DNA of 64,000 nucleotides from Synechococcus sp. C9 (GTDB lineage: Bacteria; Cyanobacteriota; Cyanobacteriia; Gloeomargaritales; Gloeomargaritaceae): contig NZ_JALAAD010000001.1 of the NCBI RefSeq assembly GCF_022984075.1, forward strand, positions 2,554,501 through 2,618,500. The letters run 5' to 3'. Position 1 is the stretch's first letter; each line of letters begins with the position of its first letter. The notes beneath the pieces are model-generated. The model was not told the DNA's origin. It did not search any database and saw only the letters and a list, made by a program, of their open reading frames with translations. Shown here one piece after another: positions 1-64,000 of the stretch. Position numbers and translations under genes: made by a program.

Positions 1-182
1 ATTAATTCACTATTAAAACTGCCCGTTTCACTCCCCGTTGGTGGCATGACAATCACTTCCCCTTGAGCGGTTAATTCCCAGCGTAAATCAGGATTGCATT
101 TCGCTAATTCTGTGAATTGCGCCTCAGTGCAACGTAAGGTCGGCGGAATCTGGATGGGAATGACAGCATTCATGGTTGTCAT
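1..182 (-). CDS. Uma2/DUF820 family protein, partial (N-terminus only)
   Basis: The window edge cuts this minus-strand gene after about 60 codons. The visible start (ATG at 182, second Met at 173) gives MTTMNAVIPIQIPPTLRCTE, almost identical to the N-terminus of the next gene upstream at 203-799. DNA identity extends beyond the start codon into the 5' flank, so this is a recent tandem duplicate. Uma2/DUF820 proteins have a PD-(D/E)XK nuclease-like fold and are expanded in cyanobacteria without a clear biological role. The catalytic part lies outside the window, so integrity cannot be judged. Confidence 0.8.
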   Translation of the reverse strand, partial: MTTMNAVIPIQIPPTLRCTEAQFTELAKCNPDLRWELTAQGEVIVMPPTGSETGSFNSEL

Positions 183-202
183 GGCTAGGTCATGCTTTTA
201 TT

Positions 203-799
203 TTAACCATTTCCAAAAATGTGCCGTAAATCTAAGGTCAATCCTGGCAGAACATCCTCCCCGGAAAGAACTACATCAAAAGTGACAATTTCAGGGGCAG
301 TATTGGGGCGATAAATGGTGACACTCCGGGTTTCAGGATTCACCAGCCAACCCAACCGACAGCCATTTTCCAAATACTCCTGCATCTTGGCTTCCAGCGT
401 AGCTAAATCATCCGCAGGGGAGACTAATTCGAGGACAAAATCAGGGCAAATCGGGGCAAAAGTGCGCCGCTGTTCAGGAGATAATTGTGCCCAACGTGCC
501 TGAGCAATCCAGGCGACATCAGGAGAACGAATTGCCCCATTGGGTAACTTAAAACCCGTCGAGGAATCAAAGGTTTTTCCGGCTTTTTGCTGGCGATTCC
601 ATAGTTCAATATCCGTGCCAAGACCCAGATTATAATTCCCCGTTTCACTCCCCGTTGGTGGCATGACAATCACTTCCCCTTGAGCGGTTAATTCCCAGCG
701 TAAATCGGGATTGCATTTCACCAATTCCGTAAATTGTGCCTCAGTGCAACGTAAGGTCGGCGGAATTTGGATGGGAATGAAGGCGTTCATGGTTGTCAT
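203..799 (-). CDS. Uma2 family (DUF820) putative endonuclease
   Basis: A 198-residue protein, the usual length for the DUF820/Uma2 family, which has a restriction-endonuclease-like fold. Visible family features are the N-terminal PPTLRCTEAQF segment, the NPDLRWEL stretch, SPDVAWI near residue 92 and the PDFVLELVSP motif near 120, where Asp and Glu fit the PD-(D/E)XK pattern. The physiological substrate is unknown for the family. It lies 20 bp upstream of the truncated paralogue at 1-182. The family tag is secure; nuclease activity is inference. Confidence 0.85.
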   Translation of the reverse strand: MTTMNAFIPIQIPPTLRCTEAQFTELVKCNPDLRWELTAQGEVIVMPPTGSETGNYNLGLGTDIELWNRQQKAGKTFDSSTGFKLPNGAIRSPDVAWIAQARWAQLSPEQRRTFAPICPDFVLELVSPADDLATLEAKMQEYLENGCRLGWLVNPETRSVTIYRPNTAPEIVTFDVVLSGEDVLPGLTLDLRHIFGNG

Positions 800-817
800 G
801 GCTAGGTCATGCTTTTA
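639..817. repeat. Direct repeat of 22-200 (tandem Uma2 gene duplication)
   Basis: This block matches 22-200 at an offset of 617 bp with only scattered substitutions. It covers the first ~55 codons of the Uma2 gene and the bases just before its start. The very high DNA identity, including non-coding flank, points to a recent tandem duplication or gene conversion between the two copies. Confidence 0.8.
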
Positions 818-831
818 TCTTAGAACTTCTC

Positions 832-933
832 TATAGCAATCCTACTTGATTAACCAAGAGAAATTCCCCAGAACCAAGGAAGAAAACGGTGCCCCTATGC
901 CCCCTTGTTCTGAACATAACCAGGATTGATATA
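832..933. repeat. Dispersed TIR element, family A (TATAGCAATCCT)
   Basis: The left end reads TATAGCAATCCTACTTGATT and the right end, on the opposite strand, TATATCAATCCTGG. Between them is the common core CCAGAACCAAGG with GGTGCCCCTATG. About 102 bp and no coding capacity. The same architecture recurs at 10542, 26330, 34388 and 41429, so it is a miniature inverted-repeat element with TA at both tips. Confidence 0.7.
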
Positions 934-962
934 TAAAATAGATTATAATTCCCCCAAATCCT

Positions 963-1406
963 ATGGTTATTGCCATGACCCAACCCCTGTTTCATTTAGC
1001 ATTTCCGGTGGGAGATATTCCCCAAACCAAAGCATTTTATGTCGCCGGTTTAGGATGCACAGCCGGCCGGGAAACCCCCCGTTCCTTGATTCTCAATTTT
1101 TATCAGCATCAATTGGTGGCTCATGTCACCCCGGAGATACATCCCCAAAAAGGCATTTATCCCCGACATTTTGGGCTGATATTTTCCACAGAATCCGCAT
1201 GGCAAGAACTATACCAACGGGCAAAGACGCATCAGTTAACATTCTACCAAGAAGCAAAATTGCGCTTCCCCAATTCCCCCCTGGAACACCGCACGTTTTT
1301 CCTCGTTGACCCCTTTGGCAATTTATTGGAATTTAAGTATTACGTTGCTTCAGAAGCGATTTTTGGCTGTCAGGAATACGCCCAAATTGGGGATGCAAAT
1401 AGCTGA
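963..1406 (+). CDS. VOC family (glyoxalase/bleomycin-resistance fold) protein
   Basis: A 147-residue single-domain protein of the vicinal oxygen chelate superfamily. It shows the typical opening FHLAFPVGDIPQTKAFY (metal-ligand His near residue 11), a central HFGLIFS strand and the C-terminal VDPFGNLLEFKYY signature ending in the conserved Glu. Members use a divalent metal for lyase, dioxygenase or binding functions; the substrate cannot be told here. The start may be ATG 963 or ATG 975 (MTQPLF); neither has a strong ribosome binding site. It stands alone between a repeat element and a convergent cysteine desulfurase. Confidence 0.8.
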   Translation: MVIAMTQPLFHLAFPVGDIPQTKAFYVAGLGCTAGRETPRSLILNFYQHQLVAHVTPEIHPQKGIYPRHFGLIFSTESAWQELYQRAKTHQLTFYQEAKLRFPNSPLEHRTFFLVDPFGNLLEFKYYVASEAIFGCQEYAQIGDANS

Positions 1407-1410
1407 GATT

Positions 1411-2565
1411 TTAACAAGGGGAGAGGGCAGGGGTTAATTGCTGTAAAATTTCCCCCAAAGCCGTAACCGCCTGGTCAATTTCAACGTAGGTGGTTCGATG
1501 GCTAAGACTAAACCGTAACCCACAGCGAGCCAGATGATCCCCATAACCCATTGCCTGCAGTACTGGACTGGGTTGGGTTTTGCCACTGGCGCAGGCGGAA
1601 CCAGAACTTACACACACCCCCCGTTGATTCAGATAATGGACTAGGGTTTTGCCCGTGTGCTCCCCATCGCCGCCGGTCCAAACCACGCTGACATGGTGGG
1701 GCAACCGCTCCGGCCAAGCGCCGGTGAGCCGCAACCCCGGCAATGCCTGCAACCGAGCACAGAGGTAATCCCGCAACGCCCGCACCTGGGCGACCTGGGG
1801 CAAAAATTCCGTCTGGGCTAACTGCGCCGCCACCCCCAAACCCGCCAACAGCGCCACCGGTGGGGTTCCCGAACGCTTGCCCCCTTCCTGCCCCCCGCCG
1901 TACAACCAGGGCTGAACCGCCAAGCCCCGCCGCACCACCAACGCCCCACACCCCTGGGGCCCGTAAAATTTATGCCCCGACAGGGAGAGCAAATCCACGC
2001 CTAAGGCGGGGACATCCACCGGCAAACGCCCTACCACCTGAATGGCATCGGTGTGAAATGGAATGCCCCGGGCACGGCAAATCCGGGCGATTTCGGCAAT
2101 GGGTTGCAATGTCCCCACTTCACTTTGTCCATAAATAATACTGACTAAAACCGTATGAGGTCGCAGATGGGTTGCAAGAATTTCCGGGTCAACCCGTCCC
2201 CAGGCATCCACCGGCAGGGTGGTAATCTGCCAACCCCGTTGCGCTAACACCGACAAAGGGGCACTCACCGCCGGATGTTCCACCGCCGAAGTCAGGATGT
2301 GTTGGGGGCGTTCGTACTGCTGGGCAATGCCAAAAATGGCGAGGTGATTGGCTTCCGTGCCCCCGGACGTGAAAATAATTTCCTCCGGTGTGACCCCCAC
2401 CAGTGCCGCTACCGCCAGCCGTGCCCGTTCCACCACCAAAGCCGCCCGTTGTCCGTAGTGGTGAATACTGCTGGGGTTGCCCCACTCCTGCGCCAAAACC
2501 TCGCTGACCCGGGCGATCACCTGGGGATGGGGGGGCGTGGTGGCACTGTAATCCAGGTAAATCAT
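1411..2565 (-). CDS. Cysteine desulfurase (NifS/IscS class I)
   Basis: A 384-residue PLP enzyme that removes sulfur from L-cysteine for Fe-S cluster and thio-cofactor synthesis. Seen: the N-terminal YLDYSATT, the PLP-phosphate loop SGGTEANH, a cofactor Asp in HTDAIQ, the Schiff-base lysine in SGHKFYGP (about K199) and the catalytic Cys in SSGSACASG (about C325) in the long flexible loop characteristic of class I enzymes. A second, class II desulfurase (sufS) is encoded at 23072-24343, so the cell has both types. The position usually read NNE is QSE here (GQSEVG). Monocistronic, convergent with the VOC gene. Confidence 0.93.
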   Translation of the reverse strand: MIYLDYSATTPPHPQVIARVSEVLAQEWGNPSSIHHYGQRAALVVERARLAVAALVGVTPEEIIFTSGGTEANHLAIFGIAQQYERPQHILTSAVEHPAVSAPLSVLAQRGWQITTLPVDAWGRVDPEILATHLRPHTVLVSIIYGQSEVGTLQPIAEIARICRARGIPFHTDAIQVVGRLPVDVPALGVDLLSLSGHKFYGPQGCGALVVRRGLAVQPWLYGGGQEGGKRSGTPPVALLAGLGVAAQLAQTEFLPQVAQVRALRDYLCARLQALPGLRLTGAWPERLPHHVSVVWTGGDGEHTGKTLVHYLNQRGVCVSSGSACASGKTQPSPVLQAMGYGDHLARCGLRFSLSHRTTYVEIDQAVTALGEILQQLTPALSPC

Positions 2566-2663
2566 AATTTTATTCTGCCATGAACCCCCGATTGGCTATC
2601 CATTGGCTAAGATAGAATTTACTTGATACTCACCGTTCTATTCCTCTGGGAACTGCCTGTGCC

Positions 2664-2876
2664 ATGAATGCGCAAACCATCACCGAACAAGAGATTCAGC
2701 ACCTGACACCCGCTGATGTGGCCGCCCTCGCCCAACGGTTAGAACAGGACGATTATCCCAATGCGTTTGCCAGCCTGCAGGATTGGCATTTGTTAAGAAA
2801 AATTGCGTTCCAACGCCCAGACATCGTGGAACCCTATCTGCACCTGTTGGATTGGGAAGCCTTTGACGAAGCCTGA
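2664..2876 (+). CDS. Small conserved hypothetical protein
   Basis: A 70-residue acidic, probably all-helical soluble protein with no signal or membrane segment. It starts at an ATG after a short AT-rich gap downstream of the divergent desulfurase gene. I recognise no domain. The sequence (TPADVAALAQRLEQDDYPNAF) looks like a constrained folded protein with aromatic residues, and coding-type composition supports it as a real gene. Function unknown. Confidence 0.6.
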   Translation: MNAQTITEQEIQHLTPADVAALAQRLEQDDYPNAFASLQDWHLLRKIAFQRPDIVEPYLHLLDWEAFDEA

Positions 2877-2943
2877 CCCAAAATTTTCGGATAAGATATA
2901 GAGTGCCCGATGAACAAATGCTGTTGTTGATGGGGGGACAATC

Positions 2944-3315
2944 ATGGGTGTAATTGGTAGGCTGTTTGGAGCCATTTTTGGCTTTATTGGTGGTATTTTC
3001 GGGGCAATTTTTGGCATTTTTCGGCGGCGACCCCAGGGGGCATCGCCTGAGAAACCGCAGTCAAAGGAAACGGCTTTTTTCCTAGACCCAGAGGAAGCCA
3101 AGAGCATTGGGCGCAAATCGGAATCCCCGCAGGAAACGCCAGCGGCTTCTACGGAGGCTAAATTGGAAGCCAAACCCGAAGCAGTGGTGACAAAACCGGC
3201 ACCTATGCCCACGCTGGTGTTTAGTTCCGGTTCCCCGGATTTACGCAACCGGCGGCGGCCTGGCCCGAATATGAATTCATTTTTAGACATGGCGAAACAA
3301 ATCCGTCGCGCCTGA
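2944..3315 (+). CDS. Small glycine-zipper membrane protein, function unknown
   Basis: A 123-residue protein with a strikingly repetitive hydrophobic N-terminus (residues 1-27) built from repeats of GAIFG/GGIFG, a GxxxG glycine zipper able to form a tightly packed membrane helix. It is followed by RRR and a long Pro/Glu/Lys-rich, probably disordered tail. The C-terminus RRPGPNMNSFLDMAKQIRR is basic and looks like a conserved motif. Its TGA overlaps the ATG of the IctB-family gene (TGATG), so the two are translationally coupled. Function unknown. Confidence 0.75.
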   Translation: MGVIGRLFGAIFGFIGGIFGAIFGIFRRRPQGASPEKPQSKETAFFLDPEEAKSIGRKSESPQETPAASTEAKLEAKPEAVVTKPAPMPTLVFSSGSPDLRNRRRPGPNMNSFLDMAKQIRRA

Positions 3316-4634
3316 TGGTGCCCGCCCATTGGTTCCCCGCCAGTTGGGTGACCGGGTGGTGGGGCAAGGGCGCTCCCTGGGTGCCGGGCAGTCTGCTGGG
3401 ACGGTGGCGGGATGAAGTAGCCGCGCTGTGGGTGGCAGGACTACTGCTGGGTCTGCCGTTTTTGAGTAATGACCAGTTAGGTGTCCTGTTGCTCGGCGGG
3501 GTGGGGCTGGGGTGGTGGCTATGGCTGTTGGAACCGCCTGCGGGTCTTTGGGGGACGGCGGTGTTGTACTGGTTGACCCTGACCCTGGCGACGGCTTTTT
3601 CCCCGGTGAAAATGGCGGCTTTGAGTGGGTGGGTGAAGGCGAGTTTGTACTTGGCGGCTCTGGAGGTGCTGTTGCGGGGGGTGCGCCGCTGGGGGCAGTG
3701 GTTAATGATTTTGTACTTACTGGTGGCACTGCTGGTGGCGGTGGTGGGGTTGCGGCAATGGTTTTTTGGGGCGGAAGCTCTGGCGACTTGGATTGACCCG
3801 GAATCACCGCTAGCGGGCACGACCCGGGTGTACAGCTTTTTGAAAAATCCCAATGTGTTGGCTGCCTATCTCCTGCCGGGGGTGGGGATGAGTTTGGGCT
3901 GTCTGCTGGGTTGGCGTACCTGGGCACAACGGGCACTGGCTATAACCCTGGTGCTGGTGCTGACCACCTGTGTGGTACTCACGGGCAGTCGGGGGGGCTG
4001 GCTGGGGTTAGCCGCCGTCTATGCCAGTTTTGGGGTGGGGCTGGGCTGGGGCTGGTGGCAATGGAGTCCCCACCGTCCCCTCTGGCAAAGGCTATTGCTC
4101 TGGGTGGGGGCGGGATTGGTTCTGGTACTAGTACTGGCACTGTTAGGACGTTCGGAACGGTTGCGCCTGCGGTTTTTGAGTATTTTTGCGGGACGAGCGG
4201 ACAGCAGTAATAATTTTCGGATTAACGTGTGGGCGGCGGTGGTGGCGATGATCCGGGATCACCCCTGGCTGGGCATCGGACCGGGGAATCGAGCCTTTAA
4301 TCTGATTTATCCCCTTTACCAGCGACCGAATTTTAATGCGTTGGGAGCGTATTCCGTCCCCTTGGAGGTGGCGGTGGAATCGGGACTGCTGGGTTTCGGG
4401 GCATTTGTGGCACTCACGGGCACCATCCTGCACCGGAGTTGGCAAAAATTAATTTATTTAGTCAAGCAACCTTGTCCCCAAACGTTTTTGCTGATGGGCA
4501 TTTTGGCGGGGATGGCGGGCACAATGGTACACGGGCTGGTGGATACCCTCTGGTTTCGCCCCCAGGTGCAAATGCTCTGGTGGTTTAGCGTCGCTTTGGT
4601 GTTCAGTCGCTACGATTCCAAGTCGTCCCCGTAG
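3315..4634 (+). CDS. ictB: IctB family membrane protein (O-antigen ligase-like)
   Basis: A 439-residue polytopic membrane protein with about ten predicted transmembrane segments. The conserved LTGSRGGWLGL motif near residue 220 and the GIGPGNRAFN / YPLYQRPN loop near 330 belong to the Wzy_C/O-antigen ligase superfamily. IctB was named for a proposed role in inorganic carbon accumulation, but family relationships suggest glycan ligation or polymerisation, so the transport role is doubtful. Its start overlaps the stop of the preceding glycine-zipper gene, and its 3' end overlaps the convergent DUF2973 gene by 25 bp. Confidence 0.85.
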   Translation: MVPAHWFPASWVTGWWGKGAPWVPGSLLGRWRDEVAALWVAGLLLGLPFLSNDQLGVLLLGGVGLGWWLWLLEPPAGLWGTAVLYWLTLTLATAFSPVKMAALSGWVKASLYLAALEVLLRGVRRWGQWLMILYLLVALLVAVVGLRQWFFGAEALATWIDPESPLAGTTRVYSFLKNPNVLAAYLLPGVGMSLGCLLGWRTWAQRALAITLVLVLTTCVVLTGSRGGWLGLAAVYASFGVGLGWGWWQWSPHRPLWQRLLLWVGAGLVLVLVLALLGRSERLRLRFLSIFAGRADSSNNFRINVWAAVVAMIRDHPWLGIGPGNRAFNLIYPLYQRPNFNALGAYSVPLEVAVESGLLGFGAFVALTGTILHRSWQKLIYLVKQPCPQTFLLMGILAGMAGTMVHGLVDTLWFRPQVQMLWWFSVALVFSRYDSKSSP

Positions 4635-4861
4635 AGTTTGTCCAACTGCTGGCGGGCTTCCTCCAAATTCACGCTCCGCATCACCAGCAGGGGTTCGTCC
4701 ACCGGATTACCCGCCTCGTCCAACAATTCCGGGTGGGGAACGGGGCGTTGGCGGGGATATTGGGATTCCAAACTCAAACGCATTAAACTCCGTAGAAGAT
4801 TGCCCAGCGCCAGGACAGCCAGGATGGTAAATAGGACAACGTACAGCAAATGGAGAATCAT
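4610..4861 (-). CDS. DUF2973 family small membrane protein
   Basis: An 83-residue protein with an N-terminal transmembrane helix (MILHLLYVVLFTILAVLALG) and a soluble tail with conserved PHPELLDEAGN and EEARQQLDKLYG. This matches the cyanobacterial DUF2973 family of unknown function. It lies 19 bp downstream of the DUF2605 gene; the two families commonly travel as a pair, which suggests a joint membrane-associated role. It converges with the 3' end of ictB. Confidence 0.8.
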   Translation of the reverse strand: MILHLLYVVLFTILAVLALGNLLRSLMRLSLESQYPRQRPVPHPELLDEAGNPVDEPLLVMRSVNLEEARQQLDKLYGDDLES

Positions 4862-4880
4862 TGTTTAACCAGAAGTAGGG

Positions 4881-5192
4881 TCAAGGATGGGGATGGGTAC
4901 GGGTCTGCATACGGAGATGCCAACATTGTAAAACCAGACGATGCCAGGTCATTAACACAGTCGTATCCACCCCGACCCCGGTACTGCTGAGCAGGGCATG
5001 GGCGGCTTGGACTTCTTGCTGGGCTTGGTTAATCTGGGCAAGCAGGGCTTGCCGTTCCGCAGGCTCCAAAAAGGGGAGGGTCTCCCCCTCGAGCATTTGG
5101 CGCGCCTGGCTAAACCAGTACACGAAGTCACTTAACAGTGGCTCTAAAAGCGATTTTACTATGGGAGAATGGGGCAAATGGGGGGAGTTCAT
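4881..5192 (-). CDS. DUF2605 family protein
   Basis: A 103-residue soluble, mostly helical protein. The segment LLEPLLSDFVYWFSQARQMLE and the following ALLAQINQAQQEVQAA are typical of the cyanobacterial DUF2605 family, whose function is unknown. It is first in a two-gene unit with the DUF2973 protein downstream. The upstream 80 bp are AT-rich and shared as a divergent promoter region with the amine oxidase gene at 5277. Confidence 0.8.
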   Translation of the reverse strand: MNSPHLPHSPIVKSLLEPLLSDFVYWFSQARQMLEGETLPFLEPAERQALLAQINQAQQEVQAAHALLSSTGVGVDTTVLMTWHRLVLQCWHLRMQTRTHPHP

Positions 5193-5276
5193 AGGGGGCT
5201 ATCAAAGGAAATTTAACATCTGCATAATATATTAAATCTTTTTACACTTCTTAACAATAGGGGGGAGGGGACGGAA

Positions 5277-6599
5277 ATGCGGCGGCGGCAGTTGGGGCTG
5301 GTGGGCTTGGGGGTGTTGGCGGGTTGCCAAGGGTGGCGGGTGGCGGCGGTCGATCTGGATGTCGTCGTGGTGGGGGCGGGGTTGGCGGGGTTGACGGTCG
5401 CCTATGGGTTGGCGCAACGGGGGGTGCGGGTGCGGGTGTTGGAGGGCAGTGACCGCCTGGGGGGACGGGTGTGGACGCAGGCGCAGGGGGGACAGCCGGT
5501 GGAGTTGGGGGGGGAATTTATTGATGAAGACCATCGGCAGGTGCGACAGTTAGTCCGGGCATTGGGGTTATCCCTGGTGCCGGTGCAGACCCAGGGGCGG
5601 ATGGGGTTTTTCCTGGGGGGACAGCAGTACACGGCGGCGCAGGTAACAGAGCAGGTGCGACCGATTTGGCAGAGGGTACGCCGGGATTATCAGCGGTTGC
5701 CGGAGCGGGAACAGGATTTTCCCCAGGATGCCCTGACCCGTCAACTGGATCGGGCTTCGATTACTGATTATTTAGACCGGTTGGGGGTGCGTCGTTATTT
5801 GGAACTTCAATGCCAGACGGAATTTGGTCTGGAGGTGGGGGAGCAGTCGGCGTTGAATTTGATTTTTTGGTTGGCGGCGGCGGGGGCGGAGCCGGAGCAG
5901 GAGGCACCCCGGTATCGGATCGCCGGAGGCAATCGTCATTTGGTGGAACGGTTGGCGGCGAAATTAACCGGGCAGATTGCGTTGAATTGGCAGGTGGAGG
6001 CGGTACAGGCGGTGGGGCAGGGCTATCGGCTCAGCGGCGGGGGCAAGGAATTGCGGGCGCAGGCGGTGGTTTTGGCGGTGCCCCTCACCCGGTTGCGGCA
6101 AATGGAGTTGGGGATTGGGCTATCCCCTGCCCAACAACGGGCGGTTCAAACCTGGGGCTACGGCACCAATGGCAAGGTGGTGATGCAGACGGAGCGGGCG
6201 TTTTGGCGCACCCAGAGCTACAGCGGCGAAACGATCACGGATGGGGGGTACCAGTATTCCTGGGCGCATGGGGAGCAGGGGTTGACGTTTTTTTTAGGGG
6301 GACAGGCGGGGTTGAATTTACCAACCGGGCAGGCGGGCTTAGCGGTCATGCAAAAATACATGGGCAGTACGGCACCGATTACCGCCGAAACCCAGGTGGC
6401 TTGGGGGCGGGAACCCTGGGCGTTGGGCAGTTATACCTGTTTTCAGCCGGGGCAGTGGACGACTTTGGCGGGGGCGTTGACCCAACCGGTGGGGCGGGTT
6501 TGGTTTGCCGGGGAGCATACGGGCGGGGAATGGCAGGGTTATATGGAGGGGGCGGTGCGTTCGGGGCAACGGTTGGCGCAGGCGTTGGGGCGGGGGTAG
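5277..6599 (+). CDS. FAD-dependent amine oxidase, exported lipoprotein-like
   Basis: A 440-residue flavin monoamine/L-amino-acid oxidase family protein. A Rossmann FAD-binding motif DVVVVGAGLAGLTVAYGLAQRG starts near residue 28, followed by LEGSDRLGGRVWT, and the C-terminal FAD motif GRVWFAGEHTGG...GYMEGAVRSG is intact. The N-terminus MRRRQLGLVGLGVLAGC combines an Arg-pair Tat-like motif with a lipobox-like LAGC, so export across the membrane and lipid anchoring are likely. These enzymes oxidise amines or amino acids to imines with release of hydrogen peroxide; the substrate is unknown. A GGGAGGGG ribosome site precedes ATG 5277. Confidence 0.88.
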   Translation: MRRRQLGLVGLGVLAGCQGWRVAAVDLDVVVVGAGLAGLTVAYGLAQRGVRVRVLEGSDRLGGRVWTQAQGGQPVELGGEFIDEDHRQVRQLVRALGLSLVPVQTQGRMGFFLGGQQYTAAQVTEQVRPIWQRVRRDYQRLPEREQDFPQDALTRQLDRASITDYLDRLGVRRYLELQCQTEFGLEVGEQSALNLIFWLAAAGAEPEQEAPRYRIAGGNRHLVERLAAKLTGQIALNWQVEAVQAVGQGYRLSGGGKELRAQAVVLAVPLTRLRQMELGIGLSPAQQRAVQTWGYGTNGKVVMQTERAFWRTQSYSGETITDGGYQYSWAHGEQGLTFFLGGQAGLNLPTGQAGLAVMQKYMGSTAPITAETQVAWGREPWALGSYTCFQPGQWTTLAGALTQPVGRVWFAGEHTGGEWQGYMEGAVRSGQRLAQALGRG

Positions 6600-6636
6600 C
6601 CCTATGGCATAATGGATAAGGCGTTGGGGATGCACT

Positions 6637-6963
6637 ATGAATGAACCAGCAGTGGCGGAATTGTCCCGCTATGAGTGCCGAGCCTGTGGTTACATTTACG
6701 AGCCGGAGCAGGGGCAACCGGATAAGGGCATACCGGCGGGAACGGCGTTTACCGCTTTGCCGGTGGATTGGCGCTGTCCCGTGTGTGGTGCCCGGAAAAC
6801 CGCATTTGCCGATATTGGCACCAAATCGGTGGCGGGGTTCCCGGAAAATTATCGCTATGGGTTGGGGGTGAATACCCTGACGCCGGGGCAAAAAAACCTG
6901 CTGATTTTTGGCGGGTTGGCGCTGGGGTTTCTTTTTTTAATGAGTTTTTACGGGTTGAAATAG
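6637..6963 (+). CDS. rubA: Membrane-anchored rubredoxin RubA
   Basis: A 108-residue protein with a rubredoxin domain, Fe ligands C14, C17, C47 and C50 (CRAC and CPVC), a linker, and a C-terminal transmembrane helix ([19 protein letters not shown]). This is the RubA type required for early photosystem II assembly in cyanobacteria and plastids. It is followed after 5 bp by ycf48, another PSII assembly factor, so the two form an operon. The usual downstream psbEFLJ cluster is missing here. Confidence 0.93.
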
Positions 6964-6968
6964 GGGCG

Positions 6969-7952
6969 ATGGGACGACTGTTGGCGGTGCTGGTGTGTGT
7001 GTTGTTGTTGGGGTGTAGTCGGGGTCCGGTGGCGACGGCGGTGCATCCCTGGGAGCAGGTACCTCTGCCAACGACGGCGACCCTGATGGATATTGCGTTT
7101 GACCCGGATCAGCCCCAGCATGGCTGGTTGGTGGGGACGGAGGCGACCCTGCTGGAAACCGAGGACGGGGGCAAGACTTGGAATTTGCGCACCCTGGATT
7201 TGGGGGAAGGTTTATACCGGTTCACGGCGGTGAGTATGCGCTCCGGGGAGGGCTGGGTGGTGGGGAAACCGGCTCTGCTGTTGCACACGACCGATGGGGG
7301 TAAATCCTGGATGCGGATTCCCTTGGATGAAAAATTGCCGGGGGCACCGATTGCGATTGTCGCCCTGGGGCAGGATTCGGCGGAAATGACGACGGATTTG
7401 GGGGCGATTTACCGTACCACGGATGGGGGCAAAACCTGGCAGGCGCAGGTGGAACAGGCGTTGGGGGCGGCACGGGACCTAGACCGGGATAGCCAGGGGC
7501 ATTACACGGCGGTTTCGACCAAGGGCAATTTCTATTCCACTTGGGAGCCAGGGCAATCGGCTTGGGTTCAGCACAACCGGGAGAGTTCCCGCCGGGTGCA
7601 GAGCATGGGGTACACGCCCGATGGGGGCTTGTGGATGCTCAGCCAAGCGGGGGAATTGCGGTTTAATCCCGATGGGCAGGAGGGGCATTGGAGCAAACCC
7701 TTGCAACCGGAGGGGAATGTGGGGTTTCTGGGGATTGGTCTGTTGGACATGGCGTATCGTTCTCCCCAGGAAATCTGGTTGACGGGGGGCAGTGGTACCC
7801 TGTATGTGAGCTACGACGGGGGGCAAACCTGGCAACAGGACAAGGAAGTGGCGAATATCCCGGCGAATTTGTACCGGATTGTGTTTTTCACGCCGGAGCA
7901 GGGGTTTATCCTGGGGAATCAGGGGACGCTTCTGCGTTACCGAGGGGCGTAG
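6969..7952 (+). CDS. ycf48: Photosystem II assembly factor Ycf48/HCF136
   Basis: Starting at ATG 6969 gives 327 residues with a lipoprotein signal (MGRLLAVLVCVLLLGC, lipidated Cys 16). The body is a seven-bladed beta-propeller whose blades carry BNR-type motifs seen repeatedly as EDGGKTW, TDGGKSW, TDGGKTW and YDGGQTW. Ycf48 binds nascent D1 and its conserved arginine patch faces chlorophyll-protein intermediates. An in-frame extension upstream runs through rubA and is not used. It is 5 bp after rubA and abuts the acyltransferase gene, whose GTG starts right after the TAG. Confidence 0.94.
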   Translation: MGRLLAVLVCVLLLGCSRGPVATAVHPWEQVPLPTTATLMDIAFDPDQPQHGWLVGTEATLLETEDGGKTWNLRTLDLGEGLYRFTAVSMRSGEGWVVGKPALLLHTTDGGKSWMRIPLDEKLPGAPIAIVALGQDSAEMTTDLGAIYRTTDGGKTWQAQVEQALGAARDLDRDSQGHYTAVSTKGNFYSTWEPGQSAWVQHNRESSRRVQSMGYTPDGGLWMLSQAGELRFNPDGQEGHWSKPLQPEGNVGFLGIGLLDMAYRSPQEIWLTGGSGTLYVSYDGGQTWQQDKEVANIPANLYRIVFFTPEQGFILGNQGTLLRYRGA

Positions 7953-9320
7953 GTGCGGCGGGCAGAACCCGGTTTGCAATTTATTCCCCCCCACTATCAG
8001 CCGTGGGTGCGCTGGGTGATTCACCTGCTGTTGCCCTGGTGGATGCGTACCCAGTTGCAGATTGCCCAGGTGCGGGTGGAGGGGGCGGGGGCTTTGGTGC
8101 CCTGGTATGAGCAGTTGCAAAACAATCAGGCACGGGTACTGCTCGCCTTTCGCCATCCCACCCTGGATGACCCCTATGTGATGTTGTATTTGCTTTCTCG
8201 TTCCGTACCCCAGGCGGCACGGGCAGTGGGCGCAAAACTCCAGTTACCATTACATAATTATTTCGTCTATGACCGGGGCATTCCCCTGTGGGCGGGGCGG
8301 TGGGTGGGCTGGCTGTTTTCCCGGTTAGGGGGGATTCCGATTCAACGGGGGCGGGTGGATCGGCTAGCGATCAAAACGATTCGGGAGTGTTTGCTTCAAG
8401 GGGAAATGCCCTTGACCATTGCGCCGGAGGGGGGGATCAACAGCCACAGCGAGCGGCTGGCACCGTTGGAGCCGGGGTTGCCCCAGATGGGGTTTTGGTG
8501 TTTGGAGGATTTGGCGAAACAGGGGCAGGAATTGCCGGTGGTGGTGATTCCCATTGGCATTCAGTACGGGTTTGTGCGTCCCCCCTGGGAAAAAATTAGC
8601 CAACTCCTGACCCGCATGGAGACCCTGTGTGGTTTGCCGGTGATGAGCCAGTCCCCTGAAACTCCGACGGAGCGGCAGGAATGGCTGTATGGGCGTTTGT
8701 TGCGTTTGGCGGATTATTTATTGACCCAGATGGAGGATTTTTACCGCCGGTTTTACCATTGTCCCCCGCCGGAACTGCCCCCGGATACGGATTTAGCGGT
8801 CAATGAACATTTGAAAATCCGGTTGGAACGTCTGCGGAATACGGCGTTGCGGGTGACGGAGGCGTTTTTTGGGGTGCCGGGGGAGGGCAGTACCGTTGAC
8901 CGTTGCCGTCGGTTGGAAGCCGCCGGGTGGGACTGGATGTACCGGCAGGATTTGCACGACCTATCCCCCTTGGCTCGCAGTTTAGCGGACCGGATTGCTC
9001 AGGAAGCGGAACTGCGCCTGTGGCATATGCAGTTGGTGGAACGGCTGACCAGCGTCACCGGGGATTATGTGCGGGAAAAGCCCTCGGCAGACCGTTTTGC
9101 CGAAACCACCTTGATCCTCTGGTCGGTGGTGACCCATCTCCAGGGCAAAGACCAACCGGTGCATCTGGGCAAACGCTGGGTAGCGGTGCGGGTGGGGGAA
9201 CCGATCCGGCTGAATGACTATTGGGAAACCTATTGCCGTAGCCGCAAAGCCGCCCGGGAGGTGGTGAATCAGGTTACGGAACTTTTAGCTGAGCGGTTGC
9301 AGGGGTTGATCCAGTCTTGA
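7953..9320 (+). CDS. PlsC-like 1-acyl-glycerol-phosphate acyltransferase family protein
   Basis: A 455-residue protein with a GTG start immediately after the ycf48 stop. The acyltransferase signature HPTLDD (residues near 67, an HX4D variant) and the block PEGGINSHSERLAPLEPG near residue 154 resemble PlsC-type glycerolipid acyltransferases. The long C-terminal half, about 200 residues, is cyanobacterial and has no recognised catalytic motif. Likely membrane-associated and concerned with glycerolipid acylation; the exact acceptor is unknown. It occupies the place where psbEFLJ usually follows ycf48. Its end overlaps the convergent mltA gene by 47 bp. Confidence 0.8.
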   Translation: MRRAEPGLQFIPPHYQPWVRWVIHLLLPWWMRTQLQIAQVRVEGAGALVPWYEQLQNNQARVLLAFRHPTLDDPYVMLYLLSRSVPQAARAVGAKLQLPLHNYFVYDRGIPLWAGRWVGWLFSRLGGIPIQRGRVDRLAIKTIRECLLQGEMPLTIAPEGGINSHSERLAPLEPGLPQMGFWCLEDLAKQGQELPVVVIPIGIQYGFVRPPWEKISQLLTRMETLCGLPVMSQSPETPTERQEWLYGRLLRLADYLLTQMEDFYRRFYHCPPPELPPDTDLAVNEHLKIRLERLRNTALRVTEAFFGVPGEGSTVDRCRRLEAAGWDWMYRQDLHDLSPLARSLADRIAQEAELRLWHMQLVERLTSVTGDYVREKPSADRFAETTLILWSVVTHLQGKDQPVHLGKRWVAVRVGEPIRLNDYWETYCRSRKAAREVVNQVTELLAERLQGLIQS

Positions 9321-10389
9321 CCCCCGCCAATGCGGACTTTTTTGCCACCAGCAACCACAACTGTCCCGGTTGTTTCATCAGACCCGCCCGCAGTTCCGCC
9401 GTTGCTCCCTGTCCCCAAAAAATATCCCCCCGCCCATGCCCGACAATGGCACTGCCCGTATCCTGCACCAACATAAACCGGGTCAGGGGTCGCCAGGATT
9501 GGGCGGTCACCGGATAGGTCGTGGTCACAAACGCCAGCCCGCCCTTGGGAATTAAATGTTGATCCATCGCCAGGGAACGTCCCGCCGTCAGGGGTTGCCC
9601 GAGGGCACCGCCGGGGGCTTGGTTTCTGGGAGCAAAAAACACATAACGGGGGTTGTGGGCAAACACCCGTGGCACTTCCTGGGGATTTTGGCGCAGATAG
9701 GCTTTGATGGCAGGCATGGAAACCGTTTCCGGGGTAAAAATGCCCTCCTGGACGAGCAATTTGCCAATCGAGCGATAGGGTTGCTGATTATGTCCCGCAA
9801 AGCCCACCCACTGCCTGCGCCCATCGGGAAACACCAACAGTCCTGAACCCTGCACCTGCAAAAAGAAATGCTCAATCGGGTCAACGTAAGCCAGGATGGG
9901 AGCCTGTCCCGCCAATGCCCCCTGGGCGATGTCCGTGCGGCTCGCCTGCGTCACCCCCGGATAACCATGCACCGGCGTATGCCACATCTCCTCCGGTTGC
10001 CGACGGGCAAGAATTTCCGGCTGGTAATAACCGGTGAAAAAAGCTGTCCCCTGGTCATTCTGGCTGGCAAATACCGCAAATTGTGCCGCCAATACCCGCT
10101 GTCGTTGTGCGAGTGGTAAGTTCATTACCCGCTTAAATAACCGCAGCGAAGCCTGCATTTCCTGGGGACTGTACTGCTCCTCCCCGTAGGTAAATCGAGT
10201 CGCCGGATGCACCCGTTGATAATAGTTCAAAGAGCGTTGGATCGCCTGATTTAATGTCGCCAGCGTATCATCATCCTGCCATCGCAATTGTGCCACCTGT
10301 GCTGATGTCAAAGGGACAAGCGTACCTTGCGCCCCCACCTTGGTAGCGAACAGCAACCCCATCCCCATTGCCAGCGCCAAATGTTTCAT
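9274..10389 (-). CDS. mltA: Membrane-bound lytic murein transglycosylase A (MltA)
   Basis: About 371 residues from the preferred ATG 10389, giving the signal peptide MKHLALAMGMGLLFATKVGAQG. The MltA domain is seen in FTGYYQPEI, the central QVQGSGLLVFPDG, and NPRYVFF. The C-terminal 3D domain has the catalytic aspartate set in QDTGSAIVGHGRGDIFWG. It cleaves peptidoglycan glycan strands to 1,6-anhydromuropeptides in the periplasm. Two upstream in-frame Mets (10428, 10401) would put charged residues before the signal and are less likely. Convergent overlap with the acyltransferase gene. Confidence 0.9.
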   Translation of the reverse strand: MKHLALAMGMGLLFATKVGAQGTLVPLTSAQVAQLRWQDDDTLATLNQAIQRSLNYYQRVHPATRFTYGEEQYSPQEMQASLRLFKRVMNLPLAQRQRVLAAQFAVFASQNDQGTAFFTGYYQPEILARRQPEEMWHTPVHGYPGVTQASRTDIAQGALAGQAPILAYVDPIEHFFLQVQGSGLLVFPDGRRQWVGFAGHNQQPYRSIGKLLVQEGIFTPETVSMPAIKAYLRQNPQEVPRVFAHNPRYVFFAPRNQAPGGALGQPLTAGRSLAMDQHLIPKGGLAFVTTTYPVTAQSWRPLTRFMLVQDTGSAIVGHGRGDIFWGQGATAELRAGLMKQPGQLWLLVAKKSALAGVKTGSTPATAQLKVP

Positions 10390-10541
10390 CACATAAATCA
10401 TGGGTTGATCACCACGACTATTAAACAAATACTTTTACTTTACTTTTTATACCTTGATCAAGTAGCTTCTAGTGTACTGAGATCGCCAGGTAACCCAATA
10501 AAAAATTGGAGCCTTGAATCATGTCCTAGCGATTGCTAAGC

Positions 10542-10640
10542 TATACCGAGCCTACTGGATTAACGAATAAAATTTTACAGAACCAAGGACGGGGACGGTG
10601 CTCCTGCAATCCGTGTTCTAAATTCATTTACGATTGCTAC
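10542..10640. repeat. Dispersed TIR element, family A, degenerate
   Basis: Left end TATACCGAGCCTACTGGATT, core CAGAACCAAGGACGGGG followed by GGTGCTCCTGCAATCC, and right end ACGATTGCTAC. It is a decayed copy of the element seen intact at 34388-34509. It sits in the 275-bp gap between mltA and the universal stress protein gene, which otherwise holds only promoter-type AT-rich sequence. Confidence 0.55.
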
Positions 10641-10730
10641 ATCAATGCTCCCCTCCCTGGGGAACTCAATTTTTTGGTAAAATAAGTAAATTAAATTAGC
10701 CCTGTGAAAACCAAAGGGGCATCAGCCATC

Positions 10731-11285
10731 ATGTATAAAAAAATTTTGGTTGCGGTGGACGATACCGAACTCGGTAAAACAGCATTTCAAACCGCCTTGG
10801 ATTTGGCATCCCGCTATCAAGCGCAAATGATGTTGATCCATGTGCTTTCTCCCATCAGTGATGCCTATCCCGATTCGATTTTCATAACACCTTTAGCTTC
10901 GGGGGCTTATATCGGACTGCACGAAGAACTCATGCGTGTTTATGCCGAGCAGTGGAAAACCTTTGAGCAAAAAGGCATCGAGATGCTCCAGCGTTTGACC
11001 CAGATTGCCACCGATCAAGGGGTTCCTACGGAATTTACCCAAGCCTTGGGAGATACGGGTCGTGCCATTTGCGATCTTGCCCAAAACTGGCAAAGCGATC
11101 TCATCGTCATGGGACGGCGGGGACTCAAAGGGCTAAGCGAATTATTCCTCGGAAGTGTGAGTAACTATGTTTTACACAATGCCCACTGTTCCCTATTAAT
11201 TGTGCAAGGGCAAACCGCACTGGAAGATCAGCAAACAGAGGACAAAGCTGGTGAAAAATCTGCGGAAATTCCCACCGCAAGTTAG
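10731..11285 (+). CDS. Universal stress protein (UspA family)
   Basis: About 184 residues from ATG 10731 (MYKKILVAVDDTELG). The opening strand ILVAVDD and the ATP-binding signature GRRGLKGLSELFLGSVSNYV with the G-2x-G-9x-G(S) spacing place it in the ATP-binding USP class. USPs help stress survival, often through adenine-nucleotide sensing. An in-frame GTG at 10704 would add nine residues of low coding quality, so the ATG is preferred. A Gln/Glu-rich tail follows the domain. Monocistronic. Confidence 0.9.
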   Translation: MYKKILVAVDDTELGKTAFQTALDLASRYQAQMMLIHVLSPISDAYPDSIFITPLASGAYIGLHEELMRVYAEQWKTFEQKGIEMLQRLTQIATDQGVPTEFTQALGDTGRAICDLAQNWQSDLIVMGRRGLKGLSELFLGSVSNYVLHNAHCSLLIVQGQTALEDQQTEDKAGEKSAEIPTAS

Positions 11286-11497
11286 ACAATTTTACATTCC
11301 GGCAAACTGAGGAGAAGCCACAGCCCTTGAACAAATTACAGCCTTTTCAGTGGTTACGGGATACGGCTGTAAACCCACCGGCTCCAAGCCTCATGAGAAC
11401 TAAGCCTTGGAAATAAGACACTTTGCATCCTTATAATCTGTGAACAGGCTGTAAGGGTGCAGTGGCAACCTTTAGTGAACCGACTTCAGAAACAGTT

Positions 11498-11690
11498 TAT
11501 AGCACGCCTCAATGAGAATAGAGGTTCCAGGGGCACTACCCCCATAAAAGAAGCACCTGCGGTGTATGGTTCTGGGGAATTTCTAATTTCTCTAGGCTTG
11601 CGGGCACTTCAAAAAATAGGTCGCAGGGGCGTAGCCCCCGTATTTGGTTCTGAAAAATTTTTGTTTGTAAATCAATTAGGATCGCTATAT
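11498..11690. repeat. Composite dispersed element (two repeat cores inside one TIR pair)
   Basis: Outer ends resemble family A (TATAGCACGCCT on the left; AGGATCGCTATATA on the right). Inside are two GC-rich cores instead of one: GAGGTTCCAGGGGCACTACCCCC and, further right, GGTCGCAGGGGCGTAGCCCCCG. The second is preceded by GGGCACTTC, a family B-like end, suggesting insertion of one element into another. The rest of the 502-bp gap 11286-11787 shows no gene. Confidence 0.55.
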
Positions 11691-11787
11691 ATCTAACAAT
11701 TTGGGCAACATTTGCAAATACCCCTTGATCGTCCCCATGATGACGCAAAACCCTGGGTGAGTAAGGAATTAATTAACTTAATGATCA

Positions 11788-11861
<74 letters not shown>

Positions 11862-11907
11862 ATGTAGATTACTACCTTAGCGCAAAAAAACCACAACGAC
11901 AACCCAC

Positions 11908-12873
11908 CTAAAGCAAGGACAATTCCCCCTGCACCTCCAAACGCAGGTACGCCCCCAACTGGACAAACTGTTCCGCCAATCGTTCCCGCACCGTCGGCGA
12001 AATCCACCCCAATTGGTGCAACAGATGGATGGCCGTCGCATACTTTGCCCGTTTGGCACCATCCAACACCCGCACCGCCAAACCCATGCCGGTTTCCAAA
12101 TTAGCCAGACATTGCACCCCCTCCGCCCCCGCCTTGCTGACTAGAGTGCCCTGGGTCAGTTGCATCAACTGGGTATCAAAATGCCCCGGCTCCGCCACCA
12201 AATCCGCCTGCTGGGTCATGGCACGGGTAATTTGCTCCAGCCCCAGGTGTTGACCGGCGGCCATCCGACCATAGAGGGCGGCCAGTTGATGCAGTTGCAA
12301 CAAATAGGTGGGTGCCCCGCAATCGTCATGCACGGCAATCAATTCCGCCCCCGGTACCCCCAACAACTCCCCCACCTGGCTCAAGATTAATTCCTGTACC
12401 GGGTGTTGCCGGTGGAGATAGGTACTGCGCGGCCAGCCATATTTGGCGCATACGGCTAACATCCCTGCGTGTTTTCCCGAACAGCCGTGGGTCAAGGGAC
12501 TCTGTTGACCGGGGGGAATCGGGCATTGCAGTTCCGTAGGGTCAATATCCGCCTGCCACAGGATATGAAACACCTGGCGGGTCGCCTCAATCTGTCCCCG
12601 GTGGGAACTACAAATCACCGCCAAATCCCGTTCTCCCAGCTTAAATTGCTCCAGGGTGCCGGTGACCACCACCGCCAGGGCTTGAAAGGGTTTGAAACTA
12701 CTACGGGCAAACGTCGTGGTTTCCCCATCTCCCGCCACTGCCAACAACCGCCCCCGTTCATCACACAAAGCCGCATGGACATAGTGCATGGACTCCATGA
12801 TCCCTTCCCGCAACAGACGCACGGTGAGCGGCTCCGCCAGGGTACGTTTCCCACGGGCTAGAGACACAGCCAC
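11908..12873 (-). CDS. Class 3 (Rhizobium etli AII-type) L-asparaginase
   Basis: A 321-residue protein of the Asparaginase_II (PF06089) family, unrelated to EcAII or plant-type enzymes. Family motifs are intact: SSFKPFQA (S58xxK61 tandem), CSSHRGQ, and THGCSGKHAGM (C131, K134) that supply the two Ser-Lys pairs and Zn-ligand cysteines described for ReAII. It hydrolyses L-asparagine to aspartate and ammonia in the cytosol. Its start overlaps the end of the DUF1230 gene by 16 bp, so the two are co-transcribed. It fits the nitrogen-recycling genes elsewhere in the window. Confidence 0.87.
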   Translation of the reverse strand: MAVSLARGKRTLAEPLTVRLLREGIMESMHYVHAALCDERGRLLAVAGDGETTTFARSSFKPFQALAVVVTGTLEQFKLGERDLAVICSSHRGQIEATRQVFHILWQADIDPTELQCPIPPGQQSPLTHGCSGKHAGMLAVCAKYGWPRSTYLHRQHPVQELILSQVGELLGVPGAELIAVHDDCGAPTYLLQLHQLAALYGRMAAGQHLGLEQITRAMTQQADLVAEPGHFDTQLMQLTQGTLVSKAGAEGVQCLANLETGMGLAVRVLDGAKRAKYATAIHLLHQLGWISPTVRERLAEQFVQLGAYLRLEVQGELSLL

Positions 12874-13346
12874 CCCAGCAGTGCGACTGCGCCGTAGAGG
12901 ATACCCAAACCCGCCAGACTGCGGCGTAACCTTCGGAGCAACGGTTCCACTTGGTAGGCACTCACCAACTGCTCTTGTAATAACACGGTCGGGGGTTTTT
13001 CCCAGGTTTGCCCGTCATACCACCCGGATTCTTCGTAAACAATTACCCGACTGGCCAGCCGCTGGCGCACATACCGCCACCCCAGGTATAGCTGAAGGAG
13101 TAACAATCCCGGCAATACCCCTACCCCTGCCACCGCCGCCAAGGTGAATCCCCAGAATTGGGTATGGGGGTCAAAACTCGCCGCCGCCACTGGTAACGCC
13201 ACCAGCGCCCCTACCCCGGCGACCCAACCCAACCGTTGCCCGTATTCCCCCCAGCCCAGGGACGGCCAGCGGTAAAACCAGGAATCCCGCAGTGCCTCGT
13301 ATTCATTAAGGGGCTGTTGTTCGGTCGGGACAGGGCAAGGGGACAT
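12858..13346 (-). CDS. CGLD27-like (DUF1230) membrane protein
   Basis: From ATG 13346 (MSPCPVPTEQQPLNEYEAL) about 162 residues. The N-terminal NEYEALRDSWFYRWP is the signature of the DUF1230/CGLD27 family, conserved in cyanobacteria, algae and plants. Transmembrane segments lie at roughly 40-60, 68-92 and the extreme C-terminus, with a YEESGWYDGQTWEKP loop between. Function is not firmly established; plastid homologues have been linked to iron or photosynthesis phenotypes. Upstream partner of the asparaginase gene. Confidence 0.85.
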   Translation of the reverse strand: MSPCPVPTEQQPLNEYEALRDSWFYRWPSLGWGEYGQRLGWVAGVGALVALPVAAASFDPHTQFWGFTLAAVAGVGVLPGLLLLQLYLGWRYVRQRLASRVIVYEESGWYDGQTWEKPPTVLLQEQLVSAYQVEPLLRRLRRSLAGLGILYGAVALLGWLCL

Positions 13347-13456
13347 CAAGGCAACCAATCTATCTAGGGGTGGACGAAACGCTCATTTCGCATTTTAATC
13401 CTTCTATTCGCCCCCTGCACCCAAAGCTAAAATTTAAGAGAACGCCGGGATTGCCT

Positions 13457-14305
13457 ATGGTTCGGTGGATTTGGCTGGGGTTATGGATACCGCTGGTGGT
13501 CTGCCCGGTTTTCGCCCAGGGGAGTGGTGGGGGGGGAGGCAACCGCGCCGAACCGAACCCCTTGGGGACGGAACTGCGTACCGAACTGGTGCGAACCGAA
13601 GTGGACCGGGCGTTTCGCCATACCACCCTGCTTTTGAATCTGTTGGTGCTGGTGTTACTCCTCCTGCCCATCGCCCTGGGGTTGGGGTTGTGGGGTCTGC
13701 GGCGGAGTATCATTCTCCAATTGGTGCAGACGGCTACGGATGAGGCTCAAAAACAGATCAAAGCCCAGGCGGAAGCCACGATTGCCGAGGTTTTTGCCCA
13801 ACAACTGACCCATTACCAAATCACCCTCGCCGCCCTCCATGCCCAGAGCCGCCAAACTCTAGAGCAGGAGTGGCAGAAACGGCTGAATACCCTCCATGAC
13901 ACAACCGAACGGGTGCCCCTCACCCCCCCCAGTTCCACCTCAACGCTCCAGCAGTTGCGGCATTGGCTCAGCGAGGAACGCACCGACTTACCCCCCACCC
14001 TGTATCAGGCGCTGGTGAATTGGTCGCCGGAAATGCCACTGACCGGGGCGGATTGCCTGCTGTTGGGGCAGGTGTGGCAACGGTTGGGGGAATGGGAACA
14101 GGCTTTGTCCTACTACCAACGGGCGTGTGAAGTGCAACCGGAAGCCTGGGAAAACTGGTACCACCTGGGTCTGGCCCTCAATCACCTACATCGGTACGCC
14201 GAAGCCCTGAAGAGCTTTGAACACGCCCTCTCCCTCCAGCCCCAGGCCAGCCAGATTCACCAGCATTGGCAGGCGGCTTTAGAAAAGTTAAAAAACACAG
14301 AATGA
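13457..14305 (+). CDS. TPR-containing membrane protein
   Basis: About 282 residues from ATG 13457, which yields a signal peptide (MVRWIWLGLWIPLVVCPVFAQG). A Gly/Pro-rich stretch is followed by a transmembrane helix (LLNLLVLVLLLLPIALGLGL), a long coiled-coil region, and two C-terminal tetratricopeptide motifs (ALSYYQRACEVQPEAWENWY and ALKSFEHALSLQPQASQIH). It is probably anchored in the cytoplasmic or thylakoid membrane and acts as a protein-binding scaffold. Upstream Met at 13370 would add an unlikely basic leader. Confidence 0.78.
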   Translation: MVRWIWLGLWIPLVVCPVFAQGSGGGGGNRAEPNPLGTELRTELVRTEVDRAFRHTTLLLNLLVLVLLLLPIALGLGLWGLRRSIILQLVQTATDEAQKQIKAQAEATIAEVFAQQLTHYQITLAALHAQSRQTLEQEWQKRLNTLHDTTERVPLTPPSSTSTLQQLRHWLSEERTDLPPTLYQALVNWSPEMPLTGADCLLLGQVWQRLGEWEQALSYYQRACEVQPEAWENWYHLGLALNHLHRYAEALKSFEHALSLQPQASQIHQHWQAALEKLKNTE

Positions 14306-14350
14306 ATTACAGTTTTTTAAGTAGCTAGGGGATACGGTCGAAACCCACTT

Positions 14351-14501
14351 GCTGTCGGTCAGTCATGTTAATGGTTTGTGTGATGATAGCAGACAGCAGT
14401 CCTCACTGAATTGAGAGCAGGGGTCGCAGGGGCACTGCCCCCGTTTTTGGTTCTGGAAAGTATGGGTATTCCAGTGTGATAACCGGCTGGTAATGCAAAT
14501 A
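14351..14501. repeat. 151-bp direct repeat, copy 1
   Basis: Starts GCTGTCGGTCAGTCATG and ends GGTAATGCAAATA. It contains a GC-rich core (GGGTCGCAGGGGCACTGCCCCCG) found in the dispersed elements. It is repeated at 14536-14686 with only two substitutions. After the copy, AAATAGAGGTGCCC is a family B terminal repeat. Confidence 0.85.
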
Positions 14502-14535
14502 AATAGAGGTGCCCATTTATGAATATGAAAATTAA

Positions 14536-14686
14536 GCTGTCGGTCAGTCATGTTAATGGTTTGTGTGATGATAGCAGACAGCAGTCCTCACTGAATTGAG
14601 AGCAGGGGTCGCAGTGGCACTGCCCCCGTTTTTGGTTCTGGAAAGTATGGGTATGCCAGTGTGATAACCGGCTGGTAATGCAAATA
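14536..14686. repeat. 151-bp direct repeat, copy 2
   Basis: Nearly exact duplicate of 14351-14501 at a 185-bp offset; the differences I see are CAGTGG for CAGGGG and GTATGCC for GTATTCC. The rest of the gap 14687-14909 is AT-rich and ends with AATAGAGGTGCCC at 14893, another family B tip. No open reading frame is convincing in 14306-14909. Confidence 0.85.
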
Positions 14687-14909
14687 ATAAATAACAAATA
14701 GAAGTGTTCCGATAAAAACGATTGAAAAATTAAAAATAAATATAAAATTTTTGCTCACAGTTCAAATGTGTTTACCCTATTCCTGGGAACCAAGCGTGGG
14801 ACTGGGTTCAATCCAATTAGGATTCCCGTAGCCGAAAATGCTCTCGATGGCATCGGGATGTGTGCCCCCATGACCGCCTATCCTGAATAAACAATAGAGG
14901 TGCCCACCC

Positions 14910-15944
14910 ATGATGACCTTCCATGACCTATTGGCGCATTTACCGAGCGGCTCCCACGGCGGAGGCAACCCGACTTTGACCGGCGTAGCCAGCCTTACCG
15001 AAGCCCGTCCAGGGGAATTGACCTTTGTGGAACACAGCCGCCTCCTACCCCAACTCCAAGCCACTCAGGCTTCAGCGGTCATTCTCCCGTTGGATACGGT
15101 ACTCCAGTCAGCGGCAGAGGCTCGGGGTTTGGCCTGGGTGTCCCTGCCCGACCCCCGCTTGGGGTTTGCCCTGGCGATTCATTATTTTTATCAACCGGCG
15201 GAACTGCCCCCTGGCATCCATCCCACAGCGGTGATTGACCCAACGGCGACCCTGGGGTCAGCAGTACGGGTGGGCGCCAGAGCGGTAATCCAGTCCGGGG
15301 CAATGGTCGGGGATGGGGTGCAAATTGGCGCTGGCGTCGTGATTGGGAACCAAGTTAAGGTGGGAAATGGCAGTATTTTATATGCAAATTGTACGATCTA
15401 CGAACGCACGGAAATCGGCGAAAATTGCGTGATCCACAGCGGGGCGGTGCTGGGGAGTGACGGGTTTGGGTTTGTGCCGACCCCAGATGGCTGGGTGAAG
15501 ATGCCCCAATCAGGGCGAGTGGTGGTGGAAGCGGGGGTGGAAATTGGTGCCAATACCTGTATTGACCGGCCAGCGGTGGGGGAAACCCGCATCGGTCAAG
15601 GGAGCAAGTTGGATAATTTGATTCACATCGGGCATGGCTGTCGCTTGGGTGCCCATTGTGCTTTGGCGGCGCAGGTCGGGTTGGCGGGGGGCGTGGTGTT
15701 GGAGGACTGGGTGATTTTGGGGGGACAGGTGGGGGCGGCGAATCAACTGCGGGTGGGCAGTCGGGCCCAGGTGGCGGCCAAGAGCGGGTTACATCAGGAT
15801 GTGCCTGCGGGGGCGGTGATGGCGGGCTATCCGGCGATTCCTTTGCCCCTGTGGCGCAAGGCGATGGCGGTGGTGCAACGGCTCCCGGAAATTTACCAAA
15901 CCTGGCGTAAACTCAATCGGGAAGGGGGGCCACCCCCGGCTTAA
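14910..15944 (+). CDS. lpxD: UDP-3-O-acylglucosamine N-acyltransferase LpxD
   Basis: A 344-residue enzyme of lipid A biosynthesis that transfers an R-3-hydroxyacyl chain from acyl-ACP to the 2-amino group. The N-terminal uridine-binding domain (ASLTEARPGELTFVEHSR) is followed by a left-handed beta-helix of hexapeptide repeats and the conserved DNLIHIGHGC with the catalytic histidine near residue 240. A short C-terminal helix ends the trimer subunit. An AGAGG site 9 nt before ATG 14910 lies within a dispersed-repeat tip. The expected lpxA/fabZ/lpxC neighbours are absent. Confidence 0.93.
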   Translation: MMTFHDLLAHLPSGSHGGGNPTLTGVASLTEARPGELTFVEHSRLLPQLQATQASAVILPLDTVLQSAAEARGLAWVSLPDPRLGFALAIHYFYQPAELPPGIHPTAVIDPTATLGSAVRVGARAVIQSGAMVGDGVQIGAGVVIGNQVKVGNGSILYANCTIYERTEIGENCVIHSGAVLGSDGFGFVPTPDGWVKMPQSGRVVVEAGVEIGANTCIDRPAVGETRIGQGSKLDNLIHIGHGCRLGAHCALAAQVGLAGGVVLEDWVILGGQVGAANQLRVGSRAQVAAKSGLHQDVPAGAVMAGYPAIPLPLWRKAMAVVQRLPEIYQTWRKLNREGGPPPA

Positions 15945-16539
15945 GGGCGTGCCAATCCCATTCCCCCAGGTGGTCTACCGCCCAGTGGGCATGGCGTTGC
16001 ACCCAGTGATAGGGCATTTGCTGGGCGACCCCCACCACCCAACACCCCACCGCCCGAGCCCGTTGCATCCCCAGGCGTGTGCTGTCAAACACCAGGGTCG
16101 CTGGCGGCTCCGCCACATCCCCGTAATCCGCCACGATCCAATCCTGGGGAATGTGACCCTGGAGCAAGGGCAGTAAATCTTCACCTTTTTGCTCCGTCTG
16201 TAGCCCAAATTGGTAGCCATGAGCCTGGATTTGCTGTAAAAAGGCTGGGGTTTCCCCATACCAGGGCAAATCCGGTAATGACCCTAGCGCCTGTCGGTAT
16301 TGGCTGTGGTAATGCTGGACTAATTGAGTTAAATAATCGTCACTCACGGAGCGGCGATAGCTCTGCCAAACATACTGCAAAAACTCCCGATCCGCCCCGC
16401 CCCGATACCAGGGATGCCGCTTGCGGGGGGCAATATTTTCCCGAATCAGCAGTTCTTGTAATACCTGTTCCCGCAGGGCTTGGTCACGGAACAGTACCCC
16501 GGACAGGGGACAAACCACCGTGGTGATGCGAAAACCCAT
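15913..16539 (-). CDS. HAD-like protein lacking the nucleophile aspartate
   Basis: A 208-residue protein with a haloacid-dehalogenase layout: N-terminal strand-loop VVCPLSGVLF, an alpha-helical cap, and a motif IV-like VFDSTRLGMQRARAVGCWVVGV near residue 150. At the position of the obligatory DxD nucleophile/acid pair it has Pro and Ser (CPLSG), so classic phosphatase chemistry is not expected. It may be a binding or regulatory pseudoenzyme. The 3' end overlaps convergent lpxD by 32 bp; it is transcribed downstream of the gene at 16543-18396 with a 3-bp gap. Confidence 0.7.
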   Translation of the reverse strand: MGFRITTVVCPLSGVLFRDQALREQVLQELLIRENIAPRKRHPWYRGGADREFLQYVWQSYRRSVSDDYLTQLVQHYHSQYRQALGSLPDLPWYGETPAFLQQIQAHGYQFGLQTEQKGEDLLPLLQGHIPQDWIVADYGDVAEPPATLVFDSTRLGMQRARAVGCWVVGVAQQMPYHWVQRHAHWAVDHLGEWDWHALKPGVAPLPD

Positions 16540-16542
16540 TTT

Positions 16543-18396
16543 TTAAGGGGTGGGGCTGGCCTGGGGCGCAGGACTGGGGCTAGGGTTGGGCGTTAATTTG
16601 CGGATCAATTCCTGCGCTGGGGCGTGGGCGGGGGTGCCAGGGGGAATTTGCTTGGCCCAGTTGAGGGCTTCCGTGGGGTTGCTGGTTTCGTTTTGACGGG
16701 CTTGCTCCAGTAATTTATTACTGCTTTGGATTAACAGTTGTTCCACCTGGGGTTTAATATCTCCCTGATTACGCAGGGGCAGTGCCAGTTGGATCGCCCG
16801 CACCCAACCGCTGGGGGTATTCAGGGCGGCCTGTTTTTCCGCATCCTGGAGCTGTACCCGCCCCTGCCATTGCTTAATCTGATTCTGCGCCTGGTTGTAG
16901 AGGGCACGACCCGCATTCACCCGCCGGGCTTCGTTGATCGCCCCCTGCCAATCCCCCCGGTCAGCCGCCTGTTGCGCCGCCTCCAGGTAGGGTTGATCCT
17001 GCAAGGTTTCCAAACGAGTTTGCCATTCCCGCACCCGCTCCTGCGCCCGGGGGTAGAGGGCACGGCTGGGGCGAATCTGCTGGGCTTCGGCGATGGCACT
17101 GGTGTAGGCGGCAATGGTGGCGGGAGCAGCCAACCCCTCCGCTCGGGTTAAAATTGGGCTGTCTTCGGCGATTTGAATTTGATTGATCCAGCCGTCCGCC
17201 TCCGCCTGCGCCCGGTTCCACAGGGGATTATTGCTGGGAATTTGCCGCACCAGGGCAATGGCCTGATTCCAAGCGGCCACCGTGCGCCCCCCGGCCACCT
17301 GCCGCGCCTGATTGAGGATATTCAAAGCCACAATGGTCTGTTGCCAGGTTTCAATTTGAATTTGCGCCTGATTATACAAGGGACGGCTGGGGTCGAGGGT
17401 TTTGGACTTGGTGATCGCCGCCTGGTAGCCCGCCACCGTCTCATTCCAGGTTTGGGATTCCGCTTCCGCCAGCACCATAAAATCGGCCACTTCCTCCTGT
17501 AAATTCGCATCCGCCGGTACCTGCCGTGCCGCCGCCAATGCCCCTGCTAGATTCCGGGCCCGCAACTCCCGCAGAGCCGCCACATCCAGAATATCCCGCG
17601 CCCACCGCTGGTATTTGGCTTGCGCCTGGTCAAACAGGTAACTGTCCTTGGGAATGGTTTTGGTTTTGGCCATTGCCTCCAGGAGTTGGGACACCTGCCC
17701 CTGTTGCGCCAAGCCCTCCGCCTGTTCCAGGATGGTTGCCTCCTGGCGGGTACGCAAAATCATCCGGCTCAATTCCTGATAGCGGGCGGTCTGGGCGTAG
17801 GATTCATTGATGGTGGGGAGAAGGCTGGCCTGGGCCATCGCCGTGCGCCAGTCCCCTTTCCGCAGGGCGGCCTCCGCTTCCTCGTAAATCCGGGTCACCT
17901 CCGTCCAGCCCATCTGCCACTTGCGGAGTTCCTCCTGGGCTAACTGCGCCGCCGCCGTACCGGGGGGAATTTTCTGCGTAATCCCAAGAGCCGCCTCCAG
18001 GTTGCCCGCCTGGACCTGTTCATTGGCTAAGGCCAGCAAATCCATCCCCCAAGTATTGATAAATCGGTCAATTTCCGCCCGCTGGGGATGTTCCGGGGGC
18101 AAATCCGCCAGTAAAGTGATCGCCCGTTCCAAGCCCGCCACATCCTTGCTCTTGGCCGCTTCCTGGGCACAGTACAGGCGGTTGGCCACCGAAGCGGTAG
18201 GTAAAAACAGGTGGTTACATTTGGGAAAACTGGGCAGGCGCAGGAGTAAGACCACCGCCCCAAAGCCCACCAAACCGGATACCAAGGCCGTTCCCGCCAT
18301 CAGCACCGGCCAGCGGTCCAACCAGGAAACGGCGGTGTCCACCGTCACGGGCTGGGTTTCTGGGGTAATGAGTTTGGGGTCAGGGGTTTGGGTCAT
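16543..18396 (-). CDS. Large membrane-anchored helical repeat protein
   Basis: A 617-residue protein with a Thr/Pro-rich cytoplasmic leader, one transmembrane helix (about residues 30-53) and a long extracytoplasmic helical region. A degenerate repeat with the pattern LY-x-x-AQ-x(5)-W recurs at least five times (LFDQAQAKYQRW, LYNQAQIQIETW, LWNRAQAEADGW, LYPRAQERVREW, LYNQAQNQIKQW), spaced mostly 45-65 residues. It resembles cyanobacterial proteins often mislabelled chromosome segregation ATPase; I see no ATP-binding motif. The tail is Pro/Ser-rich. Probably a periplasmic or lumenal scaffold; function unknown. Followed after 3 bp by the HAD-like gene. Confidence 0.75.
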   Translation of the reverse strand: MTQTPDPKLITPETQPVTVDTAVSWLDRWPVLMAGTALVSGLVGFGAVVLLLRLPSFPKCNHLFLPTASVANRLYCAQEAAKSKDVAGLERAITLLADLPPEHPQRAEIDRFINTWGMDLLALANEQVQAGNLEAALGITQKIPPGTAAAQLAQEELRKWQMGWTEVTRIYEEAEAALRKGDWRTAMAQASLLPTINESYAQTARYQELSRMILRTRQEATILEQAEGLAQQGQVSQLLEAMAKTKTIPKDSYLFDQAQAKYQRWARDILDVAALRELRARNLAGALAAARQVPADANLQEEVADFMVLAEAESQTWNETVAGYQAAITKSKTLDPSRPLYNQAQIQIETWQQTIVALNILNQARQVAGGRTVAAWNQAIALVRQIPSNNPLWNRAQAEADGWINQIQIAEDSPILTRAEGLAAPATIAAYTSAIAEAQQIRPSRALYPRAQERVREWQTRLETLQDQPYLEAAQQAADRGDWQGAINEARRVNAGRALYNQAQNQIKQWQGRVQLQDAEKQAALNTPSGWVRAIQLALPLRNQGDIKPQVEQLLIQSSNKLLEQARQNETSNPTEALNWAKQIPPGTPAHAPAQELIRKLTPNPSPSPAPQASPTP

Positions 18397-18504
18397 GCCA
18401 GGGGGTCAGGCGTTACAGATGAGGCATACTTTACCTTATTGTGACAGCAAGCCTTGGATTTTGTCCCCAATTCGGGTAAAAAAGTGTCCCCTTGCCCATC
18501 TTCC

Positions 18505-19560
18505 ATGCGGGTTTTGTGTGTTTCTACGCCGGTGGGTGCCCTAGGTTCCGGCCTCGGCGGGGGCGTGGAATTGACCCTGGCGAATCTGGCGGTCGCCCTC
18601 CAACAGCGGGGGCATGGGGTGACGGTGATCGCCCCGGCGGGTTCGACTTTGCCGGGGGTGCCGCTGATCACAGTGCCGGGAGTCCTGCAACCCATTGCCC
18701 AAAACCAAAGCCGTCAAGACCCCATCACTATGCCCGCCGGGGGGGTGTTGGGGCGGATGTGGCAGGTGGTGCGCTCTCAACCCTGGGATGTGGCGATTAA
18801 TTTTGCCTATGATTGGCTCCCCCTCTACCTCACACCGTTTTTTGACCGCCCGGTGGTACATCTGGTCAGCATGGGTTCCCTGGTGGATTACCTGGACGAA
18901 ATGCTCGCCCAGATTGCCCAAACCTACCCCCACCGGCTCGCCATGCACACCCGGGCGCAGGCCCTGACCTTTGGCTCAGCCATTGCCCAAGCCACGACCA
19001 TCCTTGGCAATGGACTGGATGTGCGCCGGTATGACTTTTGCCCCCAACCGACAGGGGTGCTGGCTTGGGTGGGACGGATTGCCCCGGAGAAAGGCTTGGG
19101 GGATGCCCTGACCGTAGCCCGGCAGACGGGTTATCCCCTGCGGATCATGGGGAAAATCCACGACCCGGACTACTGGCGGCAGATTTGCACCCAATTCCCA
19201 GAAGCCAGAGATTACTACCGGGGATTTTTAAGTACGGATGAATTACAAAAGCAGTTGGGGGAATGCGCCGCCCTTTTGGTCACCCCCCACTGGGTCGAAG
19301 CCTTTGGGAATGTGGTGATGGAAGCCCTCGCCTGTGGGGTGCCGGTGTTGGGCTATGACCTGGGGGGGCCGGGGGAATTGGTGCGCTCGGGAGAAACGGG
19401 CTGGCTGGTCGCCCCGGGGGATGTGGCGGGTTTGGCGCAGGCGGTGACCCGGATTGACCAAATTGACCGCCAACACTGTCGCCGGGTGGCAGAGCAGGAA
19501 TTTTCCCTGGCGGCTTTTGGGGCACGGGTGGAACAATGGTTGGGGCGCAACCGGTCTTGA
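18505..19560 (+). CDS. GT4 glycosyltransferase, UDP-glucose:tetrahydrobiopterin glucosyltransferase-like
   Basis: About 351 residues from ATG 18505 (MRVLCVSTPVGALGSG). A GT-B fold enzyme: N-terminal STPVGALGSGLGGGVELTLANLA, central FAYDWLPLYLTPFF and HLVSMGSL, and the donor site VGRIAPEKGL plus PHWVEAFGNVVMEALACGVPVLGYDLGGP with the GT4 EX7E-like pattern. The whole sequence strongly resembles, from memory, the Synechococcus BGluT enzyme that glucosylates tetrahydrobiopterin, a pterin linked to phototaxis and UV response. Acceptor identity is inference. An upstream Met at 18454 is less likely. Confidence 0.8.
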   Translation: MRVLCVSTPVGALGSGLGGGVELTLANLAVALQQRGHGVTVIAPAGSTLPGVPLITVPGVLQPIAQNQSRQDPITMPAGGVLGRMWQVVRSQPWDVAINFAYDWLPLYLTPFFDRPVVHLVSMGSLVDYLDEMLAQIAQTYPHRLAMHTRAQALTFGSAIAQATTILGNGLDVRRYDFCPQPTGVLAWVGRIAPEKGLGDALTVARQTGYPLRIMGKIHDPDYWRQICTQFPEARDYYRGFLSTDELQKQLGECAALLVTPHWVEAFGNVVMEALACGVPVLGYDLGGPGELVRSGETGWLVAPGDVAGLAQAVTRIDQIDRQHCRRVAEQEFSLAAFGARVEQWLGRNRS

Positions 19561-19628
19561 CCCGGAATTAGGATGCCAGCGGCGAACGCACAGGTTATGA
19601 TAGATCAGGTACTACACAGAGGGTTGCG

Positions 19629-20918
19629 ATGTTTGCACCCAGTCCGTTGGTGAGGGCAGAAGGCGAGTCCCTGGCGGTGACCCAGCCCCCCACGGTTCAG
19701 GTTTTAGCCAACGGGGCGACGGTGATTGCCCAACGGATGCCCGGGGCAACGGTGAATTTCTCCCTGTGGATGGGGTGTGGTTCCCAGCACGAACCGGATG
19801 TCCACAACGGCATGGCGCACTTTTTGGAACACATGGTTTTTAAGGGGAATGACCGGGTTCCCCTGGGGCTGTTTGAGCGACGGGTGGAACGGGTCGGGGG
19901 CATGACCAATGCGGCCACCAGCCAGGAATATACCCAGTTTTTCGTCACCACCGCCCCCCAGGATTTTCCCGAGGTCGCTCCCCTGCTGATGGATTTGGTG
20001 ATGGCACCGGGGTTGGCCGAGGAGGAATTTCACCGGGAACGGCAGGTGGTCTTGGAGGAAATTCGCCGGGCGCAGGATGTCCCCCAACGGCGGTTGATGC
20101 AACGGGTCTTGGAACTGGCTTTTGCGGGTCTGCCCTATGCTCGGCCGGTGTTGGGATCGGCGGAGGTGGTTGCCCAGCTTACCCCAGCGGCGATGCGGGC
20201 ATTTCACCAGCAGTGGTACGGTCCGGAACGGTTGACGGCGGTGGTGGTGGGGGATTTGGCGGTGGAGCGGCTGTTGGAGGTGGTGGTGCCCAGGTTACAG
20301 GCGTGCCAGGGAGGTGACCCAGCGCCCAGTTGTCCCTTTCCCAACCCGGTCTGCACCTTTTTGCATCGGGAAGAATTGGTGGATGACGTGCAACAGGCTC
20401 GCTTGGTACTCTCCTGGCGGGTACCCGGTTTGACGGATTTTAATACGGTCTGTGCCCTGGATGCCCTCGCCATGATCCTGGGACAGGGACGCACCGCCCG
20501 TTTGGTGTGGGAACTGCGCCATGAGCGGGGCTGGGTAACGGGCGTTACAGTACAAAATATGAGCTTTGTCCATCAGGGCTTGTTTTGGATTGGGGTGCAA
20601 GCCCCGGCGAGCCATTTAGCCTCCGTGCTGGGTGTGATCGAGGAACATATAGCCCGTTTGGCATCAGAACCGATTGGGGCGGAGGAATTGGCGCATCTGC
20701 GGCGGCGGGTCGCCAGTCGGTTTATCTTTGCCAACGAAACCCCGGCGGAACGGGCGGGACTCTATGGCTATTACCAAACCGTGTTGGGGGATATTAGCCC
20801 AGGGTTGGGGTATCCCGGCACGGTTGCCAGCCTGCAAGCCAGTGTCCTGCAACAGACTGCCCAGACCTATCTCACCCCGGCGTTGATGGGGCAGGTGGTG
20901 ATGCGTCCCCCGAGCTAG
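19629..20918 (+). CDS. M16 family zinc metallopeptidase
   Basis: A 429-residue pitrilysin/processing-peptidase family protein with an intact inverted zinc motif HFLEH at residues 64-68 and the downstream Glu ligand in the EE pair of VVLEEIRRAQD. The second half is the substrate-clamping domain. Cyanobacterial M16 genes often come as adjacent active/inactive pairs; only the active type is present here. No signal peptide is evident, so cytosolic or peripheral location is likely. It stands 110 bp upstream of sufC, in the place where sufB commonly sits. Confidence 0.9.
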   Translation: MFAPSPLVRAEGESLAVTQPPTVQVLANGATVIAQRMPGATVNFSLWMGCGSQHEPDVHNGMAHFLEHMVFKGNDRVPLGLFERRVERVGGMTNAATSQEYTQFFVTTAPQDFPEVAPLLMDLVMAPGLAEEEFHRERQVVLEEIRRAQDVPQRRLMQRVLELAFAGLPYARPVLGSAEVVAQLTPAAMRAFHQQWYGPERLTAVVVGDLAVERLLEVVVPRLQACQGGDPAPSCPFPNPVCTFLHREELVDDVQQARLVLSWRVPGLTDFNTVCALDALAMILGQGRTARLVWELRHERGWVTGVTVQNMSFVHQGLFWIGVQAPASHLASVLGVIEEHIARLASEPIGAEELAHLRRRVASRFIFANETPAERAGLYGYYQTVLGDISPGLGYPGTVASLQASVLQQTAQTYLTPALMGQVVMRPPS

Positions 20919-21028
20919 GGGATTCCTTGCGACCCACCCCTGGAGGTGTTAGCTTAAGGAAATAGGGGGGCAATATCTGCCATTTCCTAGATAATTCATC
21001 GTGTTGTTATTTAGGTTGATCAAAATAA

Positions 21029-21823
21029 ATGACCGTTGCTGTTGCGCCAGAAGTAACCACCCAAGCCCTGTTGACCATCAGGGAATTGACCGCAGAAATT
21101 GACGGCACGCCCATTTTGAAAGGGGTAAATTTAACGGTCAAAACCGGCGAAGTCCATGCGATCATGGGACCGAATGGTTCGGGCAAAAGCACCCTTTCTA
21201 AGGTGTTGGCGGGGCATCCCGATTACACGGTTACGGGTGGGGAAGTGTGGTATCGGGGGCAGGATTTGCTAAGTTTAGCCCCAGAGGAACGGGCGCATTT
21301 GGGGGTATTTTTGGGGTTTCAATACCCTTTGGAAATTCCGGGGGTGACGAATAGTGATTTTTTACGCTTGGCTTATAATGCCCGCCGCAAAGCCCAAAAT
21401 TTGCCGGAACTTGATGTCTTGGATTTTGATGACCTGATCCAGGAAAAGTTAGCGATTGTGCAGATGGACAGTGCCTTTTTATCCCGGAGTGTAAATGAGG
21501 GATTTTCGGGCGGGGAAAAGAAGCGCAATGAAATTTTACAAATGGCTTTGTTAGAACCAGAATTAGCGATTTTGGATGAGACGGATTCGGGTTTAGATAT
21601 TGATGCGTTGCGGATTGTTGCCGGGGGCATTAATCAGTTGATTAACCCGCACAATGCGGTGATTTTGATTACCCACTACCAGCGGTTGTTGAATTATATT
21701 ACCCCCCAATTTGTCCATGTGATGGAGGGGGGGCGGATCGTCCGCACTGGTGGGCAGGATTTAGCACAGGAACTGGAAGCCCGGGGCTATGATTGGTTGC
21801 GTGGGGACGGGGATGGCAACTGA
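21029..21823 (+). CDS. sufC: Fe-S cluster assembly ATPase SufC
   Basis: A 264-residue ABC-type ATPase of the SUF scaffold. Walker [10 protein letters not shown] at about residues 47-55, the Q-loop FQYP, signature [10 protein letters not shown] and Walker [13 protein letters not shown] are intact; the ETDSGLD form is diagnostic of SufC. It works in the SufBC2D complex that builds [4Fe-4S] clusters. It overlaps sufD by 11 bp and leads a sufCDS operon. sufB, normally directly upstream, is not in this window. Confidence 0.96.
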
Positions 21824-23075
21824 GGGGGCGGTCGGGAGCGGCTGGCTGATGGGGCGGACCACCCAAGGGGAATCCGGGTTTCTGGCGTGGCGGGATCGGG
21901 CGTTAACCCAGGTGCAAGACCCCCCCCGGGTGGATCGGGAAGCGTGGCGGGGAACAGACCTGCAACCCCTGCTGAATACCCCCTTTCGGTTGGCACAGCG
22001 CAAGGATTTAGAAGCGTTAAGGGTCGGGTTAACAACGGAATTGCTCCCGGAATTGCCCTGCCACGTTGCCCTGGTGAATGGTCACATTCTGGATCACGGG
22101 GAACTGCCGCCCGGTGTCACGTTGGGGGATTGGCAGGATTTATCGCCCATCGAACGGGAGGGCTTGGGGCGGGGACTGCCTACGGATAGCTTGACCGCCT
22201 TGAACCAAGCGACACTGCCGGGGATCACGGTGGTACGGGTGGTGGGAAATCCCATTGCCCCTTTGCACCTGATGCACCAGAGCCAGGGAGTGGACCACCC
22301 GGTATTGGCTTGTCCCCGGTGGGTGGTGGTGGTGGCGCCGGGAACCCATGTGACTTTGGTGGAGGAATATGTCAGTACGGGCACCGGCTGGACGAATGGG
22401 GTGACGGAGATTTACCTGGGGCAGGGAAGTCATTTGGAGCATTACCTTGTCCAGCGGGAATCCTTACAATCCTGCCATCTCCTGCGGCTGGCGGTGCATC
22501 AAGCCCAGGATAGCCATTACACCCTGCGTTCGGTCAGTGTGGGCGCCGGGTGGAGTCGCTGTGAGCCGCTGATTTACCAGGAGGGGACGGGGGCATTTAC
22601 TCAACTGCGGGGGTTGAGTTTGGTGGGGGGTCGGCAACATACGGATATGCACAGTGTCATTACCCATGACCATCCCCAGGGCACCAGTCGTCAGCTCCAC
22701 AAATGCGTGGTGGCGAACCAGGGTCAGGCGGTGTTTCAGGGTATGGTACGGGTCGCCGCAATTGCCCAATTGACCGATGCGGGGCAACTTAATCAAAATC
22801 TGCTGTTATCCAAACAGGCGAGGGTGGACACCCGCCCCCAGTTGGCGATCCAGGCGGATAACGTCAAATGTACCCACGGGGCAACGGTGAGTGATTTAGA
22901 CCCGGAAGCCCTATTTTATCTGCAAAGCCGGGGGGTGGATCGGGTAGCGGCTCGGTTGCTGTTGGTGACCGGATTTACCCAGGAACTTCTGCGGGAAATT
23001 CCCTTTCCCACCCTGCGGCACCGCTGTCAGGTTTGGCTGGAAAAATTAACCGAATGCCCGGAGGTGACCCGATGA
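21813..23075 (+). CDS. sufD: Fe-S cluster assembly protein SufD
   Basis: About 420 residues from ATG 21813 ([12 protein letters not shown]), overlapping the end of sufC. The beta-helical core and the C-terminal signature [28 protein letters not shown] are typical of SufD, with the conserved CTHGAT and His residues at the SufB-SufD interface. It is a structural member of SufBC2D and supports iron entry. The end overlaps sufS by 4 bp (ATGA), so translation of C, D and S is coupled. Confidence 0.95.
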
Positions 23076-24343
23076 CCATGACCACCGTGCGGAATTTAGC
23101 CGAGGTAACCCGGGGGGATTTTCCCATCCTCGGGCAGGAAATTCATGGGCACCCGTTGATTTATTTCGACAATGCCGCCACGTCCCAAAAACCCCGGCAG
23201 GTTTTGCAATGTTTGCAGGAATATTATGAATTTGCCAATGCCAATGTGCATCGGGGCGTGCATACCCTCAGCAATCGAGCCACCCAAGCCTATGAGGAAG
23301 CCCGTGCCAAATGCGCCCATTTGATCCATGCGCCCCAGGTGGAGTCCCTTATTTTCACCCGCAATGCCTCGGAAGCGATTAATTTGGTCGCCTATAGTTG
23401 GGGGATGAATGAGCTACAAGCGGGGGATGAAATCATCCTGACGGTGATGGAACACCACAGCAATTTAGTCCCCTGGCAATGGGTGGCGCAACGCACGGGG
23501 GCTGTGCTGAAATATGTGCATTTAACGCCCCAAGAAACCTTTGATTTAGAACATTACCAATCCCTGCTTTCGGATCGCACGAAATTGGTGGCTTGCGCTT
23601 ATGTTTCCAATACCTTGGGCTGTGTGAATCCGGTTACCGAAATTATCCAATGGGCGCATCATTGGGGGGCAAAGGTATTGCTGGATGCCTGTCAAGCCGT
23701 ACCCCACATGGTGGTGGATGTGCCCGCCTTGGATTGTGATTGGCTGGTGGCTTCCGGGCATAAGATGTGTGGTCCCACCGGGGCGGGTTTTCTCTACGGC
23801 AAGCCCGAATTATTACGTCAAATGTTGCCGTTTTTGGGCGGGGGAGAAATGATTGCCGATGTGTTTTTAGACCACAGTACCTATGCGGATATTCCCCACA
23901 AATTTGAAGCTGGTACCCCTGCAATTGCGGAAGCGATTATGTTAGGAGCGGCAGTGGATTATTTGCAGAATCTTGGTTTAGAAGCCATCCATCATTACGA
24001 GCAGGACTTGGTGGCTTATTTATGGGAACAACTCCGTAACATTCCGGGTATTCGTTTATTTGGACCGGCTCCCCCCCAGCGGGCGGGTTTGGTGACCTTT
24101 AGTTTTGCGGATATTCATCCCCAGGATTTATCCACGCTTTTGGACGAGGCGGGGATTGCCATTCGAGTGGGTCATCACTGTACCCAACCGTTGCATCGTT
24201 ATTTGCAGGTGTCCGCCACCGCCCGGGCGAGTTTGTATTTCTACAATACCCGGCAGGAAATTGACCGGTTTATCCAAGTATTGCAGGACTCGGTGAACTT
24301 TTTTCGGGAAATTTTGGGTAATGCCCAGAGCGACCCTGGTTAA
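23072..24343 (+). CDS. sufS: Class II cysteine desulfurase SufS
   Basis: A 423-residue PLP enzyme delivering persulfide sulfur to the SUF scaffold. Start ATG 23072 is chosen because it forms the ATGA overlap with sufD and follows GGAGGTGA. Motifs: [19 protein letters not shown], the Schiff-base Lys in [10 protein letters not shown] and the catalytic Cys in [11 protein letters not shown] on the short class II loop. No sufE is next to it. The enzyme completes the sufCDS operon, after which a block of dispersed repeats begins. Confidence 0.95.
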
Positions 24344-24386
24344 GTTTTGAATGTTACATTTTTATTTGAATTGTGAATAAAATTTT

Positions 24387-24496
24387 GGGCACCTCTATTT
24401 ATTTGTATTACCAGAAGGTTATCTCGCTGGAATGCCAATATTATTGAGAACCACAGACGGGGGCTACGCCCCTGCGACCTATTTTTAGAAGTGCCC
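24387..24496. repeat. Dispersed TIR element, family B, copy 1
   Basis: Left end GGGCACCTCTATTTATTTG; right end TAGAAGTGCCC, whose complement is GGGCACTTCTA. The core is AGAACCACAGACGGGGGC then TACGCCCCTGCGACC. About 110 bp, non-coding. It is the first of three neighbouring repeat pieces filling the 501-bp space between sufS and the glycine-zipper gene. Confidence 0.7.
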
Positions 24497-24596
24497 CTTT
24501 ATGGTTAGACCACTCAGGTTTCAGAACCATACCCCGCCTTGGTTCTAATCACATAGGGTAACTTTGCCATACGCAGTGAGGATTGGTATATTATGG
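24497..24596. repeat. Partial family A element between two family B copies
   Basis: Contains CAGAACCATACCCCGCCTTGGTTC, CATACGCAGTG and a right-end-like AGGATTGGTATA. Only one end of the family A inverted repeat can be seen, so this looks like a decayed fragment lodged between the two family B copies. Confidence 0.45.
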
Positions 24597-24714
24597 AAAC
24601 CTCTATTTATTTGAACCAACCATCAATCCTATCGTGGGAATGCCCATATTCCCGAGAACCAAGGGCGGGGGATGCCCCCCTGCGACCGCTAATTTTGAAT
24701 TTATAGAGGTGCCC
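24597..24714. repeat. Dispersed TIR element, family B, copy 2
   Basis: Left end ACCTCTATTTATTTGAACC; right end TTTATAGAGGTGCCC. Its core contains GAACCAAGGGCGGGGG and CCCCTGCGACCGCTAATTTTG followed by AATTTATAGAGG. This last segment is important: it is the uninterrupted version of the site into which an IS630-type element has jumped at 46297. Confidence 0.75.
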
Positions 24715-24844
24715 TTATTTGAGCCTGTCGTATGCAGTCGTGACACCTGATCTAATGCTAGACTTTAATCGTTGCCTGGAACGGCGAGCAAGGGTAGGTT
24801 GAGCGATTATCATTAAGATGGAATTGAGTCTGTGGAGGGGGTCT

Positions 24845-25591
24845 ATGCCGTCTGAGAAAAAATGCGTATCTGCGACCTTTAAGGAAGAGAAAAAGTTGCA
24901 AGATGCGGTACAACGCCTGCTGAATAGGGGTATTGCCAAGGAAGATATTTCCATCATGGGGCGCAATTTTCAGACCGAAGCCAAAATTACAGGTTTCCTG
25001 ACGAAAAAGGATATTATTCTCGACGGTTTGACCAGCGGTGCCCTTTACGGTTCCCTATTTGGGTCGGTGCTGAGTTTATTGAGTGGCGTGGGCGTGCTGT
25101 TTATTCCCTTTTTGGGTACGGTGGTGGCGGCTGGTCCCTTGGCGGCGGCTTTGCTGGGGGCTACCAGTGGTGCTTTGTATGGTGCGATTGGAGCGGGGCT
25201 AGGCTCTGTACTTATATCCTTGGGCATGGCGCAGGAGCGGGCGGCAATTTATCAGACTCGGGTGCAAGCGGGAGAATTTCTCATCGTGGCAGAAGTGCCT
25301 GCTGACAGGTCTGGGGAGATTTTTTTGCTATTACAAAGTGCTGGGGGAGAGGAGGTGGCGATTACGGATATGCAGATTCCCCGTGGGGCGGAGGGTAAAT
25401 TGGCAGGGGCAGAGGAAATTGCGCCGGATATTAAGTCAGGTATGTCCGAAGAGGCGCAACAGCAATTTGTGGAATCCTACAATCAGGCTTTTGAAAAATC
25501 CCCTGAGAATGCCCTTATGGAGGCTTGGAAAAAGGTTAAACAGTTATTTGACCGGGATGATCAAGGCATTTTTTCTAAGCGGAAACAATGA
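24845..25591 (+). CDS. Glycine-zipper stress-type protein (general stress protein 17M-like N-terminus)
   Basis: About 248 residues from ATG 24845, behind GGAGGGGG. The N-terminal 50 residues (CVSATFKEEKKLQDAVQRLL) resemble the ferredoxin-like fold of general stress protein/heat-induced proteins. The middle holds two membrane-like glycine zippers, each starting TSGALYG (TSGALYGSLFGS and TSGALYGAIGAGLGS), separated by an FIPFLG hairpin. A second alpha/beta segment (GEFLIVAEVPADRSGEIF) follows, then an acidic helical tail. Its stop overlaps the DUF1614 gene (ATGA). Probably membrane-inserting; function unknown. Confidence 0.78.
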   Translation: MPSEKKCVSATFKEEKKLQDAVQRLLNRGIAKEDISIMGRNFQTEAKITGFLTKKDIILDGLTSGALYGSLFGSVLSLLSGVGVLFIPFLGTVVAAGPLAAALLGATSGALYGAIGAGLGSVLISLGMAQERAAIYQTRVQAGEFLIVAEVPADRSGEIFLLLQSAGGEEVAITDMQIPRGAEGKLAGAEEIAPDIKSGMSEEAQQQFVESYNQAFEKSPENALMEAWKKVKQLFDRDDQGIFSKRKQ

Positions 25592-26268
25592 TTTATTTAC
25601 CCGTTGCCTATCTACTCTTTTTACTCCTGCTTTTAGCCTTCCCGTTTCTCTGGTTGGTGGTTACCCTCGATGCGGTTCAAGTTGCTGTTGCCAAGCTAGG
25701 ATTTTCTCCTAATTTATCTCTTTTGCTCCTGACCCTGGTGATTATTGGGAGTACGATTAATATCCCCCTTTATGAAAGGGTTTCCAAGGTAACTGTCGTA
25801 CCTGATTTGGAGCGATTGTGGGGGATGCGCTTTTTTTGGGGTATTCCCTTGAGGCGAATTGAACAGAAAACGATTGTGGCGCTCAATGTGGGGGGTGGTT
25901 TGATTCCAACCATATTAGCCATTTATCAATTCACCCGTGTTTCGCCAATTTTGATTGTGCTTGTGACTGCTGTGGTGACAGTGGTTAGTTATTATTCTGC
26001 CCAGGTGGTGCCGGGGATTGGGATTCAAATGAATGCCCTGATTGCGCCCCTGACGGCGGCGATGACTTCGGTGCTATTAACGGCGGGTTCTGATGTGGTG
26101 GCGGCACCAATTGCCTTTGCTGGCGGTGTATTGGGAACCCTAATTGGGGCTGACCTACTACATTTACCGCAAATTGAGCGGATGACTCCCGGTATTCTTA
26201 GTATTGGTGGGGCGGGCGTTTTTGATGGTATTGCGCTGTGTGGTTTATTTGCTGTTTTACTAACCTAA
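25588..26268 (+). CDS. DUF1614 family integral membrane protein
   Basis: A 226-residue protein with roughly seven hydrophobic segments. GSTINIPLYE near residue 50, NVGGGLIPTILAIYQ near 110 and the C-terminal GGAGVFDGIALCGLFA match the DUF1614 family found in archaea and bacteria, of unknown function. The ATG overlaps the stop of the glycine-zipper gene, so the two are coupled and likely act together at the membrane. No promoter-sized gap lies between them. Confidence 0.82.
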   Translation: MIYLPVAYLLFLLLLLAFPFLWLVVTLDAVQVAVAKLGFSPNLSLLLLTLVIIGSTINIPLYERVSKVTVVPDLERLWGMRFFWGIPLRRIEQKTIVALNVGGGLIPTILAIYQFTRVSPILIVLVTAVVTVVSYYSAQVVPGIGIQMNALIAPLTAAMTSVLLTAGSDVVAAPIAFAGGVLGTLIGADLLHLPQIERMTPGILSIGGAGVFDGIALCGLFAVLLT

Positions 26269-26329
26269 AAATCCTAGAAATTCATTTACAAAATGCTCAT
26301 TTTCGGTTGGAAAAAATCCAGGCAACCCC

Positions 26330-26443
26330 TATAGCAATCCTATTTGATTAACCAACAAAAATTTTCCAGAACCAAGGACGGGGAGTGGTGCCCCTGCGAC
26401 CCCTATGCCATTTTCATTTAGGATGGCAATAAGGATTGTTATA
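26330..26443. repeat. Dispersed TIR element, family A
   Basis: Left end TATAGCAATCCTATTTGATT; right end AAGGATTGTTATA. Core CCAGAACCAAGGACGGGG and GGTGCCCCTGCGACCCC. About 114 bp, fills most of the gap between the DUF1614 gene and the convergent oxidoreductase fusion gene. Confidence 0.75.
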
Positions 26444-26471
26444 GAAATTCCCTAGAAACCCCAAGGTGCGA

Positions 26472-27644
26472 TTATTTTCCCGTACTCTGTTCAGCCTGGG
26501 TGTGGTGCTGGTTGAGAATCACCATCTGGGAATAATCGTTTTGAACCTTTTGTTCATAGGTACGGCGAGCTTGAGCCTCCTCCTCCCCGTAGAAAAACGC
26601 CAGCAGGACAAACCGTCGCCCGGACAATATATCCGTCGCCTCATGCAACAAGGAGCAATTGAACACCACCGCCGAACCCGTGCCCGGTCGGTAGCGATAG
26701 GGACCGTATTCAGGGAACCGGAGGTAGCCCCCCTCGTACTCTTCGGTGTTGAGATTAATGGACATGGCAAAGCGTCGGTGCGCCGTCCCGCCAGTCGTGT
26801 TGTCCCGGTGCGCCCGAAAAAACCCCCCTGTCGTCGCATCGTAACAGGCGATTTTGTAATCTTCCCGGCGGGTGGCTTTGTAGCTAAATGCCTTTTCAAT
26901 CTCTGGAAATACAATCCGTCGAATGGGACGATCAATCGCCCGTTTCAGCTCCTCATCCTGGACAAAGTGATCCTGGCGAATTTTGAAGGAGTGGTCAATG
27001 TAGCCCACGGTTCTTTCCCCAGCCCGCTTCATGAACCCGGAATCCGTGTGCCCGCGGGTTTCCCAAATGTGGATCAGATAGCGGCAAAACTCCCGTGAAA
27101 ATACGTTGGGAATCAGCAAAACCGGGGCTTGCATGGGCACATCAATATCCGGTTGGGGCGGAAACTGCTCCCGCAATACGGTCAAAATCGGGGCGAAAGG
27201 CGCATCGTTGGCTAAAATCCAAGCCTGCACCACCCGCAAATTGCGATCCAACAACACCGCCACCCGCTGGTACACCGCTTGGGTCACACCGTCCGCTCCC
27301 ACCTGGGCACGACACACCCCATACAACTGGCTCACCCGCAACGCCTCATCCGCAACCACAGGAAATGTCCATCCCTCTTGCTGAGCCACTTCCTGCCGCA
27401 ACGCCAACGGGTCGGGACTGATGCTGACCACCTTGGCTCCCAACGCCTCAAATTCCGGCAAATGGGCTTGAATCTGGCGGCTAATTTCCCGGCAGGCTGG
27501 CAGGCGGTCGCTCGCATAAAATACCAACACCAGAGGCTTGCCCGCTTGATCTCGCAGAATGAAATCCTTGGTGCCGTTGCTGGGCAGACTAAATAAAGGA
27601 GCCGGTTCCCGGGGGGCAATCCCAGTCAAAACCACAGGTTCCAT
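26472..27644 (-). CDS. Fusion of peroxiredoxin-like domain and 2OG-Fe(II) oxygenase (prolyl 4-hydroxylase type)
   Basis: About 390 residues from ATG 27644 (MEPVVLTGIAPREP). Residues 1-165 are an AhpC/TSA-like thioredoxin fold with a possible peroxidatic Cys in LPACREIS and VVSISPDPLALRQE. Residues 185-380 are a P4H-type double-stranded beta-helix with the iron facial triad H-x-D in FRAHRDNT and the distal His in LLHEAT, plus the 2-oxoglutarate Arg in GRRFVLLAFF. Such fusions suggest peroxide-linked hydroxylation of a protein or small molecule. Substrate unknown. Monocistronic. Confidence 0.83.
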   Translation of the reverse strand: MEPVVLTGIAPREPAPLFSLPSNGTKDFILRDQAGKPLVLVFYASDRLPACREISRQIQAHLPEFEALGAKVVSISPDPLALRQEVAQQEGWTFPVVADEALRVSQLYGVCRAQVGADGVTQAVYQRVAVLLDRNLRVVQAWILANDAPFAPILTVLREQFPPQPDIDVPMQAPVLLIPNVFSREFCRYLIHIWETRGHTDSGFMKRAGERTVGYIDHSFKIRQDHFVQDEELKRAIDRPIRRIVFPEIEKAFSYKATRREDYKIACYDATTGGFFRAHRDNTTGGTAHRRFAMSINLNTEEYEGGYLRFPEYGPYRYRPGTGSAVVFNCSLLHEATDILSGRRFVLLAFFYGEEEAQARRTYEQKVQNDYSQMVILNQHHTQAEQSTGK

Positions 27645-28043
27645 AGGCAATCTCCAACCACGACAGCGGGTAAACCCTTTACAGCCGCCAAGGTCATATC
27701 GAAAGCCTTTCCAGAGCAGGCGGCAGGGAGGTAACCCCAATCAACAGAATGCGATTAGCAAACCTTATGCAGGTTCATCGTAACAAATTCTGGCGGATTA
27801 GCCAACCCTGACCGGGGCGATCCCAGCGGTTAATGGCGGTTTGGACAACGGTTAACCAAGCCTTCGCCTATATGCAAAGTCCCCAGTAAACCCAATTAAG
27901 CAACCAGTTGTCAACGGGCGGCGGGGGGTCGCCAAGGAATATTTGCATAAGCATATATACTCAAATTGCATCCTGGAACACTGTTTCTGAGACCAGCTAT
28001 GATTAACTGAAGATTAAATTTTCGTGAGCAGACTGACGGGGAC
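27645..28043. other. Intergenic region, no gene seen
   Basis: This 399-bp gap is the divergent regulatory region between the oxygenase fusion and cphB. I see no convincing open reading frame, RNA or dispersed element; the part next to cphB is AT-rich (CATATATACTC, GATTAAATTTTC), as expected for promoters. I could not identify an NtcA site with confidence. Confidence 0.5.
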
Positions 28044-28865
28044 ATGGAGCAAGCCTCAACCTTAGTGATTGGTGGTGCGGAGGACAAGGTCAACGGGTTA
28101 GAAATTTTGCAAACCTTTTGGCGGCGGGCGGGGGGGGAGGATGCCCGGTTGGGAATTATCCCGGCGGCTTCGGGGGAACCGGCGATCATCGGTGGTATTT
28201 ACCAGCGGTTGTTTGAAAATTTGGGATGCAAGTCGGTGCAGGTCTTGGATGTGCGGGAGCGGGAACAGAGCGAAGACCCGCATTGGTTAACCCGGTTGCG
28301 GGATATGACGGGGATTTTTTTGACCGGGGGGGATCAACTGCGCTTGGCGACCCTGTTGGCGGATTCCCCCCTGTTGGATGCCTTACACTTTTATCGGGAA
28401 CGGGGCACCCTGACCTTGGCGGGGACGAGTGCCGGGGCGGCGGCGATGGGGTATCACATGATTGCCGGGGGCGGGAATGGGGAATGTCCTCATCCGGCGT
28501 TGGTGAATATGGCGGGGGGATTGGGGTTTTTGCCGGGGGTGATTGTGGATCAGCATTTTCACAATCGCAATCGGGTGGCACGGTTATTTAGTGCGGTGGT
28601 GATGCACCCGGAATGTTTGGGGATTGGGGTGGATGAGGATACCTGTGCCGTGTTTGAACCGACGGGGGAATTGCAGGTGGTGGGACGGGGGACGGTGATG
28701 ATCCTGGATGCGGGGGAGGCATCCTATTTTTGTGAACCTCAACCCCACAGTACCACCCCGATCAGCGCCCACAATTTGCGGGTACATCTCCTGCGGCGGG
28801 GGGACCGGTTTGATGTGGAACGTCGGCGGGTTCTGCCCCCGGTGTTACGCCATTGTCCTGTTTGA
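28044..28865 (+). CDS. cphB: Cyanophycinase
   Basis: A 273-residue serine peptidase of family S51. The nucleophile elbow GTSAGA has Ser129; upstream IFLTGGDQLR and the downstream Gln/His-rich segment VDQHFHNRNR complete the active-site region. It degrades cyanophycin (multi-L-arginyl-poly-L-aspartate) to beta-Asp-Arg dipeptides in the cytosol. The gene directly precedes cphA with an 10-bp gap, the classic cphBA operon. An isoaspartyl peptidase able to split the released dipeptide is encoded at 62801-63733. Confidence 0.96.
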   Translation: MEQASTLVIGGAEDKVNGLEILQTFWRRAGGEDARLGIIPAASGEPAIIGGIYQRLFENLGCKSVQVLDVREREQSEDPHWLTRLRDMTGIFLTGGDQLRLATLLADSPLLDALHFYRERGTLTLAGTSAGAAAMGYHMIAGGGNGECPHPALVNMAGGLGFLPGVIVDQHFHNRNRVARLFSAVVMHPECLGIGVDEDTCAVFEPTGELQVVGRGTVMILDAGEASYFCEPQPHSTTPISAHNLRVHLLRRGDRFDVERRRVLPPVLRHCPV

Positions 28866-28875
28866 GGAACCTGGG

Positions 28876-31509
28876 GTGGAGATTTTACGCATCTTGACCT
28901 TGACTGGGCCGAACTACTGGAGTGTGGAACGCCCGCATTTGATTGTCCTGCGCTTGGATTTGGGGGCATGGGCGGGGGTCAATACGGTGGAGATACCGGG
29001 GTTCCATGGCCGGTTGACCCGATTACTGCCGGGGCTGGAGTCCCACTATTGCATTCCGGGGCACTGGGGCGGTTTTTTGGAGGAGGTGGCGCAGGGCACG
29101 TCTTTAGCCCATGTGGTGGAGCATATTGCCCTGGAGTTGCAGTACATCGCCGGGATGGATGTGAGTTTTAGCCGCACCCATTGGACGAGTACGGCGGGGG
29201 TGGCACTGGTGGTGTTTGAATATGAACAGGCGGAGGCGGGACGGTTGGCGGGACGGGCGGCGGTGCGGTTGGTCAAAACCCTGGCGCAGGGGGAGGATTA
29301 TCCCCTGGAGGAGTTGATCGCCGATTTGGGAGAATTGCGGCAGATGCGGGCGGAGGCGGCCCTGGGCCCCAGTACGGAAGCGATTGTACGGGAGTGTGAA
29401 CGGCGGGGGATTCCCTGGCAGGAGCGGGCGTTGGGGATGATCCAGTTTGGCTATGGCTGTTACCAACGGCGGATTCAGGCGACCCAGACGGACCGCACCA
29501 GCATTCTGGGGGTGGAGTTGGCGGGGGATAAGGAGGGCACCAAACGGATGCTGGCGGAGGCGGGGATTCCCATTCCCCGGGGCACGGTGATCCGTCGGGA
29601 GGAGGATTTAGTATCGGCGATCCAGACGGTGGGGGGCTATCCAGTGGTGCTGAAGCCCTTGGATGGGAATCATGGCCGGGGGATTACCCTGGATATTCAC
29701 ACCCTGGAGCAGGCGCAGGTGGCCTACGATTTGGCGATGGCGGCATCCCGGGCGGGGCGGGTGATTGTGGAGCGGTTTCACCGGGGGCATGACCATCGGA
29801 TTTTGGTGGTGAATGGGCAAGTGGTGGCGGTGGCGCAACGGGTGCCTGCCCATGTGACGGGAGATGGGAATCATACCATTGCCGAGTTGGTGGCGCAGGT
29901 GAATCGGGACCCGCAACGGGGGGATGGGCATGACAATGTATTGACTAAAATTATTTGGGATGAAACGACGGAAAGTGTTTTGTCCCAACAGGGCTACCAG
30001 CCGGGGACGGTGTTGCGCCGGGGGGAGGTGGCCTATCTGAAACGCACGGCGAATTTGAGTACGGGGGGCACGGCAGTAGATTGTACCGATGAAATTCACC
30101 CGGAGAATGCCTGGTTGGCGGTGCGGGCGGCGGCGGCGGTGGGGCTGGATATTGCCGGGATTGATGTGGTAACGACGGATATTCGCCAACCCCTGCGGCG
30201 GACGGATGGGGTGGTGGTGGAGGTGAATGCTGCGCCCGGGTTTCGGATGCACTATCGCCCCAGCGAAGGTTTGGCTCGGAATGTGGCCGCACCAGTGGTG
30301 GATGCCCTCTTTCCGCCGGGGGTGCCCCACCGGGTGCCCATCATTGCCATTACCGGTACCAACGGCAAAACCACGACCACTCGGTTGACGGCGCATCTGG
30401 TCAAGCAGATGGGAAAGGTGGTGGGATTTACCACGACCGATGGGACGTATGTGGGGGAGCATCTGGTGGAGCCGGGGGACAATACGGGGCCGCAGAGTGC
30501 CCGGTTGGTCTTGAACGACCCCCTGGTGGAGGTGGCGGTGTTGGAGAGTGCCCGGGGGGGGATTTTGCGCTCGGGGTTGGCGTTTCGGGAATGTGATGTG
30601 GGGGTGGTGTTGAACGTGGCGGCCGACCATTTGGGCAGTTACGACATTGACACCCTGGAGGAGATGGCGAAGGTAAAAGGGGTGGTTGCTGAGGTGGTGC
30701 GTCCGGGGGGCACGGTGGTGTTGAATGCGGACGATGAGCGAGTGGCACCGATGGCTGAGCGTTCCCGGGGGCGGGCGGCCTATTTTTCCCTGCGGGCGGA
30801 TCACCCTTTGATTGCCTCCCATCGGCGGCGGGGGGGCTTGGCGGCGGTGTACGACCAGGGGGATTTGTGGCTCTACCAGGGGGAATGGACCTTACGCATC
30901 CTGCGGGCGGCGGAGGTGCCCTTGACCCTGGGGGGGCGGGTGCCGTTTATGATTGCCAATGCCTTGGCGGCGAGCTTGGCGGCGTTTGCCCTGGGGGTGA
31001 CCTTGGACCAGATTCGCCAGGGGTTACGCAGTTTTACCGCTTCGGCGCACCAGACCCCGGGGCGGATGAATTTGCTGTCCGTCGGGGCGTTTCATGTGCT
31101 GGTGGATTATGCCCACAACCCGCATGGGTACGCAGCGGTGGCGGATTTTGTCCGTTCCTGGCATGAGGGCTTACGCATCGGGGTGATTGGCGGCCCTGGG
31201 GACCGGCGGGACGAGGATTTGGTCGAGTTGGGGGCGATTGCCGGGCGGGTGTTTGACTGGGTGATTATCAAAGAGGATGACGACCGGCGGGGACGGGATT
31301 TGGGGGAAGTTGCGGAACTGATCCGGGCGGGGTTGACCCAGGTGGGGAGTGCCTGTCGCTGGGAAATGGTCTTGGATGAAACCACGGCGATTCGCACCGC
31401 CTTGAGCAAGGCACCGGCGGGGAGCTTGGTGGTGATATTCCCCGAAAAGGTGCAACGGGCGTTAGAATTGATTCGTGCCGATGGTCATGGGTTGCCCGCC
31501 CAACCATGA
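28876..31509 (+). CDS. cphA: Cyanophycin synthetase
   Basis: I place the start at GTG 28876 (MEILRILTLTGPNYW), preceded by GAGGA, giving 877 residues, the usual cyanobacterial size; longer frames run into cphB. Three regions are visible: an N-domain (GPNYWSVERPHLIVLRLDL), an ATP-grasp G-domain (GYPVVLKPLDGNHGRG, EVNAAPGFRMH) that adds Asp to the backbone, and a Mur-ligase-like M-domain with P-loop ITGTNGKTTT that adds Arg. It polymerises the nitrogen reserve cyanophycin. The stop overlaps polA (ATGA). Confidence 0.96.
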   Translation: MEILRILTLTGPNYWSVERPHLIVLRLDLGAWAGVNTVEIPGFHGRLTRLLPGLESHYCIPGHWGGFLEEVAQGTSLAHVVEHIALELQYIAGMDVSFSRTHWTSTAGVALVVFEYEQAEAGRLAGRAAVRLVKTLAQGEDYPLEELIADLGELRQMRAEAALGPSTEAIVRECERRGIPWQERALGMIQFGYGCYQRRIQATQTDRTSILGVELAGDKEGTKRMLAEAGIPIPRGTVIRREEDLVSAIQTVGGYPVVLKPLDGNHGRGITLDIHTLEQAQVAYDLAMAASRAGRVIVERFHRGHDHRILVVNGQVVAVAQRVPAHVTGDGNHTIAELVAQVNRDPQRGDGHDNVLTKIIWDETTESVLSQQGYQPGTVLRRGEVAYLKRTANLSTGGTAVDCTDEIHPENAWLAVRAAAAVGLDIAGIDVVTTDIRQPLRRTDGVVVEVNAAPGFRMHYRPSEGLARNVAAPVVDALFPPGVPHRVPIIAITGTNGKTTTTRLTAHLVKQMGKVVGFTTTDGTYVGEHLVEPGDNTGPQSARLVLNDPLVEVAVLESARGGILRSGLAFRECDVGVVLNVAADHLGSYDIDTLEEMAKVKGVVAEVVRPGGTVVLNADDERVAPMAERSRGRAAYFSLRADHPLIASHRRRGGLAAVYDQGDLWLYQGEWTLRILRAAEVPLTLGGRVPFMIANALAASLAAFALGVTLDQIRQGLRSFTASAHQTPGRMNLLSVGAFHVLVDYAHNPHGYAAVADFVRSWHEGLRIGVIGGPGDRRDEDLVELGAIAGRVFDWVIIKEDDDRRGRDLGEVAELIRAGLTQVGSACRWEMVLDETTAIRTALSKAPAGSLVVIFPEKVQRALELIRADGHGLPAQP

Positions 31510-34325
31510 ATTCCCCCCAAATACTCTTAGTTGACGGTCATTCCCTGGCATTTCGTGCCTACTATGCGTTTGCCAAGGGACGAGACGGGGGACTGCGTAC
31601 CAAAACCGGCATTCCTACCAGCATTACCTACGGGTTTTTGAAGGCGGTTTTAGAAGTATTAAATCAGCAAAATTTTACCCATCTTGCCGTGGCATTTGAC
31701 CGGGGCGAACCCACATTTCGCCATGCGGTGGATGCGGATTACAAAGCGGGGCGGGTGGAAACACCAGCGGATTTTCAGGTGGATATGCAGAATTTGCAAG
31801 CCCTACTCACCGCTCTGAATATCCCGATTGTAACTGCGCCTGGTTACGAAGCGGATGATATATTGGGTACGCTGGCAAAACACGCCGCCGAAGCCGGATT
31901 TATGGTGAAAATTCTCTCCGGGGATCAGGATTTATTTCAGTTGGTGAATGAGCGGGTAAAAATTTTGCATTTGAGTAACCAAACCAGCCGCCCAGTGGAA
32001 TTTGCCCAGGAACAGGTGGTGGAAAAATTGGGAATCACACCGGCGCAAATTGTGGACTACAAAGCCCTGTGTGGGGACAGTTCGGATAACATTCCCGGCG
32101 TGCGCGGCATAGGGGCAAAAACCGCTGTGGCATTGCTGAAACAATATCAGAATTTGGATGAACTCTACGCCCATTTAGACCAGTTACCCAAAGCCCAAAA
32201 ACAAAAACTCATCGAAGGGAAAAATGATGCCTACCATTCGCAATTTATGGCGAGGATTCATCAGGATGTACCCCTAGACATTACCTGGTCAGAATGCCAA
32301 TTGGTGGGATTTGATATATTAGGCGTGATGCCCCTATTAGAAACCCTAGAGTTACAAGTATTTCAACGGCAAATTGACCAACTTTATACCCGGCTTGGGG
32401 GTGTTTCCCAGTTAGAAATGGATGGGGACTTATCCTTTTTTACGGCGGCGGATACGGCACAAAAGCAATCCATTGATCTGCCATTCCAAGTGCAAATTAT
32501 CACCGATTTATCCCAACTAGAGCAACTGGTACATTCCCTCAAAAATCGCACGGAAACCCCCGTCGCTTGGGATACGGAAACGACTGCGCTTGACCCAAGA
32601 GATGCTCAATTGGTGGGGATTGGATGTTGTTGGGGTAAAGAACAGGTCGCCTATATTCCGGTCGGGCATCGGCAGGGGTCACAATTACCTTTAGATGTGG
32701 TTTTAGCCCATTTGAAACCGATTTTAGAAAATCCTGATGCCCCCAAAGTCTTGCAAAATGCCAAATTTGACCGCAATATTTTCCTGGTACAGGGAATCGC
32801 CCTCCAGGGGGTGGTTTTTGATACCCTTCTTGCCAGTTATGTACTCGACCCGGAAGGAAGTCATAAATTAGCGGATTTGGGCGAAAAATATCTGGGGATC
32901 ACCTCCCAATCCTATCAGGATTTAGTCCCCAAGGGGCAGACGATGGCGGATGTGGCGATTCCATTGGTTGCCAACTATTGTGGGATGGATGCTTATCTAA
33001 CCTTTCAGTTAATGGGCATCCTCAAAAATGAACTGGCAAAAATTCCTGAGCTGGAACGGGTTTTTACGGAAATTGAACTGCCTTTAGAGCCAGTTTTAGC
33101 CGCTATGGAATATCGGGGCATCACCCTGGATTTAGATTTCTTAAAACAGCTTTCTAAGGAATTTGACCAAGCCCTCCAGCACATTGAATCCCAAGCCCAT
33201 GCGTTAGTGGGTCAACCTATTAACTTAAATTCTCCCAAACAGTTAGGGGTGCTTCTATTTGAAACCTTGGGGCTAGACAAAAAAAAGACCCGCAAGACCC
33301 AATCGGGTTACGCTACAGATGCGGCTACTTTGGAAAAACTTAAGGGGGAACATCCGGTCATTGATTTAATTTTGGAACATCGTACCTTAGCCAAACTCAA
33401 ATCTACCTATGTAGATGCTTTAGCCGGATTGTGCCGACCAGATACAGGGCGAGTCCATACGGATTTCAACCAAACGGTTGCCGCTACCGGTCGTTTATCG
33501 TCCTCTAATCCCAACTTACAAAACATTCCTATTCGCACGGAAATTGGCAGACAAATTCGGCGAGCATTTATTCCCCAATCCGATTGGCTTTTGGTTTCAG
33601 CGGATTACTCCCAAATTGAACTGCGAATTTTAGCCCATTTGAGCCAAGAACCGGTACTGATTACCGCTTTTCAACGGCAGGATGACATTCACCGACTGAC
33701 TGCCCAATTACTCCTCGAAAAAGAAGAGATTACCCCGGATGAACGGCGGCTCGCTAAAATTATCAACTATGGGGTGATTTATGGCATGGGACCTCAGCGT
33801 TTTATGCGGGAAGCGGGGGTTTCATTTGCTGAAGCGAAAGCATTTATTGAGCGATTTAATCAACGTTATCCCGCCGTATTTGATTACTTACAAAATACAG
33901 AACGCCAGGCAATTGTCCAGGGTTATGTGGCAACCATCACCGGGCGGCGCAGGTATTTCCGGTTTACCAGTCCCTTACTGCAACAATTGCGGGGTAAAAC
34001 ATTAACCGAAGTGGATTGGGAAACGGTACAAAAACGCTTAAATCCTGTGGATGCGGGTTTATTACGAGCGGCGGCCAATGCACCCATTCAAGGTTCTAGT
34101 GCGGATATTATTAAAATCGCTATGATTCGCATCCATCAATTATTAGCTAACTATCAAGCCCATTTACTTTTACAAGTTCACGATGAATTAGTATTTGAAA
34201 TCCCCCCGTCTGAATGGCCGGAATTAGAGCCACAAATCAAACAAATTATGTCCCAAGCGATGACTTTAGCTGTCCCTTTAGAAGTAGATATTCATGCCGG
34301 TTCTAATTGGCAAGAAGCTAAGTAG
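31506..34325 (+). CDS. polA: DNA polymerase I
   Basis: A 939-residue, full-length family A polymerase. Order: 5'-3' nuclease domain (LVDGHSLAFRAYYAF, YEADDILGTLA, LCGDSSDNIPG), a 3'-5' exonuclease domain with intact acidic residues (VAWDTETTALD, QNAKFDRNIF), and the polymerase with motif A SADYSQIELR, the O-helix RRLAKIINYGVIYGMG and motif C LLQVHDELVFE. It serves repair and Okazaki-fragment processing. Its ATG overlaps the cphA stop by 4 bp, so polA is the third gene of the cphB-cphA operon, an unexpected linkage. Confidence 0.97.
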   Translation: MNSPQILLVDGHSLAFRAYYAFAKGRDGGLRTKTGIPTSITYGFLKAVLEVLNQQNFTHLAVAFDRGEPTFRHAVDADYKAGRVETPADFQVDMQNLQALLTALNIPIVTAPGYEADDILGTLAKHAAEAGFMVKILSGDQDLFQLVNERVKILHLSNQTSRPVEFAQEQVVEKLGITPAQIVDYKALCGDSSDNIPGVRGIGAKTAVALLKQYQNLDELYAHLDQLPKAQKQKLIEGKNDAYHSQFMARIHQDVPLDITWSECQLVGFDILGVMPLLETLELQVFQRQIDQLYTRLGGVSQLEMDGDLSFFTAADTAQKQSIDLPFQVQIITDLSQLEQLVHSLKNRTETPVAWDTETTALDPRDAQLVGIGCCWGKEQVAYIPVGHRQGSQLPLDVVLAHLKPILENPDAPKVLQNAKFDRNIFLVQGIALQGVVFDTLLASYVLDPEGSHKLADLGEKYLGITSQSYQDLVPKGQTMADVAIPLVANYCGMDAYLTFQLMGILKNELAKIPELERVFTEIELPLEPVLAAMEYRGITLDLDFLKQLSKEFDQALQHIESQAHALVGQPINLNSPKQLGVLLFETLGLDKKKTRKTQSGYATDAATLEKLKGEHPVIDLILEHRTLAKLKSTYVDALAGLCRPDTGRVHTDFNQTVAATGRLSSSNPNLQNIPIRTEIGRQIRRAFIPQSDWLLVSADYSQIELRILAHLSQEPVLITAFQRQDDIHRLTAQLLLEKEEITPDERRLAKIINYGVIYGMGPQRFMREAGVSFAEAKAFIERFNQRYPAVFDYLQNTERQAIVQGYVATITGRRRYFRFTSPLLQQLRGKTLTEVDWETVQKRLNPVDAGLLRAAANAPIQGSSADIIKIAMIRIHQLLANYQAHLLLQVHDELVFEIPPSEWPELEPQIKQIMSQAMTLAVPLEVDIHAGSNWQEAK

Positions 34326-34387
34326 GATCATCTAAGTACAGCCCCTTCAGGAATTCAGGTAGTGCTCTCTTTGTAATGCTCAAGAAA

Positions 34388-34509
34388 TATAGCAATCCTA
34401 AATGAGAATGGAACAGGGGTCGTAGGGGCACCGCCCCCGTCTTGGGTTCTGGAAACTTTGTGTATGCCTACGGCACGCAAGCTAATGTAAATCAAGTAGG
34501 ATTGCTATA
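34388..34509. repeat. Dispersed TIR element, family A (best-preserved copy)
   Basis: Left TATAGCAATCCTAAATGAG; right end read on the opposite strand TATAGCAATCCTACTTGATT. Thus a perfect 12-bp inverted repeat TATAGCAATCCT bounds 122 bp. Core: GGGTCGTAGGGGCACCGCCCCCG then CTTGGGTTCTGG and TATGCCTACGGCACGCAAGC. No coding capacity. The remainder of the gap 34326-34668 shows no gene. Confidence 0.82.
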
Positions 34510-34668
34510 TACAGTCTATTTGTCAATTAAAGGATACAAAAAGCCTTGATAATTCTAAAACTTCAGCATGATTGACCTACGGCAAGTGGGGTTCAACTGT
34601 ATCCCATAACTACTTAAAAGACTGTATTGTAATAATAAACAATTACTTGGATAGCACTACCGAATAGG

Positions 34669-34896
34669 CTAGTTCAGTAATTGTCGAGGCACAAAAAATT
34701 CTCGGGGTAAAAGGACAGGCTTTGCTGAAAAAATCAACGTCGTGTGATAAGTGTCCGAGTTGACCGCCACCCCCAACAACGGTTTACCCAAGTGTTTCCC
34801 CCCCTGGTGATAATCTCGGTAAACATTGCGAGCCGCTCGTAATGCTTCCGGTTCCAATAATACGGGCGGGGCAGTGTGTTCCGGCGTAGGAGACAT
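34669..34896 (-). CDS. Small conserved hypothetical protein
   Basis: A 75-residue protein with a conserved-looking middle (AARNVYRDYHQGGKHLGKPLLGV) and C-terminus LPREFFVPRQLLN. No signal peptide, membrane segment or known domain. It lies 84 bp downstream of leuB on the same strand but with its own AT-poor leader, so co-transcription is possible. I recognise the style of a short cyanobacterial protein of unknown function but can name no family. Confidence 0.6.
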   Translation of the reverse strand: MSPTPEHTAPPVLLEPEALRAARNVYRDYHQGGKHLGKPLLGVAVNSDTYHTTLIFSAKPVLLPREFFVPRQLLN

Positions 34897-34979
34897 GGGG
34901 CAGCTTGGGGCAGGGAATAGTTCTAGTTTAGCCTGCGGGACAAATTCCGGGCTAAGGATTTGTTAAATTTCCGTAAATG

Positions 34980-36074
34980 TTAGGGTAATGATGCTAAAGC
35001 CGCCGCCACCTGTACCCCCATCCCCCGACAACCCACCCGTTGCGTCCCCTCCGTGTAAATATCCCCCGTCCGGTAGCCCTCACGCAAGACCTGAGCGACT
35101 GCCGTTTCCAGGGCTGAGGCCGCCTGGGCTTCCCCCAAACCGTAGCGCAGTAACATAGCGGCACTGAGAATTTGCGCCAAGGGGTTGGCCACGTCCTGCC
35201 CGGCAATATCTGGCGCTGAGCCATGCACGGGTTCAAACACCCCCGGCCCCCCCGCCCCCAAACTCGCCGAGGGCAACATCCCGATACTGCCGGTCAACAT
35301 GGCCGCCTCATCGGAGAGAATATCCCCGAACAGATTGCCCGTCACGATCACGTCAAATTGTTGCGGCCAGCGAATCAACTGCATGGCGGCATTGTCCACG
35401 TACAAATGGGTCAAGGTCACCTCCGGGTACTCCGGGGCTAGGGCATTCACCCGTTGCCGCCATAGTTGAGACACCTCCAACACATTCGCCTTGTCCACCG
35501 AACATAGGTTTTTTCGACGTTTTTGTGCCGCCTCGAACGCCACTCGGGCAATCCGGTCAATTTCACTCGCCCGATAGGCCATCGTATTCACCCCCCGCAG
35601 TTCCCCGGTTTCGGTGCTAAAAATACCCTTGGGTTGCCCAAAATAAATGCCTCCGGTCAACTCCCGCACGACCAGTAAATCCACACCATTGATCACTTCC
35701 GGTTTTAGCGAAGAAGCCTGGAGCAATTCGGGAAACACCTTGGCGGGGCGCAAATTGGCAAATAACCCTAACCCAGAACGCAGTCCCAACAACGCCTGCT
35801 CAGGGCGCAAATGACTGGGCAGATCATCCCATTGAGGACCACCCACAGCACCTAATAAAACCCCATCACTTTGGCGGCACAATTCTAAAGTTTCCGGGGG
35901 CAACGGTTGACCGGTTTGGTCAATGGCAATCCCCCCGATTAATGCCTCAGAAAAACTAAAATCAATCCCATATTTTTGCCCTAACTTTTCTAAAATATCC
36001 ACCGTAACGGTCATAATTTCTGACCCAATCCCATCCCCCGGCAAAACGGCAATTTTGTAACTCCGATTGGTCAT
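34980..36074 (-). CDS. leuB: 3-isopropylmalate dehydrogenase
   Basis: A 364-residue NAD-dependent dehydrogenase of leucine biosynthesis. Motifs: [11 protein letters not shown] at the N-terminus, [30 protein letters not shown] (substrate-binding Glu/Leu/Tyr region), [13 protein letters not shown], and the cofactor segment [24 protein letters not shown] with an Asp-type NAD specificity. All catalytic residues appear intact. The gene stands 49 bp downstream of sdhA on the same strand, probably by readthrough, without leuC/leuD/leuA in the window. Confidence 0.96.
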
Positions 36075-36122
36075 CGTGGCATCGCCAACCCAGCAGAGGT
36101 ATCTTAACAGGAAATGGGCACC

Positions 36123-38018
36123 CTAACGGTAATTTCGCACCGAAGGTTGCACAGTTTGATAATTTAAGGGTTCCTCGCTCCGTACTGGCGCCTCTCCCTC
36201 CCGCCACTGCCATAGCGCCACATGGGCAAACTGCTCATCATCCCGCAGTGGCTCCCCTTCGGGGGTTTGGTACTCCTCCCGGAAATGGGCACCGCAGGAC
36301 TCCCGCCGTGCGAGGGCATCCAACGTCAATACCGAGGCTAATTCCAGGTAATCCGCCACCCGTCCCGCATACTCGAGGGCTTGATTCAACCCCTGAGCCA
36401 CACCCGTCACCCGCACATCCCGCCAAAAGGCTTGCTGTAAATTGTTAATTTTTTGTAATGCGTCTTTTAACCCAGTTTCCGAGCGGCTCATCCCCACCTG
36501 ATCCCACAGAATGGTGCCCAACTGGCGATGAAACTCCCTAGGGGTTTGGGAACCTGACCCACTCAAGAGGGTAGCAATCCGGTCGTGGGTCTGTTGGATT
36601 GCCTGCTGAAATTCCTCCCGGAAAACATCAATTTCTTGGGGTTTGATCCCCGCCAAATAATTACCTAGGGTGTAGGGAATAATAAAGTACCCATCTGCTA
36701 AACCCTGCATCAATGCACTGGCACCCAAACGATTGGCACCGTGGTCAGAAAAATTGGCTTCTCCTAGGACAAATAAACCGGGGATCGTACTCATCAAGCC
36801 ATAATCCACCCACAGCCCCCCCATCACATAATGCACTGCCGGATAAATTCGCATCGGCGTTTCGTAGGGATTTTCCCCGGTGATTCGCTCATACATGGTG
36901 AATAAATTGCCATATTTGCGCTCGATTTCGGGGCGATTATGCGCCAAACGTTCCTGGAAATCTAAATATACCGACCGCCCGACCCCATAGCCTTGGTCAC
37001 AAACATTTTTTACCGCCCGGGACGCAATATCTCTGGGTACTAAATTGCCAAAACTGGGATAGAGCCGTTCCAAAAAATAATCCCGCTCGGCAGGGGGAAT
37101 GTCCTGGGGATCACGGGTATCGCCAGGGATTTTCGAGACCCAAATGCGACCATCATTGCGTAAACTTTCACTCATCAAAGTTAATTTGGACTGCCCGGTT
37201 CCCGACACCGGAATACAGGTGGGATGAATCTGCACAAAACTAGGATTAGCCAACCATGCCCCCCGTTTGTGACAACGCCAGACCGCCGAAGCATTGGCAC
37301 TTTTAGCGTTTGTAGATAAATAGTAAATGTTCCCGTAACCACCGCTGGCTAAAATAACTGCCTGACCCCCGTAGCGTTCTAATTCCCCGGTAATTAAATG
37401 GCGAACAATAATGCCCTGCGCCCGCCCATCTACGATGACTAAATCGTAAAACTCGCGCTGGGGAAATAATTGCACCGTCCCCCGTTGTACCTGGCGCATC
37501 AACGCCCCATAAGCTCCTAATAATAACTGCTGTCCCGTCTGCCCCCGGGCGTAAAACGTGCGGGACACCTGCGCCCCCCCAAAGGAACGATTCGCCAACA
37601 GACCCCCGTACTCCCGGGCAAACGGCACCCCCTGCGCCACGCAATGGTCAATGATCTGGGTGCTGACCTGCGCCAAACGATAGACATTCGCCTCCCGCGC
37701 CCGAAAATCCCCCCCCTTGATCGTGTCGTAAAACAACCGCCAGACACTATCCCCGTCATTCTGGTAATTTTTTGCCGCATTGATCCCCCCCTGAGCGGCA
37801 ATGCTATGGGCACGCCGGGGCGTATCTTGTAAGCAAAACACCAGTACTTTATACCCCAGTTCCCCCAGGGTAGCGGCTGCCGATGCCCCAGCCAAACCCG
37901 TGCCAATCACCAGTACGGTGTATTTACCCCGATTGGCGGGACTCACCAAACGGCAGTGGTTTTTGAATTCATCCCACTTATCTTCTAGGGGACTGTTGGG
38001 GATCGGGGTGGGGTTCAT
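36123..38018 (-). CDS. sdhA: Succinate dehydrogenase/fumarate reductase flavoprotein subunit
   Basis: About 631 residues from ATG 38018, which overlaps the sdhC stop by 4 bp. Rossmann motif [17 protein letters not shown], covalent-FAD histidine context [16 protein letters not shown], substrate and catalytic segments [19 protein letters not shown] and [19 protein letters not shown]. The early [17 protein letters not shown] leader and overall shape resemble the B-type (Bacteroidetes/epsilon) enzymes that pair with a single diheme cytochrome b. It oxidises succinate and feeds quinones at the membrane. The iron-sulfur subunit gene sdhB is not adjacent. Confidence 0.92.
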
Positions 38019-38665
38019 CGGCTGTGCCCATAGATGGCTAGGGGAATGATGGCGTAACCCAGCAGTAGGATCAGGCTCACCATCTGACTCCAACGGGGCA
38101 ACCAGGGGGTGATATGCTCATGTCCCAAACCCAAAGATTGCAGGCTACTGCCAAAACCATGCGCCAGATGCAGTCCAACGGGCAACAACGCCAATTCATA
38201 CACTGCCACCCAGGCAGGGTTGTGAAATAATTGGGTCACCAAAACTTCTAAATTGCGTTCTCCTGGATGGAACCGGAACTGTTGCAAATGGATGATTAAA
38301 AAACCAAGCATCAATGATCCACTGATCACCATAAATCGAGATGTGAGATTGACTGCCCAACTGCCTGCCCAAGTGTTTTTATGTCGTAAATGGGTGTGTT
38401 TAGGAACGAATTTTTTTTGCTGTCTGCGGAGGGCAATGGTTAACCAAACATGAGTAATAAAAGCCACGAGTAAGGTTAATTCTAAACCATGAAATAGCCA
38501 ACCCCACGCTTCCAATTCCTGAGCCAGCTGATTGTAACGACCTGGGGTATCAAAAAGTAGTAAATTTCCCCATAGATGAAACAGCAAAAAAGCGCATAAA
38601 AATAAACCCGATAGGGCAATCAGGGCTTTCTGCACAACGCTGTTACTGAGGATGGCTGTGTTCAT
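38015..38665 (-). CDS. sdhC: Succinate dehydrogenase cytochrome b subunit (B-type SdhC)
   Basis: A 216-residue membrane protein with five hydrophobic helices. Histidines in the helices ([52 protein letters not shown]) fit the diheme cytochrome b of type B succinate:quinone reductases, where one polypeptide anchors the complex. It follows the small membrane protein at 38662-38790 with an ATGA overlap and precedes sdhA with another, forming one tightly coupled operon. Confidence 0.9.
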
Positions 38666-38790
38666 CGTCCCAAGCTACTAGTAGAAATGGCACGCCAACT
38701 GGCAACCCCCGCCAACACCCACGCCAGGGCTAGGATTCCCCACCAAAGGGAACGGCGGAAACGAGGAGGCAGGGAGCGGTTTTTCGTCAT
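38662..38790 (-). CDS. 42-residue single-helix membrane protein upstream of sdhC
   Basis: Reading the minus strand from ATG 38790 gives 42 residues: a basic leader (MTKNRSLPPRFRR), a hydrophobic helix (SLWWGILALAWVLAGVASW) and a short Ser/Thr tail ending GR. The stop TGA overlaps the sdhC ATG (ATGA), exactly the coupling used between sdhC and sdhA. The positive-inside leader predicts N-in topology. Too short for default gene callers. It may be an accessory subunit of the succinate dehydrogenase; that is inference from position and form only. Confidence 0.6.
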   Translation of the reverse strand: MTKNRSLPPRFRRSLWWGILALAWVLAGVASWRAISTSSLGR

Positions 38791-38972
38791 CGGTTCAGCC
38801 CTCAGGTGGGAACGCCCGGCTTGGGGTTGGATGCACTTCTTTTACCCTAGCTCAAGGGCTTGGGGTTGCGGGGCGGGTTTTAGCAAAATTTTGGCTGGGG
38901 TCGCTCCCCGCTACGTTAAAAGGATAGGGATTGGCTACACTAAAATAATCCCCAAACGTTGAGGACGGAGAC

Positions 38973-40406
38973 TTGTTTGACTACGATTTGCTGATTATCG
39001 GGGCGGGTGTGGGCGGTCATGGGGCGGCACTCCATGCGGTGGCCTTGGGCATGAAAACGGCGATTGTGGAAGTGGCGGAGATGGGGGGCACCTGTGTCAA
39101 TCGGGGCTGTATTCCCTCCAAGGCGTTGTTGGCGGCGGCGGGGCGTTTGCGCCAATTGCAGGACAAGGAAACCCTAAAAGCCCTGGGGATCAACGTGGCA
39201 GAGATTCAGGTGGATCGGGCGGGGGTGGCGGCTCATGCGGAAGGGATTGTGACCAAAATTCGGGGGGATTTGACCCGCTCGCTGGAACGGCTGGGGGTGA
39301 CGATCATTCCCGGCTGGGGCAAGGTGGTCGATCCGCAGAAGGTGAGTGTGACGCAGGGCGGTAAAGAAACCCTGGTGACGGCGCGCCATATTTTGATTGC
39401 CACCGGTTCCTATCCTTGGGTGCCGCCGGGGATTGAGATTGACGGACAAACGGTGTTTACCAGCGATGATGCCCTGAAATTGTCTTGGTTGCCCCCTTGG
39501 ATTGGGATTGTGGGTAGTGGCTACATTGGCTTGGAATTTGCCGACATTTACACGGCGCTGGGGTGCGAAGTGACGATGATTGAAGCCCTGGACCGCCTGA
39601 TGCCCACCTTTGACCCGGATATTGCCCGGTTGGCGCAACGGGTGCTGTTGGCGGATCGGGATGTGGAAACCCATGTGGGAGTGTTGGCGCAGAAAATCAC
39701 GCCGGGGAAGCCGGTGGTGGTGGAATTGGCGGACACTCAAACCAAGGAATTAAAGGAAGTTTTAGAAGTGGATGCGGTGTTGGTGGCGACGGGGCGACTC
39801 CCGGCTACGGAGAATTTGGGGCTGGAATCCCTGGGTATTCAGCGGGATCGGCGGGGGTTTATCCCGGTCACGCCTCAGTTTAATGTACTTAAGGATGGGG
39901 AACCTGTGCCGACTCTGTGGGCGATTGGGGATGCGATTGGCACAATGATGCTGGCTCATGCGGCGGCGGCGCAGGGGCGGGTGGCGGTGGAAAATATGCT
40001 GGGACAGAACAAAACCGTGAATTACCGGGCGATTCCGGCGGCGGCTTTTACCCACCCGGAAATTAGTTTTGTGGGCTTGACGGAACCCCAGGCGCAGGAG
40101 TTGGGACAAACGGAGCAGTTTTCCGTCGCCGCAGTCCGCAGTTATTTCAAGGGCAATTCCAAAGCCATTGCCGAGGGGGAAGCGGAGGGTTTGGCAAAGG
40201 TGATTTACCGCCCGGACACAGGGGAATTGTTGGGGGTGCATATCATCGGTACCCATGCGGCGGATTTGATCCAGGAGGCAGCGGCGGCGATGGCGACCCA
40301 CACCCCCATCCAAGCCTTAGCGGAAATTGTCCACACCCATCCCACCCTCACTGAGGTGTTGGATGAGGCGTTTAAGCGGGCGAGTTTAACGCTGACCCGT
40401 TCGTAA
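38973..40406 (+). CDS. lpdA: Dihydrolipoyl dehydrogenase (E3)
   Basis: A 477-residue flavoprotein disulfide oxidoreductase. FAD motif [17 protein letters not shown], redox-active pair [13 protein letters not shown] (C41, C46), NAD motif [15 protein letters not shown], second FAD motif LWAIGDAIG and the C-terminal His-Glu dyad in [12 protein letters not shown]. The gene starts at TTG 38973 behind GAGGACGGAG, since no ATG is available before the FAD motif. It serves pyruvate dehydrogenase, and possibly glycine cleavage. Seven bases separate it from trpC, so the pair is an operon. Confidence 0.95.
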
Positions 40407-40413
40407 GTGGGTT

Positions 40414-41304
40414 ATGGTTTCGATTCGGCGCACCCGTCCCCATCTTGCCCAATCCCTCAGCCGCCTGGGCTACCAAATGGAATTGCCCGAAGCCCAACCC
40501 CAGCACATTTTGGAGGAAATTGTCTGGGCGAAAGAAGTGGAAGTGGAGCGATTGCGGCAAGCGTTGCCTTTATCAGAATTGCAAAAAAAGGTACTGAATG
40601 CGCCCCCGCCCAGGAATTTTTTGGCGGCTTTGCAATCCCCACCCCATCCGGGTCTCATTGCAGAAGTCAAAAAGGCATCCCCCAGCAAAGGGGTGATTCG
40701 GGCGGATTTTGACCCGGTAGCGATTGCCCAGAGTTATGAACGGGCGGGGGCACGCTGTATTTCTGTACTTACGGATGAGCAATTTTTTCAGGGGAGTTGG
40801 GATTATTTAAGCCAGATTCGCCAAGCGGTTGACCTGCCCCTTTTGTGCAAAGAATTTATCATTTATCCCTACCAAATTTACCTTGCCCGTTGTCAGGGAG
40901 CCGATGCCATTTTGCTGATTGCCGCCATTCTCACCGACCAAGATTTAAGCTATTTTATTCGCATCATTCACGCCTTAGGGATGGTGGCTTTGGTGGAAGT
41001 GCATACCTTCGCAGAATTAGACCGGGTATTAGGTGTGCCGGGGGTGAATTTGATCGGCATTAACAACCGCAATTTAGAAAATTTCACAACAGACTTAAGC
41101 ACCACAGAAAATCTATTAGCGCAAAAATTACCTGAGATACAACAGCGGGGCATTACCCTTGTCAGTGAATCGGGAATTCACACGCCAGCGGATGTTTTGC
41201 GGATGAAACAGGCAGGGGTGCAGGGGATTTTGGTGGGAGAATCGTTGATGAAACAACCGGATATTGAGCAGGCAGTGTGGGGATTATTAGAGAGCGTTTA
41301 TTAA
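40414..41304 (+). CDS. trpC: Indole-3-glycerol phosphate synthase
   Basis: A 296-residue TIM-barrel enzyme of tryptophan biosynthesis with the cyanobacterial N-terminal extension of about 30 residues. Signature [16 protein letters not shown] (catalytic Lys), [42 protein letters not shown] and the phosphate site [12 protein letters not shown] are intact. It converts carboxyphenylamino-deoxyribulose phosphate to indole-3-glycerol phosphate. It is downstream of lpdA, an lpdA-trpC linkage I recall as common in cyanobacteria. Confidence 0.95.
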
Positions 41305-41335
41305 TTCTTTTGATTAATAATTTTAGGGCACCTCT

Positions 41336-41400
41336 ATCAATTCAAAGTTAGCGGTCGCAGGGTGGGATTTATGGTTGGTTCAAATAAATAGAAGTTCCCT
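41336..41400. repeat. Short family B element, internally deleted
   Basis: Left end GGGCACCTCTATCAATTC, right end AAATAGAAGTTCCC. Core reduced to GCGGTCGCAGGGTGGG and GGTTGGTTCAAA, only 65 bp in total. It is a deletion derivative of the element at 24597-24714. Confidence 0.6.
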
Positions 41401-41428
41401 TTAATCTTCTACAATTTTAGATTGGCGA

Positions 41429-41535
41429 TATAGCAATCCTAAATGAAAATGGTCTAGGGGTTCCGTACTTGGTTCTGGAGCATTTCTGTATGACTACGGC
41501 GCGCAAGCTAACGCTAATCAAGTAGGACTGCTATA
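41429..41535. repeat. Dispersed TIR element, family A, overlapping a gene end
   Basis: Left TATAGCAATCCTAAATGAAA; right end on the opposite strand TATAGCAGTCCTACTTGATT. 107 bp with core CTAGGGGTTCCGTACTTGGTTCTGG. Its right tip contains the TAG stop codon (complement of 41531-41533) of the Nudix-like gene, so the insertion defined the present C-terminus of that protein. Confidence 0.78.
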
Positions 41536-42097
41536 GATTAGAAAACTCTTGCCTTTGGTATCGTTGGTATCGTTCCTGCCACTCGCGCAAGACGAGGCGA
41601 CATTGGGCACATTGAATCATCGCCAACAGGGCCTGAAATCCCTCTGAATTATTGGCATAAGTACCTGCCACCCGCTCTGGGGGAATTGCCAAATCAGGTT
41701 TTAACTGGGCCACAAAACCGTAGAGTTTCTGATTGGAAAAGGAACTATTAATCGCCCATCCTGCTGGCGGGGTTAATGCGATTAAATGTTCTACGGCTGG
41801 TGTTTGCAAGTCTAATTCCCGCGCCAAAATCGCCTCCACCACCTCTGCGGGGGACTGGTTAACCGGGCATCGTCCCCCCGGAAAATCCCACGTCAATTCC
41901 CCTATGCCTGGGCGATACATCGGTACGGGTAAAATGATGCGGTCTTGTTGAATGGGGATCACAATGACGGAATCAACCCGCTCCACCCGCCAGTATTCCC
42001 GCACAATGCCCTGGTGGTCCTGGAGATGCTCGCCAATCAGCGTGAACCACCGGGTTTCCAGGGTGAGGATGCGGTCCAGAGTTTGCCAGGATTCCAT
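41531..42097 (-). CDS. Nudix-fold protein with non-canonical Nudix box
   Basis: A 188-residue protein with a Nudix-like layout: N-terminal strands, VIVIPIQQDRIILPVPMYRPGIGELTWDFPGG, then a helix at the Nudix-box position. The box reads GGRCPVNQSPAEVVEAILAREL and lacks the usual REXXEE metal-binding run, so pyrophosphohydrolase activity is uncertain. The tail includes CAQC, a possible metal pair, near residue 165. Its stop codon lies in the end of a dispersed repeat. Located upstream, the DUF2214 gene reads in the same direction with a 14-bp gap. Confidence 0.75.
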   Translation of the reverse strand: MESWQTLDRILTLETRWFTLIGEHLQDHQGIVREYWRVERVDSVIVIPIQQDRIILPVPMYRPGIGELTWDFPGGRCPVNQSPAEVVEAILARELDLQTPAVEHLIALTPPAGWAINSSFSNQKLYGFVAQLKPDLAIPPERVAGTYANNSEGFQALLAMIQCAQCRLVLREWQERYQRYQRQEFSNL

Positions 42098-42111
42098 GCA
42101 CCATCCCCCGC

Positions 42112-42579
42112 TTAGCCGTTGAACCAGGTCATGCCCATTCCTCTTGCCAGCATCGCCGCCAGCAAAGGCATGAGGGTCAAACCAAGTAATTCACTGCGGA
42201 TCAGCCAGGATAACCGGTTGACCTGGGAGACACTCAAGCGCGGCGATTCTCCCTGTTGCAATTGTTTAATCCAAGAAATAAAACAAAACGTGGGATAAAG
42301 CGATAATAAACTCACTACCGCAAACACGCCAATTTTGGTGTAAAAAACCGGGTTGTGGAGATAATATGCCGTGCCTTTGCCAAAGTAAATCACCCGCAAA
42401 ATACCCGTGATTAAAATGACGGTTGCCGATAATCCATAAATCGCATCCGCCCACACCACCCGCCACGCCTGCTCCACCTTGAGGTCTTTGTGCAGTGTGA
42501 GTCCTTCCACCAGCAGTGCGGCAAACGCCCCCATAAACCCCAAATAGTGCAAATAGGCGGTCACCACACTGCTCCACAT
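42112..42579 (-). CDS. DUF2214 family membrane protein
   Basis: A 155-residue protein with four transmembrane helices. Family features are the early YLHYLGFMGAFAALLVEG, WADAIYGLSATVILITGILRV, and YYLHNPVFYTKIGVF, with several helix histidines and charged residues that recall small cytochrome-like membrane proteins. DUF2214 function is unknown. A GAAGGAGAGCG site precedes ATG 42579. It lies 82 bp downstream of petC, where petA (cytochrome f) is usually found, and 14 bp before the Nudix-like gene. Confidence 0.82.
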   Translation of the reverse strand: MWSSVVTAYLHYLGFMGAFAALLVEGLTLHKDLKVEQAWRVVWADAIYGLSATVILITGILRVIYFGKGTAYYLHNPVFYTKIGVFAVVSLLSLYPTFCFISWIKQLQQGESPRLSVSQVNRLSWLIRSELLGLTLMPLLAAMLARGMGMTWFNG

Positions 42580-42661
42580 GGTCGCTCTCCTTCATCGAAA
42601 ATGGGTCGCACGCCTGAACCGGCATACTAATAAATTAAGTAAATTAAATTAAGTAAAACAT

Positions 42662-43201
42662 CTAAACCCACCAAGGCTTCATTCCCGTGCGGGGGTCGGT
42701 CTCGCGCCAGGGGGAAATCAGAATCAGGTCATTGGCGACCGCCACATGGACGAGCTTGAGGGGCAAAGGAGCCGGGCCACGCACCACCGTGCCATCCGGG
42801 GCGTACAGCGAACCATGACAGGGGCATTGAAACTGCTGATCCAGGGGATTCCAGGGAAACGTACAGCCCAAGTGGGTGCAGTTATTGACAATGCCCATCG
42901 TATCCAAAGTGCGGTCTTCCTTCACCACCAGATAGGTGGGTTCCCCAGCCAATCCGGCCACCAAGGCCCGGGTTCCCGGCGGTTCCTGCAAAATCCGGCT
43001 AGCAGGAATGGGCGTGCCAAAGCGATCCCGGGCAACCACACTCCCATCAGCGCCCGTGTCTTCCCCCGGAGGCACCAAAAACTGCCCCACCGGATAAAGC
43101 GATGCCGTCAGGGCGGTGGCCACCGTTGCCCCGGTGAGAAAATTTAGGAGTTGCCGCCTCGACAGGGATGCGTCTGCTGCTAAAGGAACACTCTGATCCA
43201 T
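42662..43201 (-). CDS. petC: Cytochrome b6f Rieske iron-sulfur protein PetC
   Basis: A 179-residue Rieske protein. N-terminal Arg pair (SRRQLLNFLTG) and a hydrophobic helix form the Tat-type membrane anchor; the [2Fe-2S] ligands are C108, H110 in CTHLGC and C126, H129 in CPCHG, with disulfide cysteines C113 and C128. The C-terminal GMKPWWV is typical. It transfers electrons from plastoquinol to cytochrome f on the lumenal side. petA is not downstream, so this may be the sole PetC moved away or an alternative isoform. Confidence 0.95.
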   Translation of the reverse strand: MDQSVPLAADASLSRRQLLNFLTGATVATALTASLYPVGQFLVPPGEDTGADGSVVARDRFGTPIPASRILQEPPGTRALVAGLAGEPTYLVVKEDRTLDTMGIVNNCTHLGCTFPWNPLDQQFQCPCHGSLYAPDGTVVRGPAPLPLKLVHVAVANDLILISPWRETDPRTGMKPWWV

Positions 43202-43244
43202 ACCCTTCCTGCCTCCTTATGCTTCCTGAAGGTTGAACATCCTG

Positions 43245-43457
43245 CTAAGGGGCTTGCCGGGAGGGGCGACTCGAAATGCCCAACAGCTGGTAAAGACCGC
43301 AAAAGCCCACCAGCCCGGTGATGAACAATATCCCAGCCACCACCATCAACCCTAAGCCCCACCCAGAACCCTTGAACACAAACCATCCCAGATAAAACAG
43401 CAAAGCCGCTAAAACCAAACGAATCAGCCGATCCAACCAACCCAAATTGCTTGCCAT
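43245..43457 (-). CDS. DUF2892 (YgaP-like) small membrane protein
   Basis: A 70-residue protein with two transmembrane helices joined by a short loop (LIRLVLAALLFYLGWFVF; LGLMVVAGILFITGLVGFCGLYQLLG). The motif GFCGLYQLLGI is the DUF2892 signature. Its function is unknown; some relatives are fused to rhodanese domains. A GGAGGTGTAGG site precedes ATG 43457. It is 43 bp upstream of petC on the same strand and probably co-transcribed. Confidence 0.85.
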   Translation of the reverse strand: MASNLGWLDRLIRLVLAALLFYLGWFVFKGSGWGLGLMVVAGILFITGLVGFCGLYQLLGISSRPSRQAP

Positions 43458-43684
43458 AACCTACACCTCCAAACAGAAATCAAAAGATTAAAACCGAGAT
43501 CAAATCAATCAAACAACTGGCCTGCGCCGAGGACTTTTTTGAGGCATACCATCCTCTACTTGGCATTATAACTAATCACCTATATAGTTAACAACTCACA
43601 AAGATGGGATGTCCCTGGGCGAATGAACGGATTCCCTAGGGCATTCGTCTAAAATGCAGGTAGGGCTGTGGGAGGGTAATCGGC

Positions 43685-44977
43685 GTGCCAACCTGGCGCA
43701 AAAACAGCATCCGGTTTCTGCCCGTCGTGGGGGTAGCGGTATTGCTGGCGGGGGGAATTTGGTGGTGGGGGTTCCGTCCCCGCTCCCAGAAACAGCCCCA
43801 GGTACGCACGGCAACGGTGACCCGTGAAACCTTGCCGGTGACGATTCAGGTGAATGGGGAGGTGCGCCCGGAACGGACGATTAATATTAGTCCCAAAACT
43901 GCGGGTATTGTGCGGGAATTGCGGGTCAGGGAAGGGGACCGGGTGGAACAGGGGCAGATTTTAGCCAGGATGGACGATGCCAATGTGCGGGGGCAGTTGA
44001 CCCAAGCCCAGGGGCAGGTGGCGGCGGCGCAGGCGAATCTCCAGCGGTTGCAGGCAGGGAATCGTCCCCAGGAAATTGCCCAAGCCCAGGCGCAGGTGCA
44101 GGAGGTGCAGGCGGCTCTCAACCAAGCGGAATTGAATCTCAAACGCAACCAAACCCTATTCGCCCAGGGAGCGATTTCCCAGCAGAATTTAGAATTATCT
44201 TTGACAGAACGGGATCAAGCCTTAGCCCGGTTACAGCAAGCCAAACAAGTTTTGGATTTACAAAAAAGCGGTTTTCGCCCGGAAGAAATTGCCCAAGCCC
44301 AGGGGCAACTCCAGCAGGCACAAGGCGCATTACAGGTGATTCAATCCCAGTTGAACGATACGATTTTGCGGGCACCTTTTGCGGGGGTGGTGACCCGGAT
44401 TTATGCGGAACCGGGGGCATTTGTCACACCGACCACTTCCGGCAGTACGGTATCCTCGGCGACCTCTTCTTCGGTGTTGGCGTTGGCGGCTATGAACCAG
44501 GTGGTGGCGAAGGTGCCGGAAAGTAGCCTACCCCAGTTGCGGTTGGGGCAAACCGCCAAAATCCTTGCCGATGCCTACCCGGAGGAACCCTTTACCGGCA
44601 AAGTCATCCAGATTGCCGTGCAGTCGGTGGTGGAGCAAAATGTCAATAGTTTTGAAGTACGTTTGGCGGTGGAGGATGCCCAACAGCGGTTGCGGGCAGG
44701 GATGAATACGGCGGTGACCTTTCAGGTGGGGGTGCTACCCAATGCTTTGGTGGTGCCGACGGTAGCGATTGTCCGTCAGGAGCGGCGGGCGGGGGTTTTG
44801 CTGGCGGAGAACCCACCCCGGTTTCAACCTATTCGCACCGGTGCCAGTGTGCGGGATAAAACGGTGGTGCTAGAAGGCTTAAAAGAGGGGGATAAGGTAC
44901 TGCTGAGTTTTCCCCGGGGAGAACGCCCCCGTACCCAACTTCCCTCGCTGATCCCCGGTCTAGGACCAAGGCGATGA
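43685..44977 (+). CDS. HlyD/MacA-type efflux adaptor (membrane fusion protein)
   Basis: A 430-residue periplasmic adaptor. GTG start 43685; a signal-anchor helix (FLPVVGVAVLLAGGIWWWGF) is followed by a split barrel-sandwich lipoyl domain (KTAGIVRELRVREGDRVEQG ... ILRAPFAGVVTRIYAEPGAFV), a long coiled-coil hairpin rich in QAQ heptads (residues 95-210), and beta-barrel domains. Such adaptors connect an inner-membrane transporter to an outer-membrane channel. The next gene, a MacB-type permease, overlaps it by 4 bp, so they form a DevBC/MacAB-like exporter. Confidence 0.9.
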   Translation: MPTWRKNSIRFLPVVGVAVLLAGGIWWWGFRPRSQKQPQVRTATVTRETLPVTIQVNGEVRPERTINISPKTAGIVRELRVREGDRVEQGQILARMDDANVRGQLTQAQGQVAAAQANLQRLQAGNRPQEIAQAQAQVQEVQAALNQAELNLKRNQTLFAQGAISQQNLELSLTERDQALARLQQAKQVLDLQKSGFRPEEIAQAQGQLQQAQGALQVIQSQLNDTILRAPFAGVVTRIYAEPGAFVTPTTSGSTVSSATSSSVLALAAMNQVVAKVPESSLPQLRLGQTAKILADAYPEEPFTGKVIQIAVQSVVEQNVNSFEVRLAVEDAQQRLRAGMNTAVTFQVGVLPNALVVPTVAIVRQERRAGVLLAENPPRFQPIRTGASVRDKTVVLEGLKEGDKVLLSFPRGERPRTQLPSLIPGLGPRR

Positions 44978-46236
44978 GGGGGCAAAAACGCCAACGGCCC
45001 CCAGGGGTAGGTAGTGCCGAAATTTTGGCGATGGCTTGGTCTGCCCTGCAGGCGTACCGATTGCGGACGGTGCTGACCATGCTGGGGGTGGTGATTGGCA
45101 TTGCGTCGGTAATCCTGGTCACGGCGGTGGGGCAGGGGGTACAGGCGGCTACCGAGCGGCAAATTCAAAACCTGGGAACGAATCTTCTGCAAATCCAAGC
45201 CGGTCCGCCCCAGGTGCGGGGGATCAGCCAAGGGGCGGGCAATGCCTCAACGTTGACCTTAGAGGATGCGGAGGCGGTGGCGACCCAAGCTCCTTCCGTA
45301 ACCCGGGTGGCTCCCTATCTGACCCGGCGACGGCAAGTCACCTACGGCACCCAAAATACCCTGACGCCGGTGAATGGGGTGGATGACAATTTTTGGTCGG
45401 TGCGTCAGTTTCAAGTGGCGAGCGGGCGGGTCTTTACCCCGATGGAACTGGACACGGCGCAATCCCTGGTGGTGCTGGGGGCAACGGTGGCACGGGATTT
45501 GTTTGGCAATGACTCCCCTCTGGGTCAGCGGGTGCGGATTCAGGGTGCCCTGTACGAGGTGATTGGGGTGATGGCACCAAAAGGCAGTACGGACGGCTTT
45601 GACCTGGACGACCAGGTGTTTATCCCCTTGAAAAGTATGGCGGGGCGAATTGTGGGGCAAAATGCGCTACAGGGCGTGGCTTTGAGCGGGTTTTGGGTGC
45701 AGGTGCCCAGTGCGGAGGAAATGGAGGCGGCGCAGTTTCAAATTACCAATCTGCTGCGCATTCGTCACAACATTTATCCCCCCCAACCGGACGATTTTCG
45801 TATCAATAATCAAGGGGATATTATCAGTGCATTTACGGCGATTACGGGTTTGTTGACGGTGATGGTGGGAGCCATTGCCGCCGTTTCCTTGGTGGTGGGG
45901 GGCATCGGTATTGCCAATATCATGCTGGTTTCGGTGGTGGAACGCACTAGGGAAATTGGTATCCGCAAAGCGGTGGGGGCAACTGGGGCGGCGATTTTGC
46001 AACAATTTTTAACCGAAGCGGTGCTGGTGTCCCTGGCGGGGGGCGCAATTGGTCTGGCGCTGGGGGTGGGCTTGGCTTGGGGGGCGGCGCAAATGCTCCA
46101 AATTCCCCTGGTGTTGGCTCCCTGGGCGATTGGGGCGGCATTGCTGTTGTCCGCTGGCGTGGGTTTGGTGGCAGGGGTGGCACCAGCGCAACACGCGGCT
46201 CGGCTTGACCCGATTGTGGCTTTGCGGAGCGAGTAG
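44974..46236 (+). CDS. MacB/FtsX-type ABC transporter permease
   Basis: A 420-residue membrane protein: N-terminal helix after AWSALQAYRLRTVLTMLGVVIG, a large periplasmic MacB_PCD domain (TPVNGVDDNFWSVRQ), and three C-terminal FtsX helices with the conserved VVGGIGIANIMLVSVVERTREIGIRKAVGA. It works mechanically with an ATPase partner rather than translocating across the membrane. The ATG overlaps the adaptor stop. No ATP-binding subunit is found on either side; 60 bp downstream begins a stack of insertion sequences. Confidence 0.9.
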   Translation: MRGQKRQRPPGVGSAEILAMAWSALQAYRLRTVLTMLGVVIGIASVILVTAVGQGVQAATERQIQNLGTNLLQIQAGPPQVRGISQGAGNASTLTLEDAEAVATQAPSVTRVAPYLTRRRQVTYGTQNTLTPVNGVDDNFWSVRQFQVASGRVFTPMELDTAQSLVVLGATVARDLFGNDSPLGQRVRIQGALYEVIGVMAPKGSTDGFDLDDQVFIPLKSMAGRIVGQNALQGVALSGFWVQVPSAEEMEAAQFQITNLLRIRHNIYPPQPDDFRINNQGDIISAFTAITGLLTVMVGAIAAVSLVVGGIGIANIMLVSVVERTREIGIRKAVGATGAAILQQFLTEAVLVSLAGGAIGLALGVGLAWGAAQMLQIPLVLAPWAIGAALLLSAGVGLVAGVAPAQHAARLDPIVALRSE

Positions 46237-46543
46237 GGTAATCCTGTCGTTACAAAATTCCCTAAAAACCTCGACGGGGCGGTGCCCTGCGACCGCTATA
46301 GCTAAGCAGGCAAAGGTTGGCATATAGAGCAGATGACTGAATCTATAAGATCATGAAGATTTTGGGTTGTAGATGTCATGGTTTTTCTAACTCTTTGCTT
46401 GATTCTATGCCATTGATGCTCAATCGGATTTAAATCGGGAGAGTATTTCGGTAGATATATAGTCATTTTTAATAAAAATGCAACATTTTATGAGAAGAGG
46501 GTGTAAGATAGAAGAGAAGTAGGAATTAAGGAGAAGAATCAGG

Positions 46544-46879
46544 ATGTGTTACAGTCTGGATTTACGGAAAAAGGTGATAAGTTTCATTGAGAACGGGAAT
46601 AGTATCACGAAAGCGGCGCGAATCTTCGGCATCAACCGAGCAACCGTGTACCGGTGGCTAGACAGACCCAATCTGGAGCGCACGAGAGTAGTGAGAAGGA
46701 AGAGGAAAATCGATATTGCCAGACTGAATCAAGATGTGGAGAAATACCCCGATAAGACTCTTCAGCAAAGAGCACAAGAGTTTGGGGTAGTGCCAAGCTC
46801 AATATATTATCAATTGAAGCGGCTAAATATCACGAGAAAAAAAACAGTTTCGCTATCGAGAAAGAAATCATTCCGATAG
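46544..46879 (+). CDS. Inner IS630 transposase, N-terminal ORF (orfA)
   Basis: A 111-residue DNA-binding part. MCYSLDLRKKVISFIENG begins a helix-turn-helix typical of IS630 (ITKAARIFGINRATVYRWL), followed by a second winged helix. Near the end ITRKK lies on a run of eight A residues at 46837-46844. Continuing in the +1 frame from this run gives KKQFRYRERN, which leads directly into the catalytic frame, so a full transposase needs slippage at the A-run. Confidence 0.88.
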   Translation: MCYSLDLRKKVISFIENGNSITKAARIFGINRATVYRWLDRPNLERTRVVRRKRKIDIARLNQDVEKYPDKTLQQRAQEFGVVPSSIYYQLKRLNITRKKTVSLSRKKSFR

Positions 46880-46898
46880 AATATTACACTACCGGACA

Positions 46899-47390
46899 TT
46901 GAGAGAATTAATCAAGAAGTATGGGATAGAAAGTCTGCTATTTATTGATGAGACGGGCTTTGAGAGGTTCGTCAGTCTGATTTATGGTTGGGCTAAACGG
47001 GGAAAAAAGATTTATGGAGAGCGTCAGGGACGGCGGTATAAACGAGAGAATCTCGTAGCGGGTCGGCGCAAACATAGCAAGGATTTAATTGCTCCCATGC
47101 TATTTGACGGCAGTTTAGATGCGGTGACTTTTGAGCGATGGTTAGAGGTGCATTTATTACCAGCATTGACGAGACTATCGGTGTTAATTTTGGACAACGC
47201 ACCGATTCATCGTAAGAAACGCATTCGAGAATTAGTGGAAGCGGCGGGGCATATCGTATTATTTTTGCCAACTTATTCCCCAGACCTCAATGACATTGAG
47301 CATGACTTTAGCGCATTAAAAAAATTGAGGATGTACGCTCCCCCTGGTACCACCATTGATGAAGTCATTCGTAATTATTGCGCAAGTTAG
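46899..47390 (+). CDS. Inner IS630 transposase, catalytic ORF (orfB)
   Basis: The catalytic DDE half: FIDETGF (first Asp), LILDNAPIHR (second Asp) and YSPDLNDIEHDF (Glu), all intact. The listed start is the first Met, but the frame is open back to the A-run at 46837 and is probably expressed as a fusion with orfA. It belongs to a different IS630 subgroup from the outer element, whose sequence it interrupts. Cut-and-paste transposition into TA sites is expected. Confidence 0.88.
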   Translation: MRELIKKYGIESLLFIDETGFERFVSLIYGWAKRGKKIYGERQGRRYKRENLVAGRRKHSKDLIAPMLFDGSLDAVTFERWLEVHLLPALTRLSVLILDNAPIHRKKRIRELVEAAGHIVLFLPTYSPDLNDIEHDFSALKKLRMYAPPGTTIDEVIRNYCAS

Positions 47391-47760
47391 TGTCGCATTC
47401 TAAACCGAAATGACTATATCAATTCGCACCCAGCGGCTTCCACAACCTTCCTAACCAGTTGGCAACGATGAAAACTTGCATTATCTAAAACAATTTTCTT
47501 CCCTGCTCCAATTGTTGGCAACAACATCTCTGTTAACCAGGTAATCAATACTTGCAAATTACAACTACCAATCCAAGTAAATGGTGCAACCAATTTCCCT
47601 AAATGATAACCACTCATCATGCTTATTCTCTCTCTCTTTTTGCCAGGTCGTTGACCATATATTCTTTGTCCTTCTAGCCCCCAACCATATTCATAAATAT
47701 CTCGATTATCCATCCCAGACTGGTCAACATAGACTAAATCTTCATTCTTTTCCTCTTTTA

Positions 47761-48144
47761 TCATCTTGATAAATTGTTGTCGCTCTTCCTCGTTTTGTTC
47801 TTCATAAGAGTATGTTTTTTTTTACGGGTAAAGTTGATTTTTTTAAGGGCTTGACCAACGGTTGTATGACTTACACCGAGAATGACTCCCATTTCTTTTT
47901 GCGTCAACCCTTGATTTGCTTCTACAAATTGGCGAAATCCCTCCAAATCAGTGATCTTAGCACTATGACCTTTTTGATAGTTCTGTTTCGGGCGATAATC
48001 ACCACTTTCTGACCACATTTTTAACCATCTTTGTACGGTTCTTCTGCTAATACCAAATAACTCACTAACCTCAACCAGTTTTGCCCCATTTAAGACTGCT
48101 TCGACTGCTTTTTGACGCAAATCGTAACTGTATGGTCTTGCCAT
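47761..48144 (-). CDS. Outer IS630 transposase, N-terminal ORF (orfA)
   Basis: A 127-residue helix-turn-helix part (SYDLRQKAVEAVLNG, EVSELFGISRRTVQRWLKMW) of an IS630-type transposase. It contains a run of nine A residues (complement of 47815-47823) just after FTRKKK. A -1 shift there continues as TYSYEEQNEEERQQFIKMIKEEKNEDLVYVDQSG, joining the catalytic frame. The downstream half is broken by the inner IS, so this ORF is now a remnant that could at most make a DNA-binding fragment. Confidence 0.85.
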   Translation of the reverse strand: MARPYSYDLRQKAVEAVLNGAKLVEVSELFGISRRTVQRWLKMWSESGDYRPKQNYQKGHSAKITDLEGFRQFVEANQGLTQKEMGVILGVSHTTVGQALKKINFTRKKKHTLMKNKTRKSDNNLSR

Positions 48145-48228
48145 CGCTTTTCTCCAAAATATCTATTCTATAATAGGACAAACTTACCCTGCTTGACTAT
48201 AATTTTCAATTTATGAAGGACTCAAACA

Positions 48229-49035
48229 TTACGGTAATAATTGCCCCCAAATGCGCATACCGCCGACATTACCCCCGCTGAATAAATCCACCACTGCTTG
48301 ATAAAAATGGAGATAACTTTCCACCAAGTCATCCCCGTGTTTTTGGCGGTAATGGGCTTGGTTTTGTTGGAATTGATACCATCTTTGATGTACCCAATTG
48401 TGCCAGAGCGGGGTGACATTTTCGTAAGCAAGTACCCCCAAACCCGCCCGGGCTAAATCCTGTTGATAGGATTCCAGAGTGGGCAGATAGGGACAGGCAA
48501 TTTGTTCTGCTAAAACCCTTTGTTCTACCGGGGTTAAAGATTGTAATTGCACATAGTCTTCGATATAAAAGCGTCCCCCTGGTTTCAGTAGGACAGCGCA
48601 TTGAGAAAATAAGGTTTTGCGGTCAGGAATATGCAGAAAAACCAATAGGGACAACCAAGCATCAAACGTTCCGGCAATTCCCGCCAAAATATCCCCCTGA
48701 ATAAAGGTCACCCGCTGGGATAAGCCGGTGCGTTCCGTAAGTTCCACCGCCATCTGCTGTAGTTGGGGTTGCAGTTCCAAGCCCGTGACCCGACAGCCCA
48801 CCTGTTGCGCCAGATACCGAGCCGTCCCCCCCACCCCCGCCCCAATATCCAAAACCTGGGATTCAGCGGTGATCCCCAGCCGTTCGATGGCTATATCAAT
48901 CGCCGTCGTGCCGCAGTAATGGTAATGGTCCAAAGACTGCAAATCCGTGAGGGTCAATCGTTCCGGCAAATGCGCCAATTCCCCCCGCAAAAACGGCAGA
49001 CGATATTCATACATCCGGGTCATGGATTCGTGCAT
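48229..49035 (-). CDS. Class I SAM-dependent methyltransferase
   Basis: A 268-residue protein. Motif I VLDIGAGVGGTARYLA lies near residue 60, followed by the acidic ELQPQ after strand 2, and GDILAG and GGRFYIEDYV. The lid regions (SLDHYHYCGTTAIDIA and the C-terminal VESYLHFYQAVVDLFSGG) resemble the sarcosine/dimethylglycine-type N-methyltransferases, but the substrate cannot be settled. Transcribed towards the IS cluster, whose right end lies 28 bp from its stop codon. Confidence 0.85.
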   Translation of the reverse strand: MHESMTRMYEYRLPFLRGELAHLPERLTLTDLQSLDHYHYCGTTAIDIAIERLGITAESQVLDIGAGVGGTARYLAQQVGCRVTGLELQPQLQQMAVELTERTGLSQRVTFIQGDILAGIAGTFDAWLSLLVFLHIPDRKTLFSQCAVLLKPGGRFYIEDYVQLQSLTPVEQRVLAEQIACPYLPTLESYQQDLARAGLGVLAYENVTPLWHNWVHQRWYQFQQNQAHYRQKHGDDLVESYLHFYQAVVDLFSGGNVGGMRIWGQLLP

Positions 49036-49127
49036 AGCGGGTCGCTCATCACTGGGTTACCGTTGATCCCCAGGGGTTGGGGTCGGGACAATCTTAACGC
49101 AAGGCACCAGGAAACCGCCTCATTCGC

Positions 49128-49928
49128 CTAGCCTTCTAAACCCTGCGCCCGTTGGTACGCTGACTGCACCGCTTGCATGAGGGCACCCCGCACCCCTTGC
49201 TGTTCCAAACACAACAGCCCAGCACTGGTGGTACCGGCGGGACTCATCACCCGGTCTTTCAACGTGGCGGGGGGTAAGTCCTGCTGTTGTAATAACTGCG
49301 CCGTCCCCAAAACCGTTTGCAGTACCAACTGGGTCGCCAACCCCCGGGGCAAACCCACCAATACGCCCCCATCAATCAGGGCTTCCATCAGCACCGCCAT
49401 ATACCCGGGTCCGGAACCCGCCACCGCCGTCACCCCGTTCAGATAACGCTCCGGCACCTCCACCACCTGCCCCACCGCCGCAAATAATTGCATAGCCCAT
49501 TGCCGCTGTTGTTCATTCACCTGCGTTCCCCAAGCCAACGCCGTGATCCCCGCCCCCACCTGCACCGGGGTATTGGGCATCGCCCGCACCCACGCCCGCC
49601 CGGGAACCGCCGCTTCCAACGTACGCAGAGGCATTCCCGCCAATATCGAAATACACACCGCCTCCGGGGACACCACCTGTAAATCCGGCACCACCTGCGC
49701 CCATTGCTGGGGTTTCACCGCCACCAGTACAACTTCCGTCGCTTCTGCCGCCCTTTGATTGTCCCCGCTCACCCCCACCCCGTAGGTTTCTGCCCAAAAC
49801 TGCCGTCGTTCCATCCGGGGATGGCTCACCAAAATTTCCGCTGGCGTATAAATTTTTTTTGTCAATAAACCCTGAATGAGGGCTACAGCCATCGCCCCCC
49901 CGCCAATTACCCCCAAACGATGGGTCAC
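49128..49928 (-). CDS. proC: Pyrroline-5-carboxylate reductase
   Basis: About 266 residues. N-terminal Rossmann motif LGVIGGGAMAVALIQGLL, central VVLVAVKPQQ, RAMPNTPVQVGAG, and the C-terminal VAGSGPGYMAVLMEALIDGGV and DRVMSPAGTTSAGL, all standard for ProC. It makes proline from pyrroline-5-carboxylate with NAD(P)H. I prefer GTG 49928; a TTG at 49937 directly after the sepF stop is the alternative. It follows sepF in one operon, a conserved cyanobacterial neighbour pair. Confidence 0.94.
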   Translation of the reverse strand: MTHRLGVIGGGAMAVALIQGLLTKKIYTPAEILVSHPRMERRQFWAETYGVGVSGDNQRAAEATEVVLVAVKPQQWAQVVPDLQVVSPEAVCISILAGMPLRTLEAAVPGRAWVRAMPNTPVQVGAGITALAWGTQVNEQQRQWAMQLFAAVGQVVEVPERYLNGVTAVAGSGPGYMAVLMEALIDGGVLVGLPRGLATQLVLQTVLGTAQLLQQQDLPPATLKDRVMSPAGTTSAGLLCLEQQGVRGALMQAVQSAYQRAQGLEG

Positions 49929-49937
49929 GGTGACCAA

Positions 49938-50516
49938 CTATTGCGCCAGATAGGCGGGCATCGCCTCCGGTGTCCAGATGGGGGGCGTATTGCGCAGGGT
50001 GCTGGGAGACTCCAGGGGGACCGCACTGGGTACGGAGCTCCGGGTACTCACCTGCACCCCATTAGGGGTAAAAAGAAAAATGCTTTCCCCCAGCCGCTCC
50101 TGGTGCCCGTCAATGGCATAGGTGCCGCCAGCGACAAAATCCACCGCCCGTTGCGCCAAATCCGGCTCCATCAATGTGACATTCAACACCACCGACTTAC
50201 GCTCCCGCAGAGCCTGGATCGCCTGGGGCATTTCCTCAAAGGAACGGGGTTCCATCACGACCACTTCAAACTGGCTGGGCTGGGCGGTGGGCAAACCAAT
50301 CACGTTGTTCATGGGATTGTTCATCGGATTACGGGGGGTAGGGGTTTCAGCAGTAGGGGTCGCCATCGGGGTACGTTCCCGCCGCCGGGGCGGTTCCCGA
50401 TAGTCATGGGAGGTGGGGGGTTGGGGCACAGGGGTCTGGTGCTGACCCGGGTCATAATCATATTCCACCGGTTCACCCAGGCTCACCAAGTCCCGGAGTC
50501 GTTTCAATAACTGCAT
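49938..50516 (-). CDS. sepF: Cell division protein SepF
   Basis: A 192-residue protein with an N-terminal amphipathic membrane-targeting helix ([14 protein letters not shown]), a Pro/Thr-rich linker (residues 25-80), and a C-terminal DUF552/SepF domain ([48 protein letters not shown]). It tethers and bundles FtsZ at midcell; known as Cdv2 in cyanobacteria. It is followed within 10 bp by proC and preceded by a 539-bp gap from pipY. Confidence 0.93.
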
Positions 50517-51055
50517 GGGGTATGGGCTCCCGCCACAGGCGTAAAGGGTCTAAGAAACATTTAGCACATCAACTGTAAGGAACATGGTGTGTGTCGAGGA
50601 GGGGGCTTGGGGTGAGTCAGTTGGTAGATTCGGTTATTCACCGTATGTTTACCCGCAATCACGGAAGGCGATTGTGTGGGTATTAGCCTACCAATGTACT
50701 TCAATAGGATTGCCGATACTTGAACAGTAACCGTTTTTTTAACAAAATTCAATATATGATGGCAAAATTTTCTGGTCTGGAGGGGCATAGATACTATCTG
50801 ATTCTGGTGATTTAAGTAATCGTACTAATGACAGGTGGCAAATGGCGGATATTTTCCACTTTTTCTTAAGGTGGTTTTGCCTCGGTTGAGGGTGTCTGAG
50901 GGCACCAGTGGCGGCTGGTACGGGCGGGAGTCGGGATGTTTGGGTGCCTAGGGTTACACAGATACATAAGGGATGTAGCCGGAGATACACAGTGAGGATG
51001 CGGCTGAATACATAAAAATCTAACTATCCCCCAGGTGCTAAACTGCAATGGTTAT
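50517..51055. other. 539-bp intergenic region between pipY and sepF, no gene seen
   Basis: This gap separates pipY from sepF, which often lie closer together in cyanobacteria. I found no convincing protein frame; a 19-codon frame at 50757 and minus-strand frames to 50990 lack coding character. GC-rich stretches (GTGTCGAGGAGGGGGCTTGGGG at 50591) alternate with AT-rich ones. It probably holds the sepF promoter and could hide a small RNA, which I cannot demonstrate. Confidence 0.45.
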
Positions 51056-51736
51056 CTAAGATACAAAATCCGTTTCCTGGGGACGTTCCCCGAACAGGCA
51101 ACGACCGAGGCGGAGGATGGTGGCACCGGCGGCGAGGGCTTGGGGGTAGTCATCGGACATCCCCATTGAGTATTCCCGCAGGGGGAGGTGGGGTTGGAGT
51201 TGGGCACCGAGGGCGGGCAGTTCGCTAAAGACCTGCTGGCGTTCGCTGGCGGTTAATCCCAGGGGCAGGATGGTCATCAGTCCGACAATTTTGACGTGGT
51301 GCAATTGGCTCAGGGCAGGAAGGGCGGCAAGTAATTCGGGTACGCTCCAGCCGTATTTTTGGGGGTCGGGGCGGAGTTTGACTTGCAAAAGCAGGTGGGG
51401 GGGATGCGGCAGGTCTTGGCTGAGTTGGTCGAGTTTTTGGGCGAGGGGGAGGCTATCGACGCTGTGAATCCAGGGGAATAGGTGCAGGGCGGGGCGGGCT
51501 TTGTTGCTTTGCAGGTGACCGATCAGGTGCCAGGTGATGTCGGGTAAATCGGCGAGGGCTTGGGCTTTGGCTTGGGCTTCTTGGACACGGCTTTCCCCAA
51601 AATCCCGTAATCCCAGGGCGTAGGCGTGACGGATGACCGGCACTGGCACCTGTTTGGTGACTGCCACCAGCCGGACGTGGGGGGGAATTTGGGTTTGGAG
51701 GGCGTGCAGGCGTTGGGAGAGGGTGTCCTCGCTCAT
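51056..51736 (-). CDS. pipY: PLP homeostasis protein PipY (YggS/PLPBP family)
   Basis: A 226-residue alanine-racemase-fold PLP-binding protein. VRLVAVTKQVPVPVI contains the PLP lysine near residue 27; LRDFGESRVQEAQAKA, WHLIGHLQSNKA, HSVDSLPLAQKL, and SMGMSDDYPQALAAGATILRLGRCLFGER are family hallmarks. It buffers pyridoxal phosphate rather than acting as a racemase. It follows pipX with one base between, the functional pipX-pipY pair known from cyanobacteria. Confidence 0.95.
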   Translation of the reverse strand: MSEDTLSQRLHALQTQIPPHVRLVAVTKQVPVPVIRHAYALGLRDFGESRVQEAQAKAQALADLPDITWHLIGHLQSNKARPALHLFPWIHSVDSLPLAQKLDQLSQDLPHPPHLLLQVKLRPDPQKYGWSVPELLAALPALSQLHHVKIVGLMTILPLGLTASERQQVFSELPALGAQLQPHLPLREYSMGMSDDYPQALAAGATILRLGRCLFGERPQETDFVS

Positions 51737-51737
51737 G

Positions 51738-52013
51738 TCACATTTGTTTTTCGACCTGTTGTAGTTTTTGATATTCTTCGGTTTTACCGAGCCGCCGCAG
51801 TTCCCGCAGGTGCATTTCTACCAATGTCCGGGCTTGATTGCGGCTGACGGGTTCGATTTCCAGGGATTCAGCTAGATAATGGACGTGGAAAAATAGGCGG
51901 TGGGCGTACAGGGTCATATACAATTCACTCCCATCCCCTAGACGGCAAATTCGGTACAACAAACCGAAGTTTGGATGGTTCAAATAGGATTCGACGGTCA
52001 TGGGGTTGGGCAT
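51738..52013 (-). CDS. pipX: PII-interacting protein PipX
   Basis: About 91 residues from ATG 52013 (MPNPMTVESYLNHPNFGLLYRIC); an internal ATG at 52001 is the alternative. The Tudor-like domain and C-terminal helices are typical (TLYAHRLFFHVHYL, SRNQARTLVEMHLRELRR, EYQKLQQVEKQM). PipX is a coactivator of the nitrogen regulator NtcA and is sequestered by the PII protein according to 2-oxoglutarate and ATP/ADP. It heads the pipX-pipY operon. A longer frame to 52136 has no conserved residues and is rejected. Confidence 0.95.
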   Translation of the reverse strand: MPNPMTVESYLNHPNFGLLYRICRLGDGSELYMTLYAHRLFFHVHYLAESLEIEPVSRNQARTLVEMHLRELRRLGKTEEYQKLQQVEKQM

Positions 52014-52236
52014 GAAATGAAAATTGTGTCTGTCAAAAGCGACACAAGAATTATTTATATTACTGTATCGTAAAGTTTGCCCGCATTTAGAACCCTTTGC
52101 TGATTTGACCGGTTGATTTATATTAACCTGAACCACGACGGGGATGCGCCCCTAGCATTCCTGACCGCCGCTGGGATGCTGTACCCATAAGTTACCTATA
52201 AGTTATAGTGCTAATCAAGTTTTCTAAAGGTTGCCC

Positions 52237-54615
52237 ATGTCCGACCGCCTTGATGGTAACGAAGTCTGTTCCCAGGACACAGCCGTAGCTCCCCTCCAAG
52301 CGCCCTGCGCCTACCCGGTGTTTTTCCGTACCTACAGCCGTCGTTTTCAGGGGGTGCGGGAGTCCTGGGAGCAGGTGTGTGAGCGGACGGTGCGGGATTT
52401 AGCCGTTTTGGGCAAATTTACCCCGGCGGAGCAGGCTTTGGTGTTGGAGATGCAACAGCAGTTAAAGGCACTGACCTCGGGGCGGTGGTTGTGGGTGGGC
52501 GGAACGGATTGGATTCACCAGCCGGAGAATTTTTCGGGAGCCTATAATTGCACCTCCCAGCGGATTCGGGACTGGCGGGGCTTTGGGTTGATGATGGATT
52601 TGGCGATGCAGGGGGCGGGCACGGGGGCGGTGCTGGAGCCTCAGTATTTTAGCCAATTGCCCCCAATTACCACCCGTTTGGAGGTGACGGTGCTGGGGCA
52701 ACCGGGGGACAAACCCGCTGAGGAACGGCAACCATTCACCCAAGTGGAACGCCAGGGGCAGGGGGTGGTGGTGCGGGTGGGGGACTCCCGCCAGGGCTGG
52801 GTGCAGGCGTATCAAAGTTTGCTGGAATTGGCGAGTGACCCCCAGGGCGGGGCGGTACTGGCGGTGACGGTGGATGTGAGCCAGGTGCGTCCCAAGGGGG
52901 AGGTGCTCAAGGGGTTTGGGGGAATTGCCAATCCAGCGTTGTTACCGCAGTTATTTCCCCGGGTGGCACGGATTCTCAACCGGGCAGTGGGGCGGCAGTT
53001 GACCTCGATTGAATGCTGTTTGTTGATTGATGAGGCGGCGGCAACGGTGGTGGCGGGGAATATCCGTCGTTGTCTGCCTGAGGATGCTCTGGTGCATACT
53101 GAGGCTGGATTAGTTCCGATTGCCAAGGTGCGAATTGGGGATCGGGTGCTGACGAGCAAGGGATTCTATCCCGTTACGAACTTCTTTGTGCAGGGGGAAC
53201 AGCCACTCTGCCGTATTCGTACCCAAGATGGCGAGTTTGAGTGTACAGCGGATCACAAAGTTGCTGTACTGACTGATGTTTTTGGACAGTATCGGATGGT
53301 CAGGGCGAAAGACCTCCAACCTGGAGATCGTCTAGTGTTTGTGCCTCGAGCCATTCCTGGTACGCCAACTGAGTTACCCGAATTTCGCAGAGAAATCAAA
53401 GGTAAGACTAAGTCCATTCAGATTCCAGCACTAACCCCTAAAATCGCCTACTTCCTTGGCTATCTTCAGGGCGATGGTTCTGTAAGCTCTGACGGTTCGC
53501 GAGTGCGGTTCAGGGTACACCAAGACAGTCCAGCAGTCCTAGACCGGCTCATTGAAGTTGGGCAAGAATTTGGTCTGGATCGTTACACCCTGAGGACGCC
53601 CGAACAGTGTAAAACGCAAGCCTACGAGCTACAGTTTAATTCTTCCGACCTCAACCAGTATTTGCAACAGTTTAAGAAAGCCTCTCAGCCGTTAAGGGTG
53701 CCGGACTGCATTCTGTTAGGAACTACGGAAATTCGTAAAGCCTTCCTTGCGGGTCTGGCTGATGCTAATGGTTGCCATTCGCAAGGCGTTCTCGTAGCCA
53801 CAGTTCACAAGCGATTTCTCCAACAAGTTCAGGCTCTCTATGCCTCTCTAGGGATTACGGTACGGATGTGCAGTAGCGTTAGGAAACGGAATAACCAGTG
53901 GGAAGGTGAACTCGTTACCGTTGGACAAGCGGCTTTTGAAGCGGTCACTTCAGCCTTTGAATCTCATTCTATCCAGTTTTCTGTAAATCGCAGGGAAGCA
54001 CCAGAGTGGTTTCGGGATCATGGGTTTCCGAAGGAAATGGTCAGACCTCTAGTGAGTTCAGCACTTTACCATTGGAGTGCAGCTCACAAACAAATGAATC
54101 AGCAAACCCTTAAAAAGTACGTTCCCCAGGTTACTGACTTAGTTCCAGTGGCGGTCAAGGGTGTTGATCTGAATGTTCGCACTGCACCTACCTACGATAT
54201 TGAAGTGGCAACCGTCCACGAGTTTGTATGTGAGGGCATTCTTGTCTCGAACAGTGCCGGAATGCGCCAATTTAGCTCGGAGGATCAGGAGGCGGCGGGG
54301 GCAAAGGCAAATCTTTGGCAACAGGATGAACAGGGCAATTGGCGGATTGACCCGGACAGGGATGTCCTGCGGATGGCGAATCATACCCGCGTATTTCACC
54401 ACAAACCCAGTCGGGAAGAATGTATCGAATCCGTGCGGAGCCAGTTTTATTCCGGGGAAGGGGCGGTGCAGTGGGCGGGGGAGGCAATTGCCCGCAGTAA
54501 TCGGGATTTGCTCAACACCCCAGAGAAAAAAGCCCGGTTTTTGGAATTGTACAACACTGACCCCCAGCAGGCACGGGGGTATTTGCGGGAACTGCTTTTA
54601 GCTCAGGGGTCTTAA
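52237..54615 (+). CDS. nrdJ: Class II ribonucleotide reductase NrdJ, N-terminal half with an intein
   Basis: ATG 52237 follows AAAGG and gives 792 residues. The exteins are about 278 and 120 residues and resemble the first ~55% of the monomeric B12-dependent reductase: YPVFFRTYSRRFQG, the first redox Cys in NFSGAYNCTSQR, MQGAGTGAVLEP, IDEAAATVVAGNIRR, SAGMRQFSSEDQEA. The frame ends after RELLLAQGS, before the NPCGE loop that holds the thiyl Cys, and no remaining half follows. The protein cannot be an active reductase alone. Either the second half is encoded elsewhere, or this is a truncated relic. Confidence 0.88.
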   Translation: MSDRLDGNEVCSQDTAVAPLQAPCAYPVFFRTYSRRFQGVRESWEQVCERTVRDLAVLGKFTPAEQALVLEMQQQLKALTSGRWLWVGGTDWIHQPENFSGAYNCTSQRIRDWRGFGLMMDLAMQGAGTGAVLEPQYFSQLPPITTRLEVTVLGQPGDKPAEERQPFTQVERQGQGVVVRVGDSRQGWVQAYQSLLELASDPQGGAVLAVTVDVSQVRPKGEVLKGFGGIANPALLPQLFPRVARILNRAVGRQLTSIECCLLIDEAAATVVAGNIRRCLPEDALVHTEAGLVPIAKVRIGDRVLTSKGFYPVTNFFVQGEQPLCRIRTQDGEFECTADHKVAVLTDVFGQYRMVRAKDLQPGDRLVFVPRAIPGTPTELPEFRREIKGKTKSIQIPALTPKIAYFLGYLQGDGSVSSDGSRVRFRVHQDSPAVLDRLIEVGQEFGLDRYTLRTPEQCKTQAYELQFNSSDLNQYLQQFKKASQPLRVPDCILLGTTEIRKAFLAGLADANGCHSQGVLVATVHKRFLQQVQALYASLGITVRMCSSVRKRNNQWEGELVTVGQAAFEAVTSAFESHSIQFSVNRREAPEWFRDHGFPKEMVRPLVSSALYHWSAAHKQMNQQTLKKYVPQVTDLVPVAVKGVDLNVRTAPTYDIEVATVHEFVCEGILVSNSAGMRQFSSEDQEAAGAKANLWQQDEQGNWRIDPDRDVLRMANHTRVFHHKPSREECIESVRSQFYSGEGAVQWAGEAIARSNRDLLNTPEKKARFLELYNTDPQQARGYLRELLLAQGS
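53071..54252 (+). other. Intein with LAGLIDADG-type homing endonuclease within nrdJ
   Basis: A 394-residue intein is inserted between GNIRR and SAGMRQ. It begins with Cys (CLPEDALVHTEAGLVPIAKV), has the block B TADHKV, and a DOD endonuclease with YFLGYLQGDGSVSSDG and AFLAGLADANG motifs; the second acidic motif reads DANG instead of DADG. The end is YDIEVATVHEFVCEGILVSN followed by Ser+1. The usual penultimate His is Ser here, a known variation. Removal joins the exteins in frame. Confidence 0.93.
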
Positions 54616-54669
54616 AATTAAACTTAGATAAATTAGGTTCAATAAACGCTGTGCAGTAGGGGGTACGCC

Positions 54670-55026
54670 ATGTTAACGCAACTGCTGGTCACGTGGGTGG
54701 TAAACGGGTTGAGCTTATGGCTGATTTCTAAACTGCCCTTGGGTGTGACCTTGGATGGTTTTGGCACGGCACTGTGGACGGCTTTGGCTTTGGGGTTACT
54801 CAATGCCCTGGTGCGACCCATTTTGTGGCTTTTGAGTTTGCCCTTGACGATTCTCACCTTGGGTTTATTTACCTTTGTGATTAATGCGATTATTTTTGGA
54901 TTGGCGGCTAGTTTGGTGGAGGGATTCAAGCTCAAAAATTGGCTGAGTGCCCTGATTGCCCCGATTGTCCTCGGCTTGATCAATTCAGTCCTATTTCAGG
55001 TTTTGCAGACCCCGGCGGCAGGTTAA
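54670..55026 (+). CDS. Phage holin family (DUF360-type) membrane protein
   Basis: A 118-residue protein with four hydrophobic helices (MLTQLLVTWVVNGLSLWLIS; LWTALALGLLNALVRPILWL; LTLGLFTFVINAIIFGLAA; LIAPIVLGLINSVLF). NALVRPILWLLSLPLTILTLGLFTFVINA is the diagnostic block of this widespread bacterial family, called holin-like by homology although no lysis role is shown. It lies 55 bp after nrdJ and 35 bp before uvrA; probably monocistronic or read into uvrA. Confidence 0.85.
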   Translation: MLTQLLVTWVVNGLSLWLISKLPLGVTLDGFGTALWTALALGLLNALVRPILWLLSLPLTILTLGLFTFVINAIIFGLAASLVEGFKLKNWLSALIAPIVLGLINSVLFQVLQTPAAG

Positions 55027-55061
55027 AAGGTTAAAATAGGACAACCTTCTGGGCGGCATTT

Positions 55062-57932
55062 ATGGGTTCGAGTAATCGGGATGTGATTCGGATTCGGGGT
55101 GCCCGCCAGCACAATCTCAAAAATGTGGATTTGGAACTGCCCCGCAATCAGTTGATTGTGTTTACAGGGGTATCGGGTTCGGGGAAATCCTCCCTGGCGT
55201 TTGATACGATTTTTGCGGAGGGGCAACGCCGGTATGTGGAATCCCTGAGTGCCTACGCCCGCCAATTTTTGGGACAGTTGGATAAACCCGATGTGGATGC
55301 CATTGAAGGGTTAAGTCCCGCCATTTCCATTGACCAAAAATCCACCTCCCATAATCCCCGTTCAACAGTGGGAACCGTGACGGAAATTTATGATTATTTA
55401 CGGCTATTATTTGGGCGGGCGGGGGTGCCCCATTGTCCGATTTGTGACCACAATATCAGCCCCCAAACGGTGGATCAAATTGCCGAGCAAATTTTGCATT
55501 TTCCCGCAGGCACCCGGTTTCAATTGCTTGCCCCAGTGGTGAAGGGGAAAAAAGGCACCCATCAAAAAGTCCTAGCCCAGATTGCCCAAAATGGTTTTGC
55601 CCGGGTGCGGGTGAATGGTACGGTTTATCCCTTAACGGATGTTCCTCAATTGGATAAAAACCATAATCATTGCCTGGAAATTGTAGTTGATCGATTGGTG
55701 ATCAAACCGGATTTATACAGTCGTTTGGTGGATTCATTGACCACCTGTTTGAAGCATGGGGAAGGGGTGGTTATTGTCAGTGTGCAAGAGGGGGAACAGT
55801 GGCGGGATTTGGCTTTTTCGGAAAATTTTGCCTGCCCGGAACATGGGGCGGTGATGTCGGAATTATCTCCCCGATTATTCTCGTTTAATTCTCCCTATGG
55901 GGCGTGCCCAGAATGTCACGGGCTGGGTTTTTTGCGGCGATTCAGTGCCGAATTGGTGATCCCCGACCCCAAATTACCCTTATACCAAGCCATTGCCCCT
56001 TGGTCCGATAAACCCCACGATTATTATTTAGGTTTACTGCATAGCTTGGGATTGACCTATGGATTTGAATTGTCCACTCCCTGGGACAAATTAACCCCAG
56101 AACAACAGGAAATTATCTTAAACGGTACGGAAGAACCGATTTGGATGGAGGGGGATTTTCTGTATCGCTCGAACCGGGGATTTTGGAAAAAATACGAGGG
56201 AGTCTTAGGCATTTTAGAACGGCAATATCGGGAGGCAAGTTCCGAATTGATGCAACAAAAATTGGATCAATATCGGTTAGATTCCCCCTGTCCGGTGTGT
56301 CAGGGTGCCCGGTTAAAACCCGAAGCCTTGGCGGTGCGGGTGGGGGGCTATCGAATCACGGATTTGACGCAAGTTTCCGTGCAGGAATGTTCCCATTTAC
56401 TTGACCGGTTGGAACTCACGCCCCGGCAGGCACAAATTGCCCATTTGGTACTAAAAGAAATTCGGGCACGCCTGCAATTTTTGTTGGATGTGGGTTTGGA
56501 TTATTTAACTTTAGACCGGGCGGCGATGACCCTATCCGGGGGCGAGGCACAACGGATTCGTTTAGCCACCCAAATTGGCTCCGGTTTGACCGGGGTTTTG
56601 TATGTGTTGGATGAACCCAGTATTGGACTTCATCAACGGGATAATGGGCGGTTATTATCCACATTAAAACGCCTGCGGGATTTGGGGAATACCTTGATTG
56701 TGGTCGAACACGATGAAGAAACCATTACTAGTGCGGATCACTTAGTGGATATTGGACCCGGGGCGGGGGTGCATGGGGGGCAAATTGTCGCCCAAGGAAA
56801 TTTACAGGCAATTTTAGACCATCCTGATTCCATAACCGGGGCTTATTTATCCCGCCGCAAAGCCATTCTCACCCCAGCCCAACGCCGTCTAGGCAATGGC
56901 AAACGTATCTGCTTAAAAGATGCCCATCGCCACAATCTAAAACATATTGATGTGGAAATTCCCCTGGGAATGTTTGTGTGTGTGACGGGGGTTTCTGGGT
57001 CAGGAAAATCCACTTTGATCAATGAATTATTGCATCCAGCCCTGGCGCATTATTTCGGTCATAAAATCCCATTTCCCAAGGAACTCAAAGCGATTCACGG
57101 GTTAGATGCCCTGGATAAAGTGATTGTGATTGACCAATCCCCGATTGGACGTACCCCCCGTTCCAATCCCGCCACCTATACGGGGGCATTTGATGCAATT
57201 CGTGCCCTATTTGCAGAAACTCCGGGAGCAAAAGCCAGGGGCTACAAAGCAGGACATTTTTCCTTCAATGTCAAGGGGGGACGCTGTGAAGCCTGTGGGG
57301 GGCAAGGGGTAAATGTAATTGAAATGAACTTCCTGCCCAATGTGTATGTGCAGTGCGATGTGTGCCAGGGCAAACGCTACAGTCGGGAAACCTTAGAAGT
57401 GAAATATAAAGGCAAATCCATTGCCGATGTATTGGATATGACGGTGGAGGAAGCCTGCGGTTTTTTTGATGCCATTCCTCAGGCGGTGAGTCGGTTACAA
57501 ACCTTAGTAGATGTGGGCTTGGGTTATATTCGGTTGGGGCAGACAGCGCCCACGTTATCGGGGGGAGAAGCCCAGCGCATTAAACTGGCTACGGAATTAT
57601 CCCGCCGTGCCACTGGTAAAACCCTATATTTGATTGATGAACCTACGACGGGGTTATCTTTTTATGATGTGCATCGGTTGTTAGATATTATTCAGCGATT
57701 GGTGGATAAAGGGAATACGGTTTTGGTGATTGAACATAATTTGGATGTGATTCGTTGTTGTGATTGGGTAATTGATTTAGGACCAGAGGGAGGACAGCGG
57801 GGGGGGCAAATTGTCGCTGTGGGCACCCCCGAACAGGTGGCGAACCACCCCCATTCCCACACGGGGCGTTACCTCAAAACCGTGTTGGCGCAACATCCGC
57901 CCCTGGAATTAACCGCAAATGCGCCCGCATAG
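55062..57932 (+). CDS. uvrA: Excinuclease ABC subunit A
   Basis: A 956-residue, full-length UvrA. Two ABC modules: Walker [14 protein letters not shown] near residue 33 and [13 protein letters not shown] near 645, each with signature LSGGEAQRI; zinc modules [10 protein letters not shown] and CPVCQGARL in the first half and [10 protein letters not shown]...CDVCQGKRY in the second, the latter contacting damaged DNA. It is the damage-recognition ATPase of nucleotide excision repair with UvrB. The apt gene follows after 37 bp. Confidence 0.97.
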
Positions 57933-57969
57933 GGGATAATAAAACCCTAGTGAACCCCAAGCCACTTCT

Positions 57970-58485
57970 ATGGATTTGAAAACCCTGATCCGGGACATTC
58001 CCGATTTTCCCCAACCGGGCATTTTGTTCCGGGACATCACGACCCTGTTGGCGGACCCCCAGGGGTTGCGGTTCACGATTGATGAATTGGCACGCCGGTT
58101 CCAGGGTCAGGGGATTGATATGGTGGTGGGGCCGGAATCCCGAGGCTTTATCTTTGGGGTGCCCTTAGCCTACACCCTGGGCTGTGGGTTTGTGCCGGTG
58201 CGGAAACCGGGGAAACTGCCAGGGCCGGTGCATCAACGGGAATATGCCCTGGAGTACGGCACGGACCGCCTGGAAATTCACCAAGACGGCATCCAGCCCA
58301 ACCAACGGGTACTGGTGGTGGATGACCTGCTGGCTACCGGCGGGACGGCACGGGCGGTGGCGGAATTGGTGCATCAGGCGCAGGGGGAACTGGTGGGATT
58401 TGGTTTTATCATCGAGTTAGCCGGATTGGGTGGACGCAAACAACTGCCCCCGGCTCCGGTGGAAACCCTGATTATTTATGAATAG
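57970..58485 (+). CDS. apt: Adenine phosphoribosyltransferase
   Basis: A 171-residue type I phosphoribosyltransferase. [26 protein letters not shown] is the APRT N-terminus; [15 protein letters not shown] and [10 protein letters not shown] bind the base; the PRPP motif [14 protein letters not shown] is intact near residue 117. It salvages adenine to AMP in the cytosol. It is 37 bp downstream of uvrA and followed by a repeat-rich gap. Confidence 0.95.
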
Positions 58486-58964
58486 ATTTATAGTCATTTC
58501 AAGTAAGTTGGATATATTCCCTAAAACCAAGTACGGGGGCGGTATTCCTGGAACCCTTACCTTAAACTGAATTGGAATTTCGATATTTTAAGGACGTAAC
58601 CAAAACTAAATATATGGGCACTTCTAAAAATAGGTTGCAGGGGCGTAACCCCCGTCAAAGAAGCACCTGCGGTGTATGGTTCTCGATAGCCTGCGCGGCC
58701 TAGCCATTAGTATGGAGATTTCGACGAGATAACCTTCAATGGGTGCAATGAAAGTTGAGAATTTCAATTTACAGCCAGATTTTAGCTTTTGATAAACTTA
58801 TTATTCTCACAAATCATCCGAGATTGCTAGATAACCTGACGAAAATAAGGTATCCCCAGGGGAAATCCGTAGTCCCATCGCCCCCAAATTAGAGATCACT
58901 GGGGTTGCTAAGTCATAGTCATTACGAGTATGATTAAGACAGTCACGATAAGCGGAGGTGCGGG
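58486..58964. repeat. Repeat-rich intergenic region
   Basis: No gene is seen in these 479 bp. At 58489 TATAGTCATTTC equals the tip of the inner IS630-type element. AAACCAAGTACGGGGGCGG (58534) and GGGCACTTCTAAAAATAGG with GGTTGCAGGGGCGTAACCCCCG (58616-58650) are dispersed-repeat cores; AAGAAGCACCTGCGGTGTATGG is shared with the composite at 11498-11690. The final 40 bp carry the promoter and GGAGGT site of the sulfiredoxin gene. Confidence 0.55.
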
Positions 58965-59225
58965 ATGCGGATCATGGAATTGCCTTTAGCCCAGATTCGG
59001 CGACCATTGCCCCGGCGGACTGACCCGGAGAAGGTGGCGCAGTTGATGGCTTCCATCGCCGCCATTGGTCAACAGGAGCCGATTGAGGTGCTGGAGGTGG
59101 ATGGTTTGTACTACGGGTTTTCCGGGTGTCATCGTTACGAAGCGATGCAACGGCTGGAACGTCCGACCATTCGCTGTCGGGTGCGGCGGGCGACCCCGGA
59201 GGTATTGCGGCTTCACCTAGCCTGA
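58965..59225 (+). CDS. srxA: Sulfiredoxin
   Basis: An 86-residue protein of the ParB/sulfiredoxin fold with the Srx motif FSGCHRYEA at residues 52-60; Cys55 is the catalytic residue that reduces sulfinylated 2-Cys peroxiredoxin using ATP. DPEKVAQLMASIAAIGQQEPIEVL is the typical N-terminal half. GGAGGTGCGGG precedes ATG 58965. It stands before dpsA, another oxidative-stress gene, with its own promoter gap of 118 bp. Confidence 0.93.
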   Translation: MRIMELPLAQIRRPLPRRTDPEKVAQLMASIAAIGQQEPIEVLEVDGLYYGFSGCHRYEAMQRLERPTIRCRVRRATPEVLRLHLA

Positions 59226-59343
59226 TACCATCGAGAAGTAAGCTCGCCGGTGTGTCATTGCGTCCATTGCCCAGCGTCTATCGTGTGTTCGTTGTGTGTT
59301 GATTGTACGTTCATTGTGTTGCTTATTTAGGAGTACCCAAATC

Positions 59344-59844
59344 ATGCCTACCCAAGTGAAACCGACGTTGTACCCGACCCGGTTGGATTTATCCCCGGAG
59401 GTGCGGGAGCAGGTGATTGCGATTTTGAACCAAGCCCTGGCGAATACCTTTGACCTATATAGCCAGACCAAACAAGCCCATTGGAATGTGAAAGGGTCGG
59501 ATTTTTATGCCCTGCACGAATTGTTTGATGCCATGAGCGGGGAATTGCTCGCCTATGTGGATGATTTGGCGGAGCGGGTGACGGCGTTGGCTGGGGTTGC
59601 CCTGGGGACGCTACGGACGGCGGCGCAGGCATCGGATTTGCCCGAATATCCCCTGGAGGCGGTCACGGGTAAAGACCATCTGATTGCCCTGGCGGACCGC
59701 TATGCCCAGTACGCCAAGTTTGTCCGGCAGGCAATTGACCAGACCTCTGCCCTGGGGGATGCGGATACGGCGGATTTATTCACCGGCATTTCCCGCACGG
59801 CGGACAAGCGGCTCTGGTTTTTGGAAGCCCACTTGCACGGTTAA
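59344..59844 (+). CDS. dpsA: Dps family ferritin-like DNA-protection protein
   Basis: About 166 residues from ATG 59344, preceded by AGGAG. Ferroxidase-centre residues lie in KQAHWNVKG (H46) and FYALHELFDAMSGE (H58, D62). Four-helix bundle and the tail match Dps, which assembles into a 12-mer that oxidises and stores iron with peroxide. The location is cytosol or nucleoid. Neighbouring sulfiredoxin suggests a shared oxidative-stress context, but they have separate ribosome sites and a 118-bp gap. Confidence 0.93.
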   Translation: MPTQVKPTLYPTRLDLSPEVREQVIAILNQALANTFDLYSQTKQAHWNVKGSDFYALHELFDAMSGELLAYVDDLAERVTALAGVALGTLRTAAQASDLPEYPLEAVTGKDHLIALADRYAQYAKFVRQAIDQTSALGDADTADLFTGISRTADKRLWFLEAHLHG

Positions 59845-59951
59845 ATTCTGCTAAATTCAGCCAGCGGGTTATCCGGGATGGGTAGCCCGTGGTTGGGTGG
59901 TGATGCCATTAAGCGTTATAAAAAAAATAACCTTTCTAGGCAAAAACCACC

Positions 59952-60518
59952 ATGACACGAATCATCGCCTGGGTATTGGCGTTTCTCCTCACCTGGGGCG
60001 GGTGTAGCCAACCCGGTTGGGCGGGATTACAGGATGACCGCTTTGATGGCAATATCTTTGCCTTGTATGCGGGGAATGGTTCGCTGGTGCCCCCCCGGGT
60101 CAGTCTCAGGGAGGCATTAGCCGTGCCGGAACGTCCCGCCATGTTGGTCTATTACCTGGATGACAGCCGGGATTGTAAGGTATTTGCCAGTACCGTGTCC
60201 CAGGTGCAACGCTTTTATGGGCGGGCGATTGATATTATTCCCATCAGTGTGGATAGCCTGGTGCCGACGGACGACCCTGACCCCACCAACCCCATGCGTT
60301 ACTATCGGGGGCGGGTGCCGCAGGTGGTACTCCTGGGGGGAAAAGACGGGGAAAACCATATCATTTTGGATGAAATCGGGCAAGTTTCCTTAAATCATTT
60401 GGATGAGGTGTTAGCCAATTGGTTTGGGATCACGCCCCGCCAACCTGTGCAGGTATCGCCTCAGCAATTTAATGAAGTGAATGTGGAGTTGGCACCGTCC
60501 CCAAGTCATCCTAATTGA
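59952..60518 (+). CDS. Thylakoid-lumen thioredoxin-like protein, photosystem I accumulation factor type
   Basis: A 188-residue exported protein with a signal sequence (MTRIIAWVLAFLLTWGGCSQPGWA). The core ALAVPERPAMLVYYLDDSRDCKVFASTVSQVQRFYGRAIDIIPISVDSL matches the Synechocystis slr1796-type family, a degenerate thioredoxin fold (a single Cys in SRDCKVF) linked by annotation to photosystem I accumulation. PQVVLLGG is the cis-Pro region. The exact role is from memory of homologues. Monocistronic. Confidence 0.75.
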   Translation: MTRIIAWVLAFLLTWGGCSQPGWAGLQDDRFDGNIFALYAGNGSLVPPRVSLREALAVPERPAMLVYYLDDSRDCKVFASTVSQVQRFYGRAIDIIPISVDSLVPTDDPDPTNPMRYYRGRVPQVVLLGGKDGENHIILDEIGQVSLNHLDEVLANWFGITPRQPVQVSPQQFNEVNVELAPSPSHPN

Positions 60519-60633
60519 GGTGTGAAAACTGGTCACAGGGGTACTGTACCCGTGCTTAGTTCAGCGGAATTTTCGTACATCCATCCAGTATGATTGCCAT
60601 AGAATCAATCAATGAAGGGGTGGAGGAAGGCGG

Positions 60634-61407
60634 ATGAATTTTATCCGTATTTGGGCGATCAGCAAGCACGTCTTTTTAGAACTTCTGCGGGAACGACTGC
60701 TCTATCTAGCCGGGTTGTATGCGATTGGCTTAGTGGCGGGAGGTGCCCTGATTACCGAAGTGGCGGCGGCAACGGAAAATAAAATCATCACCGATTTTGG
60801 TCTCGCCATGATGCTGATTTTTGGGTTGGTGATTGTGATTTTTACCACCCCGAATCTATTAGCACGAGAGGTGGAAAAACGCACGATTTTTATTGTGATT
60901 GCCAAACCGATTAGCCGTCTGGAATTGGTGGTGGGAAAACACCTGGGTTTATTGGGGGCATTAACCCTATTACTCGTGGTCATGGCGGGACTGTATTTGG
61001 GTTATTTATCAATTCTCAAAATTACCTATCCTTTGGTTCCTGTCCTTACCGCCATCGGGTTTATGTTGATTGAATTTGCTTTGTTAACAGCGGCGGCTTT
61101 ACTTTTTAGTATTTTTACCAGTCCCTTGATTGCTATTTTTCTCACCCTTGCCACGTTTTTTATTGGTCACTTGAGTTCGGATGTGATTACCTTGGGGCGA
61201 GTGATTCGCAACCCCCAATTGTTAGCAGTATTAAAGGGCTTTTTTCTGGTCGTGCCTGACCTGTCCCGGTTGGATTTGAAAAATACAGCAGTTTATGGGC
61301 TATTACCCTCTGCGGGGGTTTTGGTTGCCAGTGTGGTGTATGGCATTTTATATACCGTATTTCTATTGGCGTTAACCGTATTTATTTTTGCCCGGCGGGA
61401 GTTTTAG
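60634..61407 (+). CDS. ABC-2 type transporter permease
   Basis: A 257-residue membrane protein with six transmembrane helices: LLYLAGLYAIGLVAGG, LAMMLIFGLVIVIF, LGLLGALTLLLVVMAGLYLG, LIEFALLTAAALLFSIF, and the C-terminal VASVVYGILYTVFLLALTVF. The segment LLAREVEKRTIFIVIAKPISRLELVVGKHLG is the typical ABC-2 coupling helix. GGAGGAAGG precedes ATG 60634. No ATP-binding gene is next to it. Substrate unknown. Confidence 0.83.
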   Translation: MNFIRIWAISKHVFLELLRERLLYLAGLYAIGLVAGGALITEVAAATENKIITDFGLAMMLIFGLVIVIFTTPNLLAREVEKRTIFIVIAKPISRLELVVGKHLGLLGALTLLLVVMAGLYLGYLSILKITYPLVPVLTAIGFMLIEFALLTAAALLFSIFTSPLIAIFLTLATFFIGHLSSDVITLGRVIRNPQLLAVLKGFFLVVPDLSRLDLKNTAVYGLLPSAGVLVASVVYGILYTVFLLALTVFIFARREF

Positions 61408-61564
61408 TCTGCCCCTGAGAATTTGTTAACTTGAGGATAGTTCTATGGATTGGAACCAACTGAAAATGACCCCAACGAAATACTGATGTTACAAAAGACT
61501 GGGGACACAACTGATTTTTCGAGTTATCCTAGTTAATAAAACTAAAACCTGTTCCCCACCCACC

Positions 61565-62278
61565 ATGCAAGATCAAAATCAGGCTAACCGACGCTTTTTG
61601 GTAAATATGAGCCTCAGAAGAGTTCAACCCGGTGCAGGTAGTAGCGTAGAACATTTCACAAAACGCAACTGGAGGTTACCCGTGAGCGATATTAATGATA
61701 TTTTTAGAACCACACCCTTTGTGGTTTGCGGCGGGGTAGCGACTAGAGCCTACTCTGCGGAAAGGGAAACCGAAGATTTAGATGTACTAATTAGAAAATC
61801 CCAAGCAGATTTGGCATACCAGGAACTAGAGGCGGCGGGTTCTTCCTATGTGGGAGAATTATCAGTGCCAGGGAGCCATTGGATATTACCTGATCAAACG
61901 AACCTAGATGTATTAGAATCCAATAGTGAATGGGCAGACGAGGCAATTCGCAATCCGAACCGCAATAATCCTTTCAACTTACCAATTATGCCCTTACCCT
62001 ATTTAGTACTCATGAAATTACAAGCATCCCGAACGATTGACCTGGCAGATATTAGCAGAATGATGGGGCAGGCAGACGAAGTAACCCGCAATGAAACCAG
62101 GCAACTCGTAAAAAAATATTTGCCTTCCGCTTCTGAGGATTTAGAGGGTTTGATTTACCTGGGACAACTAGAACTACAGCAACCATCAAAAAGAACTTCA
62201 TCTTATCGGGAAGTAAACAGACAGGACGACATGAGTAAAGGCGAACATCAGACTGAGAACCGTAGCCATCCCATCTAA
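61565..62278 (+). CDS. Nucleotidyltransferase-fold protein (AbiEii-like)
   Basis: A 237-residue protein. FVVCGGVATRAYSAERETEDLDVLI near residue 52 is a GG-x-A...(T)xDxD nucleotidyltransferase motif, as in AbiEii/MNT-type toxins. Later segments (LPYLVLMKLQASRTIDLADISRMM) fit the helical part of that group. A basic/Ser-rich tail follows. No partner antitoxin gene is visible on either side. Its more AT-rich, less biased codon use differs from neighbours, suggesting acquisition. Starts are ambiguous (ATG 61565 or downstream). Confidence 0.7.
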   Translation: MQDQNQANRRFLVNMSLRRVQPGAGSSVEHFTKRNWRLPVSDINDIFRTTPFVVCGGVATRAYSAERETEDLDVLIRKSQADLAYQELEAAGSSYVGELSVPGSHWILPDQTNLDVLESNSEWADEAIRNPNRNNPFNLPIMPLPYLVLMKLQASRTIDLADISRMMGQADEVTRNETRQLVKKYLPSASEDLEGLIYLGQLELQQPSKRTSSYREVNRQDDMSKGEHQTENRSHPI

Positions 62279-62434
62279 ATTATGCGTAGAAATTCTGGGG
62301 AATTCAATCATGCCCCTGCGACGATAATCCCTATAATTTGTAACCTGTGGAACATCCTAATTTTTAACCATGTCTTTGTGGTAATCACTCACTGATGGGT
62401 GATAAGCTCAATCTGTTTTTTACGAGGGGGGAAT

Positions 62435-62815
62435 ATGAATATCAATTGGTCAGTGGTGGCAGTGGTTTTGGCACTGGGGGGTACGGCGGTAGCGGCTCCT
62501 AAAACCTTCAGCTATGGGTGCGGCACGGGCTGTGGGATAGAAGCTCGTTTGGTTGGGTCGGTGGAAATGGTCGCCGATGGCATTAAACGGGGGGCGTTTC
62601 AGCAACAAATGTTCACCAACGGCAAAAAATCCGGTGCGCCCCAACCGGTCTATGCCTGGGCACTATGTTTCGACAAAAAAGTGGCGTTTAGCCCCAGCCA
62701 AGACTTCACCAGTGGCAAGGGCTGGCAACCCCTCAACCAAAAAGACTGGTCGGCGAACTACACCACCGCCGCTGGGGGCATGGGCTATGACTACGATGTC
62801 CTATGCGGTCGGTAG
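62435..62815 (+). CDS. Small secreted protein of unknown function
   Basis: About 126 residues from ATG 62435 behind GAGGGGGGA. An N-terminal signal peptide (MNINWSVVAVVLALGGTAVA) is followed by SYGCGTGCGIEARLVGSVEM and a C-terminal CGR; three or four cysteines could form disulfides in the periplasm. I recognise no domain. The last 15 bp overlap the convergent isoaspartyl peptidase gene. A longer start at 62399 is rejected because it lacks a ribosome site. Confidence 0.7.
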   Translation: MNINWSVVAVVLALGGTAVAAPKTFSYGCGTGCGIEARLVGSVEMVADGIKRGAFQQQMFTNGKKSGAPQPVYAWALCFDKKVAFSPSQDFTSGKGWQPLNQKDWSANYTTAAGGMGYDYDVLCGR

Positions 62816-63733
62816 AGTATCTCCGATAATATTGTTAGTACAGTATGCCGCCAGGATAATTTCCGTGGTGTGACCCCAGGCGATATTGCCCTGGGCATCC
62901 AAACCGATGGCTCCCAAATCCCGTCCCCGTTGGTCACATTCTGCCAAGGAGCGTTCAAATGCCTCGGCTAAGGTCATGCCATCGGTAACCCGTACCACAA
63001 TCCGGGCGGCGAGACATTCATTGATAATATCTTCCCCAATCCCCGTACAACTAATGGCGGCACAATCATTGGCGTAGGTGCCCGCAGGCATGGCGGAATC
63101 GCTCACCCGCCCGATCCGTTCCCCCCCTTTGCCCCCGGTGGATGTACCCGCCGCCAGATGCCCCTGGATGTCCCGCACCACCACCCCAATTGTGCCCATC
63201 TCGCTGACCAAATTCATCAACGCCCCGTCTTTGCATTCGTTCACCCATTCCTGCAGGCGTTGGGGGGTAATGGGATTGTACAGCGGGATATGCAGTTCCC
63301 TTGCCAGTTCTACGGTGCCCACATCGGCGATCACCCGGTCGTTTTGGGTTTGCAAAAATTGCGCCAAGGTAATCGGATGCTGTACCCGTTGGGCATTGAT
63401 CACGCCGCTAAAGGTTTGGGTATGCCCGTCCATCAAAGCGGCACTCAGGCGCACCTGCCCATCCGATTGCAAAACCGCCCCTGTCCCGGCGTTGAATTGG
63501 GGGTCATCTTCCAGCATTTGACAACCCCTGACCACCGCCTCTAGGGCAGGCATTCCCTGGGTTAAATGCTCATAAATTTTGTGAACAATGTGATGCAGGG
63601 ATTCCCGCAGGGGTGAAACGGCTCCTTTACTTTTGAGGGTGGCACCTGCCCCCCCATGAATGATCACCTGCGGACCAGGGGCACTGGGTTGACTGCCAAG
63701 GCGGTAGGACACGGCATATCCCGGAAACGGCAT
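62801..63733 (-). CDS. iaaA: Isoaspartyl peptidase/L-asparaginase (plant-type, Ntn hydrolase)
   Basis: A 310-residue Ntn-hydrolase. VIIHGGAG near residue 24, NAGTGAVLQ, and the self-processing site EMGTIGVVVRD with nucleophile Thr181 are intact; GTSTGGK and GDSAIPGxG-like VSDSAMPAGTYAND follow. It autocleaves before Thr181 into two subunits. It hydrolyses beta-aspartyl dipeptides, including beta-Asp-Arg from cyanophycin, and asparagine. It fits the cphB-cphA genes at 28-31.5 kb, though not linked in an operon. Convergent with the small secreted protein. Confidence 0.94.
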   Translation of the reverse strand: MPFPGYAVSYRLGSQPSAPGPQVIIHGGAGATLKSKGAVSPLRESLHHIVHKIYEHLTQGMPALEAVVRGCQMLEDDPQFNAGTGAVLQSDGQVRLSAALMDGHTQTFSGVINAQRVQHPITLAQFLQTQNDRVIADVGTVELARELHIPLYNPITPQRLQEWVNECKDGALMNLVSEMGTIGVVVRDIQGHLAAGTSTGGKGGERIGRVSDSAMPAGTYANDCAAISCTGIGEDIINECLAARIVVRVTDGMTLAEAFERSLAECDQRGRDLGAIGLDAQGNIAWGHTTEIILAAYCTNNIIGDTLPTA

Positions 63734-63834
63734 AGTTCTTTTGTACCATGTTCCCCGCCGGACTCCACAAAGGCGAACCTATCGGCTACACTGACTGGTA
63801 TTAAGTGAATACCCTGGGGATAATACTGGCAAAA

Positions 63835-64000
63835 ATGGAACGTTTTGTGGATGCGGAAACCAACCCCATTCAACCCCTATGGATGACGGCTCTTTCCACC
63901 CAGGTCTCCCTAGAACGGGCGATTCAGGAAGTGACGGCACAGGTGCAGAGCGTGCGCCCGGTGGATTTAGCCTTTTTGTTTATTAGCGAAAGTTTCACCA
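63835..64000 (+). CDS. FIST-domain sensory protein, partial (N-terminus)
   Basis: Cut by the window end after 55 codons from ATG 63835. The sequence contains WMTALSTQVSLERAIQEV and VDLAFLFIS, the pattern of the FIST N-terminal ligand-binding domain seen in cyanobacterial small-ligand sensor proteins. The C-terminal FIST_C domain lies beyond the window. Divergent from iaaA with a 101-bp gap. Confidence 0.7.
   Translation, partial: MERFVDAETNPIQPLWMTALSTQVSLERAIQEVTAQVQSVRPVDLAFLFISESFT

What the first reader, a model, noticed from the sequence alone, without database searches (positions are those of the whole stretch)
52237..54669. Ribonucleotide reductase gene ends before its catalytic half although its intein is intact
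The exteins (about 400 residues) stop at RELLLAQGS, just before the expected NPCGE loop with the thiyl-radical cysteine; 55 bp later comes an unrelated membrane protein gene. The intein, by contrast, looks complete with its endonuclease motifs. This may be a split nrdJ whose other half is encoded elsewhere, with the two polypeptides assembling, or a relic kept by the intein. A cell needs an RNR, so the answer matters.
Basis: partly seen in the sequence, partly recalled or inferred. Interest (0 to 1): 0.8.

Follow-up and report, generated by a model that had tools for sequence, protein, structure and literature searches.

The report
Essential DNA-precursor enzyme split in two
In this cyanobacterium the only enzyme found that makes DNA building blocks is encoded in two pieces 84,000 bases apart, with the active site divided between them, and related two-piece versions seem to have spread among cyanobacteria by riding along with a mobile intron.

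Summary
Window 52237-54615 encodes the first half of a monomeric-type class II (B12-dependent) ribonucleotide reductase, interrupted by one complete cis-intein. The missing half lies on the same contig and strand, 84 kb downstream (G000:C1:2692695-2696027). It starts with its own ATG about 30 codons before NPCGE and carries two complete cis-inteins; there is no split-intein half. Together the halves hold every known catalytic residue, both are under purifying selection, and no class I or class III enzyme was found. All five congeners with both halves have them unlinked; one has no inteins at all, so the intein is not what keeps the gene. A sister genus has the gene unsplit. Thirteen cyanobacteria in five other families carry the same split as two adjacent cistrons, each with an intron at NPCG|E. 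Their exteins follow the host lineage and reject one vertical origin (AU p about 1e-48), but their junction peptides resemble each other and not their unsplit sisters. In Pseudanabaena about 210 bp beside the intron looks replaced. I infer that the split junction spread as a passenger of intron homing; Gloeomargarita later lost the intron and separated the cistrons.

The parts
52237..53070 (+). NrdJ N-half, extein part 1 (278 aa): N-terminal and allosteric/insertion region and start of the barrel; holds the cysteine equivalent to RTPR C119
   Evidence: TIGR02505 16-280; PF21995 insertion domain; alignment to 1L1L
53071..54252 (+). Complete cis-intein (394 aa) at GNIRR|S with LAGLIDADG endonuclease; absent from the five congeners whose N-half was read
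   Evidence: PF14528, PF05204, PF14890; Cys start, Asn end, +1 Ser read; absence in L119-L123
54253..54615 (+). NrdJ N-half, extein part 2 (120 aa + stop), ending in the split-type tail LYNTDPQQARGYLRELLLAQGS; the C-half partner lies outside the window at G000:C1:2692695-2696027 (+), equal to L086:2196-5528
   Evidence: TIGR02505 277-353; tail HMM A1, 73 bits; partner
54670..55026 (+). Downstream membrane protein (Phage_holin_4_2), next gene after the N-half; the same kind of gene follows the N-half in several congeners. Context, not part of the enzyme
   Evidence: PF04020 E=6.6e-32; flanking DNA after the stop in L119-L121 and L123

Best explanation
This is a working class II (adenosylcobalamin-dependent, monomeric RTPR-type) ribonucleotide reductase made of two separately encoded polypeptides. 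Shown by sequence: the N-half (398 aa after removal of its intein) carries the insertion/allosteric region, the first part of the barrel and one reducible active-site cysteine. The C-half (390 aa after removal of two inteins) carries the NPCGE finger loop with the thiyl-radical cysteine, the second active-site cysteine, the rest of the barrel and the C-terminal redox CxxxxC. The split lies in the helical linker between the two, 14-18 residues before NPCGE. Inferred: each half is made, spliced free of its inteins, and the halves associate non-covalently to rebuild one active site; no trans-splicing is needed. Inferred history: the split junction (stop, Shine-Dalgarno, ATG) arose next to a mobile intron at NPCG|E and spread among cyanobacterial nrdJ genes by co-conversion of the 5' flank during intron homing. 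An ancestor of Gloeomargarita took it up, lost the intron, and a rearrangement then separated the two cistrons.
For: One N-half and one C-half in the genome, adding up to RTPR coverage 16-353 plus 364-723. C119 lies in the N-half; C408, E410, C419, C731 and C736 in the C-half, by alignment to 1L1L. NrdB absent in all 8 genomes of the order; NrdD and PF02867 not found in the own genome (controls rang). All five congeners with both halves have them unlinked, two of them on single-contig chromosomes about 0.7 Mb apart, the others on different contigs. dN/dS 0.06-0.12 (N) and 0.015-0.07 (C). G016 has no inteins in either half. Thirteen tandem split genes elsewhere, with Shine-Dalgarno-like sequence before the C-half ATG and an intron at NPCG|E. 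Extein AU test p=3e-48 against one clade, while tail identity is 51% split-split, 28% split-unsplit, and 25% between Pseudanabaena split genes and their own unsplit sisters, whose adjacent 67 aa are 98% identical. About 210 bp replaced next to the intron. Introns of split genes largely cluster: 2 label changes against 5 on the extein trees. Intron ORF with NUMOD3 homing-endonuclease motif. Co-conversion of flanking exon is the normal by-product of group I intron homing (PMC2988022, PMC3984707).
Against: No biochemical or expression data: assembly and activity are inferred from conservation and absence of another RNR. The split tail also occurs in one contiguous nrdJ (G494, L144), so tail and split are not strictly tied. 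No Gloeomargarita read here retains the intron, so its acquisition by that route is inferred from the tail sequence alone. Intron tree supports are weak. Rfam did not recognise the intron as group I; that assignment rests on its U...G boundaries and on earlier reports of a group I intron in a cyanobacterial RNR gene.
Confidence: 0.88

Rival explanations
1. Plain pseudogene or relic N-half kept only because the intein maintains itself.
For: The gene stops before the catalytic loop and carries an intact intein.
Against: Partner half present; same open N-half without this intein in five congeners; dN/dS below 0.12; no other RNR found.
Confidence: 0.02
2. Protein trans-splicing: a split intein joins the two halves into one chain.
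For: Split inteins in nrdJ are known from metagenomes (Dassa 2009, cited in PMC3653736); the locus is rich in inteins.
Against: N-half ends at a stop directly after the native helix, with no IntN; C-half starts with ATG-MTQAPER... and no IntC; all inteins in both genes are complete and lie at other sites.
Confidence: 0.02
3. RNA trans-splicing by a split intron joins the two transcripts in Gloeomargarita.
For: Relatives have an intron only about 30 codons downstream of the split point.
Against: The intron site is inside the C-half, where own DNA runs uninterrupted through NPCGEI; N-half has its own stop and only 54 bp before the next gene; tandem relatives have Shine-Dalgarno-like sites and changing reading frames across the junction.
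Confidence: 0.03
4. The split is real and functional, but arose independently in each lineage by mutations creating stop and start; the similar tails are convergent.
For: Extein trees demand several origins; one contiguous gene has a similar tail.
Against: Tail resemblance over 32 residues among unrelated split genes, abrupt ~210 bp replacement beside the intron in Pseudanabaena, 13 of 13 tandem split genes carry the intron against 21 of 73 unsplit.
Confidence: 0.25

Closest known systems
Proteobacterial split class II RNR NrdJa/NrdJb (Pseudomonas aeruginosa; Crona 2015, PMC4520616)
   Same: Class II RNR in a cellular organism encoded by two genes; both polypeptides needed for biological function.
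   Different: There NrdJa keeps the whole catalytic machinery and cofactor site, and NrdJb mediates thiol exchange; one operon. Here the cut divides the active site, the enzyme is of the RTPR family, the genes are 84 kb apart and no other RNR was found. That paper calls the proteobacterial case the only split RNR found in a non-viral organism.
Phage Aeh1 split NrdA (nrdA-a/nrdA-b, mobE insertion; reviewed in PMC2988022)
   Same: Large RNR subunit cut into two chains at a functionally critical region in connection with a homing endonuclease, with full activity of the assembled enzyme.
   Different: Class I, viral, split by a free-standing endonuclease gene between the two parts; here class II, cellular, and the mobile element sits about 30 codons inside the C-half or is gone.
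Thermus phage phiYS40 nrdJ-a/nrdJ-b (described in PMC3653736)
   Same: Class II RNR in two consecutive ORFs with a short gap.
   Different: Viral; split position not compared here.
Intron- and intein-riddled cyanobacterial RNR genes (e.g. group I intron in a cyanobacterial RNR gene, Meng 2007, cited in PMC3984707)
   Same: Same gene family and the same kinds of mobile elements.
   Different: Those are interrupted but spliced into one polypeptide; the split described here is between two cistrons or two loci.

Membership tests
Class II RNR, monomeric RTPR type (TIGR02505) | Sequence match along the RTPR family | tested here: met
   N-half 16-353 and C-half 364-723; 1L1L is the only PDB match
Class II RNR, monomeric RTPR type (TIGR02505) | C119, C408, E410, C419 and C-terminal C731/C736 | tested here: met
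   All present, distributed over the two polypeptides
Class II RNR, monomeric RTPR type (TIGR02505) | Single polypeptide | tested here: not met
   Two genes 84 kb apart; neither half alone passes the 340-bit cut-off in this genome
Class II RNR, monomeric RTPR type (TIGR02505) | Adenosylcobalamin-dependent nucleotide reduction | not testable with these tools
   Needs purified proteins
NrdJab split class II RNR (proteobacteria) | Catalytic machinery confined to the larger subunit, C-terminal piece separate | tested here: not met
   Cut lies 14-18 residues before NPCGE, dividing the catalytic cysteines
Split-intein fractured gene | Intein N- and C-fragments at the facing ends of the two genes | tested here: not met
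   Neither end carries one
Group I intron at NPCG|E of tandem split relatives | Exon ends in U, intron ends in G, conserved core | tested here: inconclusive
   Boundaries fit but Rfam RF00028 was not matched, except in L026, a different intron
Group I intron at NPCG|E of tandem split relatives | Encodes a homing endonuclease in at least some copies | tested here: met
   about 320-aa ORF with NUMOD3 over its cut-off in L008; similar ORFs in others

The most novel reading that the evidence does not exclude
A mobile intron carried a gene-splitting junction from host to host: homing into intact nrdJ genes co-converted about 200 bp of upstream exon that hold a stop codon, a ribosome-binding site and a start codon, turning a one-chain essential enzyme into a two-chain enzyme each time. 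In Gloeomargarita the two halves then separated permanently, so the sole ribonucleotide reductase rebuilds its active site from two unlinked genes.
Probability: 0.55. Interest if true: 0.82.

Novelty: new variant of a known kind. Interest (0 to 1): 0.68.

Why it matters
Split RNRs in cells were reported only from proteobacteria, with the catalytic core left whole (PMC4520616). Here the active site itself is divided, in an enzyme the cell cannot do without, and the halves are unlinked. This gives a natural system to test how the two parts of an RNR barrel find each other, whether radical chemistry tolerates a nicked barrel, and how two unlinked genes stay balanced. If the intron-passenger history holds, it shows a selfish element spreading a lasting change of protein architecture rather than a neutral insertion. 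Practically, annotators should not call these genes pseudogenes or report these cyanobacteria as lacking an RNR.

Tried and rejected
PF02867 did not ring in the own genome, so TIGR02505 was used instead. Rfam did not identify the NPCG|E intron. Consensus NrdR boxes were not found in the window or at the C-half locus, so co-regulation is untested. The best cyanophage nrdJ hits match both halves in adjoining stretches with no sign of this split, so no phage donor was found. The Microcoleus phage that looked split by its match range has one long ORF. The Nostoc paper that mentions 'split ribonucleotide reductase enzymes' (PMC5987646) describes them only in its supplement, which could not be read; Nostoc genes here are contiguous across the split point and interrupted only at the intron. 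AlphaFold models came from 14-sequence alignments and are of modest confidence (mean pLDDT 68 and 61); they were used only to place the split relative to helices. One script stopped before its last comparison; only the part it printed is used.

Full report
Observation. The ORF at 52231-54615 (ATG at 52237) is the N-terminal part of an RTPR-type class II ribonucleotide reductase (TIGR02505 positions 16-353 of 724). A complete 394-aa intein with LAGLIDADG motifs sits at GNIRR|S (53071-54252). The exteins (398 aa) end at RELLLAQGS-TAA, 54 bp before a Phage_holin_4_2 gene.

The other half. Searching the whole genome with TIGR02505 found positions 364-723 in one open frame on the same contig and strand, 84 kb further on (locus L086, ATG 2196 to stop 5528, i.e. 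C1:2692695-2696027). It reads MTQAPERPPQTTDPAIEAELDHRMSRYGLNPCGEILGADFH|C..., with one intein at DFH|C (L086:2319-3326) and one at QPAG|T (3717-4868), leaving 390 extein residues. There is no intein fragment at the facing ends of the two genes. Aligned to L. leichmannii RTPR (1L1L), C119 is in the N-half and N406, C408, E410, C419, C731 and C736 are in the C-half: all the catalytic residues exist, divided over two polypeptides.

Sole RNR. PF02867, NrdB (PF00268) and NrdD (PF13597) gave no match in the own genome, which is 99.98% complete, while positive controls rang; NrdB is also absent from all eight genomes of the order.

Conservation in the genus. All five other congeners with both halves have them unlinked: on single-contig chromosomes in G013 (1.110 and 1.831 Mb) and G017 (3.003 and 0.580 Mb), on different contigs in three drafts; the sixth congener, 83% complete, shows only the C-half. 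The sister genus (G019 = L011) has an unsplit gene. The C-half begins MTQAPER..EAELDHRMSRYGLNPC in this genome and in the four congeners whose start was read, and is followed by a peptidyl-tRNA hydrolase-like gene (MSP..VGLGNPG). Inteins vary between species, and G016 has none in either half. dN/dS is 0.06-0.12 for the N-half and 0.015-0.07 for the C-half. Both halves are therefore maintained as protein-coding genes independently of inteins.

The split elsewhere. Among 80 relatives, seven N-halves end in the same kind of tail: two Gloeomargarita and five others. An HMM of the tail (A1) over 390 Cyanobacteriia genomes separated 19 hits at 53-79 bits from the rest (42 bits and below): six Gloeomargarita, and 13 in five other families. 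In all 13 the N-half stop is followed within tens of bases by the ATG of the C-half, mostly behind a Shine-Dalgarno-like sequence and in varying relative frames, so the cistrons are translated separately; and all 13 have an intron at NPCG|E, against 21 of 73 unsplit genes in the sample (relatedness not corrected for).

How it spread. Exteins without the junction reject the split genes as one clade (AU p = 3e-48); split Pseudanabaena nest among unsplit Pseudanabaena. Yet in the 32-residue tail, split genes of different families are 51% identical, split-unsplit pairs 28%, and Pseudanabaena split genes only 25% identical to unsplit sisters with which they share 98% of the preceding 67 residues; Gloeomargarita tails are 50% identical to other split tails and 30% to the unsplit sister genus. 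At DNA level L010 and unsplit L055/L042 are about 80-95% identical until roughly 210 bp before the intron, unalignable up to the intron, and again about 90% or more from 30 bp after it. Introns of split genes need 2 label changes on their own tree against 5 on the extein trees. Several introns encode a protein of about 320 aa with a NUMOD3 motif. Co-conversion of flanking exon is the known by-product of group I intron homing (PMC2988022, PMC3984707). The simplest reading is that the junction travelled with the intron. For Gloeomargarita this is inferred from the tail alone, since the intron is gone. One contiguous nrdJ (G494, L144) has a similar tail, so the tail sequence may predate the split.

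Structure. On an AlphaFold model of the unsplit L011 protein (best PDB match 1l1l), the split falls between helices 388-395 and 401-409, 14-18 residues before NPCGE (414-418). From established knowledge of RNRs, that is the connection between the two halves of the barrel leading into the finger loop, a plausible place for two chains to meet. This step is inference.

Known systems. Crona 2015 (PMC4520616) describes NrdJa/NrdJb of P. aeruginosa, with the whole catalytic machinery in NrdJa, as the only split RNR found in a non-viral organism. Phage Aeh1 NrdA, cut next to a homing endonuclease, is fully active (PMC2988022), showing that a divided RNR can work. No paper in the library joins Gloeomargarita with inteins, and the one that mentions both Gloeomargarita and ribonucleotide reductase is a transcription-factor survey.

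Verdict. A functional two-gene class II RNR is strongly supported by sequence (0.88); the intron-passenger origin is the best available account (about 0.55), convergent fission the main rival. Shown: both halves, residues, constraint, distribution, chimeric junctions. Inferred: non-covalent assembly, activity, direction and vehicle of spread.

Noticed in passing
window 53071-54252: The N-half intein is present here but absent from all five congeners read, including one whose N-half is about 98-99% identical, so it was gained or lost very recently.
   Followed up: partly
L086:2319-3326: The intein at DFH|C ends in Gln (TGQ|C) instead of the usual Asn; the same ending is seen in G013 and G017.
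   Followed up: no
L113-L118 and L086: Intein content of the C-half differs between congeners at three sites (NP|C408, DFH|C419, QPAG|T), with one species lacking all of them.
   Followed up: partly
L144 (G494): A contiguous, divergent nrdJ with a split-like tail (LYQESIEAAKAYLKSL) and an intein at the catalytic cysteine; possible relative of the donor of the split junction.
   Followed up: partly
L008:6458-7624 and similar: NPCG|E introns of cyanobacterial nrdJ share a strongly conserved core (TTTTGCCTCACGT...) that no Rfam family recognises, with a NUMOD3-bearing ORF in some.
   Followed up: partly
window 47761-48144 (-): Short ORF resembling the DNA-binding N-terminal part of an IS630-type transposase; probably an IS remnant (read by eye, not tested).
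   Followed up: no
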